From Phenylobacterium sp. (GTDB lineage: Bacteria > Pseudomonadota > Alphaproteobacteria > Caulobacterales > Caulobacteraceae): a stretch of 45,890 nucleotides of DNA. Shown piece after piece: positions 1 through 45,890 of this stretch. Positions within the stretch are counted from its first letter, which is position 1, and each line of letters opens with the position of its first letter. Under the pieces are notes generated by a model, which was given only the letters and a program-made list of their open reading frames with translations, was not told where the DNA came from and searched no databases. The stretch covers positions 1-45,890 of the forward strand of contig NZ_JAEUMO010000204.1 of NCBI RefSeq assembly GCF_016793285.1, in the 5' to 3' direction. A program made the translations under genes and the position numbers.

Positions 1-623
1 CGCTTGGCCTCGATCCCCTCGCGCAGACGATCGGCGAACAGGCTCTGGCGCAGGAACAGGTGCTTGGAGTCGCGCACCTCGATCTCGGTCGAGCCCGACA
101 GCGCCGAGCGCGGACGGATCAGGTCGGCCGGGTCCAGGACGCGCGTGCAGTTCTCGCACTGGTCGCCGCGCGCCGCCTCGTAGCCGCAGTGCGGGCAGGT
201 GCCGATCACATAGCGGTCGGGCAGGAAGCGCTTGTCGGCCAGCGAATAGACCTGCTGGGTCACCCGCTCCTCGATGAAGCCCGCCTCCCACAGTTGCTGG
301 GCGAAGCTCTGGGTCAGCCTGCGGTTCTGCGGCGACGACGAACGGCCGAAATGGTCGAACGACAGCCCGAAGCCGAGGCACATCGCGTACAGCTTCCGAT
401 GCGCCAGCGCGCAGAAGTCGGCCACCGGCATGCCCGCCTCGACCGCAGCCAGTTCGGCCGGCGTGCCGTGCTCGTCGGTGGCGCAGATGTAGAGGGTCTC
501 GCGCCCGCGGGCCCGCTGGAACCGCGCATAGACGTCCGCCGGCAGCATCGAGCCCGCCAGGTTCCCCAGGTGCTTGGCGCCGGCGGCATACGGCAGGGCC
601 GAGGTGATGAGGATGCGGGACAT
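1..623 (-). CDS. metG: Methionine-tRNA ligase, N-terminal part (runs off left edge)
   Basis: This is the 5' part of methionyl-tRNA synthetase, the cytoplasmic class I enzyme that charges tRNA-Met. Reading from ATG 623, the N-terminus [15 protein letters not shown] leads into HLGN, the HIGH-type ATP-binding signature. It is followed by the catalytic-core stretches [10 protein letters not shown] and DHFGR and by a zinc knuckle with two CxxC pairs ([18 protein letters not shown]). That knuckle is typical of the zinc-containing MetG subgroup. The frame stays open to base 1, so the KMSKS loop and anticodon-binding domain lie outside the window. No strong ribosome site precedes the ATG. A 10-bp palindrome (AAGACGTCTT, 631-640) sits just upstream. 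The gene is divergent from the lipoprotein gene that follows. Identity is secure; only the far end is missing. Confidence 0.95.
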
Positions 624-802
624 GGCCGGAAAGACGTCTTCGATGAGGGAGCGGGGCTTATAGGCGCTGGAGATCGTTCGCCAAAGCGGTCGGCGCAAGA
701 AATGCTCGCCAACTCCACCTATCGGCGCAAACTCCCCTGAGGGGCGAGCACAGCGGCCATCCGAGTCGCCAGGAGAACTCCGCCCGGGAAGGGAGTGTTA
801 CG

Positions 803-1261
803 TTGCGCAAGCTCATCCTTGCGGCCGGCGTCCTCGCCGGTCTCTCTGTGGCCGCCTGCAGCGAAAAGCCTGCGGCCGACGCGGCGGCCCCGGCCGCCGA
901 GGCCCCGAAGAAGTCGCTCGCCCGCCAGGCCCCGATGTACGCCGGCCAGGAGCAGGTGCTGTCGATCCAGTCGGGATCCGTGAAGACCGCGTCCGGCGGC
1001 GGCCTGGACCTGGAAGCCAAGGCCTCGACGGACGGCGGCGGCTGGACCCAGGTGGGGTTCCTGCCGCGCGTCTACGCCGCCACGCCGCCCGACGGCATCT
1101 ACGAGGTCGACGTCGTCGCCCAGAAGCCCGCCACGGCCGGCGCCGCCGGCCCGACGCCCGTCGACGTGAAGAGCGCCTGGGACCGCTACAAGGACGGCCG
1201 GGTCAAGGGGGTGAAGTTCATCTCCAAGACCAACGAGGTCGTCGCCATGGTGGGCGGTTAG
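803..1261 (+). CDS. Small secreted lipoprotein of unknown function
   Basis: This encodes a 152-residue protein with a lipoprotein signal peptide: charged MRK, hydrophobic run, then a lipobox ending AAC at about residue 19. It should therefore be acylated and anchored in the cell envelope. An Ala/Pro/Lys-rich linker (residues 22-42) separates the anchor from a mature domain of about 100 residues. I do not recognise the domain; it has one possible helix near the end (SAWDRYKDGRVKGVKF). The start is TTG 803, chosen because AAGGGAG stands about seven bases upstream and the signal peptide begins there. It is probably monocistronic, transcribed away from metG, and convergent with the next gene. Function unknown. 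Confidence 0.8.
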   Translation: MRKLILAAGVLAGLSVAACSEKPAADAAAPAAEAPKKSLARQAPMYAGQEQVLSIQSGSVKTASGGGLDLEAKASTDGGGWTQVGFLPRVYAATPPDGIYEVDVVAQKPATAGAAGPTPVDVKSAWDRYKDGRVKGVKFISKTNEVVAMVGG

Positions 1262-1268
1262 GACGCCC

Positions 1269-1297
1269 CTTCCCCTCGGGTTCCGCCTCGGGGGAAG
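1269..1297. terminator. Hairpin between convergent genes
   Basis: CTTCCCC (1269-1275) can pair with GGGGAAG (1291-1297) across a 15-base loop. It lies in the 40-base gap between two convergent genes, where a shared bidirectional terminator is expected. There is no clear T-run on either side, so termination strength cannot be judged. Confidence 0.4.
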
Positions 1298-1301
1298 AAG
1301 G

Positions 1302-1904
1302 CTACATCGGCGGCTTGGCGCCGTTCTCTCCGATCGACACCGAACCGGCCATCAACTGGCCGTTCGCGCCCTTCTGCACGACCATGAAGACCGGCGTGCC
1401 CACCTTCACCTGGCTGCGCTGGCCGGGGGCGATCTGCACGATGGGCACGTTGGCCGGTACGTTGATCGTGCGCTTGCCGTAGGAGTAGCTGACCTGCAAC
1501 TGACGCGTGCCCTTCTTGCCGGCGACGACCTGGCCCACGGTGCCGTTGGTCATCATCGAGCCCTTCTTCAGGTCCCAGCCATAGTGCCCCTCGCCCATCT
1601 TCACGCCCGGCGGGAAGACGTGGACCTCCAGGGATTTGCCGGTGCCGTCCTTCTGCGGCATCTCGGCCGTGCCGATGAAGCTGCCCGGCTGGATCGCATC
1701 GGGCGTCACGGGCTTCATAACCGCCACCGACCACTGCGGAGCCAGTCCGACCCTGGTCGCGGGCCCCTTGTCTCCCTTGACCGTGAGCGAGGTCGCGTCC
1801 ATCGCGGTCACCTTGCCCCGGACCACGCTGGGCGCCGCCGGCGCCTGGGCGTGGGCCGCGCCCGCCATGCTCACGGCCACGACCGCCGCCATCGTTCTCA
1901 GCAT
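1302..1904 (-). CDS. Secreted protein of unknown function (DUF5666-like OB fold possible)
   Basis: This encodes a 200-residue protein with a classical Sec signal peptide (MLRTMAAVVAVSMAGAAHAQA, cleavage after AHA). It should be periplasmic. The mature part is rich in short beta-strand-like segments: VVRGKVTAMDATSLTVKG, then repeated VxVxV stretches, ending in VKVGTPVFMVVQKG. This pattern suggests a small beta-barrel such as the metal- or carbohydrate-related DUF5666 folds, but I cannot assign a family firmly. The start is ATG 1904, preceded by GGGGAGGA at good spacing. It is followed 23 bases upstream by a DUF486 gene on the same strand, so the two may be co-transcribed. No cysteine or obvious catalytic motif was seen. 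Confidence 0.78.
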   Translation of the reverse strand: MLRTMAAVVAVSMAGAAHAQAPAAPSVVRGKVTAMDATSLTVKGDKGPATRVGLAPQWSVAVMKPVTPDAIQPGSFIGTAEMPQKDGTGKSLEVHVFPPGVKMGEGHYGWDLKKGSMMTNGTVGQVVAGKKGTRQLQVSYSYGKRTINVPANVPIVQIAPGQRSQVKVGTPVFMVVQKGANGQLMAGSVSIGENGAKPPM

Positions 1905-1927
1905 CGCCGTTCCTCCCCTGCCTCGCT

Positions 1928-2281
1928 TCAGAGCGGCCCCCTGAATACGAACCATGCCCCCAGGGCAATGAAGCCGAATCCGACCGCGTGATTGATGGTG
2001 AGCTTCTCGCCCAGATAGAGCACGGAGAACACGGCGAAGACCACCAGGGTGATGACCTCCTGCATCGTCTTCAACTCGGCGGGACTGTAGACGGCGCGGC
2101 CGATCCGGTTCGCCGGCACCGCCAGCCAGTATTCGAAGAAGGCGATCCCCCAGCTCACCATCACGATGATCCAGAGCGGCCGGTGCTCGACCTTCAGGTG
2201 GCCGTACCACGCGAAGGTCATGAACACGTTCGAGGCGATCAGCATCAGGATGGGAGCGATCGCGGTCCAGTTGGGGCTCAT
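1928..2281 (-). CDS. DUF486 / DMT-type small membrane protein
   Basis: This encodes a 117-residue inner-membrane protein with four hydrophobic segments: near residues 5-22, 32-50, 70-88 and 95-112. The sequence NWTAIAPILMLIASNVFMTFAWYGHL, the EYWLAVPANRIG stretch and the terminal GFGFIALGAWFVF match the DUF486 family, a short four-helix member of the drug/metabolite transporter superfamily. Its substrate is not known. Family length is about 110-120, so the gene is complete. ATG 2281 is the only sensible start, because upstream in-frame sequence is not family-like. It is divergent from the putrescine transporter operon with about 70 bases between them, which must hold both promoters. It may be transcribed with the gene at 1302-1904. 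Confidence 0.88.
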   Translation of the reverse strand: MSPNWTAIAPILMLIASNVFMTFAWYGHLKVEHRPLWIIVMVSWGIAFFEYWLAVPANRIGRAVYSPAELKTMQEVITLVVFAVFSVLYLGEKLTINHAVGFGFIALGAWFVFRGPL

Positions 2282-2351
2282 GGTCCATTTCGCGCTTAAC
2301 GGGGCAAGGAAGCGACCTATAACCTGAGCCGCGGACCACGGGGGCAAGGCC

Positions 2352-3470
2352 ATGCGCAGATGGATGACGGCGGCGATCTGGGCCGCAGCGGCGCTGGCGC
2401 TCTCGGCCTGCTCCAGAGCGGCTGACGACAAGGCCGCGGGCCACGCCTCGACCGAGCTGCGCATCTACAACTGGTCCGACTACATCGACCCGGCGCTGCT
2501 GACCCAGTTCACCAAGGAGACCGGCATCAAGGTCACCTACGACACCTTCGATTCCAACGAGGTGCTCGAGACCAAGGTGCTGCAGGGCGACACCGGCTAC
2601 GACATCGTGGTCCCGTCGAACCACAACGTCCCGCGCTACATCATCGCGGGCGCCATCGAGCCGCTCGACAAGGCGCAACTGCCGGGCCTCGACAAGCTCT
2701 CGCCCGACGTCGTCAGGCACATGGAGCCCTTCGACCCGGGCCAGAAGTACAGCGTGCCCTACATGCAGGGCACCATCGGCATCGGCTACAACGTCGATGC
2801 GGTGGCCAAGCGCCTGCCGGGCGTCAAGATCGACAGTTGGGCGGTCGTCTTCGATCCCGCCAACCTCGCCAGGCTGAAGGACTGCGGCGTCTACTTCCTC
2901 GACGCGTCGGAGGACATGTACGCCGTCGCGCTCAACTACCTGGGCAAGGACCCGAACTCGAAGGTCCCGGCCGACTACGAAGGGGCCACTGCGCTGCTCC
3001 TCGAGGCGCGGCCCTACGTGAAGAAGTTCCACTCGTCGGAGTACATCGACGCGCTCGCCAACGGCGACATCTGCGTGGCCGTCGGCTACTCGGGCGACGT
3101 GCTCCAGGCCAGGACGCGCGCCGAGGAGGCCAGGAACGGCGTCAAGCTCGCCTACGTCGTGCCGAAGGAAGGCAGCCAGGTCTGGTTCGACGTCTTCACC
3201 ATTCCGAAGGGCGCCCCGCACGCCGACGCCGCGCACAGGTTCATCGCCTTCATGCTGCGGCCCGAGATCATAGCCAGGGCGTCGAACTTCACGCAGTACG
3301 CCAACGGCAACGCCGCGGCGACGCCGCTGGTGGACGCCGCGGTCCGCGACGATCCGAACGTCTACCCCAGCGCCGAGCTGTCGAAGCGGCTGTTCGTGAC
3401 CACCACCAAGGACCAGGACCTGCTGCGCGACGTGAACCGCCAGTGGACCAGGGTGCTGACGGGCCGTTGA
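2352..3470 (+). CDS. potF: Putrescine ABC transporter, substrate-binding lipoprotein (PotF family)
   Basis: This is the extracytoplasmic polyamine-binding component of an ABC importer, 372 residues, as usual for PotD/PotF. After the signal peptide, the ligand-binding domain opens with LRIYNWSDYIDPALL. It also shares long blocks typical of PotF: FDSNEVLETKVL, FLDASEDMYAVALNYLGKDPNS, FHSSEYIDALANGDICVA and a C-terminal AATPLVDAAV. These resemble the putrescine-specific E. coli PotF more than the spermidine-preferring PotD. The signal peptide ends in LSAC, a lipobox, so this protein is probably lipid-anchored rather than free in the periplasm. ATG 2352 follows AAGG closely. Its stop overlaps the ATPase start by four bases (TTGA), the first of three such overlaps, so all four genes should be one transcript. 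Confidence 0.95.
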   Translation: MRRWMTAAIWAAAALALSACSRAADDKAAGHASTELRIYNWSDYIDPALLTQFTKETGIKVTYDTFDSNEVLETKVLQGDTGYDIVVPSNHNVPRYIIAGAIEPLDKAQLPGLDKLSPDVVRHMEPFDPGQKYSVPYMQGTIGIGYNVDAVAKRLPGVKIDSWAVVFDPANLARLKDCGVYFLDASEDMYAVALNYLGKDPNSKVPADYEGATALLLEARPYVKKFHSSEYIDALANGDICVAVGYSGDVLQARTRAEEARNGVKLAYVVPKEGSQVWFDVFTIPKGAPHADAAHRFIAFMLRPEIIARASNFTQYANGNAAATPLVDAAVRDDPNVYPSAELSKRLFVTTTKDQDLLRDVNRQWTRVLTGR

Positions 3471-4603
3471 GCGGCCGGCCCAACATCGGCGGGATCCGCG
3501 AGACCTTCGCGCCGTGGGCCGACCCGGCGGCGGCGCCGCTCGTGCGCTTCGACGGCGTGTCCAAGGCGTTCGGCGACACGCGAGCGGTGAACGACGTCAG
3601 CCTGTCGATCTACGAGCGCGAGTTCTTCGCCCTGCTGGGCCCGTCCGGCTGCGGCAAGACCACGCTGATGCGCCTGCTGGCCGGGTTCGAGCAGCCGGAC
3701 GCCGGGCGGGTGATGCTGGGCGGCCGCGACATCGCCGCCGACCCGCCCCACCAGCGGCCGGTCCACATGATGTTCCAGAGCTACGCGCTCTTCCCGCACC
3801 TGAGCGTCGCCCAGAACATCGCCTTCGGCCTCAAGCGCCAGGGCGTCGCGAAGGCCGAGACCGCCGCCCGCGTCGAGGAGATGCTGGCGCTGGTGCGGCT
3901 CGAGGGCCTGGGCAGGCGCCGTCCCGACCAGCTCTCCGGCGGCCAGCGGCAGCGGGTGGCCCTGGCCCGCGCGCTCGCACCGCGACCGAAGATCCTGCTC
4001 CTCGACGAGCCCATGGCCGCGCTGGACAAGAAGCTGCGCGAGGAGACCCGGTTCGAGCTGATGAACCTCCAGCAGGCGCTGGGCCTCACCTTCATGATCG
4101 TCACCCACGATCAGGACGAGGCCATGGTCGTCGCCGACCGGATCGCGGTGATGCGCGAAGGCCGGATCGTGCAGGTCGGCCGCCCCGCCGAGGTCTACGA
4201 GGCGCCCGCCGACCGCTACGTCGCGGGCTTCATCGGCGACGTGAACCTGTTCGAGGGCCGGGTCGCGACGTCCGAGGGCGGCCGCGTGCGCCTGCTGAGC
4301 GAAGACGGACCCATCGAGGCGGAAGGAGCCGGCCCGGTCGGCGAGACCGCCTGGGTCGCCGTGCGCCCCGAGAAGGTCGCCGTCCATTCCGAGCCGCAGC
4401 TCGGCGACAACGTGCTCGCCGGGACCATCCTCGACTACGGCTACCTCGGCGACTGGACGACCTACCTCGTCGAGATCGCGCCCGGCCGCACGATCCGCGC
4501 CGCCCGCGCCAACGCCACCCGCACGGTCGCCCGGCCGCTGGGCTGCGGCGACGCCGTCTGGCTCAGCTTCGAGCCCGCAAGCGCGGTGGTGCTGACGCGA
4601 TGA
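3467..4603 (+). CDS. potG: Putrescine ABC transporter ATP-binding protein (PotG/PotA family)
   Basis: This encodes a 378-residue cytoplasmic ATPase that powers the importer. Motifs in order are: Walker A GPSGCGKTT near residue 59, Q-loop in MMFQSYALFPHLSV, signature LSGGQRQRVALARAL, Walker B KILLLDEPMAALD, and the switch His in MIVTHDQDEA. A C-terminal TOBE-type domain of about 110 residues follows. Length and order are those of PotA/PotG. The start is inferred as TTG 3467, which overlaps the potF stop as TTGA and gives the expected N-terminal extension before PLVRFDGVSKAFG. GTG 3542 is an alternative but would cut into the first beta strand. The stop overlaps the next gene as ATGA. Confidence 0.94.
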   Translation: MSGRPNIGGIRETFAPWADPAAAPLVRFDGVSKAFGDTRAVNDVSLSIYEREFFALLGPSGCGKTTLMRLLAGFEQPDAGRVMLGGRDIAADPPHQRPVHMMFQSYALFPHLSVAQNIAFGLKRQGVAKAETAARVEEMLALVRLEGLGRRRPDQLSGGQRQRVALARALAPRPKILLLDEPMAALDKKLREETRFELMNLQQALGLTFMIVTHDQDEAMVVADRIAVMREGRIVQVGRPAEVYEAPADRYVAGFIGDVNLFEGRVATSEGGRVRLLSEDGPIEAEGAGPVGETAWVAVRPEKVAVHSEPQLGDNVLAGTILDYGYLGDWTTYLVEIAPGRTIRAARANATRTVARPLGCGDAVWLSFEPASAVVLTR

Positions 4604-5484
4604 GGCGTCCGCGGACAGGCCTCGCCGCGATCCTGCCGGGTCTCTGGCTCGCGATCTTCTTCGCCTTCCCGTTCCTGCTGGTCGCCAGGCTCTCGGCGTC
4701 CGACAGCGCGCTCTCGATCCCGCCCTACGCGCCCCGCATCGACTGGAGCCAGGGCGTCGCGGGTGTCCGCGCCTTCCTCGCCGCGCTCGACGGCGAGACC
4801 TATGTGCGGCTCACGCAGGACAGCCTCTACCTCGACGCCTACCTGTCCAGCCTGCGGCTCGCGGGGCTGGCCGCGGGCGTGCTCCTGCTGATCGGCTATC
4901 CCATCGCCTACGGCATCGCCCGTTGTCCGCCGCGGCTGCGCCAGGCGCTCGTCATGGCGGTGATCCTGCCCTTCTGGACCAGCTTCCTGATCCGCATCTA
5001 CGCCTGGGTCGCCATCCTGAAGCCCGCGGGCGTCCTGAACGCGGCGCTCGGCGCCGTCGGCCTGCCCACCGTCGACATCCTGAACACCGAGGCCGCCGTC
5101 CTGCTGGGCCTCGTCTACGCCTACCTGCCGTTCATGGTGCTGCCGCTCTACGCCGTTCTCGACCGCCAGGACGAGAGTCTTATCGAGGCGGCCCAGGATC
5201 TCGGCTGCACGCCGCTCCAGGCCTTCTGGCGCGTCACCTTCCCGCTCTCCCTGCGGGGCGCGGCGGCCGGCGCCCTGCTCTGCTTCATTCCCATGGCCGG
5301 CGAGTTCGTGATTCCCGACCTCATGGGCGGCTCCGAGACCCTGATGCTGGGCCGCGTCATCTGGACCGAGTTCTTCGCCAACCGCGACTGGCCCGCCGCC
5401 TCCGCGGTCGCCATCGTGCTCCTGGCCACCCTCGTCGTCCCGATCCTGCTGTTCGAGCGCGAGCAGGCGAAGGTGGCGCGATGA
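4600..5484 (+). CDS. potH: Putrescine ABC transporter permease 1 (PotH/PotB family)
   Basis: This encodes a 294-residue inner-membrane permease with about six transmembrane helices. The first is LAAILPGLWLAIFFAFPFLLV. The EAA coupling loop that docks on the ATPase is visible as ESLIEAAQDLGCTPLQAF. The C-terminal block MAGEFVIPDLMGGSETLMLG is characteristic of PotB/PotH. ATG 4600 overlaps the ATPase stop by four bases. It forms the translocation channel with the following permease. Length is normal for the family and nothing is missing. Confidence 0.94.
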   Translation: MRRPRTGLAAILPGLWLAIFFAFPFLLVARLSASDSALSIPPYAPRIDWSQGVAGVRAFLAALDGETYVRLTQDSLYLDAYLSSLRLAGLAAGVLLLIGYPIAYGIARCPPRLRQALVMAVILPFWTSFLIRIYAWVAILKPAGVLNAALGAVGLPTVDILNTEAAVLLGLVYAYLPFMVLPLYAVLDRQDESLIEAAQDLGCTPLQAFWRVTFPLSLRGAAAGALLCFIPMAGEFVIPDLMGGSETLMLGRVIWTEFFANRDWPAASAVAIVLLATLVVPILLFEREQAKVAR

Positions 5485-6266
5485 GACGCGGTCCGAGCGC
5501 CTTCAACATCGCCTCCGTCGCCCTGGGTCTGGCCTTTCTCTACGCGCCCATCGTCATCCTCGTGCTGTACTCCTTCAACGCGAGCCGGCTGGTCACGGTC
5601 TGGGCGGGCTTCTCGACGCGGTGGTACGTCGCCCTATTCCAGGACCGGCAGATGCTGGACGCGGTCTGGGTCACCCTGCGGGTCGGCGTCATCTCGGCCA
5701 CGATCGCGACGGTTCTCGGCGTCCTGGCGGCGATCGCCCTCACCCGCAGCCGCTCGCGCGGTCGCATGGTGCTCGCGGGGGGCGTCTACGCCACGCTGGT
5801 CATGCCCGAGGTGATCCTGGGCCTCTCGCTGCTGCTGCTGTTTGTCGCCGCCGGCCTGCCGCGCGGCTTCTGGACGGTGACGCTCAGCCACGCGACGCTC
5901 ACGCTGGCCTACGCCACGGTCGTCGTGCAGGCCCGCCTGCAGAGCTTCGACCGCAGCCTCGAGGAAGCGGCGCAGGACCTCGGCTGTCCCCCCTGGAAGG
6001 CGTTCGCGCTCGTGACCCTGCCGGGGATCGCGCCGGCCGTCGCGGCCGCCTGGATGCTGGCCTTCACGTTGAGCCTCGACGACCTCGTCGTCGCCAGCTT
6101 CACGTCGGGTCCCGGCGCCACGACCCTGCCGATGCGGCTCTACAGCCAGGTGCGCCTGGGCGTGAACCCCGAGATCAACGCGGTCTCGACCCTGCTCATC
6201 GGCCTCGTGGCCACGGGCGTGATCGCGGTCTACCTGATCCAGCAGCGGCGGCGCCCGTCACCCTGA
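5481..6266 (+). CDS. potI: Putrescine ABC transporter permease 2 (PotI/PotC family)
   Basis: This encodes a 261-residue permease, partner of the preceding PotH-like protein. Six hydrophobic segments are visible. The N-terminus FNIASVALGLAFLYAPIVILVLYSFNASR is the PotC/PotI hallmark. The EAA loop reads RSLEEAAQDLGCPPWKAF, and the SLDDLVVASFTSGPGATTLPM stretch near the C-terminus is family-specific. ATG 5481 overlaps the potH stop as ATGA and has AAGGTGG upstream. It is the last gene of the operon. A strong 16-bp hairpin starts eight bases after its stop. Confidence 0.94.
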   Translation: MRRGPSAFNIASVALGLAFLYAPIVILVLYSFNASRLVTVWAGFSTRWYVALFQDRQMLDAVWVTLRVGVISATIATVLGVLAAIALTRSRSRGRMVLAGGVYATLVMPEVILGLSLLLLFVAAGLPRGFWTVTLSHATLTLAYATVVVQARLQSFDRSLEEAAQDLGCPPWKAFALVTLPGIAPAVAAAWMLAFTLSLDDLVVASFTSGPGATTLPMRLYSQVRLGVNPEINAVSTLLIGLVATGVIAVYLIQQRRRPSP

Positions 6267-6273
6267 CGGAATC

Positions 6274-6338
6274 GCCGCAGGCGGTCCGGACCCGGCGCTG
6301 CGTGACCCTGACCGGCCGTCAGCCGGACCGCCTGCGGC
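6274..6338. terminator. Strong 16-bp inverted repeat after the pot operon
   Basis: GCCGCAGGCGGTCCGG (6274-6289) and CCGGACCGCCTGCGGC (6323-6338) are perfect inverted repeats of 16 bp around a 33-base spacer. They lie just behind potI and ahead of the convergent amidase gene. A transcript would form a very stable stem that could stop or protect the pot mRNA. No T-run follows, so it may be a factor-dependent terminator or a palindromic repeat. The rest of the 177-base gap holds a second, imperfect GC hairpin near 6362-6386. Confidence 0.5.
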
Positions 6339-6443
6339 CAACGTCGCCCCCGACGTCGGCGAGCCCGGCGCACCCCCGTGCCGGGCCTCGAAGGCTGTGC
6401 GTCCCGTCTCGGCACGCGCCCCCGACTTGCCGGCGCTCCCTTG

Positions 6444-7850
6444 CTAGAGCGGCGCCACGCGGTCGAACCAGGGCCGCGCGCGCTCGAGCTGGCCCGCCAG
6501 CCGGAACAGCAGCCCCTCGTCGCCGACCTTCGCGGCGAACTGGATGCCGATGGGCAATCCGTCGGGGCTCCAGGCCAGCGGCACGGTCATCGCCGGCTGG
6601 CCGGAATTGTTGAACGCCTGCGTGTTCGGCATGTAGCTGAACAGGCGCGCGTTGATCTCCTTCGGGTCCTCGAACAGCCAGCCGATCGGGATCGCCGGCC
6701 GGCCCAGGGTCGCCAGCAGGAAGACGTCGTAGGTCTCGAACAGCGAGGCGCAGTCGCGGCCCCAGGCGTGGATCGTCTGCACGGCCTTCACGTAGTCGGG
6801 GCCCGAGGTCCGCTTGCCCAGTTCGTGGATGCTGCGCGTGATGGGCTCGAGTTCGCCGTCCTCCAGGGGCCGGCCCCGGCGCTCGCATTCGCCGTCCACG
6901 ACGCTGGTGATCGAAGCCCAGAGCACGGTGCGCGCCGCGGCCTGCATCGCCGCGTGGTCGCCCGGCAGGGTCGCCGCCTCGACGCGGTGGCCCAGTTCCT
7001 CGCAGAGCCTGGCGGCGTCGCGCACGGCCGCGGCCACTTCGGGCTGCACCGCCATGCCTTCGGTCAGCGCGCCGTCGAAGAAGCCGATCCTCAGCTTGCC
7101 GGGGTCGCGCCCGACCTCCTGGGCGTAGGGCCGCTCCGGCGGCGCCAGGAAGTACGGATCGCCGGGCTGCGGCGCGCAGGTGGCGTCCAGCAGGACCGCC
7201 GAGTCGCGCACCGAGCGCGTCACCGCATGCTGGATCGACGCGCCGGCCCAGCCCTCGCCGCCCGGCGCGAACGACACGCGCCCCCGCGAAGGCTTCATGC
7301 CGAAGAGCCCGCAGGCCGCCGCCGGGATGCGGATCGAGCCCCCGCCGTCGCTGGCGTGCGCCGCCGGCACGATCCCCGCCGCCACCGCCGCCGCGGCGCC
7401 GCCCGACGATCCGCCCGGGCTGCGGTTCAGGTCCCATGGGTTGCGGCAGGCCCCGAGCAGATGCGGCTCCGTCACCGGCCAGATGCCGAACTCCGGCGTG
7501 TTGGTCTTGCCGAAGATGTTCAGCCCCGCGGCCTTGTAGAGCCGCGTCATGGCGCTGTCGGCCGCCGGCGTGAACTCCGCGGTCAGCCGCGAGCCGCCCG
7601 TCGTCGGCACGCCCGCGTAGGATGCGCCCAGGTCCTTCAGCAGGTAGGGCACGCCCGCCAGCGGCCCGTCCGCCAGCGCCGCGCCCCGCGCCAGGTCGCT
7701 CATGTCCCGGGTGATCGCGTTGATCCTGGGATTGACCTCCGCGGCGCGCGCCAGCGCGGTCTCCAGCAACTCGTCGGCCGTCACCTCGCCCCTGGCGACC
7801 AGTGCGGCCAGCCCCACGGCGTCATGCTTGCGATACTCGTCGAAACGCAT
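6444..7850 (-). CDS. Amidase signature family hydrolase
   Basis: This encodes a 468-residue cytoplasmic amidase. The Ser-cisSer-Lys catalytic triad of the amidase signature family is present: Lys72 in YLLKDLG, cis-Ser148 in SPGGSSGG, and nucleophile Ser172 in [10 protein letters not shown]. It has the glycine-rich segment usual for the family, and the C-terminal [26 protein letters not shown] matches aryl/aliphatic amidases. It is probably not GatA of the tRNA amidotransferase, because no gatB or gatC adjoins and the sequence has the stand-alone amidase pattern. The substrate cannot be told. ATG 7850 has GGGGGA upstream. The gene is convergent with the pot operon and about 50 bases from the tRNA gene. 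Confidence 0.9.
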
Positions 7851-7901
7851 GGCTTTCCCCCGTTTTCGGGAGCATACGCGCCATGGCCGAAGGCGCCAGC
7901 G

Positions 7902-7977
7902 TGGTGCCGGATGCAGGACTCGAACCCGCGACCTTCGGTTTACAAAACCGCTGCTCTACCAACTGAGCTAATCCGGC
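7902..7977 (-). tRNA. tRNA-Thr (anticodon UGU)
   Basis: The minus strand folds as a complete cloverleaf. The acceptor is GCCGGAT/ATCCGGC, the D-stem GCTC/GAGC, the anticodon loop TTTGTAA with TGT at positions 34-36, and the T-arm GCGGG-TTCGAAC-CCTGC. It ends with discriminator A and an encoded CCA (7902-7904). TGT reads ACA and, with wobble, other Thr codons. The closing pair of the anticodon stem appears as a G/A mismatch. No intron or neighbouring tRNA is seen. Confidence 0.96.
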
Positions 7978-8035
7978 GCATGCGCGTGGGCCGGCCGCTT
8001 ATGCGGTCTCGGGCGGGCGGCGCCAAGAGGGGCGC

Positions 8036-8221
8036 TCACGTCCGGCGCAGCGCCTTCCTCACCTGCTCCAGGCGGCGGCGGCGCGGGTCGTCCGGTGCGA
8101 AGCTTCGGATTTCCGCGGCGCACTCGTCCTCGGCCGCGACGCCGTAGCGCTCGCGCAGCCTGCGGGCGCGCAGTTCGGCGAGTTCGACGTCGTTCAGGGC
8201 GCGCAGCCAGTCGTCCGACAT
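8036..8221 (-). CDS. Hypothetical 61-residue protein
   Basis: This encodes a short, highly charged protein starting MSDDWLRALNDVELAELRARRLRERYG. Two predicted amphipathic helices (residues 8-27 and 45-58) are linked by an acidic segment with one cysteine. No family recognised. ATG 8221 is favoured because the downstream coding pattern is clean and typical for the genome; the upstream site (GTGGGG) is weak. It is divergent from the YaiI gene and lies between it and tRNA-Thr. It could be a small regulatory or chaperone-like protein, but nothing in the sequence shows that. Confidence 0.6.
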   Translation of the reverse strand: MSDDWLRALNDVELAELRARRLRERYGVAAEDECAAEIRSFAPDDPRRRRLEQVRKALRRT

Positions 8222-8305
8222 GGGATCGACCCCACATTCCGCCCCCGCCGCGATCCCAACCGATGGATGGTCTCGCCGGTTCCTTTTGGCTATGCGAGGC
8301 CGCGC

Positions 8306-8758
8306 ATGCGCATCTTCATCGACGCCGACGCCTGTCCCGTGAAGGACGAGACCTACAAGGTCGCCGCCCGCTACGGGCTGAAGACCTTCGTGGTCTGCAA
8401 CAGCTTCATCCGCGTCCCGACGACGCCGGCCATCGAGCTGCGGGTCGTCGAGGCCGGCCCGGACGTGGCCGACGACTGGATCGCGGGCGAGGCGGCGCCC
8501 GGCGACATCGTGGTCACCAACGACATCCCGCTGGCCGACCGCGTGCTGAAGGCCGGCGCGGCGGCCATCGCGCCGAACGGGCGCGCCTTCACGGCCGACT
8601 CCATCGGCTCGGCGCTCGCCCAGCGGTCCATCATGGAGCACATCCGCTCGACCGGCGAGGTGACGGGTGGCCCCCCGCCCTTCGCGGCCGCCGACCGCTC
8701 GCGCTTCCTGCAGGCGCTGGACGAGGCCGTGAACCGCGAACGGCGGAAGAAGCGCTAG
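8306..8758 (+). CDS. YaiI/YqxD family protein (UPF0178, PIN-like)
   Basis: This encodes a 150-residue cytoplasmic protein of the YaiI/YqxD (UPF0178) family. The N-terminus IFIDADACPVKDE is the family signature, with acidic residues placed as in PIN-like nucleases. It is followed by DDWIAGEAAPGDIVVTNDIPLADRVL and GRAFTADSIGSALA, both highly conserved in the family. The biochemical role has not been settled, although the fold suggests a nuclease-like metal site. ATG 8306 is chosen because it begins exactly at the family start and GAGG stands eight bases upstream; an in-frame start at 8267 would add an unlikely leader. Length equals the family norm. Confidence 0.92.
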   Translation: MRIFIDADACPVKDETYKVAARYGLKTFVVCNSFIRVPTTPAIELRVVEAGPDVADDWIAGEAAPGDIVVTNDIPLADRVLKAGAAAIAPNGRAFTADSIGSALAQRSIMEHIRSTGEVTGGPPPFAAADRSRFLQALDEAVNRERRKKR

Positions 8759-8823
8759 CCCGGCCTTGCATCCGCAGGGCGCGACGCTAGCTTGCGCGCG
8801 AAATTCAGCCGGAGATGAAACTG

Positions 8824-9336
8824 ATGCGCCTGGGACCGATTCTCGCCGCCGCCGCTTTCGCCACGCTGGCGGCCGCCTGCAGCCCCTCCCAGCCCGAGCA
8901 GAAGTCCGGCGACGCGACCTCCGGCCCCACCACCGCCTCCGCCCCCGCCGCGCCCGAGATGAGCGCCGAGGACAAGCAGAAGCTGCTCGCCTCGTTCCCG
9001 GCGCCCTACAACGCCGCCGACCTCGCCAACGGCCAGGCCAAGTTCGGCCTCTGCCAGTCGTGCCACACGATCACGCCCGGCGGCGCGAACATGACGGGTC
9101 CCAACCTGCACGGCGTGTTCGGGAAGAGGTCGGCCAGCAACCCCGACTTCAAGTACTCCGACGCCTTGAAGGCGGCCGGCTTCGAGTGGGACGCCTCCCA
9201 CCTCGACCAGTGGCTGGCCCAGCCCCAGACCTTCCTGCCGGGGACGAAGATGACGTTCGCGGGCCTCAAGGACGCCAAGGACCGCAACGACCTGATCGCC
9301 TATCTGATGGTCGAAACGGGCCACACGCCCAAGTAG
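8824..9336 (+). CDS. Lipid-anchored class I cytochrome c
   Basis: This encodes a 170-residue c-type cytochrome for periplasmic electron transfer. The signal peptide ends in LAAAC, a lipobox, so the protein is probably anchored to the membrane. A flexible Ser/Ala/Thr/Pro linker (about 25-55) follows. Haem attachment is CQSCH near residue 80, and the likely axial Met lies in PGTKMTF. The spacing and the GPNLHGVFGKRSA block are those of mitochondrial-type (cytochrome c2/c552) domains. A similar membrane-anchored cytochrome links the bc1 complex to oxidases in alphaproteobacteria, but that partner is an inference. ATG 8824 is preferred over ATG 8815 because GGAG lies nine bases before the former and directly abuts the latter. 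Confidence 0.9.
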   Translation: MRLGPILAAAAFATLAAACSPSQPEQKSGDATSGPTTASAPAAPEMSAEDKQKLLASFPAPYNAADLANGQAKFGLCQSCHTITPGGANMTGPNLHGVFGKRSASNPDFKYSDALKAAGFEWDASHLDQWLAQPQTFLPGTKMTFAGLKDAKDRNDLIAYLMVETGHTPK

Positions 9337-9587
9337 GCGCCGCCCTTGGGTGACACTCGCCCAAAAAGCGCAAGATTTTGTCGAGTTTCAACCTTGACGC
9401 GCAATGCGCGGGGGGTCATGGTGCCGGCGTCGATAGAGAGCATCTGTCTGGATCGACACCCCAATCCGAAGGGTGGCGCCCCCCGCCACCGGCCGGGCCC
9501 AGGGACCTGACACCCCCCCTTTTTCCAGGCTCCCTGGCGCCGGTCGCTGCCTCGCCGGCAAGGGGGAGGTGATATCAGCGCCCCGCC
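9337..9587. other. Intergenic region with several hairpins, no gene seen
   Basis: This is 251 bases between the convergent cytochrome and RND pump genes. It contains at least three inverted repeats: GTCGAT (9429-9434) with ATCGAC (9452-9457); GGTGGCG (9472-9478) with CGCCACC (9484-9490), a tight five-base-loop hairpin; and CCAGGGA (9499-9505) with TCCCTGG (9531-9537), which spans a C7T5 run. No open frame here has convincing coding character. At least one hairpin probably terminates the flanking transcripts, but the density of structure is more than two terminators need. Confidence 0.5.
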
Positions 9588-12500
9588 CTACTCCGCCGCG
9601 TTCGCGACCCGGGCCTTCTCGGCTTCCTCGAACGCCTCGATGCGGCGCGCGGTGGCCATGGGCGACTTCGTGAAGCGCGCCAGCATGTTGTAGAAGACCG
9701 GAACGATGAAGAGCGTGACCAGGGTGGCGAAGATCGCCCCCGAGAAGATGGTCACCCCGATGGTCTTGCGCGCCTCGCCGCCCGCGCCGCCCCAGACGAT
9801 CAGCGGGATCGCGCCCGCCGCCGCCGAGATCGACGTCATGATGATCGGCCGCAGGCGCAGGCTCGCGCTCTCGATGACTGCCTCGCGCACGCTGAGCCCC
9901 TCGTCGCGGAGCTGGTTCGCGAACTCCACGATCAGGATGCCGTTCTTGGCCGCGATCCCGATCAGGATGATGAGCCCGATCTGGCTGTAGGTGTTGATCG
10001 AGGAATCCGCGATCAGCAGGCCGAACAGCCCGCCCACCGCCGCCACCGGCACCGTCAGCATGATCACCGCCGGGTGGATCCAGCTCTCGAACTGCGCCGC
10101 CAGCACCAGGAAGACGAGCAACAGCGCCATGCCGAACGCCAGCCCGATCGACCCCGACGCCTCGAGGTAGTCGCGCGCGCCGCCGCCCCACTTCACCGTC
10201 ACCGATCCCGGCTGCTTGGCCGCCTCGGCCCGGAAGAAGGCGATGGCCTCGCCCATCGAATAGCCCGGATTGAGCTGGGCGTTCAGGCTGATCGAACGCA
10301 GCCGGTCCACGCGCGAGCGGTCGGGCGTGTCGCCGCGGACCTGGGTGGTCACCACCGTCGAGAGCGGCACCGTGTCGCCGCCGGCCGTGCGCACGTAGAG
10401 CCGGCTCAGGTCCTGTTCGGTCTGTCGCCGGGCGCGGTCGGTCTGGAGGAGCACGTCGTACTCCTGGCCGTTCTTGATGTAGGTCGTGACCCGCCGCGAG
10501 CCGAACTGCGTCTCCAGCGCCCGGCCGACCGTCTGCGCCGAGATGCCGAGCGAAGCGGCCTTGTCGCGGTCGATGTTCACCACCACCCGCGGGCTGGTCG
10601 GCTCGTAGTCGAGGCGCGGCCGCGCCAGGCCCGGGTTCTCGTTGGCCGCCGCCAGGATCGGCTGGATCCAGCGCGCGATCTCCGGATAGTCGGTCCCGGT
10701 CGCGATCAGTTGCATGCTGGAGCCGCCGCCCCCGCCGCTGCCGGGCCCGCCCCTCTGCAGCCCGCCCTCGGGCGAGACGATGACCCGCACCGAGGTCACG
10801 CCGGCCAGTTCGCGGTTCAGCCGCGCGGACAGCTCCGGCGCCGTCATCTTGGTCTTGTCCGACAGGATGGCGTTGCCGCCGCCGCTGTTGAACGAGCTGT
10901 TGCCGAACCGCGGCATCGAGAAGACGTAGCGTTCCAGGACGCCCTCGTTCACGTACTTGATCAGCACCTTCTCGACCTGCCGGCTGGCCGCCAGCGTGTA
11001 GTCGAAGCCCGCCCCTTCCGGCCCCGAGAAGCTGACCGAGGCGCGGCGGCGGTCCTCCTCCGGCGTCAGCTCGCGCGGCAGGACCGAGAAGGTCACATAG
11101 GCGCCGATCGCCAGGAAGGCGACGAGGCCCAGCGCGCCGACCGAGACGATGCGGCGGCCCAGCATCGCCTCCAGCGAGGCATGATAGGAGTTCCGGAGCT
11201 TGTGCATCAGGCCGTCGACCGTGCGCGCGACCACGCCCTCGCCGTGCGCCGGGCGCAGCAGCTTGGACGCCAGCATCGGCGACAGCGACAGCGCCAGCAG
11301 CGCCGAGAAGCCGACGGCGGCGGCCACCGACACCGCCAGCTCCACGAACAGGCGGCCGATGAAGCCGGGCAGGAACATGAGCGGCGCGAACACCGAGATC
11401 AGCACGATGGTGGTGGCCACCACCGCGAAGAACACCTGCCGTGCGCCGCGCTGGGCGGCCACGATGGGCGGCTCGCCCTCGTCGATCCGTCGCTGGATGT
11501 TCTCGACGACCACGATGGCGTCGTCGACGACGAGGCCGATGGCGAGCACCAGGGCGAGCAGGGTGAGCAGGTTGATCGAGAAGCCCAGCGGAGCCAGCAC
11601 GATGAACGTCGACAGGATGCAGATCGGCGCGACGACCGTCGGGATGATCGCCGCCCGCGCCGTGCCCAGGAACAGGAAGTTCACCAGCGCCACCATGCCC
11701 AGCGAGATGGCCATGGTGATCCAGACCTCCTGGATCGCGTGGCGGGTGAACTCGGTGTAGTCGACCGACACGCCGAGACGGGTGCCCTTCGGCAGGCCCG
11801 CGTTGATCTCCTTCAGCGCCGCGCGCACGCCGTCCGAGATCTCCAGGTCGTTGGCCTGGCTCTGGCGGGTGATCGCGATGCCCACCATGTCGCGCCCGTT
11901 CGAGCGGAACAGGCGGCGGCGTTCGTCGGGACCTTCCTCGACGCGGGCGATGTCGCCCAGGCGGGTGATGTAGTCCTGGCCGGCGACGGCGGTGGCGATC
12001 GCACGCGTTGCGCCCGCGGCGGCGCCGGCGCCGGCGGCGGTCCCGCCCAGGGCAGCCGAGGCCGTCGCGGTGCTGGGCGTCCGGGACGCCGTGATCGGCA
12101 TCTGGGCGAACTCGGCGGGCGTCGCATAGCCGCGCCGCACGCGGATGGTGAAGTCCTTGGTCGGCGCTTCGAGCGAGCCGGCCGGCAGCTCGGCGTTCTG
12201 GCTGGTGAGCGCGCTCTCCACGTCCTCGACGGTGATCCCGCGCGACGCCATGGCGTCGGGGTCCAGCCAGATGCGCATGGAATAGTACTGGGCGCCGCCG
12301 ACCCCCACCGTCGCCACGCCCGGAACCGTCGAGAGCCGCTCCACCAGGTAGCGCTGCGCGTAGTCCGACAGTTGCAGGCGGTTCATCGTCTGCGAAGTGA
12401 AGTTCAGGAACATGATCGGCGACGAGTCGGCGGTCGCCTTCTGGATCTGCGGCGGGTCGGCCTGGTCCGGAAGCTGCGCCGAGACCCGGCTCACCGCGTC

Positions 12501-12827
12501 GCGCACGTCGTTGGCCGCCGCGTCGAGATCGCGGTCCAGCTTGAACGAGATCGAGATGCGCGAGGACCCGTCGCGGGACGACGAGTTCACCCGGTCGATG
12601 CCCTCGATCCCGGCCACCTGGCGTTCGATCAGTTCGGTGATCCGCTCCTCGATCACCTCGGCCGACGCGCCGCGGTAGGTCGTCGAGATGCCCACCACCG
12701 GCGGGTCGACGCTGGGCAGTTCGCGCACGGTGAGCGAACTGAAGGCCGCGAAGCCCACGACGCACAGGATGATCGCGGCGACCGCCGCGAACACGGGCCT
12801 GCGGACGGAGATGTCGGAAAGCATCAT
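9588..12827 (-). CDS. RND efflux pump, inner-membrane permease (HAE1/AcrB type)
   Basis: This encodes a 1079-residue proton-driven tripartite efflux transporter. Twelve transmembrane helices are expected. Seen directly are the first helix after MMLSDISVRRPVFAAVAAIILCVV and the proton-relay Asp pair in GLVVDDAIVVVENIQR (TM4). The matching Lys/Asn motif AAKNGILIVEFANQLR lies in TM10, and two large periplasmic loops are present. Sequence style (SVRRPVFA, EELPSVDPP-like start) places it in the hydrophobe/amphiphile class; the drug range cannot be told. A Gly/Ala-rich insertion lies near residues 240-275. ATG 12827 overlaps the adaptor stop as ATGA. No outer-membrane factor gene follows, so the pump must borrow one from elsewhere. 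Confidence 0.95.
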   Translation of the reverse strand: MMLSDISVRRPVFAAVAAIILCVVGFAAFSSLTVRELPSVDPPVVGISTTYRGASAEVIEERITELIERQVAGIEGIDRVNSSSRDGSSRISISFKLDRDLDAAANDVRDAVSRVSAQLPDQADPPQIQKATADSSPIMFLNFTSQTMNRLQLSDYAQRYLVERLSTVPGVATVGVGGAQYYSMRIWLDPDAMASRGITVEDVESALTSQNAELPAGSLEAPTKDFTIRVRRGYATPAEFAQMPITASRTPSTATASAALGGTAAGAGAAAGATRAIATAVAGQDYITRLGDIARVEEGPDERRRLFRSNGRDMVGIAITRQSQANDLEISDGVRAALKEINAGLPKGTRLGVSVDYTEFTRHAIQEVWITMAISLGMVALVNFLFLGTARAAIIPTVVAPICILSTFIVLAPLGFSINLLTLLALVLAIGLVVDDAIVVVENIQRRIDEGEPPIVAAQRGARQVFFAVVATTIVLISVFAPLMFLPGFIGRLFVELAVSVAAAVGFSALLALSLSPMLASKLLRPAHGEGVVARTVDGLMHKLRNSYHASLEAMLGRRIVSVGALGLVAFLAIGAYVTFSVLPRELTPEEDRRRASVSFSGPEGAGFDYTLAASRQVEKVLIKYVNEGVLERYVFSMPRFGNSSFNSGGGNAILSDKTKMTAPELSARLNRELAGVTSVRVIVSPEGGLQRGGPGSGGGGGSSMQLIATGTDYPEIARWIQPILAAANENPGLARPRLDYEPTSPRVVVNIDRDKAASLGISAQTVGRALETQFGSRRVTTYIKNGQEYDVLLQTDRARRQTEQDLSRLYVRTAGGDTVPLSTVVTTQVRGDTPDRSRVDRLRSISLNAQLNPGYSMGEAIAFFRAEAAKQPGSVTVKWGGGARDYLEASGSIGLAFGMALLLVFLVLAAQFESWIHPAVIMLTVPVAAVGGLFGLLIADSSINTYSQIGLIILIGIAAKNGILIVEFANQLRDEGLSVREAVIESASLRLRPIIMTSISAAAGAIPLIVWGGAGGEARKTIGVTIFSGAIFATLVTLFIVPVFYNMLARFTKSPMATARRIEAFEEAEKARVANAAE

Positions 12828-14098
12828 GCGGCGGGCCGCGGACGCTCGGTCCGCGCTCCGGCCGGGGCCGCGTTCACCGGCGCCGCGGGCCGCGCGCCCG
12901 GCGCGGCGGGGCCCGGACGGACGCCGCCGCCGGCGACGCGCACGGGCTGGCCGGGCTGGACCTTGTTCAGGCCGTCGGCGACGACCCGCTCGCCCGGCTT
13001 CACGCCGTCCACGATCTCCACGAAGCCCTGCTGGCGCAGGCCCGTCACCACCGGCCGCTGCTCGACCATAGACCCGGCGGGCCGGTCGCCCTGCGCGGGC
13101 CGCGAGTGGATGACGTAGACGAAGGCGTTGTCCGCCTGCACCGAGATCGCCGACTCCGGCGCGCTCGGGCTGGTGCGCTGGCCGCGCGAGATGCCGATCC
13201 GCATCAGCATCCCGGGCTTCAGCCGCCCGCCGACGTTGGGGAACTCGGCCCGCGCCGTGATCGCGCGCGTGCGCTGGTCGATCCGCGTGTCGAGCTGGGC
13301 GATGCGGCCCTGGATGGTCTGGCCGGGGAAGGCGTCGGCCGTGGCGAGCAGCGGCTGCCCCTCACGAAGCTGCGCGAGGTAGCGCTCGGGCACCGGGAAA
13401 TCGACGCGCATGACCGAGACGTCGTCCAGCGTGACGATGGGCGCGCCGGGGTTCACCAGCGCGCCGGGCGCTACGTCCGACAAGCCGACGACCCCGGCGA
13501 AGGGGGCGCGGATGATCCGGTCGTTCTGACGCGCCCTGGCGGCGTTCACGTCGGCCTGGGCCGAGCGCCACGCGGCCTCGTACTGGTCGATGGCGGCCTT
13601 GGAGGCGAAGCCCTTCTCGCCGAGCGTCTTGTAGCGGTCGTAGGCGCGCCGGGCCTGGACGAGGCGGGCCTCGGCCTGGGCTGTGCCGGCGTCCTGTTCG
13701 GTGTCCTTGAGCTCGACGAGCACGGCGCCGCGCGCGACCCGCTGGCCGTCGTTGAAGCGCACGCGGTCGACGAGCTGCGTCGCCGCGGCCGTCAGCGTCA
13801 CGGACTGGCGGCCCTTGGCGACGCCCAGCACCTCGATGGTGTCCTCGAACACCCGCGGCTGGATGGCCACCGCCGAAACCTGCGTCGGTCCGCCGAACAT
13901 GCCGCCCCGCCGCGCGCCGGCGCCGGCGCCGGCCCCGGCGCCCTTGCCCGCAGGCGCGGCGCCCATGCCCTGGGCCATCGCGGCCTGGCCGCCGCCCTCG
14001 CCGCCGGCCTTCTTGGCCAACACCTTGAACGCGCCGAAGACGATCATCACCGCCAGGATCACCAGGGCTGCGACGAGGAAGAAGTGGCGTCTCAACAA
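12824..14098 (-). CDS. RND efflux periplasmic adaptor (membrane fusion protein)
   Basis: This encodes a 424-residue adaptor that couples the RND pump to an outer-membrane channel. It has an N-terminal membrane anchor (FFLVAALVILAVMIVFGAF). A Gly/Ala-rich linker follows (about 33-68), then barrel and lipoyl halves around a helical hairpin (GTAQAEARLVQARRAYDRYKTLGEKGFASKAAIDQ). The second lipoyl half reads IRAPFAGVVGLSDVAPGALVNPG. The C-terminus is a long Pro/Ala-rich tail. The anchor has no lipobox, so it stays as a transmembrane helix. The start TTG 14098 has GGAG six bases upstream; a second TTG follows at once. First gene of the two-gene operon. A tandem repeat at 14128-14158 probably holds its operator. 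Confidence 0.93.
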   Translation of the reverse strand: MLRRHFFLVAALVILAVMIVFGAFKVLAKKAGGEGGGQAAMAQGMGAAPAGKGAGAGAGAGARRGGMFGGPTQVSAVAIQPRVFEDTIEVLGVAKGRQSVTLTAAATQLVDRVRFNDGQRVARGAVLVELKDTEQDAGTAQAEARLVQARRAYDRYKTLGEKGFASKAAIDQYEAAWRSAQADVNAARARQNDRIIRAPFAGVVGLSDVAPGALVNPGAPIVTLDDVSVMRVDFPVPERYLAQLREGQPLLATADAFPGQTIQGRIAQLDTRIDQRTRAITARAEFPNVGGRLKPGMLMRIGISRGQRTSPSAPESAISVQADNAFVYVIHSRPAQGDRPAGSMVEQRPVVTGLRQQGFVEIVDGVKPGERVVADGLNKVQPGQPVRVAGGGVRPGPAAPGARPAAPVNAAPAGARTERPRPAA

Positions 14099-14127
14099 GC
14101 GGGGCTCCGAAGCCCGCTACCGGCGGG

Positions 14128-14158
14128 CGCATGACTGCAACCGAACGTATGACTGTAA
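14128..14158 (-). promoter_or_regulatory. Tandem 13-bp repeat upstream of the RND operon (candidate operator)
   Basis: CGCATGACTGCAA (14128-14140) and CGTATGACTGTAA (14146-14158) are direct repeats with 11 of 13 identical bases, 18 bp start to start, thus on nearly the same helix face. They lie 30-60 bases before the adaptor start codon. On the minus strand each reads TTRCAGTCATRCG. RND operons are usually repressed by a TetR-type protein bound at such a place. No regulator gene adjoins. Confidence 0.5.
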
Positions 14159-14268
14159 ATCGCACGCGTCCTCAAGCCCGCTGCATACACGCGGTCCAGT
14201 GACACGAGGATGGCTGTAGGTTGCGGGGCTGAAACTTTATCCCACGGGAACAGACAGGCGCCTGCCGT

Positions 14269-14434
14269 CTAGTGTGCTGGATCTGAAGTTCGCCCGCTTC
14301 TGGGCCGGAGCGCCGAGCGAACTTCAGATCCAAAAAGCACACTAGAAACAAATATTTCTCTAGTGTCCTTATCGATTCCGAAGTTCGACCGAGTCCGCCT
14401 CACGCGCTTGCGAACTTCGGAATCGGGACACTAG
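14269..14434. repeat. 166-bp bipartite palindromic intergenic element, copy A
   Basis: Two palindromes, each bounded by CTAG at both ends, are joined by a 14-base AT-rich linker (14346-14359). The left palindrome (14269-14345, 77 bp) has arms running from CTAGTGTGC to CTGAAGTTCGC and back. The right one (14360-14434, 75 bp) runs from CTAGTGTCC to CCGAAGTTCG and back. Each has a 4-base asymmetry (AAAA, TTAT) on its linker side. The right palindrome holds three GANTC sites (14374, 14391, 14420). An almost identical copy in opposite orientation lies at 17425-17590. It fills most of the 355-base gap between the aldolase gene and the RND operon; no protein-coding gene is seen in that gap. Confidence 0.93.
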
Positions 14435-14453
14435 CGCGGGATCGCCGGCGGCT

Positions 14454-15224
14454 TCAGGCGTCGTAACCCGGCAGGGCGCGATCCAGCTTGCGCAGGCAGG
14501 CCGGCCACGCCAGCCCGCCACCGAAACCGCGGCCGGTCTGGGCCTTCACCTCGGTCTGCGAGGCCTCCGGGGCGATCAGCACCTTGTCGCGGCCGCCCGA
14601 CAGCGCCTGGATCTGCATGGTGCAGGCCCGCTCGAGGTAGAACATGCCGAGCCAGCAGTCCGCCGCCGTCTCGCCGGTCGAAAGCGTGCCGTGGTTGCGG
14701 AGCAGCATGAGCGGCTTGTCGCCGATGTCCGCCACGAGCCGTTCGCGCTCGTCGTGGTTCAGGGCGATGCCTTCGTAGTCGTGGTAGGCCAGCCGGGGGA
14801 TCACGATCAGCGCGTGCTGGCTGAGCGGCAGCAGGCCGTCCTTCTGCGCCGCCACGGCCACGCCCTGGTCGGTGTGCAGATGCATCACGTACTTGGCGTC
14901 CTCGCGCGCGGCGTGGACCGCCGAGTGGATCGTGAAGCCCGCCGGATTGATGAAGTACGGCGTCTCCTGGAGGATGTTGCCGTCCAGGTCGATCTTCACC
15001 AGCGACGAGGCGGTGATCTCCTCGAACAGCAGCCCGTAGGGGTTGATCAGGAAGTGGTGTTCGGGCCCCGGGATCCGCGCCGAGATGTGCGTGTAGATCA
15101 GGTCGTCCCATCCGTACAGCGCCACCAGGCGGTACAGCGCCGCCAGGTCCACGCGCGCTTGCCACTCTTCCGCGCTCACCTTGCCCTTCAGCGAGGTGAC
15201 GCCCGCGACCGAACCGTCCGCCAT
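14454..15224 (-). CDS. Class II aldolase/adducin family protein
   Basis: This encodes a 256-residue cytoplasmic protein with the class II aldolase/adducin fold. Probable zinc ligands are the two His of MHLHTDQGVAV and the His of LLRNHGTLSTG, arranged as in fuculose-phosphate aldolases. THISARIPGPEHHFLINPYGLLFEEITASSLVKIDL matches the group of alphaproteobacterial family members annotated as class II aldolase/adducin-like, whose substrate is unknown. ATG 15224 has GGAG-like sequence upstream and is followed by a normal N-terminus. It stands between the mnmH gene (same strand, 52 bases upstream) and repeat copy A (20 bases downstream). Co-transcription with mnmH is possible. Confidence 0.9.
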   Translation of the reverse strand: MADGSVAGVTSLKGKVSAEEWQARVDLAALYRLVALYGWDDLIYTHISARIPGPEHHFLINPYGLLFEEITASSLVKIDLDGNILQETPYFINPAGFTIHSAVHAAREDAKYVMHLHTDQGVAVAAQKDGLLPLSQHALIVIPRLAYHDYEGIALNHDERERLVADIGDKPLMLLRNHGTLSTGETAADCWLGMFYLERACTMQIQALSGGRDKVLIAPEASQTEVKAQTGRGFGGGLAWPACLRKLDRALPGYDA

Positions 15225-15276
15225 GGCGCTCTCCTTGTCGTCCTTCGCTCCAGCGTCCTCTCCCGCCGCGCGGGCG

Positions 15277-16332
15277 TCAAGCGCCGGCCAGGGCCGCCAC
15301 CGCGTCGGCGGCGGCCTCGAAGTCCGCCGGGTCGGTCGGATCGAGGCCGACCGCGCCCCTCAGCGGCCGGTCGTGCTTCTTGCGCGAGCGATCGTAGGCA
15401 GGGTCGTAGTGCAGCGCCATGATCGCCTGGGCGAGCCCCGCGAAGTCGCCCGCGTCGGCGAGCCCGCGCCACGTCGCCAGCCGTTCGCCGCTGACCCGCA
15501 CGGGCAGCCGCCCCAGCGCCGCGTCCAGCGCGACCCGGTCCTCGGCGATGTCGCTGTAGGCCCCGACGAGATAGCGCGCCCGCGCCGCCGGCTCGGCGAT
15601 CAGCTCGATGCGCGACGCGTGGGCCAGTTGCGACCAGAGCGCCGGCGGGACCATCCGCTCGCCGATCTTGCTGCTCTCGGCCTCGGCCACCACGGGCCGC
15701 GCGGGATCGAACCCGTCGAGCGCGGCCAGCAGCCGGCTCTCGAACAGCTTCTGGCTGGGCTGCGGCCGGCCGGCGAGCGCGCCGAACAGCGAGCCTCGGT
15801 GCGCCGCCAGTCCCTCGAGATCGAGCGTCTGCAACCCGCGCGCGGCGAGCTTGCCCAGCATCTCGGTCTTCCCCGATCCGGTGTGGCCGTCCAGCAGGAC
15901 GAACCTCAGGGAGAGCGCGCCGTCGTAGAGCCTGGCCGTCACATGCCGCCGATAGGTCCGATAGCCGCCGGACAGCACGGTCGTCGGCCAGCCCACCTGC
16001 GACAGGATCGTGGCCATGGCGTTCGAGCGCATGCCGCCCCGCCAGCAGTAGATCAGCGGCCGGAAGCCGCCCGGCTTGTCCCTGAGCACGGTCTCCAGGT
16101 GCCGGGCAATGTTGCGCGCCACGTGGGCCGCGCCGATCCGGCGCGCCCTGAAGCGGCTCTCTTGCACGTAGATCGCGCCCACTTCCGCGCGCTCGGCGTC
16201 GGACAGCACCGGAAGATTAACCGCTCCGGGCGCATGGTCCTCGGCGAACTCGCCCGGACTGCGCACGTCGATCAGCATGTCGAAGCGCGCCAGGGCTTCG
16301 GCCGAGACATCCTCTGTGAGCAGCAGGCTCAT
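15277..16332 (-). CDS. mnmH: tRNA 2-selenouridine synthase (MnmH/SelU)
   Basis: This enzyme replaces sulfur by selenium in 2-thiouridine at wobble position 34 of tRNA-Lys, Glu and Gln, passing through a geranylated intermediate. It has 351 residues, with an N-terminal rhodanese domain carrying the catalytic Cys96 in YCWRGGMRSNA. A P-loop domain follows with GHTGSGKT at 149-156 and the family block SSKIGERMVPPALW. It needs selenophosphate, made by the divergent selD 40 bases away, so the pair forms a complete short selenium route. The start ATG 16332 fits the family N-terminus (LLTEDVSAEALARFDMLIDVRSPGEF). Both promoters must overlap in the 40-base gap. Confidence 0.95.
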   Translation of the reverse strand: MSLLLTEDVSAEALARFDMLIDVRSPGEFAEDHAPGAVNLPVLSDAERAEVGAIYVQESRFRARRIGAAHVARNIARHLETVLRDKPGGFRPLIYCWRGGMRSNAMATILSQVGWPTTVLSGGYRTYRRHVTARLYDGALSLRFVLLDGHTGSGKTEMLGKLAARGLQTLDLEGLAAHRGSLFGALAGRPQPSQKLFESRLLAALDGFDPARPVVAEAESSKIGERMVPPALWSQLAHASRIELIAEPAARARYLVGAYSDIAEDRVALDAALGRLPVRVSGERLATWRGLADAGDFAGLAQAIMALHYDPAYDRSRKKHDRPLRGAVGLDPTDPADFEAAADAVAALAGA

Positions 16333-16372
16333 AGTGGTGCTATAGCCCGCTTCGCTCTGGGGGAGAGCCGGA

Positions 16373-17428
16373 ATGCCTGAGAAAGTACGCCTGACGTCCT
16401 TGGCCCACGGCGGCGGCTGCGGCTGCAAGATCGCGCCGGCGGTGTTGCGGGACATCATGAGCCGCATGCCTCAGGCCGCCGCCTTCCCGAATCTGCTGGT
16501 CGGGACCGAGACCTCGGACGACGCGGCCGTCTGGCGGCTGAACGACGAGCAGGCGCTGGTCGCCACCACCGACTTCTTCATGCCCGTCGTCGACGACCCG
16601 TTCGACTTCGGCCGCATCGCCGCCACCAACGCGCTGTCGGACGTCTACGCGATGGGCGGCCAGCCGATCCTCGCCCTCGCCGTCGTCGGCATGCCGGTCG
16701 GCAAGCTGTCGCCGGACACCATCGGCAGGATCCTCGCCGGCGGCGCGTCGGTCTGCGCCGCGGCCGGCGTGCCGGTGGCGGGCGGCCACACCATCGACAG
16801 CGCCGAGCCCATCTACGGCCTCGTCGCCCTCGGCCTGGTGCATCCCGGAAAGGTGCTGACCAACAGGGGCGGCCGCGAGGGCGACACGCTCATCCTCACC
16901 AAGGCGCTGGGCGTCGGCGTGCTGTCCGCCGCCTTCAAGCAGGACCGGCTCGAGCAGGGCGGCTACGACACGCTGATCTCCACGACGACCCAACTCAACG
17001 TGCTGGGCCGCGAACTCTCCGGCATGGCCGGCGTCCACGCCGTCACCGACGTCACGGGCTTCGGCCTCATCGGCCACGCGCTGGAGATGGCCCAGGGCGC
17101 TCAGTTGCTGGCCGACATCGAGGTGGGCGCCGTGCCCTTCCTGCCCGGCGTGGAGCGGCTGGTGCGCTCGGGCGTGCGCACCGGCGCCTCGACCCGCAAC
17201 TGGGAGAGCTACCAGGACCTCGTGCAGGAGCTCTCGCCCGTCCCGCACTGGAAACGCGACCTGCTCACCGACCCGCAGACCAGCGGCGGTCTGCTGATCG
17301 CCTGTGCGCCGGACGCCGCCGGGTCCGTGCTGGACGCCGCCCACGCCCGCGGCTTCGGCGCCGCCACCGCTATCGGCCGCCTGGCCGGCCGCTCCATGGG
17401 CATCCGGCCCCGGGTCCGCCTGCTCTAG
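16373..17428 (+). CDS. selD: Selenide, water dikinase (selenophosphate synthetase)
   Basis: This enzyme makes selenophosphate from selenide and ATP. It has 351 residues, with the N-terminal LAHGGGCGCKI containing the catalytic Cys16 and Lys19. It therefore uses Cys and not selenocysteine. The ATP-binding Asp residues lie in TSDDAAVWRLND and NALSDVYAMGG. GGHTIDSAEPIYGLVA and DVTGFGLIGHALEMA are family blocks. GGGAGAG precedes ATG 16373 at good spacing. The stop codon TAG (17426-17428) lies inside the terminal CTAG of repeat copy B, so the last residues RLL abut the element. Length is normal against the 347 residues of E. coli SelD. Confidence 0.97.
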   Translation: MPEKVRLTSLAHGGGCGCKIAPAVLRDIMSRMPQAAAFPNLLVGTETSDDAAVWRLNDEQALVATTDFFMPVVDDPFDFGRIAATNALSDVYAMGGQPILALAVVGMPVGKLSPDTIGRILAGGASVCAAAGVPVAGGHTIDSAEPIYGLVALGLVHPGKVLTNRGGREGDTLILTKALGVGVLSAAFKQDRLEQGGYDTLISTTTQLNVLGRELSGMAGVHAVTDVTGFGLIGHALEMAQGAQLLADIEVGAVPFLPGVERLVRSGVRTGASTRNWESYQDLVQELSPVPHWKRDLLTDPQTSGGLLIACAPDAAGSVLDAAHARGFGAATAIGRLAGRSMGIRPRVRLL

Positions 17429-17590
17429 TGTCCCGATTCCGAAGTTCGCAAGCGCGTGAGGCGGACTCGGTCGAACTTCGGAATCGATAAGGACACTAGA
17501 GAAATATTTGTTTCTAGTGTGCTTTCTGGATCTGAAGTTCGCTCGGCGCTCCGACCCGGAAGCAGGCGAACTTCAGATCCAGCACACTAG
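17425..17590. repeat. 166-bp bipartite palindromic intergenic element, copy B (inverted)
   Basis: Same element as 14269-14434 in opposite orientation, 166 bp with four mismatches when aligned by eye. The GANTC-bearing palindrome comes first (17425-17499), then the 14-base linker, then the CTGAAGTTC palindrome (17514-17590). It contains GANTC sites at 17435, 17464 and 17481. It fills the whole gap between the convergent selD and glpK genes. Its first CTAG gives the TAG stop of selD and its last CTAG gives the TAG stop of glpK on the other strand. Its transcript would fold strongly, so it may also terminate both genes. Confidence 0.93.
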
Positions 17591-19083
17591 CTGGTCCGGA
17601 CGCGGTTCACGGCGTCCAGCCAGCGGGCGTAGGCCCGTTCGCGCGGATCGGACGCCATCCTGGGCCGGTAGCCCTCGGTCCTGGGCCTTGCGCCGGCCGC
17701 CTCGGTCACGTCCCGGTAGACGCCCGCCCCCACGCCGGCGAACAGGGCCGCGCCCAGCGCGGTCGTCTCCTGGTACGTCGCCCGGCTCACGCCCACGCCG
17801 GTCAGGTCGGCCAGGCGCTGGCTGAACCACGCGCTCTTCGACATCCCGCCGTCGATACGCAGCTCCACGTCGCCCCGGAACGCCTGGGGCGCATCGGCCC
17901 GCATCGCCTCGATCAGGTCGCGGGTCTGCAGCGCGCAGGCGTCGAAGGCCGCCCGCGAGATCTCGGCCAGGCCGGCGTCGCGGGTCAGCCCGAACAGCCC
18001 GCCCCGCGCATTGGCGTCCCACCACGGCGCGCCGAGCCCCGTGAACGCCGGAACCAGCACCACGCCCAGATCCTCGTTCGCCCTGGCCGCCAGCGCCTCG
18101 GCCGCCTGCGGCCCGCCCTGTACGCCGAGCCCCTCGCCCAGCCACTGGATCGCGGCGCCGGCGATGAAGATCGCGCCCTCCAGCGCATAGGTGGTCCGCC
18201 CCCCCACCTGCGCCGCCACCGTCGTCAGCAGCCGCGCCTGGCTCACCGGCGCGGCCTCGCCGGTGTTCAGCAGCATGAAGCAACCGGTCCCGTAGGTGGC
18301 CTTCATCTCGCCGGGGTTGATGCAGCCCTGCCCCATCAGCGCCGCCTGCTGGTCGCCCGCCACGCCGCGGATCGGGATCGCGCGGCCCAGCAACCCCGCG
18401 TCCGTCTCGCCGAAGTCGCCGGCGCAGTCGCGCACGTCGGGAAGCATCCGCAGCGGAACCTCCAGCATCTCGGCCATCTCGGCCGACCAGGCATGGGCGC
18501 GGATGTCGTAGAGCAGCGTCCGCGAGGCGTTCGTCGCGTCGGTCGCGTGGACCTGGCCGCCGGTCAGCTTCCAGATCGACCAGGTGTCGATGGTGCCGGC
18601 CAGCAGTTCGCCGGCCTCCGCCGCCTTGCGCGCGCCCGGCGTGTGGTCCAGCAGCCAGGCCAGCTTGGTCCCGGAGAAGTAGGGGTCCAGCAGCAGGCCG
18701 GTGATCTCGGTCGCGCGCCTCTCGCGCCCGGCCTCGCGCAGCCTCGCGCAGACGGGCTCGGTCCGCCGGTCCTGCCAGACGATGGCCTTGTGGATGGGTC
18801 TGCCGGTGGCCTTCTCCCAGACCACGACCGTCTCGCGCTGATTGGTGATGCCGATGGCCGCCACGTCGCCCATCGCGCGGCCGGCCTTCTGCACGGCCTC
18901 CTTCAGCACGGCCAACGACGCCGCGAAGATCTCATCGGCGTCGTGTTCGACCCATCCGTCGTGCGGATAGTGCTGCTCCAGCGGCCGGCCGGCCTCGCCC
19001 AGCGCCGTGCCGTCGGCGCCGAACAGGATCGCCCGCGTCGAGGTCGTGCCCTGGTCCAGCGCCAGGATCAGCGGCTCGGCCAT
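17587..19083 (-). CDS. glpK: Glycerol kinase
   Basis: This is an FGGY-family kinase that phosphorylates glycerol to glycerol 3-phosphate in the cytoplasm. It has 498 residues against 502 in E. coli. N-terminal ATP motif is ALDQGTTSTRAILF. Also seen are NQRETVVVWEKATGRPIHKAIVWQDRR (substrate loop), TYGTGCFMLLNTG, and the C-terminal RIDGGMSKSAWFSQRLADLTG. All are standard for GlpK. ATG 19083 has GGGAGG eight bases upstream. No glpF, glpD or glpR adjoins, so uptake and regulation are encoded elsewhere. The stop codon TAG is supplied by the edge of repeat copy B. Confidence 0.97.
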   Translation of the reverse strand: MAEPLILALDQGTTSTRAILFGADGTALGEAGRPLEQHYPHDGWVEHDADEIFAASLAVLKEAVQKAGRAMGDVAAIGITNQRETVVVWEKATGRPIHKAIVWQDRRTEPVCARLREAGRERRATEITGLLLDPYFSGTKLAWLLDHTPGARKAAEAGELLAGTIDTWSIWKLTGGQVHATDATNASRTLLYDIRAHAWSAEMAEMLEVPLRMLPDVRDCAGDFGETDAGLLGRAIPIRGVAGDQQAALMGQGCINPGEMKATYGTGCFMLLNTGEAAPVSQARLLTTVAAQVGGRTTYALEGAIFIAGAAIQWLGEGLGVQGGPQAAEALAARANEDLGVVLVPAFTGLGAPWWDANARGGLFGLTRDAGLAEISRAAFDACALQTRDLIEAMRADAPQAFRGDVELRIDGGMSKSAWFSQRLADLTGVGVSRATYQETTALGAALFAGVGAGVYRDVTEAAGARPRTEGYRPRMASDPRERAYARWLDAVNRVRTS

Positions 19084-19199
19084 GGTGTGGTTACCTCCCG
19101 TTCGACGGCGCCCTTAAACATGTCTTCATTCGAGAGCCTCAGTGTCTGTCCGCCGAATTCAGAGTGTCGCTTCTGGGGGGATTTGGCTTGAGTCTCGCG

Positions 19200-20324
19200 A
19201 TGAGCAGCGGAAGTCTGCTCGATCTCGCAAAGAGCCGCCAGCCGGCGGATCGTGAACGCCTCCTGCTGGCGATCGCCGACCTGTGCGATGCGCCGCACGC
19301 CGGCGACGTCATGAAGTCCGGCGCCATCCAGGCGCTGCTCTCGTCCATCTTCATGAGCCTGGTGGTCGAGGCCGAACGCGACATCCGCCGCCGCCTGTCC
19401 GAGAAGCTCGCCGAGGCCGACTGGGCGCCGAACGCCCTCGTCAACGTGCTCGCCCTCGACGACATCGAGATCGCCCGCCCGATCATCGCCGGCAGCCCGG
19501 TGCTGAAGGACCTCGACCTCGTCCGCCTGCTGGTCGAGGCGACCATCGAGCACCAGATCGAGGTCGCGCGCCGTCCGAACCTCTCGCAGGCCGTCGTCGG
19601 CGCCATCCTCGAGCAGGCCGAGCCCGCCGTGCTGACCGCGCTGGCCGGCAACCCTACGGCCGACCTCTCGCAGGCCGACATGGAGGAGCTGGTCGAGGCG
19701 GCCCGCCAGATCGCGGCCCTGCGCACGCCGCTCTCGCAGCATCCCCGGCTCACGGGCCAGCTCGCCAAGCGCCTCTACCTCTGGGTGGGCCTGGCGCTGC
19801 GCCAGGGCCTCGCCGACCGCTTCCGCCTCGACGTCGCCATCCTCGACGAGGCGCTGGCCGCCTCGATCAACGAGGGCCACTACGACATCGTCGCCGTCCC
19901 CGCCTCCGAGGCCCAGCCGCGCACCGCGCGCGACGGCGAACGCGAGGCGATGGAGCGGCGCCTGATCGACAAGCTGCACGCGGCCGGCCAGTTGCGGCCC
20001 GGCTACCTGATCCGCGCGCTGCGCGAGGGTCGCCTGGGTCTGTTCGCGGCCGCGCTGGCCGTGCTGGGCCGCTTCGACCAGAGCCACGTCCAGGCCACGA
20101 TCGACTCGGATCGGCCCGAACTGCTGGCGCTGGCCTGCGCCGCCGTCGGCATCGACCGCAGCGTGTTCCCCGACATCCTGGAGATGACGCGCAAGCTGAA
20201 CGACGGCCGGCCCGGCGGCGGCTCGGAAGGCGCGGCCAAGGCCCAGGTCGCCTTCGCCCCGGTCACGCCCGAGGTGGCCGGCGCCGCGTTCCGCCAGGCC
20301 GCGCGCTCGCTCTCGGCCGCCTGA
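19200..20324 (+). CDS. DUF2336 domain protein (first copy)
   Basis: This encodes a 374-residue cytoplasmic protein of the DUF2336 family, common in alphaproteobacteria and without a known function. The sequence is almost wholly helical, with short HEAT-like repeats (IEIARPIIAGSPVLKDLDLVRLL, QIEVARRPNLSQAVVGAIL, LTALAGNPTADLSQADMEELVEAARQ). A paralogue lies at 22644-23774. Start is uncertain: ATG 19200 is used. TTG 19188 has a G-run at better spacing, and GTG 19164 is also in frame. It is divergent from glpK and is followed by nadK after 55 bases. Helical-repeat structure suggests a protein-binding scaffold, which is inference only. Confidence 0.87.
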   Translation: MSSGSLLDLAKSRQPADRERLLLAIADLCDAPHAGDVMKSGAIQALLSSIFMSLVVEAERDIRRRLSEKLAEADWAPNALVNVLALDDIEIARPIIAGSPVLKDLDLVRLLVEATIEHQIEVARRPNLSQAVVGAILEQAEPAVLTALAGNPTADLSQADMEELVEAARQIAALRTPLSQHPRLTGQLAKRLYLWVGLALRQGLADRFRLDVAILDEALAASINEGHYDIVAVPASEAQPRTARDGEREAMERRLIDKLHAAGQLRPGYLIRALREGRLGLFAAALAVLGRFDQSHVQATIDSDRPELLALACAAVGIDRSVFPDILEMTRKLNDGRPGGGSEGAAKAQVAFAPVTPEVAGAAFRQAARSLSAA

Positions 20325-20342
20325 CCGACGTCAAACCGTTGT

Positions 20343-20371
20343 TTGACAGGCGCTCGCGGTTCGGCGGTTAT
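20343..20371 (+). promoter_or_regulatory. Possible promoter for nadK
   Basis: TTGACA (20343-20348) is a perfect -35 box. A 17-base spacer leads to GGTTAT (20366-20371), a fair -10 box. Transcription would begin about at the nadK ATG (20380), giving a leaderless or nearly leaderless mRNA. The boxes were found by eye only. Confidence 0.35.
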
Positions 20372-20379
20372 GGCCGCCG

Positions 20380-21159
20380 ATGAACCGCTCCGCCTTCGTG
20401 ACCCGCGTCACCTTCGTCGCGTCCACCCGCCCTGAAGCGCAGGAGTCGCGCGAGCGGCTCGCGGCCCGCTACGGCGACGCCGGCGTCGACGACGCCCAGG
20501 TGATCGTGGCCCTCGGCGGCGACGGCTTCATGCTCGAGACGGTCCACGCGCTGATGGACAAGGGCAAGCCGATCTACGGCATGAACCGCGGCTCGGTCGG
20601 CTTCCTGATGAACGAGTTCGCCGACGACGACCTCCTCGGGCGGATCAACGCCGCCGAGCATGCCGTCATCCACCCCCTGCGCATGAACGCGGTCGACGTG
20701 GGCGGCCAGAGCCACGAGGCCATCGCGTTCAACGAGGTCAGCCTGCTGCGCACGACCCGCCAGGCCGCCAAGCTGCGCATCTCCATCGACGGCAAGGTGC
20801 GGATGCCCGAGCTCATCTGCGACGGCGCGCTGCTCTCCACGCCGATGGGCTCCACCGCCTACAACCTCTCGGCCCACGGCCCCATCATCCCGATGGACAG
20901 CCAGATCCTGGCGCTCACGCCCATCAGCGCCTTCCGTCCCCGCCGCTGGCGCGGCGCGCTGCTGTCGCATCAGGCCCGCATCCGCCTGGAGGTCCTCGAA
21001 GGCGCCAAGCGGCCCGTCAGCGCCGTGGCCGACAACTTCGAGGCGCCCAACGTGCTCGAGGTCTACATCGCCGAGGACCGCAACGTGCAGGTCTGCATGC
21101 TGTTCGACGCCGGCCGCAGCCTCGGCGAACGGGTCCTGGCCGAGCAGTTCTCCGTCTAG
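20380..21159 (+). CDS. nadK: NAD kinase
   Basis: This enzyme phosphorylates NAD to NADP using ATP. It has 259 residues, a typical alphaproteobacterial length. The signature GGDG sits in [16 protein letters not shown], followed by the NAD-binding NEVSLLR and the [14 protein letters not shown] block with the catalytic-loop residues. Both domains are complete. ATG 20380 begins at the family start and has no clear ribosome site. This fits the leaderless transcript suggested by the TTGACA promoter just upstream. An Hpt gene follows after 60 bases. Confidence 0.96.
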
Positions 21160-21219
21160 GACACCTCCAGTTAACCCGTTCACCGTACCCTCCGGACGCT
21201 TGTCGGTGGGGAGTGTCAC

Positions 21220-21705
21220 GTGAGCGAAGCCAAGCCCGGCCAGATGATCGAGCCTCCGAACGCCCTTCGCCTGAAGGTCGGCGGCAGTCGTCTGGGCGTC
21301 ATCGATCCGGCCGCCATCGCCAAGGCCGAAGCCGCGCTCAAGAGCCTGTCCTGCAACTTCGTGCAGTGGCTGAACGACGAGATCGGCAAGCTGGAAGGCG
21401 CGCGCCAGACGGTGCATGCCGAGGGGCCCACCGCCGACAACCTGGAAAGCCTCTACCTCCGCGCCCACGACCTGAAGGGCCTGGGCACGACCTACGGCTT
21501 CCCGCTGATCACCCGCATCGCCGGCCTGCTGTGCCGCCTGATAGACGACAAGGCCAAGCGCCTCGACGCGCCCGTCAGCCTCATCGACGCCCACATCGAC
21601 GCGATCAAGGCGTGCGCCCGCGACGACATCAAGACCGAGGACCACCCCGTCGGAAAGATCCTCGTCCAGGAGCTCGAAGGCCGGATCAAGGAATTCGGCG
21701 CCTGA
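21220..21705 (+). CDS. Hpt (histidine phosphotransfer) domain protein
   Basis: This encodes a 161-residue cytoplasmic phosphotransfer protein. The active histidine is His83 in YLRAHDLKGLGTTYGFP. This matches the HxxKG signature of Hpt four-helix bundles, with helices on either side and a C-terminal helix after residue 105. Such proteins relay phosphate from a hybrid kinase receiver to a response regulator. No other domain is fused, so it is a free carrier. A hybrid kinase lies 14 kb away (35336-37732) and a degenerate kinase 2 kb away (23958). GTG 21220 has GGTGGGGAG upstream at six bases. Its stop is one base from the convergent NUDIX stop. Confidence 0.9.
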   Translation: MSEAKPGQMIEPPNALRLKVGGSRLGVIDPAAIAKAEAALKSLSCNFVQWLNDEIGKLEGARQTVHAEGPTADNLESLYLRAHDLKGLGTTYGFPLITRIAGLLCRLIDDKAKRLDAPVSLIDAHIDAIKACARDDIKTEDHPVGKILVQELEGRIKEFGA

Positions 21706-21706
21706 T

Positions 21707-22507
21707 CTAGGTTTTCATCGCCAACTGGGCGCGGTCCATCGCCTCCTCCACCGCGCCGTAGCCGGCGTTCGGCGGGATCACCAGGAACCGCGCGCCTTCG
21801 CGCATCTCCACCACCGGCAGCACGGTCACCAGCTCCCGCGCCTCGGCGCGGGCCACGCAGTCCTCGGCGCTCGACGCCTCGGCCAGCAGTTGCACGTTCA
21901 TCCGCGTCGGGAAGATCACCGTCCGCTCGCCGGCGTCGGCCAGCCGCAGCACCTCGTCCGGCGCGATCCACTCGGCGTCCACCGCCTCGCGCCCGTCGCA
22001 CACCGCCACCTGATCGGCCGGCGCGCGGACCGCGTAGAACCAGGTGTCGAACCGCTTCGGCATCATCGTGGGCGTGATCCAGCGCGCGAACACCGTCAGC
22101 GCGTCCAGCCGCAGCCGCACGCCCAGGCCCTTCACGACGTTCAGGAACGCCACCTCCCCCCGGTCGACCTGCTCGCGCACCGACAGCTCGCAGGCGTCGG
22201 CGAAATGCGCGCCGTCCGGAGATTCCGCCAGCAGCACGCCCGCCTCCTCGAAGGCCTCGCGGATCGCCCCGATCCGCAGCGTCCGCTGCTCGTCGTCGAA
22301 CCGGTCCCAGCCCGAGCAATGATCGGCCCACGCCGCGTCGGCGTCGCCCGCGTGCGTCTTGCCGCCGGGAAACACCAGCGCGCCCGACGCGAAGTCGATC
22401 TGGTGATGGCGCTTGACCATCAGCACTTCGAACTGCGGCTCGTCGCGGAGCAGCAGGATGGTGGCGGCGGGTCGGATTTCGGCCGGCTGGCGGGGCGCTT
22501 CGCTCAT
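21707..22507 (-). CDS. NUDIX hydrolase (NUDT19-like)
   Basis: This encodes a 266-residue NUDIX hydrolase. The box is interrupted: the leading glycines lie in VFPGGKTHAGDADAAW, and REAFEEAGVLL comes about 30 residues later. This is the arrangement of NUDT19/RP2p-like coenzyme-A diphosphatases and related proteins. The substrate is likely a CoA or nucleotide derivative. The start is uncertain: GGGAGG abuts ATG 22507 directly, which is too close to act, and TTG 22543 would add 12 residues. Convergent with the Hpt gene. Confidence 0.88.
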   Translation of the reverse strand: MSEAPRQPAEIRPAATILLLRDEPQFEVLMVKRHHQIDFASGALVFPGGKTHAGDADAAWADHCSGWDRFDDEQRTLRIGAIREAFEEAGVLLAESPDGAHFADACELSVREQVDRGEVAFLNVVKGLGVRLRLDALTVFARWITPTMMPKRFDTWFYAVRAPADQVAVCDGREAVDAEWIAPDEVLRLADAGERTVIFPTRMNVQLLAEASSAEDCVARAEARELVTVLPVVEMREGARFLVIPPNAGYGAVEEAMDRAQLAMKT

Positions 22508-22557
22508 CCTCCCAGCTTGGAACCCTGACCGCGCGGAAGGCAAGGCTGCAGGGAAAC

Positions 22558-22629
22558 CACGAAAAACACGAAAGGCGGGCCGTCCCCGAATGCCTCGAAG
22601 GGCGCACAGCCCCTTTCGTGTTTTTCGTG
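22558..22629. repeat. CACGAAA-unit repeat forming a long hairpin
   Basis: CACGAAAAACACGAAAGG (22558-22575) has a perfect inverted copy at 22612-22629, 18 bp around a 36-base spacer. The right side carries one more unit (22630-22638). It sits directly after the stop of the second DUF2336 gene and ahead of the NUDIX gene on the same strand, so it can act as a transcription stop between them. The tandem CACGAAA pattern is AT-rich compared with the rest of the window. Confidence 0.7.
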
Positions 22630-22643
22630 CTTTTCGTGGTTCC

Positions 22644-23774
22644 TTAGGCGACGCGGCGCGCGGTCGACGCGGTGCGGTCCATGCGGTCGAGCAGGTAGTC
22701 GACGTCCTCGCGCGCGGCGGTGTCGGGCTGGGTCAGGAACCGTTGCAGCATCCGCTCCTGGAACCGCTCGCGGTCGCGCGGTCCGCCGTCGAACTCCATC
22801 GAGTGGAAGGTGTCGACGGCCGCCCGGAACGCCGGGAACAGCCGCGCCGGCAACCCCGCCCGCTCGTAGATCGCCCGCAGGCCCAGCGAGCCCGCGTCGT
22901 GGATCATCAGCCAGGTGCGGTGATGCGGCACCCCGGCCAGTTCGGCCACGCCATGCTCGAAGAAGGTCATGTGCCCGTGCGCCAGGCCGCGCAGCAGCAG
23001 CGACGCGGTCAGCTTCCGCTCGCCGTTCAGGTGGCCCACGAAGCCGCGCACGTCGGCGGTCTTGCCCGCCTGGTCCACGAGGTCGACGGTCGCGCGCTCG
23101 GCGACGCCGGTCGCGAGGGTCAGCGCCGCCTCGGCGCTCACCGCATGATGGCTCACCAGGTGGTCGCGCACCTGGTCGGTCACCAGTCCGATCAGCCGTT
23201 CGGTGATCGACAGCGGCAGCACCTGGCGGTAGGCGACCGCCGCCAGCACCCGCTCCGACTGCTCGAACCGGTCGACCACGCGCTTCAGCGCCGTCTCGGC
23301 GAAATCGGCGCCCGGATTGGCGCAGGCGGTGGCGAGGGCGCGCTCGCCGCCATGCTCGGCCAGGCTGTCGGTGACCTTGCGCGAGATCTCGGGCCGCTTG
23401 GCGATGGCCACCTGCCGCACCGGGCCGCCCAGCCGCACGATCTCGGCCAGGTCGTCGTCCGAGAACGCCGGCGAGTGGGCCAGCAGCGGCAGGCAGACGC
23501 TTTCCACGTCGCGCGACAGCTTCAGCGCCACGTCGCGCGGCACGACGGTCGAGGCCTGCAGCGTCTCGGCGATCGCCTTGCGCACCAGCTCGGCCGCGTC
23601 GGCGGCCATCACCCGCAGGATGTCGGCGGCCAGCGCCCGGTCGTCGTCCGACAGCGGGACGTGGTCCATGGTGTTGCACAGCTTGCGGGCGGCGAGCGCG
23701 CGCTCGTCCGGAGTGGCGCCCTTCACCAGCGTGCGGATATCCACATCCGTCAGCGCTGACCGCGTCGTCGCCAT
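22644..23774 (-). CDS. DUF2336 domain protein (second copy)
   Basis: This encodes a 376-residue all-helical cytoplasmic protein, paralogous to 19200-20324. Both share helical repeats with an NPxAD turn (CANPGADFAETALKRVV here, GNPTADLSQADMEELV there) and a following LPLSITERLIGLV / LSQHPRLTGQLAKRL helix. No catalytic motif is seen. ATG 23774 is used, and TTG 23783 is possible. It is divergent from the degenerate kinase gene with 183 bases between, which include TTAA-type sites near 23853. Followed by the CACGAAA hairpin. Function unknown; a binding or scaffold role is guessed from the repeats. Confidence 0.87.
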   Translation of the reverse strand: MATTRSALTDVDIRTLVKGATPDERALAARKLCNTMDHVPLSDDDRALAADILRVMAADAAELVRKAIAETLQASTVVPRDVALKLSRDVESVCLPLLAHSPAFSDDDLAEIVRLGGPVRQVAIAKRPEISRKVTDSLAEHGGERALATACANPGADFAETALKRVVDRFEQSERVLAAVAYRQVLPLSITERLIGLVTDQVRDHLVSHHAVSAEAALTLATGVAERATVDLVDQAGKTADVRGFVGHLNGERKLTASLLLRGLAHGHMTFFEHGVAELAGVPHHRTWLMIHDAGSLGLRAIYERAGLPARLFPAFRAAVDTFHSMEFDGGPRDRERFQERMLQRFLTQPDTAAREDVDYLLDRMDRTASTARRVA

Positions 23775-23957
23775 CGTTCCCAAATCGCCCCAGGTCGGAC
23801 CCGTTCCGAACCGCGTCCGGAGTCCCGCGATTCGAGATTGCCGACTCGCGCCTTAACGAGAGGTTGCCGCGCGAATCTGTGGATTAAGGATTTCGCTTAG
23901 GACGCCGCCAACGGGCGGGTCCCTACCCTGCCGGCCTCGCCTGCGAAGGGGCCGCCC

Positions 23958-25181
23958 GTGACGTCCGCAAAGCCCGCCGAACCGGCCCGCGCGCTCACCG
24001 CCGGCGAGCAGGGGATGAAGGCCCAGGCGGCGCTGCTTCCCTATGCATTGCTGGGGTTTGGCGTCTCGCTGCCGATCTTCGTCTGGGCCGGGAGCCATGC
24101 CGCCAACGCCGCCTGGATGAGCGCCTGCCTGGGCGCCTTCGCGGTCGGCTGGGGCGCCTTCTACGGGATCGTCGACTGGCTCAGGACGCCGGCTGCGGCG
24201 GATCTACGCAGGCGCGCGCGGATGCAGATCGCGGGCGGTCTGATCTGGGCCGGCGCCATAGCTTCGGTCGCCGCCTTCGCCCACTTCGCGGGCCCGGCGC
24301 GCGAGACGCTGCTTCTCCTCTCGCTCGGCGCTGCGGTCGTCTGCATCGCGTTCACGACGCCCTGGCTGCCCAGCCTGCTGATCGTCGCGCCCGCCGCGCT
24401 GGCGGGCCCCCTCGCCGCCCTCTTCGTCCACCCGGAGGACGCGCCCATCGCGCGTCTCGGCCTCGCCGCCACGGCCCTGGCGCTGGCCATCGCGCTGCTG
24501 GTCAACCGCATCCTGCGCGCCCAGTACGCGCTGGCCGCCGATCGCGAGCGCCTGCTGGCCGAACGCGCCGAGCAGGCGGAGGCGGCCCGCAGGTTCGCCC
24601 GCGTGAAGTCCGAACTGGCCGACACCCTCTCGGACGAGCTGCGCGACGGCCTGACCGGCGTCGCCCATGTGCTCGCCGCCGCCGCCCGCGGCCGGGCCGC
24701 GCCCTCCCGTGGCCAGATCGGCGTCGCGCTGGACGCGGTGAACGAACTCCTCGCCATCGTCGGCGGCGCGCAGGCCGCCCCCGAGGCCGGGACGCCCCCG
24801 CGACGCCTGCGGATCCTCACCCTCGAGCCGGACCCGCTGGCCGCGGCCGCCCTGCGCGCCAGTCTGGAGCAGCTCGGCCACCAGATCGTGCAGACGGCCC
24901 AGGCCGCCCGCGCCGTCGAGCTCGCCCGCATCTGCGACCTCGACCTGATGGTCTGCGGCGACCTCGGCGCGATTCCGACGCTCCGCGCGCTGCCCGGCGG
25001 CGCCGGCGCCACCCCGGTCGTCGCCCTGGTCGGCCAGGAGGCCGCCGATGCCGAGGCCGCCCTCGCCGCCGGCGCCGACAGCCTGTTGCGCCGGCCCATC
25101 GCCATCCCCGCCGCCGCCCGCGCCATCGCCGAGGCCATCGCCGCCAGCCCGCCCGCCAACGATCGCGCCGCGGTCGCGTAA
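23958..25181 (+). CDS. Membrane protein resembling a hybrid histidine kinase that lacks key residues
   Basis: This encodes a 407-residue protein. About six transmembrane helices fill residues 24-185. A charged coiled-coil linker (190-215) follows, then a DHp-like helix TLSDELRDGLTGVAHVL. Canonical kinases have SHEIRTPLNGV here, so the phosphorylated His is replaced by Asp226. There is no ATP-binding HATPase domain. Residues 283-400 resemble a receiver: LRILTLEPDP opens it, but the phospho-acceptor Asp position reads Val332 and the conserved Lys position reads Arg (LLRRPI). It therefore looks unable to autophosphorylate or receive phosphate and may act as a binding pseudo-kinase. GTG 23958 has GAAGGGG upstream. 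Alternative: an unrelated membrane protein whose similarity is superficial. Confidence 0.72.
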   Translation: MTSAKPAEPARALTAGEQGMKAQAALLPYALLGFGVSLPIFVWAGSHAANAAWMSACLGAFAVGWGAFYGIVDWLRTPAAADLRRRARMQIAGGLIWAGAIASVAAFAHFAGPARETLLLLSLGAAVVCIAFTTPWLPSLLIVAPAALAGPLAALFVHPEDAPIARLGLAATALALAIALLVNRILRAQYALAADRERLLAERAEQAEAARRFARVKSELADTLSDELRDGLTGVAHVLAAAARGRAAPSRGQIGVALDAVNELLAIVGGAQAAPEAGTPPRRLRILTLEPDPLAAAALRASLEQLGHQIVQTAQAARAVELARICDLDLMVCGDLGAIPTLRALPGGAGATPVVALVGQEAADAEAALAAGADSLLRRPIAIPAAARAIAEAIAASPPANDRAAVA

Positions 25182-25247
25182 GCACCCCTCTGGGCGCCGT
25201 CCGGTCACCTCGGCTAGGGTCGCGCCCGCATAAGGGGAGACGTGCGC

Positions 25248-26447
25248 GTGCTGCTGCAGGGTCTGAAGGTCGTCGACTTCACCGCCTACATCGCCGGTCC
25301 GGGAACGGCCGCCATCCTGGGCGACTGGGGCGCGGAGGTGATCAAGGTCGAGCGGCCCGAGGGCGACAACATGCGCCACGTGTTCGCGGACCTGAAGAAC
25401 GACCTGGGCGCCAACCCCACCTTCGAGGTCGACAACCGCGGCAAGCGCGGCGTGGTCCTCGACATCACCAAGCCCGCGGGCCGCGATGCGCTGGCGAAGC
25501 TCGCCGAGACCGCCGACGTCTTCCTCACCAACACCCGTCCGGCCTCGCTGAAGAAGTACGGCCTCGACGAGGCCACCCTGCGCAAGCTGAACCCGCGTCT
25601 CGTCTACGCGGTGATCACCGGCTACGGCCTCGAAGGCCCCGACGCCCACCTGCCGGGCTTCGACGTCACCGCGTTCTGGGCCCGCTCGGGCATCGCCTAC
25701 ATGACGGCGCCCAAGGGCGCGGAGCCGTTCATGCGCACCTCGGGCATGGGCGACCACTCGACCTCGCTGGCCACCGTCTCGGCGATCCTCGCCGCCCTCT
25801 ACGAGCGCGAGAAGACCGGCGTGGGCCGGCTCGTGCAGACCTCGCTGCTGGCCACCGGCGTCTACCTCTGGGGCTCGGACCTCGCGGTGCAACTGAAGTT
25901 CGGCCGCGTGGCCTCGGTCCGCTCGCGCGACAACCCGATGAACGCGCTCGCCAACCACTTCAGGAGTTCGGACGGCCACTGGTTCGTCCACAACCCGCGC
26001 GGCGGCCACGGCGGCTGGGAGAAGTTCCTGAAGGCCGCGGGCTGCGAGGACCTGATCGCCGACGATCGCTTCGCCAGCGGCAAGGCGCGCCGCGCCAACG
26101 CCCGCGAACTCGCGGTCGAGCTGGAAGCGGCCTTCGCGCGCCTCCCCATGGCCGAGATCGCCCTGCGGCTGAACGAGGCCGACCTCGTCTGGGCGCCGCT
26201 GCAGGTCCCCGCCCAGGTGGCCGAAGACCCGCAGATCGCCGCTGCCGGCGCCTTCATCGAGATCGAGGATGGCCAGGGGGGCACGTTCCGCTCCGTCGCC
26301 GCCCCGGCCCGCTTCCCCGGCGCGGACGCGACCGTGCGCCCGCGTGCGCCGAGGCTCGGCGAACACACGCGCAACGTCCTGAAGGAACTCGGCTACGCCG
26401 ACGCCGACATCGACGCCATGTACGAGGCCGGCGCCGCGGCGGGCTAG
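25248..26447 (+). CDS. Class III CoA transferase (CaiB/BaiF family)
   Basis: This encodes a 399-residue enzyme that moves CoA between carboxylic acids. N-terminal LKVVDFTAYIAGPGTAAILGDWGAEVIKVERPEGD is the family signature. The catalytic Asp is in SGMGDHSTSLA. The C-terminal domain APRLGEHTRNVLKELGYADADI is also typical. The substrate is not predictable. GTG 25248 is preferred because GGGGAG lies eight bases upstream; GTG 25242 would leave only two bases. No CoA-pathway gene adjoins, unlike the second class III transferase at 43281. Ends 52 bases before the convergent transglycosylase gene. Confidence 0.92.
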   Translation: MLLQGLKVVDFTAYIAGPGTAAILGDWGAEVIKVERPEGDNMRHVFADLKNDLGANPTFEVDNRGKRGVVLDITKPAGRDALAKLAETADVFLTNTRPASLKKYGLDEATLRKLNPRLVYAVITGYGLEGPDAHLPGFDVTAFWARSGIAYMTAPKGAEPFMRTSGMGDHSTSLATVSAILAALYEREKTGVGRLVQTSLLATGVYLWGSDLAVQLKFGRVASVRSRDNPMNALANHFRSSDGHWFVHNPRGGHGGWEKFLKAAGCEDLIADDRFASGKARRANARELAVELEAAFARLPMAEIALRLNEADLVWAPLQVPAQVAEDPQIAAAGAFIEIEDGQGGTFRSVAAPARFPGADATVRPRAPRLGEHTRNVLKELGYADADIDAMYEAGAAAG

Positions 26448-26460
26448 CCGCCCTCTGCCC

Positions 26461-26477
26461 TTCCCGCTTTGCGGGAA
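26461..26477. terminator. Hairpin between convergent genes
   Basis: TTCCCGC (26461-26467) pairs with GCGGGAA (26471-26477) over a three-base loop, extended by flanking CC/GG pairs. It lies between the CoA transferase and transglycosylase stops. Likely a shared terminator, although without a T-run. Confidence 0.5.
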
Positions 26478-26498
26478 AGGGGGAGAGCCTTTGCGGGC

Positions 26499-27323
26499 TC
26501 AGCTATCGCGGCCGTCCGAGAGCATCTTCAGCATCTCGCTGGTGAACAGCGAGCCGGTCAGGCGGCTGCCGACGCCGAGCTGATCCGAGGGCTGCGAGCC
26601 GCGCAGGATCATGGAGATCAGCGCTTCCTGCTCGCGCTGCCGCGACAGGCGGCGCGCCGAGGCATACTGGATGAAGCCGCCGTCGACGGGATCGGCCTCC
26701 TCCGCCTGCGGGGCGATGGCCTGGCCTCCGCCGGTCTTCGTCAGGTTCGCGTAGACCTCGCCGACCGTCGCCGCGCGCCCGTCGCGGTAGAAGATCGACC
26801 TGTTCGAGCGCGCCGCATCGGGAAACAGCGACGCCGCCGTGGCGCCCGGCTGGTTCTGCGCCGCGTTGATCAGCCTGGCCGAGCCCTGCGGGCCCAGGAA
26901 GTGCGCCGCATAGAGTTCGCCCGCCGTGGGATCGCGCCCGGTGCGCCCCTTCAGGTAGGCGGCATGGTCCGAGGCCAGTTCGCCGGCCATCAGCGAGGCC
27001 GCGTGCGGGTCGAGGCGCAGGTCCATCACCGCGCGCCGCGCTTCCGAACCGCTCACGTGATAGCGCCCGTCCGCGCCCTTGCTGATCAGCTCGGCGTAGC
27101 GGGCGTAGCCGTGCTTGGTCCCGTGCTGCTTCAACGTGGACAGCCAGGTCTGCTCCACGAACTGGAAGAGGCCGGCGGCCGACGAGGTCGACGCCTGCGC
27201 GCGCGGATTGAAGCTGCTCTCGCGGCCGGCGGTCTTCATCAGGAATCCGAAGTCCACCCCCGTCGCCTGGGAGGCGCGCTGGATGGCGGCTTCGACAATG
27301 CCTCGGATGCCCTGGACGGCCAT
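26499..27323 (-). CDS. Lytic transglycosylase-like protein
   Basis: This encodes a 274-residue protein with a soluble lytic transglycosylase fold. The motif GRESSFNPRAQASTSSAAGLFQF carries the catalytic Glu35 and the SSAAGLFQF block of the family. The further block DPTAGELYAAHFLGPQGSARLI fits the alphaproteobacterial subgroup. It would cleave peptidoglycan glycan strands with anhydro-muramyl products. No signal peptide is visible at ATG 27323, although the enzyme must act in the periplasm. It may be exported by another route, such as flagellar or other secretion, or its start may be elsewhere. The C-terminal 80 residues are low in conserved features. Confidence 0.87.
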   Translation of the reverse strand: MAVQGIRGIVEAAIQRASQATGVDFGFLMKTAGRESSFNPRAQASTSSAAGLFQFVEQTWLSTLKQHGTKHGYARYAELISKGADGRYHVSGSEARRAVMDLRLDPHAASLMAGELASDHAAYLKGRTGRDPTAGELYAAHFLGPQGSARLINAAQNQPGATAASLFPDAARSNRSIFYRDGRAATVGEVYANLTKTGGGQAIAPQAEEADPVDGGFIQYASARRLSRQREQEALISMILRGSQPSDQLGVGSRLTGSLFTSEMLKMLSDGRDS

Positions 27324-27406
27324 GGCGGCAGGAGTCGCCGATCATGGTGAATCTGCCGTTAACCTTGCTTGATCGCCCCGCCGCGCCGTCTGCGCGATTT
27401 CGCCAC

Positions 27407-27420
27407 ATTACGGCTGTAAT
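27407..27420. promoter_or_regulatory. Interrupted palindrome upstream of the TonB-like gene
   Basis: ATTACGGCTGTAAT has five-base arms around four bases, 43 bases before the TonB-like start codon and 84 bases from the divergent transglycosylase start. The AT-rich site in a GC-rich gap suggests an operator or promoter element. Sequence alone does not tell for which regulator. Confidence 0.3.
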
Positions 27421-27462
27421 TCAGTATCAGCTTACATGCGTAAACCGCTTGGAGCTGTTCCC

Positions 27463-28146
27463 ATGGTCACTCGCCAGGCCACGCCTTTCGACTTCGAGCC
27501 GGCCCGCCGGCCGCTGTCGAAGAAGACCACCCTCATCGTCGCCGTCTCGCTGGGCGTCCACGCCTGCGTCGCCGCCTACCTGGCGATGATGCAGTTCGCC
27601 CCGCCGAAGGCGCCCGTCGTCGAGGAGGCGCCGCCCATCATCGTCGACGTCGTCAAGCGACCGGACAAGCCCCCGCCCCCGACGCCGGCGGAGAAGCCGC
27701 CGATCCGGCTGCACGATCCCCTGCCGGTCCCCGACAACATCTCCGTCCCGCCCCTGCCGCAGGATCCTCCGCCGAAGGACGTGCCGCTCGCCCCGCCCCT
27801 CGCGCCCCCCACCTTCGACGTGGCCGATGCGACGCCCACGCCGCCACGTCCCCCGGTCATCGGCCGGCCCGACTGGCTGAAGCGCCCCGGCGCCGAGGAG
27901 TTCGCCCGCTACTATCCCGACCGCGCCGCGCGCATGGGAACGGAGGGCACGGCCACCCTCGCCTGCTCGGTCACCGCGTCCGGCGCGCTCGCCGGCTGCC
28001 GCGTCACCTCCGAGACCGCCGAAGCCGACTTCGGCGCCGCCGCCCTCAAGCTCGCGAAGTTCTTCAGGATGCGGCCGCAGACGGTCGACGGTCAGCCCGT
28101 CGAAGGCGGCCAGGTCGTGATCCCGATCCGGTTCAGCCTGAAGTAG
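27463..28146 (+). CDS. TonB-like energy transducer
   Basis: This encodes a 227-residue envelope protein. One N-terminal membrane anchor ([22 protein letters not shown], about 25-46) is followed by a long Pro-rich periplasmic linker ([12 protein letters not shown] and similar, 50-145). The C-terminal TonB domain reads [59 protein letters not shown]. Such proteins pass the energy of ExbB-ExbD to TonB-dependent outer-membrane receptors. Two cysteines in the C-terminal domain could form a disulfide. ATG 27463 has GGAG eight bases upstream; ATG 27436 has none. No exbB or exbD adjoins. A short hairpin follows. Confidence 0.92.
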
Positions 28147-28210
28147 GAACCGGATCGGCGGGCCTGTCGGAGGGGCGGGCGCCTTCAGCAAGAGTGGAAG
28201 CCGGTTTTGC

Positions 28211-28250
28211 GCCCGGAAGGCGCCCTCTCCTGAATGCCCGCCTTCCGGGC
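28211..28250. terminator. 11-bp stem between convergent genes
   Basis: GCCCGGAAGGC (28211-28221) pairs with GCCTTCCGGGC (28240-28250) over an 18-base loop. It stands between the TonB-like gene and the convergent acyl-CoA dehydrogenase gene. Likely bidirectional terminator. Confidence 0.5.
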
Positions 28251-28279
28251 GGTATCCACTTCGCCTGGAGGCGGGCCCC

Positions 28280-29449
28280 TCAGTAGCTCTTCGGCAGGCC
28301 CAGCACGCGTTCGGAGATGTAGTTCAGGATCATCTCGCGGCTCACCGGCGCCAGGCGCGCGATCATCGACTCGCGGAAGTAGCGCTCGACGTCGAACGCC
28401 TTGGCGTAGCCCATGCCGCCGTGGCTCAGCACCGCCGCCTCGCAGGCCCGGAAGCCGGCCTCGCCGCCCAGGTACTTCGCCGCGTTGGCCTCGGCCCCGC
28501 AGTCGCGGCCGGCGTCGTGCAGGGCGGCCGCCTTGAACGCCATCAGGTTCGCCGCTTCCAGCTCGGCCCAGCACTTCGCCAGCGGATGCGCCACGCCCTG
28601 GTTCTGGCCGATCGGCCGGCCGAACACGACCCGCTCCTTGGCGTAGCCCGCGGCCCGCTTCAGCGCCGCCCGGCCCAGGCCCACGGCCTCGGCCCCGATC
28701 AGCACCCGCTCCGGGTTCAGCCCCTCCAGCAGGTAGTAGAAGCCGCGCCCCTCCTCGCCCACCAGGTCCTCGGCCGGAACGTGCAGGTCGTCGATGAAGA
28801 CCGCATTCGATTCAACGGCTTTTCGGCCCATCTTCGGGATCGGCGTGGCCGTGATCCGGCTGCGGTCGAAGTCGGTGTAGAAGAGGCTCAGGCCCTCGGT
28901 CGCCCGCTTCACCTGATCCTTCGGCGTGGTCCGCGCGATGATCAGCATCTTGGTCGCGCGCTGGGCGTTGGTCGTCCACATCTTCCGGCCGCGGATGACA
29001 TAGCCGTCATTGGTCCGCTCGGCGCGGGTGGTCAGGCTGGTGGTGTCGAGCCCGGCGTCCGGCTCGGTCACGGCGAAGCAGGTCTTGTCCTGGCCGGCGA
29101 TGATCCGCGGGATCGCCTTCTCGCGCAGCGCCGGCGTCCCGAACTTCACCACCGGCATCAGGCCGAAGATGTTCAGGTGCATGGCGCTGGCGCCCGAGAA
29201 CCCCGCCCCGCTCTCGGCCACCGTCTGCATGACGATCGCCGCCTCGGTCAGGCCCAGGCCCGCGCCGCCCAGTTCGGCCGGCATGGCCACGCCCAGCCAG
29301 CCCGCCTCGGCCATCGCCGCGACGAACGCCTCGGGGAACACCCCGCTCTCGTCGGTCTGGCGCCAGTAGGCCGCGTCGAAGCGCGCGCACAGCCGCTCCA
29401 CCGAGTCGCGGATCGCCTGCTGTTCGTCCGAGAACCAGAAGCCGTTCAT
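28280..29449 (-). CDS. Acyl-CoA dehydrogenase
   Basis: This encodes a 389-residue FAD flavoenzyme of the acyl-CoA dehydrogenase family. Seen are FWFSDEQQAIRDSVERLCARF, the FAD-contacting CFAVTEPDAGLDTTSLTTRAER, and KMWTTNAQRATKMLIIAR. The C-terminal AAVLSHGGMGYAKAFDVERYFRES includes the tetramer and active-site region. It oxidises the alpha-beta bond of an acyl-CoA with electrons going to ETF. The substrate is not predictable. ATG 29449 has GAGGGGTGGGG upstream, overlapping the end of the upstream oxidase gene (14-base gap), so the two are almost surely co-transcribed. Confidence 0.93.
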   Translation of the reverse strand: MNGFWFSDEQQAIRDSVERLCARFDAAYWRQTDESGVFPEAFVAAMAEAGWLGVAMPAELGGAGLGLTEAAIVMQTVAESGAGFSGASAMHLNIFGLMPVVKFGTPALREKAIPRIIAGQDKTCFAVTEPDAGLDTTSLTTRAERTNDGYVIRGRKMWTTNAQRATKMLIIARTTPKDQVKRATEGLSLFYTDFDRSRITATPIPKMGRKAVESNAVFIDDLHVPAEDLVGEEGRGFYYLLEGLNPERVLIGAEAVGLGRAALKRAAGYAKERVVFGRPIGQNQGVAHPLAKCWAELEAANLMAFKAAALHDAGRDCGAEANAAKYLGGEAGFRACEAAVLSHGGMGYAKAFDVERYFRESMIARLAPVSREMILNYISERVLGLPKSY

Positions 29450-29463
29450 CGTCACCCCACCCC

Positions 29464-30501
29464 TCAGTCCCAGAGGGACGCCCGGAACCGCGCCGGATCC
29501 ATCCGGTCCGCATAGGGCCCCCGGTCGCGCCCCGTCACGCAAGCCGCCACGATCTTCGCCACCAGCGGCGCCACCAGCCAGCCGTTCCGCCGCGCCCCGG
29601 CCGCCAGGATCACCCCGGGCTCGGCCTCGCTCCAGCCCACCAGCGGCAGCCCGTCGGGCGTCGCGGCACGCACACCGGCCGCCGCCGTGAAGGCGCGGGA
29701 CTGCCCCATCCTGAAGACGTTCTCGGCGCCGGCCGCCAGGTCTCCGAAGACCGCGGGATCGGGATCCGCGTCGTCCCGCCCCACCTCCATCGTCGCCCCG
29801 AACGTCAGGCCGTCCGCCGAGCGGATGCCATAGCCCCACGGGGAGCGCACATAGACGCCACCGCCCGCCATGTCACCGAACCCGACGATGTGGCCCTTGA
29901 TCGGCCTGAGGTGCGCCATCTCGGGCGCCAGCTTCGCCAGCCTGGGCGCGTAGCCGGCGGCGACGACGAGCACGTCCTCGCCGCCGCGCGCTTCGACGAA
30001 GGTCGCGTCGTGGGTCACGCCGGCATGCAGGGCGGCAGTCCGAAGCGCGTCGAGGGCCGGCTTCACGTCGACGCGCCAGTCTTCGCGCGTGAGCAGCCCG
30101 CGCTGGAACGCAGGCTCCAGTCCCGGCGCAAGCCCATCCATCGTCCGGCGGCCGACATCGGAGAACGGCGCGCCCAGGCCTCGGAAGGCAGCCGCGATCC
30201 TGTCCAGCCACGCGTCGTCGCCCACCGCCATGGCCCCGGAGCGGTCGAGCGCGATCCCGGCCCGCGCGGCCAGGCCCGGCCAGAGGTCGCGCGCCGCCAT
30301 CAGCAGGTCGAAGTGCGGTCGCGCCGCGTCGTCCAGCACCGCCTCGAACACGGGCGCGATCATGCCCGCCGCCACGCTGGAGGCGTTGGGTCCGCCGGGA
30401 TCGCAGATCGTCACCGCGCAGCCCGCGTCGGCGAGCGCCAGCGCGGTCGTCCAGCCCAGCACGCCGGCGCCGGCGACAGTGACTCGGGGGCTGCGGTCCA
30501 T
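29464..30501 (-). CDS. FAD-dependent amino-acid oxidase-type oxidoreductase (DAO/ThiO family)
   Basis: This encodes a 345-residue DAO-fold flavoenzyme. The dinucleotide motif GAGVLGWTTALALADAG lies at the N-terminus after VTVA. The C-terminal GLPLVGWSEAEPGVILAAGARRNGWLVAPLVA is typical of glycine oxidase (ThiO) and D-amino-acid oxidases. The reaction would be oxidation of an amine, giving H2O2. No thiamine genes are near, so a role in thiazole synthesis is unproven. ATG 30501 is the start with the best N-terminus. First gene of a two-gene unit with the acyl-CoA dehydrogenase; divergent from the CinA-type gene. Confidence 0.88.
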   Translation of the reverse strand: MDRSPRVTVAGAGVLGWTTALALADAGCAVTICDPGGPNASSVAAGMIAPVFEAVLDDAARPHFDLLMAARDLWPGLAARAGIALDRSGAMAVGDDAWLDRIAAAFRGLGAPFSDVGRRTMDGLAPGLEPAFQRGLLTREDWRVDVKPALDALRTAALHAGVTHDATFVEARGGEDVLVVAAGYAPRLAKLAPEMAHLRPIKGHIVGFGDMAGGGVYVRSPWGYGIRSADGLTFGATMEVGRDDADPDPAVFGDLAAGAENVFRMGQSRAFTAAAGVRAATPDGLPLVGWSEAEPGVILAAGARRNGWLVAPLVAKIVAACVTGRDRGPYADRMDPARFRASLWD

Positions 30502-30625
30502 GCGCCTAACCACCCGCTGCGCCGGCGAAAATCAAGGCCCGGAACCGCGGTGGAGCGCGCCGGGTTCATACTGCGCGAGACGCTCGAGGCCCGGAGAGCA
30601 CGATGGCCGACACCCCGCAGCGCTA

Positions 30626-31150
30626 GTGGCCGAGGCCCTCGCCCCGCCGCTGCCCGACGACATCGACCGCCTCGCGCAGGATGTCCTGCGCGAGGCGTGC
30701 GAGCGCCGCCTGATGCTGGCCACGGCGGAGAGCTGCACGGGCGGCCTCCTCGCCTCGCTGCTCACCGACATTCCCGGCGCGAGCCACGCCTTCGAGCGCG
30801 GCTTCGTCACCTACACCGACGAGGCCAAGCACGAGCTTCTCGGCGTGCCGATGGCGATCCTGAACACGGACGGCGCCGTGTCGGAGGCGGCGGCTGTCGC
30901 CATGGCCGAAGGCGCCATCCGCCGGTCGAAGGCCGACCTGGCCGTGTCGATCACCGGCTTCACCGAGGACGCCCCCGGCCAGCCCGGCGGCCTCGTCCAC
31001 TTCGCCTGCGCGCGGCGCGGCGCCGGCGGCGCCCGCCATCACGTCCAGCGGTTCACGCCGGCCGGCCGCGCCGAGGTGCGGCTGGGCGCCCTGCGGGTCG
31101 CGCTCGCCCTGCTGCGCGACGCGCTGCTCGAACTCGACCGCGCCGCCTGA
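30626..31150 (+). CDS. CinA/PncC-type nicotinamide-nucleotide amidase domain protein
   Basis: This encodes a 174-residue stand-alone C-terminal CinA domain, the deamidase that recycles NMN to nicotinate mononucleotide. Seen are LATAESCTGGLLASLLTDIPGAS (catalytic Ser region), FVTYTDEAKHELLGVP and VSITGFTEDAPGQPGGLVHFA. The start is odd. GTG 30626 has no ribosome site. A perfect GGAG-ATG pair (ATG 30603) opens a seven-codon frame that ends TAG, overlapping the GTG as TAGTG. One added C in the CCCC run at 30614-30617 would fuse the ATG frame to the gene and give MADTPAALVAEALA. It may be a frameshift, a sequence error or a coupled leader. Confidence 0.88.
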   Translation: MAEALAPPLPDDIDRLAQDVLREACERRLMLATAESCTGGLLASLLTDIPGASHAFERGFVTYTDEAKHELLGVPMAILNTDGAVSEAAAVAMAEGAIRRSKADLAVSITGFTEDAPGQPGGLVHFACARRGAGGARHHVQRFTPAGRAEVRLGALRVALALLRDALLELDRAA

Positions 31151-31284
31151 CTTCGGCCGCTTGCCGGGCGCCGGGACGCGGCCTAGCCTCGGGTGCCAGT
31201 GTTTCTCCGGCGACGCAAACCGGACATGGACACGACGGCTCGGCGCGATAGAAGAGCCGGTATGCTTGCGGGGGACGCATCAAC

Positions 31285-31899
31285 TTGATCCGTGACTTCC
31301 TGGTGTGGATGTCCACCGAGCTGGGCAAAGGTCCCGGCGAGATCGACATCTCGTGGAGCGACGCGCTCGCGAGTTCGCTCAACTTCTGGGGCCTGCTCGA
31401 AGGCACCCACGTGATGACGCTGGTCCTGTTCGCCGGCACGATCTTCGTGGTCGACCTGCGGCTCCTGGGCGTCCTCTTCCGGAAGACGCCGGTCTCGGTG
31501 ATCTCCGACCGGATCCTGCCGCTGACCGTCTTCGGCATCGTGCTGATGCTGGCCACGGGCGCTGCGCTCTTCTTCGCCAAGCCTCTGGTTTACTACCACA
31601 ATCTCTGGTTCCGCCTGAAGCTGGTGTTCCTGGCGCTGGCCTTCATCAACATCATCGTCTTCCACTACCGCGTGCAGCGCGACATCCATGCGTGGGACAC
31701 GCTGGCGAAGCCGCCGACCAAGGTCCGGGTCTCGGCGTTCCTCTCCATCGCGAGCTGGATCCTGGTGATCTTCTTCGGCCGCTACATCGCCTACGACTGG
31801 ATCAACTGCGGCAAGCCCCTTCCCCACTGGATCAACGTCGCCCAGGACTGCAAGGCCTCGGAGAGCGGCGCCCTCGATATCGGAGCGCCGGTGCAATGA
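31285..31899 (+). CDS. Membrane protein, DUF6644-like (first of tandem pair)
   Basis: This encodes a 204-residue inner-membrane protein with about four transmembrane helices (about 45-62, 73-98, 107-128, 150-168). The third holds an internal FHYRVQRD loop after it. I place it tentatively with the DUF6644 group found in alphaproteobacteria; the function is unknown. Conserved His residues (EGTHVM, FHYRV, HNLW) could bind haem or metal, but no CxxCH is present. TTG 31285 is used; GGGGGAC stands nine bases upstream. The stop overlaps the next gene as ATGA, so the two are translationally coupled. Confidence 0.75.
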   Translation: MIRDFLVWMSTELGKGPGEIDISWSDALASSLNFWGLLEGTHVMTLVLFAGTIFVVDLRLLGVLFRKTPVSVISDRILPLTVFGIVLMLATGAALFFAKPLVYYHNLWFRLKLVFLALAFINIIVFHYRVQRDIHAWDTLAKPPTKVRVSAFLSIASWILVIFFGRYIAYDWINCGKPLPHWINVAQDCKASESGALDIGAPVQ

Positions 31900-32738
31900 C
31901 CGTCTGGGCCCCCCAGGACTTGTTCCCTCAGCTTGCGGGCTGGGTCGCGAACCTCGACGACACCTTTCCGGGCAAGCCGATCAAGGACTCCGTCTACGCC
32001 TTCGCGCAGGTCGAGGTCGGCCACCTGCTGGCGTTGGCCGTGCTGGCCGGCACGTCGCTGCTCATGAACCTGCGCCTGATCGGCGTCGGCCTCACCGAGG
32101 AGCCGCCGCGCGAGATGTACCGGAACCTCGCCGGATGGACCTGGGCCGGGCTGATCGTGATCCTGGTCACCGGCCTCTTGATGGGCGCCTCGAACGGCGA
32201 ACGGCTCTACACCTCGGAAGCCTTCACCGCGAAGATGATCGGCCTCGCCGCCGCCATCGTCCTGACCTTCGCCATCACGCTCCCGGCGACGAAGAACGAC
32301 GGCCGCCTCGGCCCGGTGTCGCGGGTCCTCGGCGTGATCGGCCTGGCGATCTTCCTGTTCGCCATCTGGGTGTTCCTGCAGGCCAAGCTGGCCAATCCCG
32401 GGCTGTGGCACGTGATCACGGCCGGCGGCCTGATCGTCCTCTACGCCAGCCGCGGCCTCACGCGGGTCGTCTACCTGGGGGTCATGCTGCTCATGATCGC
32501 CTGTCAGCAGCTAATAACCCACATCGTCTACAGGCCCGACGACTTCGAGCATCTGGACCCGGTCAACAAGGGCTTCGCCTGGGCCTTCGTCGGGGTGATC
32601 CTGCTGACCGCCGTCGTCCAGTCGGCCGGCTCGGGCCGCGGCCAGGAGAACGGGCCGTTCGTGAAGGGCATGGCCTTCGCCGCCATCCTCGTCTGGATCA
32701 TGACCGCCGCCGCGGGCCGCTGGCTGGCGTTCGCCTGA
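31896..32738 (+). CDS. Membrane protein, DUF6644-like (second of tandem pair)
   Basis: This encodes a 280-residue inner-membrane protein with about seven transmembrane segments. The N-terminal half (VGHLLALAVLAGTSLLMNLRLIGVGL, then WTWAGLIVILVTGLLMGASNGE) resembles the first protein's EGTHVMTLVLFAGTIFVVDLRLLGVLF and GIVLMLATGAALFF, so the pair look like diverged copies. A conserved His in the first helix is shared. A C-terminal extension adds about three helices. ATG 31896 overlaps the upstream stop. The paired layout suggests a heteromeric membrane complex. Function unknown. Confidence 0.75.
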   Translation: MTVWAPQDLFPQLAGWVANLDDTFPGKPIKDSVYAFAQVEVGHLLALAVLAGTSLLMNLRLIGVGLTEEPPREMYRNLAGWTWAGLIVILVTGLLMGASNGERLYTSEAFTAKMIGLAAAIVLTFAITLPATKNDGRLGPVSRVLGVIGLAIFLFAIWVFLQAKLANPGLWHVITAGGLIVLYASRGLTRVVYLGVMLLMIACQQLITHIVYRPDDFEHLDPVNKGFAWAFVGVILLTAVVQSAGSGRGQENGPFVKGMAFAAILVWIMTAAAGRWLAFA

Positions 32739-32740
32739 GC

Positions 32741-33667
32741 CTACGGCCGGGGGTGCTCGCGCCCCCAGCCCTGGTGCCACTCGGGCTCGCCGGCGTAGCG
32801 CGCCGCCAGGAAGTCGACGAACGCGCGCACCTTCGCCGCCAGATGCCGCGCGTGCGGATAGACCGCGTAGACGTGGATCAGCTCGGGCTCGAAGTTGCAC
32901 AGCACCGGCGTCAGCCGCCCGTCCCGCAGCGCCTCGGCCGCCGCGAACGCCGGGGTCCGCACGATCCCGAACCCAGCCACCGCCGCGGCCACGCAGGGTT
33001 CGGCGCCGTTGAACCGCAGCCGCCCATGCACCCGCACCTCGCGCACGTCGCTCTGCGCGCCGAACCGCCACAGCGTCGCCTCGCGCGCGTTGGTGTCGAG
33101 GATCGCCTCATGCCCCGCCAGGTCCTCCAGCGCCAGGGGCGCGCCGGCCCCGGCCAGATAGGCGGGCGAGGCGCAGGTCACCATCCGGACCGCCGCCAGC
33201 CGCTTGGCCACCAGCGACGAGTCCGAGAGCTGGCCGATCCGCACCGCCACGTCGAAGCCCTCCTCGACCAGGTTCACCATGCGGTCCGAGAAGCTGACGT
33301 CCAGCGACACCGCCAGGCACTGCGAGGCGAACTCGATCAGCGCCGGCGTGAGCTGGTTCTTGCCGAACGACACCGGAGCCGAGACCCGCAGGTTGCCGCT
33401 GGGGCCGGCCTGGTCCTTCACCGAGGTCTCCAGGGCGTCGAACCGTTCCAGGAGGTCCCGCGCCCGCTCCAGGTAGGCCTGGCCGGTGTCGGTCAGCGAC
33501 ACGTCGCGGGTGGTGCGGTTCAGCAGCCGCTGCCCCAGCCGGTTCTCCAGCCGCGCCACCAGCTTGGAGATCTGCGCGCCGGAGACGTCCAGCTTGCGCG
33601 CGCCCTGCGTGAAGCTGCGCGCCTCGGCCACCGCGGCGAAGGCGCGGATCTCGTCCAGACGATCCAT
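32741..33667 (-). CDS. LysR-type transcriptional regulator
   Basis: This encodes a 308-residue DNA-binding regulator. The N-terminal winged helix-turn-helix reads FAAVAEARSFTQGARKLDVSGAQISKLVARLENRLGQRLLNRTTRDVSLT. The C-terminal substrate-binding domain has two lobes, with RVSAPVSFG and the later IVRTPAFAAAEAL. Divergent placement from the FMN reductase and dioxygenase genes is the classic LysR layout, so they are its likely targets. A GTTTGGAC-N8-GTCCTTAC palindrome lies 14 bases before its ATG (33667). The effector cannot be told. Its stop is two bases from the upstream membrane-protein stop on the other strand. Confidence 0.93.
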   Translation of the reverse strand: MDRLDEIRAFAAVAEARSFTQGARKLDVSGAQISKLVARLENRLGQRLLNRTTRDVSLTDTGQAYLERARDLLERFDALETSVKDQAGPSGNLRVSAPVSFGKNQLTPALIEFASQCLAVSLDVSFSDRMVNLVEEGFDVAVRIGQLSDSSLVAKRLAAVRMVTCASPAYLAGAGAPLALEDLAGHEAILDTNAREATLWRFGAQSDVREVRVHGRLRFNGAEPCVAAAVAGFGIVRTPAFAAAEALRDGRLTPVLCNFEPELIHVYAVYPHARHLAAKVRAFVDFLAARYAGEPEWHQGWGREHPRP

Positions 33668-33680
33668 ACGATTGTTTCCT

Positions 33681-33704
33681 GTTTGGACGCACTCTTGTCC
33701 TTAC
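33681..33704. promoter_or_regulatory. Candidate LysR operator between divergent genes
   Basis: GTTTGGAC (33681-33688) and GTCCTTAC (33697-33704) form an imperfect inverted repeat with six of eight pairs and an eight-base centre. It lies in the 122-base gap between the LysR gene and its presumed targets, near the LysR start as expected for an autoregulatory site. The T-N11-A core was not clear. Confidence 0.4.
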
Positions 33705-33789
33705 GACGGCGATTATCAACGGCGAAGATCGCGATCATCTTCCCCCCATGCCGAGCGATCGGCGCCCCCTCTCGCAAGGACCAACCCAG

Positions 33790-34365
33790 ATGACCCAAGT
33801 CCGCAACGTCGCCGTCGTCGTCGGCTCGCTCCGCAAGGAAAGCGTCTCGCGCAAGCTCGCCAAGGCCTTCGCCGCGGTGACTCCCAATCTCAAGTTCGAC
33901 ATCGTGGAGATCGGCGACCTGCCGCACTTCGATCAGGACCTCGAGTCCGATCCGCCGGCCCAGTGGGTCCGCTTCCGCGAGCAGATCGCCGCGGCCGACG
34001 CGGTGCTGTTCATCACGCCCGAGTTCAACCGCTCGGTGCCGGGCGCACTGAAGAACGCCATCGACGTCGGCTCGCGCCCCTACGGCGCCAGCGTGTGGAA
34101 CGGCAAGCCCGGCGCGGTCATCAGCCAGTCGCCCGGCGCCATCGGCGGGTTCGGCTCGAACCACCACCTGCGCCAGTCGCTGGTGTTCCTGAACGTCCCG
34201 CTGCTCAGCCAGGAGGCCTATATCGGCAACTCGTTCTCGCTCTTCGACGAGAACGGCGAACTGGTGAACGAAGGCACGACCGAGTTCCTCCGCGCCTACG
34301 GCCAGGCCTTCTCGGCCTGGATCGACACCATCGCCCCGGCGCAGCCGGCCGCGAAGGCCGCGTAA
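33790..34365 (+). CDS. NADPH-dependent FMN reductase (quinone/chromate reductase type)
   Basis: This encodes a 191-residue flavodoxin-like enzyme. N-terminal VGSLRKESVSRKLAKAF holds the FMN phosphate loop. FITPEFNRSVPGALKNAIDVGSRPYG is the family block that binds the flavin ring. Members reduce quinones, azo dyes or chromate with NAD(P)H. ATG 33790 has AAGGA nine bases upstream; ATG 33748 is less likely. It is first in a unit with the extradiol dioxygenase and faces the LysR gene. Together they suggest a response to quinones or catechols, which is inference. Confidence 0.92.
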   Translation: MTQVRNVAVVVGSLRKESVSRKLAKAFAAVTPNLKFDIVEIGDLPHFDQDLESDPPAQWVRFREQIAAADAVLFITPEFNRSVPGALKNAIDVGSRPYGASVWNGKPGAVISQSPGAIGGFGSNHHLRQSLVFLNVPLLSQEAYIGNSFSLFDENGELVNEGTTEFLRAYGQAFSAWIDTIAPAQPAAKAA

Positions 34366-34380
34366 CATCCCCCGCAACCC

Positions 34381-34407
34381 GGGGCGGGCGCTCCCCCCGC
34401 CCGCCCC
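34381..34407 (+). other. Strong GC hairpin between the FMN reductase and dioxygenase genes
   Basis: GGGGCGGGCG (34381-34390) and CGCCCGCCCC (34398-34407) form a perfect 10-bp stem with a seven-base loop. It lies inside what appears to be a two-gene unit, 16 bases after one stop and 22 before the next start. It may attenuate or process the transcript, or it may end the first gene's mRNA and leave the dioxygenase gene with its own promoter. Confidence 0.5.
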
Positions 34408-34429
34408 GCGAAAGGTCCCAGGCCAAGCC

Positions 34430-35227
34430 ATGACCCTCCCGACCGTCTTCCTCCCCCACGGTGCGGGCCCCTGCTTCTTCATGGAGTGGCAGAGGGGTCC
34501 GGCCGACGCCTGGGACCGCACCGCGGCCTACCTCCGCGACCTTGTCGCCACCCTGCCCGAGCGCCCGACGGCGATCCTGGTCGTCTCAGGTCACTGGGAA
34601 GCCCCCGAGTTCACCGTGGGCGCGGGGGAGCGGCCGCCGTTGATCTACGACTACTACGGCTTCCCGGAGCATACCTACCGGCTGACCTTCGAGGCGCCCG
34701 GCTCCCCCGACCTCGCGCAGCGCGTCCGTCGCCTGCTCGACGCCGCCGGGATCGCCTCGGCCGAGGACGCGGGCCACGGCTGGGACCACGGGGTCTTCGT
34801 GCCGCTGAAGCTGGTGACGCCCGCCGCGGACATCCCGGTCGTCCAGCTCTCGCTGAAGGCCGGCCTCGATCCGGCCGCCCACCTCGCCGCCGGCCGGGCG
34901 CTCGCGCCCCTGCGCGACGAGGGCGTGCTGATCGTCGGCTCGGGCATGAGCTGGCACAACATGCGCGGCTTCTCGCCGGCCTACACGGCGCGCTCCGCCG
35001 TCTTCGACGCCTGGCTGGAGGCCGCCGTGACCGACCCGGCCCGTCGCGACGCCGCCCTCGCCCGCTGGGAAGAAGCGCCGCACGCCCGCGAGGCCCACCC
35101 GCGCGAAGAACACCTGCTGCCGCTGATGGTGGCCGCAGGGGCCGCCGAGGGCGAGCGCGGCCGGATCGCCTTCCGCGATCAGGTCATGGACGTGGTCATC
35201 TCGGCCGTCGAGTTCGGCGGCTCATAG
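34430..35227 (+). CDS. Class III extradiol ring-cleavage dioxygenase (DODA/YgiD family)
   Basis: This encodes a 265-residue LigB-fold dioxygenase similar to YgiD and plant 4,5-DOPA dioxygenase. Metal ligands are probably in FLPHGAGP, VSGHWEAPEF and GHGWDHGVFVPLKL. SGMSWHNMRGF and the C-terminal HPREEHLLPLMVAAGAA are also typical. It would cleave a catechol next to the two hydroxyls using Fe(II) and O2. The real substrate is unknown. ATG 34430 fits the family start. Downstream of the FMN reductase, and so likely under the same LysR control. Confidence 0.93.
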   Translation: MTLPTVFLPHGAGPCFFMEWQRGPADAWDRTAAYLRDLVATLPERPTAILVVSGHWEAPEFTVGAGERPPLIYDYYGFPEHTYRLTFEAPGSPDLAQRVRRLLDAAGIASAEDAGHGWDHGVFVPLKLVTPAADIPVVQLSLKAGLDPAAHLAAGRALAPLRDEGVLIVGSGMSWHNMRGFSPAYTARSAVFDAWLEAAVTDPARRDAALARWEEAPHAREAHPREEHLLPLMVAAGAAEGERGRIAFRDQVMDVVISAVEFGGS

Positions 35228-35335
35228 CTCTCCGCGAGAGGGAGCCGGGGGCCTTCAAGCACCCCAACGGCGTCCACACACCCGCCGTCGAAGGCCTCCG
35301 GCATCTCGCCAGATCGCTCGTCCGCAGGGGGGCGG

Positions 35336-37732
<2,397 letters not shown>

Positions 37733-37790
37733 CCATTCCCCCCGGACATGCCTCGGCGAGCGTTGTCGGCCCAAACGCGTTAAGCGCGAG

Positions 37791-38597
37791 CTAAGGCGTG
37801 GCGCGCCTCGCTCCCAGATTGTGCAGGACGATGCCGCTCGTGGTGGCGACGTTCAGGGAGTCGAAGCCGCCGGCCATCGCGATCCGCACGGTGCGCGCGC
37901 GGGCCATCACGGCCTGAGGCAGGCCCGGCCCCTCGGCCCCGAACAGCGCCGCCGTCCGCGGGCCCGGCGCGTAATCGGCCAGTTCGACGTCGCCCCGCGG
38001 CGACAACGCCACGATGTCGAAGCCCGCGCCCGCCAGCAGGTCGGCCATGGCCGCCGCGTTCCCGGCCCGCGCGAACGGCACGCTCAGCGCGGCCCCGACG
38101 CTGACGCGGATGGCCTTGCGGTAGAGCGGGTCGCAGCAGGTGTCGTCGAGCAGCACCGCGTCGGCGCCGAAGGCCGCGGCGTTCCGGAAGATGCCGCCCA
38201 TGTTGTCGTGGTTGGCGATGCCCACGAGCCCCACGACCAGCGCCCTCGCCGGCAGGCGCGCCACCAGCGCCGCCGCGTCCCGCACGGGCCGCCGCACCAG
38301 CGCCAGGATGCCCCGGTGGATCGGGAAGCCCACGACCGCGTCCATCGCCGCCTGCCCGGCCGCGTAGACCGGCGTCGACGGCGGTAGCCCCGCCAGCACC
38401 CCGGCCAGGCTCTCCAGCCGATGCGCGGCCACGAGGACGGAGACCACCGCCGCGGGATCGACGGCGACCGCCTTCTCCAGCACGACACGCCCCTCGGCGA
38501 CATACAGCCCCTCGCGGCCCGTCAGGTCGCGCTCGCGGACCGCCCGGTAGGGTTCCAGCCGGGGGTCCGCGGGGCCGTCGATCGCGACCGCTACCAG
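37791..38597 (-). CDS. SpoU/TrmH-family RNA 2'-O-methyltransferase (irregular start)
   Basis: This encodes about 268 residues of a SPOUT methyltransferase that adds methyl to ribose in rRNA or tRNA. The three motifs are present: NHDNMGGIFRNAAAFGAD, LFGAEGPGLP and GGFDSLNVATTSGIVLHNL. The N-terminal substrate domain starts IDGPADPRLEPYRAVRERDLTGREGLYVAEGRVVLE. That conserved part has no ATG, GTG or TTG before it. The nearest such codon, GTG 38483, would delete 38 residues. CTG 38597 is used because GGTGA lies five bases upstream, overlapping the end of the peptidase gene. Confirm by protein N-terminus. Confidence 0.85.
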   Translation of the reverse strand: MVAVAIDGPADPRLEPYRAVRERDLTGREGLYVAEGRVVLEKAVAVDPAAVVSVLVAAHRLESLAGVLAGLPPSTPVYAAGQAAMDAVVGFPIHRGILALVRRPVRDAAALVARLPARALVVGLVGIANHDNMGGIFRNAAAFGADAVLLDDTCCDPLYRKAIRVSVGAALSVPFARAGNAAAMADLLAGAGFDIVALSPRGDVELADYAPGPRTAALFGAEGPGLPQAVMARARTVRIAMAGGFDSLNVATTSGIVLHNLGARRATP

Positions 38598-40714
38598 ATC
38601 TTCACCCGCTCGGCCGGGGCGAGGTACAGCTTCTGGCCCGGCTTGACGTCGAACGCCGGATACCAGGCGTCGAGGTTGCGCACCGTCAGCGCGCGGTACG
38701 GCGCCGTCGCGTGGACGTCGGTGACGATCTGCCGGCGCAGCGCCGCCTCGCGGAACCTGGCGCGGTAGTTCTGCGCCCAGCCGAGGAAGAACCGCTGCTC
38801 GGCGGTGAAGCCGTCGATCACCGGCGCCGGCTTGCCGTTCAGCGAGAGCTGGTAGGCGTCCCAGGCGGTGGCGAGGCCCGCCACGTCGGCGATGTTCTCG
38901 CTCGAGGTCTGCTGGCCGTTGATGTGCAGCCCCGGCAGCGGCTCGTAGGCCGAGTACTGGTCGGCCAGCTTCTTCGCCTCGGCCTTGAAGTGGTCCATGT
39001 CGGCCTTGGTCCACCAGTTCTTCAGGTTGCCGTCGGCGTCGAACAGCGCGCCGATGTCGTCGAACCCGTGGCTCACCTCGTGGCCCAGCACGCCGCCGAC
39101 GGCGCCGTAGTTCACCGCCGCGTCTGCGTTCGGATCGAAGAAGGTCGGCGCCAGGATGCCGGCCGGGAAGGTCACCGAGTTCTGGCTCGGCGCGAACAGC
39201 GCGTTCACCGTCTGGGGCGTCATGAACCACTCGCCGCGGTCCACCGGCCGGCCCAGCTTGGCGAGGTTGCGGCGGTACTCGAAGAGCCCGGCGCGCCGGG
39301 CGTTGCCGTAGGCGTCGCCCTTCACCACGGACAGGGCCGAGTAGTCGCGCCACCTGTCGGGATAGCCGACCATGATGTTGAAATTGGAAAGCTTCTTCTT
39401 GGCCTGGGCCTTCGTCTCGGGCCCCATCCAGTCCAGCCGGTCGATGCGCGCGGCGAAGGCCTTGAGGACGTTCTCGCCCATCTCCCTGGCCTGCGCCTTG
39501 GCCTCCGGCGGGAAGTATTTCTCGACGTAGAGCTTGCCGATCGCCTCGCCCAGCGCCGCCGAGGTGTTGTCGACGCCCCGCTTCCAGCGCTCGCGCTGCT
39601 GCGGCGTGCCGCTCATGGCGCGGTTGTTGAACTCGAAGCTCTCGTCCACGAAGGCCTTCGACAGGTACGGCGCAGCGTTCTCGACCGTGTGGAACGCCAG
39701 GTAGTCCTTCCAAGCCTGGATCGGCTGGCTGGCCGCGAGCTTCGACGTCCCCGCGATCGCCGTCGCCTGCCAGGCGCCGAACCGCGGCTGGTCGTTCATG
39801 CCGGCGGCGATCAGGAAGGCGGTCCAGTCGAGGCCCGGCGCCTTCTTCGCCAGATCGGCGCGCAGCCAGACCGTGTTGCCCTTGGCCACGTCGTTGGTCT
39901 CGTCGACGCTGACGTGGGCCTTGGCGATGGCCATCTCCAGCGCCATCACGCGCTTCGCCCGCGCCTCGGGCTCGGAGAAGCCGGCCAGCCGCAGCATGTT
40001 GGCCACGTGCGTCTCGTACTTGCCGCGCAGCTCGACGTAGCGGGCGTTCGAGCCGAGATAGTACTCCCGGTCGGGCATGCCGAGGCCGCCCTGCAGCAGG
40101 TAGGGCCGGTACTTCGTGGTGTCGTCCAGGTCCTCGGCGACCCACAGGCCCATGATCCGCGGCGTGTAGTAGTTGGTCGCGTTCAGCACATCGACGTCGG
40201 CGCGGATCGAGCCGCCCAGCGCCGCCGACAGGTCCTTGCGCGTCTTGATCGCGGCGATGGCGTCCAGTTCCGGCTTCAGCGGAGCCGCGCCGAGCTGTTC
40301 GATCCGCGCCTGGTCCATGAAGCTCGCGAAGTAGTCGCCGATCTTCTGGGCGTCCGAGCCCTCGGCGGCCGGCGCCTTGGCGGTGTCTTCGATGATCCCG
40401 CGGATGCGCGCGTTGGCCGTCTCGCGGATCGCCACGAAGGCTCCGACGCTGGAGAGGTCGGCCGGGATCTCGGTGGTGTCGGTCCACTTGCCGACGGCGT
40501 AGCGATAGAAGTCGTCGCCGGGGGCCGCGGACCTGTCCATGCCGTCCACGTTGAACCCGAAGGTCCCGACCGCGGCCTTGGGCTTCGGCGGAGGCGCGGG
40601 CGGAGGCGGCGGGGCTTCGGCGACCGGCGGTGGCGCGGGCGGCGCCTTCTCCATGGTGGCGCAGGCGGAAAGCAGGGCGGCGGCCGAACAGGCGGCCAGC
40701 AGGCGAAGGGTCAT
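38591..40714 (-). CDS. M13 family metallopeptidase lipoprotein
   Basis: This encodes a 707-residue zinc peptidase of the neprilysin family (M13), probably exported and lipid-anchored. The signal peptide ends LSAC (lipobox near residue 18), then a Pro/Ala-rich linker to about 48. The active site is HEVSH at 545-549 with the third ligand Glu606 in ENIAD. NALFAPSQNSVTFPAGIL is the family substrate-binding block. It would trim peptides in the periplasm. ATG 40714 begins the signal peptide. The 3' end overlaps the start region of the methyltransferase, so the genes are probably co-transcribed. Confidence 0.95.
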   Translation of the reverse strand: MTLRLLAACSAAALLSACATMEKAPPAPPPVAEAPPPPPAPPPKPKAAVGTFGFNVDGMDRSAAPGDDFYRYAVGKWTDTTEIPADLSSVGAFVAIRETANARIRGIIEDTAKAPAAEGSDAQKIGDYFASFMDQARIEQLGAAPLKPELDAIAAIKTRKDLSAALGGSIRADVDVLNATNYYTPRIMGLWVAEDLDDTTKYRPYLLQGGLGMPDREYYLGSNARYVELRGKYETHVANMLRLAGFSEPEARAKRVMALEMAIAKAHVSVDETNDVAKGNTVWLRADLAKKAPGLDWTAFLIAAGMNDQPRFGAWQATAIAGTSKLAASQPIQAWKDYLAFHTVENAAPYLSKAFVDESFEFNNRAMSGTPQQRERWKRGVDNTSAALGEAIGKLYVEKYFPPEAKAQAREMGENVLKAFAARIDRLDWMGPETKAQAKKKLSNFNIMVGYPDRWRDYSALSVVKGDAYGNARRAGLFEYRRNLAKLGRPVDRGEWFMTPQTVNALFAPSQNSVTFPAGILAPTFFDPNADAAVNYGAVGGVLGHEVSHGFDDIGALFDADGNLKNWWTKADMDHFKAEAKKLADQYSAYEPLPGLHINGQQTSSENIADVAGLATAWDAYQLSLNGKPAPVIDGFTAEQRFFLGWAQNYRARFREAALRRQIVTDVHATAPYRALTVRNLDAWYPAFDVKPGQKLYLAPAERVKIW

Positions 40715-40820
40715 AGGATCAGGTCACTCCCAGGTGCGGCCCGCGTCCCGGCGGCGCACGATTTTGCCGCTACATACACCCTGGCCGGCACAAGGCGAGC
40801 GCCACGACGCCGGATTGCGA

Positions 40821-41639
40821 TCAGCGGTCCTCCGCGCTCTCCCGAACGCGCACGATCAGCGACTGGCTGGCCGTCGCCATCAGCTCCCCGCTTTCGGCGA
40901 ACAGCGACATCGAGCCGTGGGCGAACCCGCCCGCCACGCCGGAGATGCGGATGTCGCACAGCACCCACTGCGTCGGCACGATCCGGCGGATGCGCAGGGT
41001 GTTGTCCAGGCTGTTGCCGCCCGCGTTGCGGCCAAGCGCGTTGCCCACGCCCTGCGGCACGAAGTCGGCCATCACCGCCAGCATCGCCGCGTCGATCGCC
41101 AGGTCGTCCTTCGGCCGCGCCCACAGGATCGTGCGCCCGTCCGGCTCGGCCGCCCCGTCCCGGTCGAACCCCGAGCGGCCCTTGGCGAAACGCACGTCCA
41201 TGCGCGAATGCACCCCCTCCTCCGACCCGCGCCAGTGATGGCGGACCGGGCAGGCCTCGGGCTTCGGCACGACCGGGGCCTCGACCCACTGGCTGTCGAA
41301 GGGACTTTCCCGCGCGCCCAGGGCGGCGCTGACGCTGATGATCTCCTTGTCGTCGACGTGGCTGATCGAGCGCGCCTGGGTGTTGTACTTGCCCTCCACC
41401 GGCGTCCAGACGTCGATGTCGACCACGCTGCCCGGCCGGGCGTAGCCGAGATACTGCGCCGTGGCCCAGATCAGGGGCCGCCCCGCCGTCCGCTCCAGCG
41501 CCGCCACCGCCGAGGCCATGCCGACCCCGCCGAACATGAACTGATTGCCCGTCGGGCCGACGCAGATCTCGGGCGTGATCGGCAAGTACCAGCGGTGCGG
41601 GTTGTGGGTCGCCTGGAGGTCGAAGAAGAGCTTGCTCAT
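40821..41639 (-). CDS. Acyl-CoA thioesterase (TesB-like double hotdog)
   Basis: This encodes a 272-residue protein with the double-hotdog fold of acyl-CoA thioesterase II. Family traits are MFGGVGMASAVAALERTAGRPLIWATAQYLGYARPGSVVDIDV in the first half and LDNTLRIRRIVPTQWVLCDIRISGVAGGFAHGSMSLFAESGELMATASQSLIVR in the second. The Asp of LDNT and Gln of ASQS match catalytic positions of TesB. It would hydrolyse acyl-CoA to acid and CoA; the chain preference is unknown. ATG 41639 has GAGGG upstream. Divergent from the small membrane protein that follows. Confidence 0.88.
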   Translation of the reverse strand: MSKLFFDLQATHNPHRWYLPITPEICVGPTGNQFMFGGVGMASAVAALERTAGRPLIWATAQYLGYARPGSVVDIDVWTPVEGKYNTQARSISHVDDKEIISVSAALGARESPFDSQWVEAPVVPKPEACPVRHHWRGSEEGVHSRMDVRFAKGRSGFDRDGAAEPDGRTILWARPKDDLAIDAAMLAVMADFVPQGVGNALGRNAGGNSLDNTLRIRRIVPTQWVLCDIRISGVAGGFAHGSMSLFAESGELMATASQSLIVRVRESAEDR

Positions 41640-41794
41640 CGCCGCCCTCAAAGCCCGTTGCGGGCCTGCGCGCAAGGCCTTCGCCCCAGGGCGGGCCGCC
41701 GAGACGCGGCGCGCGGCGGGCAGGCCCCGATAAACCCATGATCAACCATGAAAATTAAGCCTGCGCCAAGGCCGCGGCGCCTATCGTGGCGCAG

Positions 41795-42196
41795 ATGACG
41801 ATGGGGCATCAGATCAGGCTTCCGGCGGCGCCGGCGATCCCACGGCCGCTGTACGTGCCGGTGGCGGCGATCATGTGCCTCGCCGTCCTGGCGATCTCGC
41901 TGACGCCCCTCGCCGAGCCGTTCCTGGCCCGGGTGCTGATCTTCTACGCCGCCGTGAACCTGGCTTACGCGCTCATGCCCTACGTCCGCCGCGGCGACAT
42001 CCCGCTGGTGGCGGCCTGGGTGGTGCTGTTCTGCGAACTCGCGCCGTGCTTCGCGGGAAGCCTGATCTCGCCGACGCGGGTCACCGCCGACGTGCTCGGC
42101 GTGGTGATGGCCGCGGGGCCCATCTACGTGGCGCGCCTTCGCCAGGTGCAGCAGGGCGACATCCGCCCCCCGGGGCGCCGCGCCTCCGAGCGCTGA
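41795..42196 (+). CDS. Small inner-membrane protein of unknown function
   Basis: This encodes a 133-residue protein with three or four transmembrane helices (about 20-40, 45-66, 75-95, 99-116). They end in a positively charged tail RRASER. No conserved motif was recognised. Start among ATG 41795, ATG 41801 and GTG 41786 is not settled, as no good ribosome site is visible. The stop is three bases from the convergent stop of the next gene. Ordinary codon use supports a real gene. Function unknown. Confidence 0.65.
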   Translation: MTMGHQIRLPAAPAIPRPLYVPVAAIMCLAVLAISLTPLAEPFLARVLIFYAAVNLAYALMPYVRRGDIPLVAAWVVLFCELAPCFAGSLISPTRVTADVLGVVMAAGPIYVARLRQVQQGDIRPPGRRASER

Positions 42197-42199
42197 GCC

Positions 42200-42475
42200 T
42201 CAGCGGACGGTTTCGGTTTCCCTGGGCGCCGAGACCCGGCGCGTCCTGGCCTGGGCCCTGGGCTTCGGCAGCAGCCGGAACCGCGTCTGGCACCAGGCGA
42301 AGTCGATGCCCACGTCGATCAGCGCGTCCGAGCGCCCGCACGGACAGCCGAACTCCATGACGCCCAGAACCCGATAGGTCTCGCCCGCCTGGAGGGGCAC
42401 CGGCCGGCCGGAAGCATGATTGGGGGCCGCGTTCACGCAGAGAACAAGATCGCCGGGGCCGACAGGATCGCTCAT
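42200..42475 (-). CDS. Hypothetical 91-residue protein with a CPCG motif
   Basis: This encodes a small cytoplasmic protein starting MSDPVGPGDLVLCVNAAP. The beta-rich first part with GDLVLCV and YRVLGVM resembles small SH3-like barrels often found in phage and plasmid genes. GCPCGRSD followed by WCQTRFRLLP gives three cysteines that could bind a metal. The basic C-terminal tail (RAQARTRR) may bind nucleic acid. ATG 42475 or 42484 may be the start. No family assigned. It lies between the thioesterase-membrane protein pair and the acyl-CoA operon. Confidence 0.6.
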   Translation of the reverse strand: MSDPVGPGDLVLCVNAAPNHASGRPVPLQAGETYRVLGVMEFGCPCGRSDALIDVGIDFAWCQTRFRLLPKPRAQARTRRVSAPRETETVR

Positions 42476-42531
42476 AGCCTTCATCCCATGATCGCGGCGA
42501 CAGCCTACACCATCGCGGCCTTCAGGGCACG

Positions 42532-43272
42532 CTAGCTGCGGGTGAACACCGGATCGCGGCGCTCGCGGAAGGCCTCCAGCGCCGCCTTGTGGTCGTCGGA
42601 CCTGCGCAGCACCCGCAGTTCCTCGCCCCAGATCTTCCCCGACTCCTCGGGCGACAGGTCGAGCGCCCGGTGCGAGGTGCGCTTGGTCGCCTCCACCGAC
42701 AGCGGGGCGCGCGTCGCGATCCGCTCGGCCAGCGCCGCCGCGGCGCCCTTCAGCGCGTCCGGCGCATGCAGGCCGGTCACCAGGCCGTAGCGCTCGGCCG
42801 TCTCCGCATCGTGCGGCAGGCCGGTCAGCAGCATCGACTTGGCCCGGCTCTCGCCGATCAGCCGCGGCAGCCGGTAGGTCGACGCCATCAGCCCCACGTT
42901 CACGCCGGCGCAGACGAATTTCGCCTCGGTCGAGGCCAGGCGGATGTCGCAGCAGAGCGCCAGCTCGAAGCCGCCGCCGACGCACCAGCCGTTCACCGCC
43001 GCGATCACCGGCACGCGGGTCTGTTCCAGGCGGTCCAGCAACCGCCCGAAGCCCGCCAGGTCCTCGCCCTTGCCCGAAGCGGCCTTCAGGTCGTCGCCCG
43101 AGCAGAACGCGCGGCCCCGCCCCGTCACGATCAGGCAGCGCAGGTCATCGTTCTTCTCGACCTCGTCCAGCGCCGCCATGAAGGTGGCGCGCATCTCCAC
43201 GCCCAGCGGGTTCATCGGCGGGTTGTCGATCTCCAGAAGCGTGATCGCGGGCGAAATCCGCTCGATGTGCAT
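42532..43272 (-). CDS. Enoyl-CoA hydratase/isomerase family protein
   Basis: This encodes a 246-residue crotonase-fold enzyme. The oxyanion hole is formed by RAFCSGDDLKAA and NGWCVGGGFELALCCDIRLAS. It hydrates or isomerises an enoyl-CoA. Last gene of a four-gene minus-strand unit after a malonyl-CoA synthase-like gene, an SDR and a CoA transferase. ATG 43272 is eight bases from the upstream stop. The substrate is unknown, but the operon implies a branched or substituted acyl-CoA route. Confidence 0.92.
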   Translation of the reverse strand: MHIERISPAITLLEIDNPPMNPLGVEMRATFMAALDEVEKNDDLRCLIVTGRGRAFCSGDDLKAASGKGEDLAGFGRLLDRLEQTRVPVIAAVNGWCVGGGFELALCCDIRLASTEAKFVCAGVNVGLMASTYRLPRLIGESRAKSMLLTGLPHDAETAERYGLVTGLHAPDALKGAAAALAERIATRAPLSVEATKRTSHRALDLSPEESGKIWGEELRVLRRSDDHKAALEAFRERRDPVFTRS

Positions 43273-43280
43273 CACCCCGC

Positions 43281-44483
43281 TCACGCCTTCGTCTCCGTCC
43301 TGCGTTCCACCGCCGCCGCCCCGCTGGCGATCAGCGCCTCGATCTCGTCGCTCGAATAGCCGGCCTCGGCCAGCACGGCGCGCGTGTCCTGCCCCACCTC
43401 GCCGGGGCCGCGCTCCAGCGCGACCGGCGTGTCGTGCAGCTTGATCGGCGTCTTCACGAACCGCCGGCCGCCCGCCTCGCCCAGCAGTCCCCGCGCCTTC
43501 ACCTGCGGGTCGTCCCAGGCCTGGGCGATGTCGTTCAGCGGCCCGGCCGGCACGCCCTCGGCCTCCAGCCGTTCGAGCCAGTATGCCCCTCGCTGTGTCG
43601 TCAGCACGCCCTCCAGCCGCGCCTGCAGCGCGTCGCGGTTCTGCATCCGTCCCGCCGGCGTGTCGAAGCCCGCCTCGCCCGCCAGCGCCGGTTCGCCGAT
43701 CGCCTTGCAGAACCGCGCCCACAGCCGCTGGCTGTTGACGCCCACCACGATGTGCCCGTCCGCCGTCTTCAGCGGCTCGTAGGGCGCCGCCAGCCGGTGG
43801 CGGGCGCCGTTGCGCCTCGCCACCTCGCCGCTCGACAGGTACATGCCCGTCTCCCAGATCGTGTAGGCCAGCGCCGACTCCAGCAGCGACGTCTCGACGT
43901 GCTGGCCCCGGCCCGTGGCGGTCCGGCTCTGCAGCGCCGCCAGGACGCCGACCGCGGCGAACACGCCGGCGTTCAGGTCCGAGATCGGCACCGCCGTCGA
44001 ACAGGGGACCTCGCTGCCCGCCTCGCCCACGAAGCTCATGATCCCGCTCATCGCCTGGGTGACCAGATCGAACCCGCCCCGCTCGCGATACGGCCCGTCC
44101 AGCCCGAACCCCGAGACCGAGCAATAGACCAGCCGCGGGTTGATCGCCGACAGCCGCTCGTAGCCCAGCCCCATCCGGTCCATCGCGCCCGGCCGGTAGT
44201 TCTCGACGAACACATCGGCGGTCCGGGCCAGCTTGCGAACCACGTCCGCGCCAGCCTCGGTCGCGAGGTCCAGCGCGATCGCGCGCTTGTTGCGGTTCAC
44301 GTGGTCGAAGGCGCGGAAGGCGTCGGCCCGCAGGCCCAGCATCCCGCGCGTCGACTCGCCGGCCGGCGGCTCGATCTTGACGACGTCGGCGCCCAGGTCG
44401 GCCAGCACCAGCGAGCAGTAGGCGCCGGCGATCACATGGGTGCAGTCCAGCACCTTCAGGCCGGCAAGCGCCCCGCCGGCCAC
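43281..44483 (-). CDS. Class III CoA transferase (CaiB/BaiF family)
   Basis: This encodes a 400-residue transferase that loads CoA on an acid. Family blocks are LKVLDCTHVIAGAYCSLVLADLGADVVKIEPPAGE and NYRPGAMDRMGLGYERLSAINPRLVYCSVSGFG. The catalytic Asp is in AVPISDLNAGVFAA. It is only distantly similar to the transferase at 25248. GTG 44483 overlaps the SDR stop as TAGTG, so the start is set by translational coupling. Third gene of the acyl-CoA unit. Confidence 0.93.
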   Translation of the reverse strand: MAGGALAGLKVLDCTHVIAGAYCSLVLADLGADVVKIEPPAGESTRGMLGLRADAFRAFDHVNRNKRAIALDLATEAGADVVRKLARTADVFVENYRPGAMDRMGLGYERLSAINPRLVYCSVSGFGLDGPYRERGGFDLVTQAMSGIMSFVGEAGSEVPCSTAVPISDLNAGVFAAVGVLAALQSRTATGRGQHVETSLLESALAYTIWETGMYLSSGEVARRNGARHRLAAPYEPLKTADGHIVVGVNSQRLWARFCKAIGEPALAGEAGFDTPAGRMQNRDALQARLEGVLTTQRGAYWLERLEAEGVPAGPLNDIAQAWDDPQVKARGLLGEAGGRRFVKTPIKLHDTPVALERGPGEVGQDTRAVLAEAGYSSDEIEALIASGAAAVERRTETKA

Positions 44484-45250
44484 TAGAAGTTGGCCCGCCG
44501 CGAGATCGCGCCGTCGACCACCATGTTGATCCCGGTCGTGAACGCCGACCTGGGGCTCGCGAGGAACACCGTCGCCGCGGCGACCTCCTCCGGCGTCGCC
44601 ATGCGGCCGGTCGGGTTGCGCGCGATCATCTGCTCGAAGAACTGCGGCATGCCCGCCTTCACGTTCCCCCACACGCCGCCCTCGAAGAACACGGTCCCGG
44701 GCGACACCACGTTGCAGCGCACGTGCTTCGGCGCGTACTGCCGCGCCACGCCCTTGGCGAAGTGGATCTGCGCCGCCTTCATCGCGCCGTAGCTGTTGGG
44801 GTTGTCCGACTCGGCCGCCGAGACCGACGAGGTGATGATGAAGGCCGCGTCGCCGCGCGCGCCGGCCTTCTCCAGGAACGGCAGCGCCGCGTCGAACGTG
44901 CGCACCGCGCCCATGATGTCGACGTCGAACATCGCCTGCCACGAGGCCTCGTCGTTGCCCTGGACCAGGGCCGAAGCGTTGGAGACCAGCACGTCGATCC
45001 CGCCCAGCGCCTCGCCGGCCGCCTGCACGAAGCTCTTGATCGCGGGCCCGTCCGAGATGTCCACCGCCTGGCCGAAGGCCTTCACGCCCCGGGCCTCCAG
45101 CGCCTTCACGGTCTCGGCCACCTGTTCGGCGTTGCGCGCGCAGATCGCGACGTTGGCGCCCTCGTCGGCGAACGCCTCGGCGATGGCCCGCCCGATCCCG
45201 CGCGTCGCGCCCGTCACCACCGCGGTCTTGCCCTTGAGCTGCAGATCCAT
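44483..45250 (-). CDS. Short-chain dehydrogenase/reductase
   Basis: This encodes a 255-residue Rossmann-fold oxidoreductase. The cofactor motif TGATRGIG and the NAS motif (LVSNASAL) are present. The catalytic Ser is in IITSSVSAAE, followed by Tyr and Lys in NSYGAMKAA. C-terminal GINMVVDGAISRRANF is typical of SDRs. ATG 45250 has GGGAGG five bases upstream. It likely oxidises or reduces a hydroxyacyl intermediate of the operon. Confidence 0.93.
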   Translation of the reverse strand: MDLQLKGKTAVVTGATRGIGRAIAEAFADEGANVAICARNAEQVAETVKALEARGVKAFGQAVDISDGPAIKSFVQAAGEALGGIDVLVSNASALVQGNDEASWQAMFDVDIMGAVRTFDAALPFLEKAGARGDAAFIITSSVSAAESDNPNSYGAMKAAQIHFAKGVARQYAPKHVRCNVVSPGTVFFEGGVWGNVKAGMPQFFEQMIARNPTGRMATPEEVAAATVFLASPRSAFTTGINMVVDGAISRRANF

Positions 45251-45289
45251 CCCGTCCTCCCGTTTCTGGACGCGGACCCTGCCCGGCGA

Positions 45290-45890
45290 TCAGGCCTCGA
45301 ACAAGTGTTCGTATTGCTGCCGCAGCAGGCTCTTCTGCACCTTGCCCATGGCGTTGCGCGGCAGCTCGTCCACGAACACCACGCGCTTGGGCGCCTTGTA
45401 GGCGGCCAATTGCGAGCGCGCCTCGGCGATCATCGCCGCCTCGTCGCCGCGGCCCATCACCACCGCCACCACGCCCTCCCCGAAATCCGGGTGCGGCACG
45501 CCGATGACCGCGCTCTCGGTCACGCCCGGCAGTTCGTCGAGCACCAGTTCCACTTCCTTCGGATAGACGTTGTAGCCGCCCGAGATGATCAGGTCCTTCG
45601 CCCGGCCGCTGATCCAGACCCGCCCGTCCGCATCGGTCCGGCCGACGTCGCCGGTGATGAAGAAGCCGTCGGCCGTGAACTCCTCGGCCGTCTTCTCCGG
45701 CATGCGCCAGTAAGCCGAGAACACCGAGGGCCCGCGGATCTGGATCACGCCGGTCTCCTCACCGCCACCGATGCGCAGCTCCACGCCCGGCAGCGGGTAG
45801 CCGACCGAGCCGCCGATGCGCTCGCCGTCCAGCGGGTTCGTCGTGATGATCACCGCCTCGCTCATGCCGTACCGCTCCAGGATGCGCTGG
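45290..45890 (-). CDS. matB: Malonyl-CoA synthase-like acyl-CoA synthetase, C-terminal part (runs off right edge)
   Basis: These are the last 199 residues of an adenylate-forming ligase; the 5' part lies beyond the window. ERYGMSEA is the A5 motif, followed by TTNPLDGERIGGSVGYPLPGVELRI, GDVGRTD, SGRAKDLIISGGYNVYPKEVE (A8) and the catalytic Lys of NAMGKVQKS. The whole stretch is closest in pattern to malonate-CoA ligases of the MatB type. It opens the four-gene unit; a 39-base gap precedes the SDR. If it makes malonyl- or methylmalonyl-CoA, the following enzymes would act on that product; this is inference. Confidence 0.88.
   Translation of the reverse strand, partial: QRILERYGMSEAVIITTNPLDGERIGGSVGYPLPGVELRIGGGEETGVIQIRGPSVFSAYWRMPEKTAEEFTADGFFITGDVGRTDADGRVWISGRAKDLIISGGYNVYPKEVELVLDELPGVTESAVIGVPHPDFGEGVVAVVMGRGDEAAMIAEARSQLAAYKAPKRVVFVDELPRNAMGKVQKSLLRQQYEHLFEA

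Follow-up and report, generated by a model that had tools for sequence, protein, structure and literature searches.

What are two near-identical inverted repeats doing on either side of an aldolase and selenium gene block? The window analysed here is a 45,890-nt stretch of a Phenylobacterium sp. contig (NZ_JAEUMO010000204.1), in which the two copies, each of 166 bp, bracket about 3 kb of coding DNA. From the letters alone, the first-pass annotation had proposed a non-autonomous mobile element that inserted twice, the ends of a segment that recombination could invert, or a genome-wide repeat family that happens to lie on both sides.

Structure of the repeat and its copies in the window

Direct comparison confirmed that all 166 bases of the two copies align in opposite orientation with exactly 4 mismatches. 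The repeat search scored the pair as 172 nt with 97% complementarity, the 6 extra nucleotides lying outside the CTAG edges. Searched against their own genome, the window copies gave E-values of 3.7e-82 and 9.6e-77, and the match between them is far above chance. The internal build described before was also recovered from sequence and fold: each copy consists of a 77-bp palindromic arm (the G-arm), a 14-bp linker and a 75-bp palindromic arm (the C-arm), with CTAG at all four feet (Table 1). Folding of copy 1 gives a pair of hairpins, both bulged by 4 nt on the inner side (RNA: -93.6 kcal/mol, z -12.8; DNA: z -11.0).

Pfam matches identify the enclosed genes as a class II aldolase/adducin family gene, a rhodanese-domain gene fitting mnmH and a selD-like gene, in line with the earlier naming of an aldolase-family gene, mnmH and selD, and no transposase was found among the three. 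The called selD-like frame overlaps the divergent gene, so its true start may be located downstream. Copy 2 entered a CTAG in which the stop codons of selD and of an FGGY-family carbohydrate kinase gene overlap.

Table 1. Features of the two window copies and neighbouring genes (positions in the window)
Feature	Position	Strand	Basis or remark
Copy 1, full composite, GTGTGC arm first	14269..14434	+	G031 orthologous site CCGCCTAGCCCG, element-free
Copy 1 G-arm, 77-bp palindrome, CTAG at both feet, inner 4-nt bulge AAAA	14269..14345	+	fold
Copy 1 linker, AT-rich, 14 bp	14346..14359	+	sequence
Copy 1 C-arm, 75-bp palindrome, CTAG at both feet, inner 4-nt bulge TTAT	14360..14434	+	fold
Copy 1 C-arm GANTC	14374, 14420 (two stem halves), 14391 (apical part)	+	
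Copy 2, full, 4 mismatches to copy 1	17425..17590	-	G031 empty site CTGCTCTAGGTC
Copy 2 C-arm, 75 bp	17425..17499	-	
Copy 2 linker, AT-rich, 14 bp	17500..17513	-	
Copy 2 G-arm, 77 bp	17514..17590	-	
selD TAG stop codon, in left CTAG of copy 2	17426..17428	+	
FGGY kinase gene TAG stop codon, in right CTAG of copy 2	17587..17589	-	
Class II aldolase/adducin family gene, neighbour, outside element	14454..15224	-	Pfam PF00596
Rhodanese-domain gene, neighbour; fits mnmH (name from sequence-only reading)	15277..16467	-	Pfam PF00581
selD-like gene, neighbour	16373..17428	+	Pfam PF00586, PF02769
FGGY-family carbohydrate kinase gene, neighbour	17587..19083	-	Pfam PF00370, PF02782

Copies, empty sites and the CTAG target

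The genome contains at least 16 full copies (166-167 bp, 93-100% identity) and 8 partial places, a lower bound obtained from the 40 scored among 48 first-look candidates. All 16 full copies carry CTAG on both sides and their flanks are unrelated, in agreement with the sharp edges noted earlier. In seven relatives fetched for the aldolase-mnmH-selD block, six were readable across both sites (G075 was not), and these six hold the block in the same orientation with neither copy present. In the closest relative, the sister species G031, each of the two window sites is a single CTAG. Because relatives have the block without the copies and the G031 sites are single CTAGs, each window copy represents a separate insertion at CTAG. 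Two further contigs hold two full copies each, one pair inverted and the other direct; since copy pairs occur there too, the pair around the gene block is not special. With multiple copies and empty sites in relatives, the first and the third of the proposed readings, the mobile element and the genome-wide repeat, both stand and are the same thing.

A clean element-free G031 alignment across both flanks was available for 5 of the 16 copies, and the empty site reads CTAG in three cases, CTAA in one and TTAG in one. A single CTAG when empty and a CTAG on either side when occupied were thus seen at three of the five clean sites; as CTAG is palindromic, duplication of a 2-bp TA and of a 4-bp CTAG look the same. 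G031 gave no element match among the first-look candidates scored (14, then 3, of 19), and no exact end motif was found there in the genus scan. Across the genus, 13 of 101 genomes carry the element. The composite was also found in several alphaproteobacterial orders (at least 119 stretches, 80 of them listed as loci L083-L162, so that the spread is a lower bound), and the aligned copies of relatives are about 162-171 bp long. Eight plasmid records from Roseibium and Labrenzia gave weak matches (44-72% query cover, 73-77% identity).

CTAG is about tenfold rarer than expected, and a substantial fraction of its sites serve as gene stop codons. Of the 16 copies, 11 provide a called gene with its stop codon, in all 11 cases a Pfam-matched gene, and three do so on both sides. 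Against 102 background CTAG sites, counted with element copies masked, the stop-codon excess is weak (11/16 versus 43/102, p 0.06); double stops were found at 3/16 versus 2/102 (p 0.018), and positions inside genes at 0/16 versus 17/102 (p 0.12). Insertion would often be harmless because CTAG is rare and often a stop codon, which the CTAG edges of the element restore. A tRNA-disruption test of one copy (L009) revealed no extra tRNA or tmRNA in either the locus or the joined empty site.

Transposon ends and alternative readings

The unit is short, non-coding, dispersed and multi-copy and shows insertion polymorphism with empty sites, as a miniature inverted-repeat transposable element (MITE) does. 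We consider it likely that it is such a non-autonomous element of the IS630/Tc1-mariner type, and its mover is probably a transposase encoded elsewhere. An IS630-type element in G031 (L202), with an open 374-aa DDE_3 frame, matches the element end motif at 22 of 23 positions at both ends, while no other site of the locus scores above 16. Three further loci (L208, L221 and L237) match at 21-23 of 23 positions at one end each. The arms of the element have two end types, GTGTCC and GTGTGC, and both occur in an IS630-type element of Roseomonas (L130), which resembles the two arms in ending with GTGTCCCG on one side and with GTGTGCTG on the other. The G031 and Roseomonas ends share the spacing of the element and are near-identical, not identical, in sequence. 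An end score of at least 19/23 was reached by only 9 of 28 transposase loci, and four of the nine belong to a single element repeated within one genome.

The draft assembly of the genome itself, whose 271 contigs may lack a multi-copy IS, yielded no IS630 transposase with matching ends. IS630-type transposases occur in 7 of the 101 genomes of the genus and overlap with element carriers only in G104, where the transposase is 31% identical and matching ends are absent. Among eight element-carrying genomes searched for DDE_3, two had matches (G104 and G105) and none had matching ends; no copy like those of the window was present in the Roseomonas genome that harbours the matching IS.

Since each arm is palindromic, every element has four end-like sequences. 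By alignment, the inner end is longer than the outer one in 86/86 first arms (+2 to +5) and in 85/86 second arms (+1 to +5), the remaining one being equal. This count kept 86 of 107 candidates (16/16 from the genome itself, 15/17 from relatives and 55/74 from the wider scan) and dropped 21 whose second arm was not found or whose self-alignment score was low; insert lengths are accurate to +/-1, the own copies giving 4 and 5 by count versus 4 and 4 by fold. With 1-5 bases added at the inner pair of ends in almost every composite measured, it may be the outer pair alone that works.

The outer ends of the window copy differ from each other at 5 of 24 bases. In a covariation alignment of 59 rows, drawn from the 60 to which the 86 had been thinned (L119 dropped, L043 reversed by hand), the symmetry of the arms is maintained through two-sided changes; G.T accounts for 28 and A.C for 32 of 2805 cells. 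Two-sided changes with no G.T excess indicate that arm symmetry is kept at the DNA level. Within-arm identity averages 0.91 with a minimum of 0.21, values distorted by a few mis-set arms. Covariation was found family-wide between the two halves, inner and outer, of a single arm and not between the two outer ends, a pattern for which a plain IS630 MITE has no need. Of the 59 aligned inner halves of the C-arm, 58 contain GANTC; the constant site is that of the C-arm stem, and 17 of the 59 rows, the window copies among them, have another in the apical part.

Three other readings were weighed against the IS630-type MITE. An invertible 3-kb cassette with the copies as its recombining ends, as the first-pass annotation had also proposed, we regard as highly improbable. 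Near-identical inverted copies could occasionally recombine by general recombination, but the single orientation of the copy-free block in six of the seven fetched relatives removed the cassette as a leading idea, the three block genes are not recombinases, and the other same-contig pairs are not consistently inverted. A conserved regulatory or structural repeat (a carrier of CcrM sites, a bidirectional terminator or an sRNA), selected in place with movement secondary, would fit the near-constant C-arm GANTC, the position of copies at gene 3' ends and the strong hairpins. It is nevertheless improbable: copies are not fixed, both window copies being absent from G031; RNA-type G.U tolerance is absent; no Rfam family scored above its gathering score; and the terminator scan returned one site, inside copy 1, the same as the shuffle mean of 1.0. 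Sub-threshold Rfam matches (four miRNA families inside the copies and one cis-regulatory family between them) were taken as chance.

BIMEs are pairs of inverted hairpins, and the element resembles them and REP units in its two inverted imperfect hairpins, which are bulged and stand on a tetranucleotide foot. A Y1 (HUH) transposase would then recognise the bulged hairpins as single-stranded DNA and cut beside CTAG, and the doubled CTAG would reflect use of the cleavage site with no target duplication; the two-sided arm changes without G.T excess, which place the symmetry at the DNA level, speak for this. We consider this origin unlikely, as Y1_Tnp was detected in only two of nine genomes (one gene in the genome itself, two in G105) and not in the six other carriers tested (G026, G083, G104, G064, G014 and G122). 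The three Y1 loci had no matching end in their 1.5-kb flanks (best 18/23), whereas ends with the sequence and spacing of the element belong to IS630-type elements. A REP/BIME system with a RAYT was not supported, no link to a Y1 transposase, and none flanked by the repeat, having been found in the nine genomes.

Proposed mechanism and comparison with known systems

For the IS630-type MITE, we hypothesize that the element is a pair of palindromic IS-end units set back to back, so that the end is present four times. The outer two would be acted on in trans by an IS630 transposase whose ends read CTAGTGTCC-7 nt-GAAGTTCGC, and the TA centre of CTAG would be duplicated on insertion, which leaves a CTAG on either side of the inserted element. 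At the inner ends, additional bases separate the CTAGTGTCC tip from the GAAGTTCG block and may serve as a spacing lock against cutting, and with the inner ends uncut the composite would move in one piece. Its CTAG edges would renew a stop codon, even for two convergent genes together, and the pair around the aldolase-mnmH-selD block would represent two such insertions. A wider proposal, which we put forward only tentatively and think rather doubtful as a whole, is a pan-alphaproteobacterial element of 166 bp with four transposon ends and a built-in lock (inner ends disabled by spacing, outer ends active), its arm symmetry renewed at the DNA level by template-switch correction or hairpin recognition, GANTC methylation sites constant in a single arm that might couple transposition with the cell cycle, and a CTAG target, frequently a stop codon in GC-rich genomes, allowing harmless entry between convergent genes; the Caulobacter CIR repeats would be of the same kind.

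If right, the IS630 assignment would explain how a class of two-armed repeats in alphaproteobacteria moves and would name a candidate transposase for it. Two testable ideas follow: that end spacing selects which of several transposon ends serve, and that CTAG target choice leads the element to stop codons. For the reading of genomes, inverted pairs of the element flanking a gene block need not be the ends of a cassette.

Among known repeats, the GTAG- or CGTC-tagged REP repeats are described in PMC3733652 as palindromic, tagged at one end by four nucleotides, and as present in Bradyrhizobium too; their units measure 20-40 bp, whereas the arms of the element measure 75-77 bp and have CTAG at both feet. 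Bru-RS1 and Bru-RS2 of Brucella, palindromic repeats of 103-105 bp (as outlined in PMC2267715), may be insertion hot spots for IS711, which has a YTAR target and duplicates TA (according to the account in PMC2266754). By description they are similar in being palindromic, alphaproteobacterial and associated with a TA-duplicating IS, and these accounts describe IS711 as a possible inserter and not as the mover. RUP of Streptococcus pneumoniae, a 107-bp proposed MITE of IS630-Spn1, is likewise portrayed in the sections on it in PMC2229807 and PMC3049150 as non-autonomous, with IS630-like ends and a TA target, and as overrepresented between convergent genes; its terminal repeats pair with each other, whereas the present element has two self-paired arms. 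Inner ends of altered spacing and the CTAG target go beyond RUP.

The element also resembles the Caulobacter CcrM-associated intergenic repeats (CIR), judged by description rather than by sequence. The treatment of CIR in PMC2229807 gives about 110 bp, no terminal inverted repeat and GANTC at or partly in the terminal loop, and section 7 of that review (Delihas 2007) calls for more information on the mobility of CIR-type repeats. Both are alphaproteobacterial, carry GANTC, consist of two inverted-repeat arms with a linker, have TA termini and lie outside genes, with the mobility mechanism open in that account. The present element differs from CIR as described there in its 166-bp length, CTAG at four feet and IS630-like ends, and perhaps in the placement of GANTC, which lies mainly in the C-arm stem and near an apex in 17 of 59 rows. 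Under the tentative wider proposal above, the CIR repeats would belong to one kind with the present element, and their nature would have an explanation two decades on.

Copy number and spread of the repeat

The two window copies form the inverted 166-bp pair described in the first-pass annotation, with four mismatches between them. Its bipartite reading also stands: each copy is a 77-bp palindrome (G-arm), a 14-bp linker and a 75-bp palindrome (C-arm), with CTAG at all four feet. As a single strand, copy 1 folds into two hairpins, both carrying a 4-nt bulge that faces the linker (fold z of -12.8 as RNA and -11.0 as DNA). A genome-wide repeat family, one of the readings offered for the pair, is what we found: the host genome (4.49 Mb, 271 contigs) holds at least 16 full-length copies with 93-100% identity, a lower bound with 40 of 48 candidates scored, and 8 partial places. 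By contig strand, nine of the full copies are plus and seven minus; three contigs carry two each (see table), and all 16 have CTAG on both sides and unrelated flanks.

The exact end motif, CTAGTGT(G/C)C-7 nt-GAAGTTCG, is present in 13 of the 101 genomes of the genus (reversed control, 0 among the matches listed). At the family level, with at most three candidates scored per genome, the element was matched (E 0.001) in 27 of 249 genomes and 9 of 22 genera. Named genomes, when scanned, gave at least 119 stretches with the end motif, and among the 80 matches listed are Caulobacter, Phenylobacterium, Bradyrhizobium, Afipia, Nitrobacter, Hyphomicrobium, Magnetospira, Roseomonas, Acidisphaera and Limobrevibacterium. 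The two-arm filter was passed by 55 of the 74 listed stretches long enough to test, and these represent the same composite, about 165 bp long; those failing as a full composite were truncated, hybrid, solo or too degenerate. Hits in G026 and in the Phenylobacterium sp. RYN_472 genome fall at identical coordinates, which would place the window in the genus Phenylobacterium.

Short hybrids, in which the outer ends of the two arms are joined to each other, were seen at loci L021, L022, L023/L025 (host genome), L095 and L150, the pattern expected from deletion between the arms. The single near-perfect palindromes L094 and L110 (Acetobacterales), about 57-58 bp, CTAG-bounded and with neither bulge nor second arm, look like minimal one-arm versions. 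One host copy was apparently split in two by a different element, presumably of the IS630 type, inserted in the internal CTAG with duplication of TA; this IS (N-terminus MVRAYSSDLRDRVV, C-terminus CANYLTNSGYASV) is broken at both contig ends.

Positions and properties of individual features
Feature	Locus or contig	Position	Observation
Two full copies	window	14269-14434 (+), 17425-17590 (-)	inverted, 3 kb apart
Two full copies	C245		inverted, about 13 kb apart
Two full copies	C237		direct, about 6 kb apart
Apical GANTC of window's copies	window	14391
selD (+) and divergent mnmH-like (-) ORFs as listed	window	16373-16467	95-bp overlap
tRNA-like 3' end adjoining an element copy	L009	around 1504-1710	GGTTCGAGCCCGACC...GCCA
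Single palindrome	L094	4955-5011
Single palindrome	L110
Part of apparently split copy	L017, contig C153	1-140
Part of apparently split copy	L019, contig C74	1579-1712
Transposase locus, one end	L208		23/23 to end motif
Transposase locus, one end	L221		22/23 to end motif
Transposase locus, one end	L237		21/23 to end motif
Transposase locus, one end	L207		20/23 to end motif

Empty sites and placement at gene ends

Empty sites, which the first-pass annotation had proposed looking for in relatives, were found for both window copies in G031, which of the relatives found is the closest (about 90% identity over this region). At the copy 2 site, a single CTAG common to both joins the selD part to the kinase part, with no element; the intergenic copy 1 (left) site reads CCGCCTAGCCCG, likewise a single CTAG without the element, and G031 has there some 16 nt missing from the window. 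The alternative that the pair bounds an invertible 3-kb segment is not borne out: six relatives (G031, G012, G081, G008, G011 and G069) have the whole block in one and the same orientation with both copies absent. In a further relative, G075, the contig ends and the block is not readable across. On contig C6 of G075, about 4.7 kb of additional DNA separates selD from the FGGY kinase gene at the orthologous convergent gene end.

Predicted empty sites of the other 14 host copies were searched in three relatives, and alignments were run for 11 of them. G031 is contiguous across L005, L014 and L015, reading CTAG, CTAA and TTAG, respectively; it aligns across L002 and L010 without the element but with gaps (the L010 site reads CTAC), and at L006 and L008 its alignment runs up to and through CTAG on one side, with G075 aligning across L006 with a 15-nt gap. 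Among the three relatives, L007, L011 and L012 gave no usable cross-site alignment, and L004, L009 and L016 no match spanning both flanks. Clean empty sites were thus obtained for 5 of the 16 host copies, both window sites included; because CTAG is its own complement, duplications of TA (2 bp) and CTAG (4 bp) are indistinguishable. In the G031 orthologue of the L013 site (L281), a TAG at the same gene end is immediately followed by another, different hairpin repeat, GGGACACACACCATT...AATGGTGTGTGTCCC.

Eleven of the 16 host copies lie at a stop codon, all with a Pfam-matched adjoining gene, five lie between genes and none inside a called gene. Three of the eleven serve two stops at once (selD/kinase, sugar transferase/MAPEG and dehydrogenase/Sel1). 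Outside the copies, 366 kb of the host genome contain 102 CTAG sites versus about 985 predicted from base composition; with genes called by a simple caller (GC of codon position), 43 are a stop codon (2 of them for two genes at once), 17 are inside genes and 42 between genes. Relative to this background, the excess of copies at stop codons is weak (p 0.06), that at double stops modest (p 0.018), and the absence inside genes not significant (p 0.12). Most of the gene-end effect is therefore due to CTAG itself marking gene ends, to which purging of harmful insertions may add. Pneumococcal RUP is likewise described in PMC3049150 as overrepresented between convergent genes.

The tRNA-like 3' end at L009 may be a leftover at the edge of a genomic island; ARAGORN calls no gene there with the element present or removed. 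Of the overlapping selD and mnmH-like ORFs, one has probably been given a start that lies too far upstream.

Arm symmetry and the two kinds of ends

We compared 59 aligned composites, which are related and 44 of which were found by a pattern fixing the outer C-arm end, so that the independent part is the G-arm plus the inner ends. Within-arm pairs are standard in 89.9% versus 81.1% when shuffled, both sides have changed at 33 of 59 pairs, and one G-arm pair occurs as all four Watson-Crick types (24, 19, 8 and 7). The within-arm covariation score is 0.252, versus 0.099 for shuffled and at most 0.061 for slid versions; pairing of outer with outer ends showed no covariation above shuffles (0.076 versus 0.081). 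As G.T (28) and A.C (32) among 2805 core cells indicate no extra G.U tolerance, we take the symmetry to be maintained at the DNA level rather than as RNA structure. Template switching, reported in PMC8794818 to create and maintain hairpins, might be expected to erase the bulge as well, yet the bulge persists.

In the C-arm stem, GANTC occurs in 58 of 59 inner halves and in 56 of 59 outer halves, the outer count owing in part to the search pattern; in the G-arm stem, 3 and 4 of 59 halves have it. Of the 59 composites, 17 have an apical GANTC, which lies in the G-arm in 15 and in the C-arm in 3; the window's copies are among the 17. The two IS elements read at both ends have GANTC at one end and lack it at the other. 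The sites may tie the element to CcrM methylation.

Spacing was measured in the 86 of 107 candidate composites that passed the arm filter. The inner end exceeds the outer by 2-5 nt in 86/86 first arms and by 1-5 nt in 85/86 second arms (equal in one), lengths possibly off by one (4 and 5 in the host copies versus 4 and 4 in the fold of copy 1). The extra bases separate the CTAGTGTCC tip from the GAAGTTCG block, alike in host copies, relatives and other orders. The IS elements (the G031 type and L130, a Roseomonas element) show the outer-end spacing. If inner ends are unusable, as we suppose, the composite would move as one unit.

Candidate transposase and known relatives

The IS630-type element of G031 has an open 374-aa frame with DDE_3 and HTH domains and both its ends match the end motif at 22/23, where the best other site reaches 16. 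L130, about 1.2 kb with its transposase in two overlapping frames, carries GTGTCCCG at one end and GTGTGCTG at the other, the pair of end types also seen in the two arms of the 166-bp unit. Nine of 28 transposase loci scored 19 or more; four of the nine are copies of a single element. No reversed control exceeded 17; remoter transposases have mostly CTAG-bounded ends with lower scores (14-18). A search of the host assembly (271 contigs) gave no IS630 transposase of matching type. Across the genus, 7 of 101 genomes carry the transposase and 13 of 101 the element, overlapping in only one genome, where the transposase is remote and without these ends; the Roseomonas genome of L130 gave no match to the window's element. 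The shared ends point to likely mobilisation of the element in trans by an IS630-type transposase.

We found no description of the element in the open-licence PMC literature; one may exist in print elsewhere. Caulobacter intergenic repeats (CIR), whose mobility needs more information according to Delihas 2007 (PMC2229807), differ from it in size and agree only in part in the place of GANTC, a comparison by description rather than by sequence. As described there, they have the same two-arm plan, linker, GANTC and TA termini as the element.
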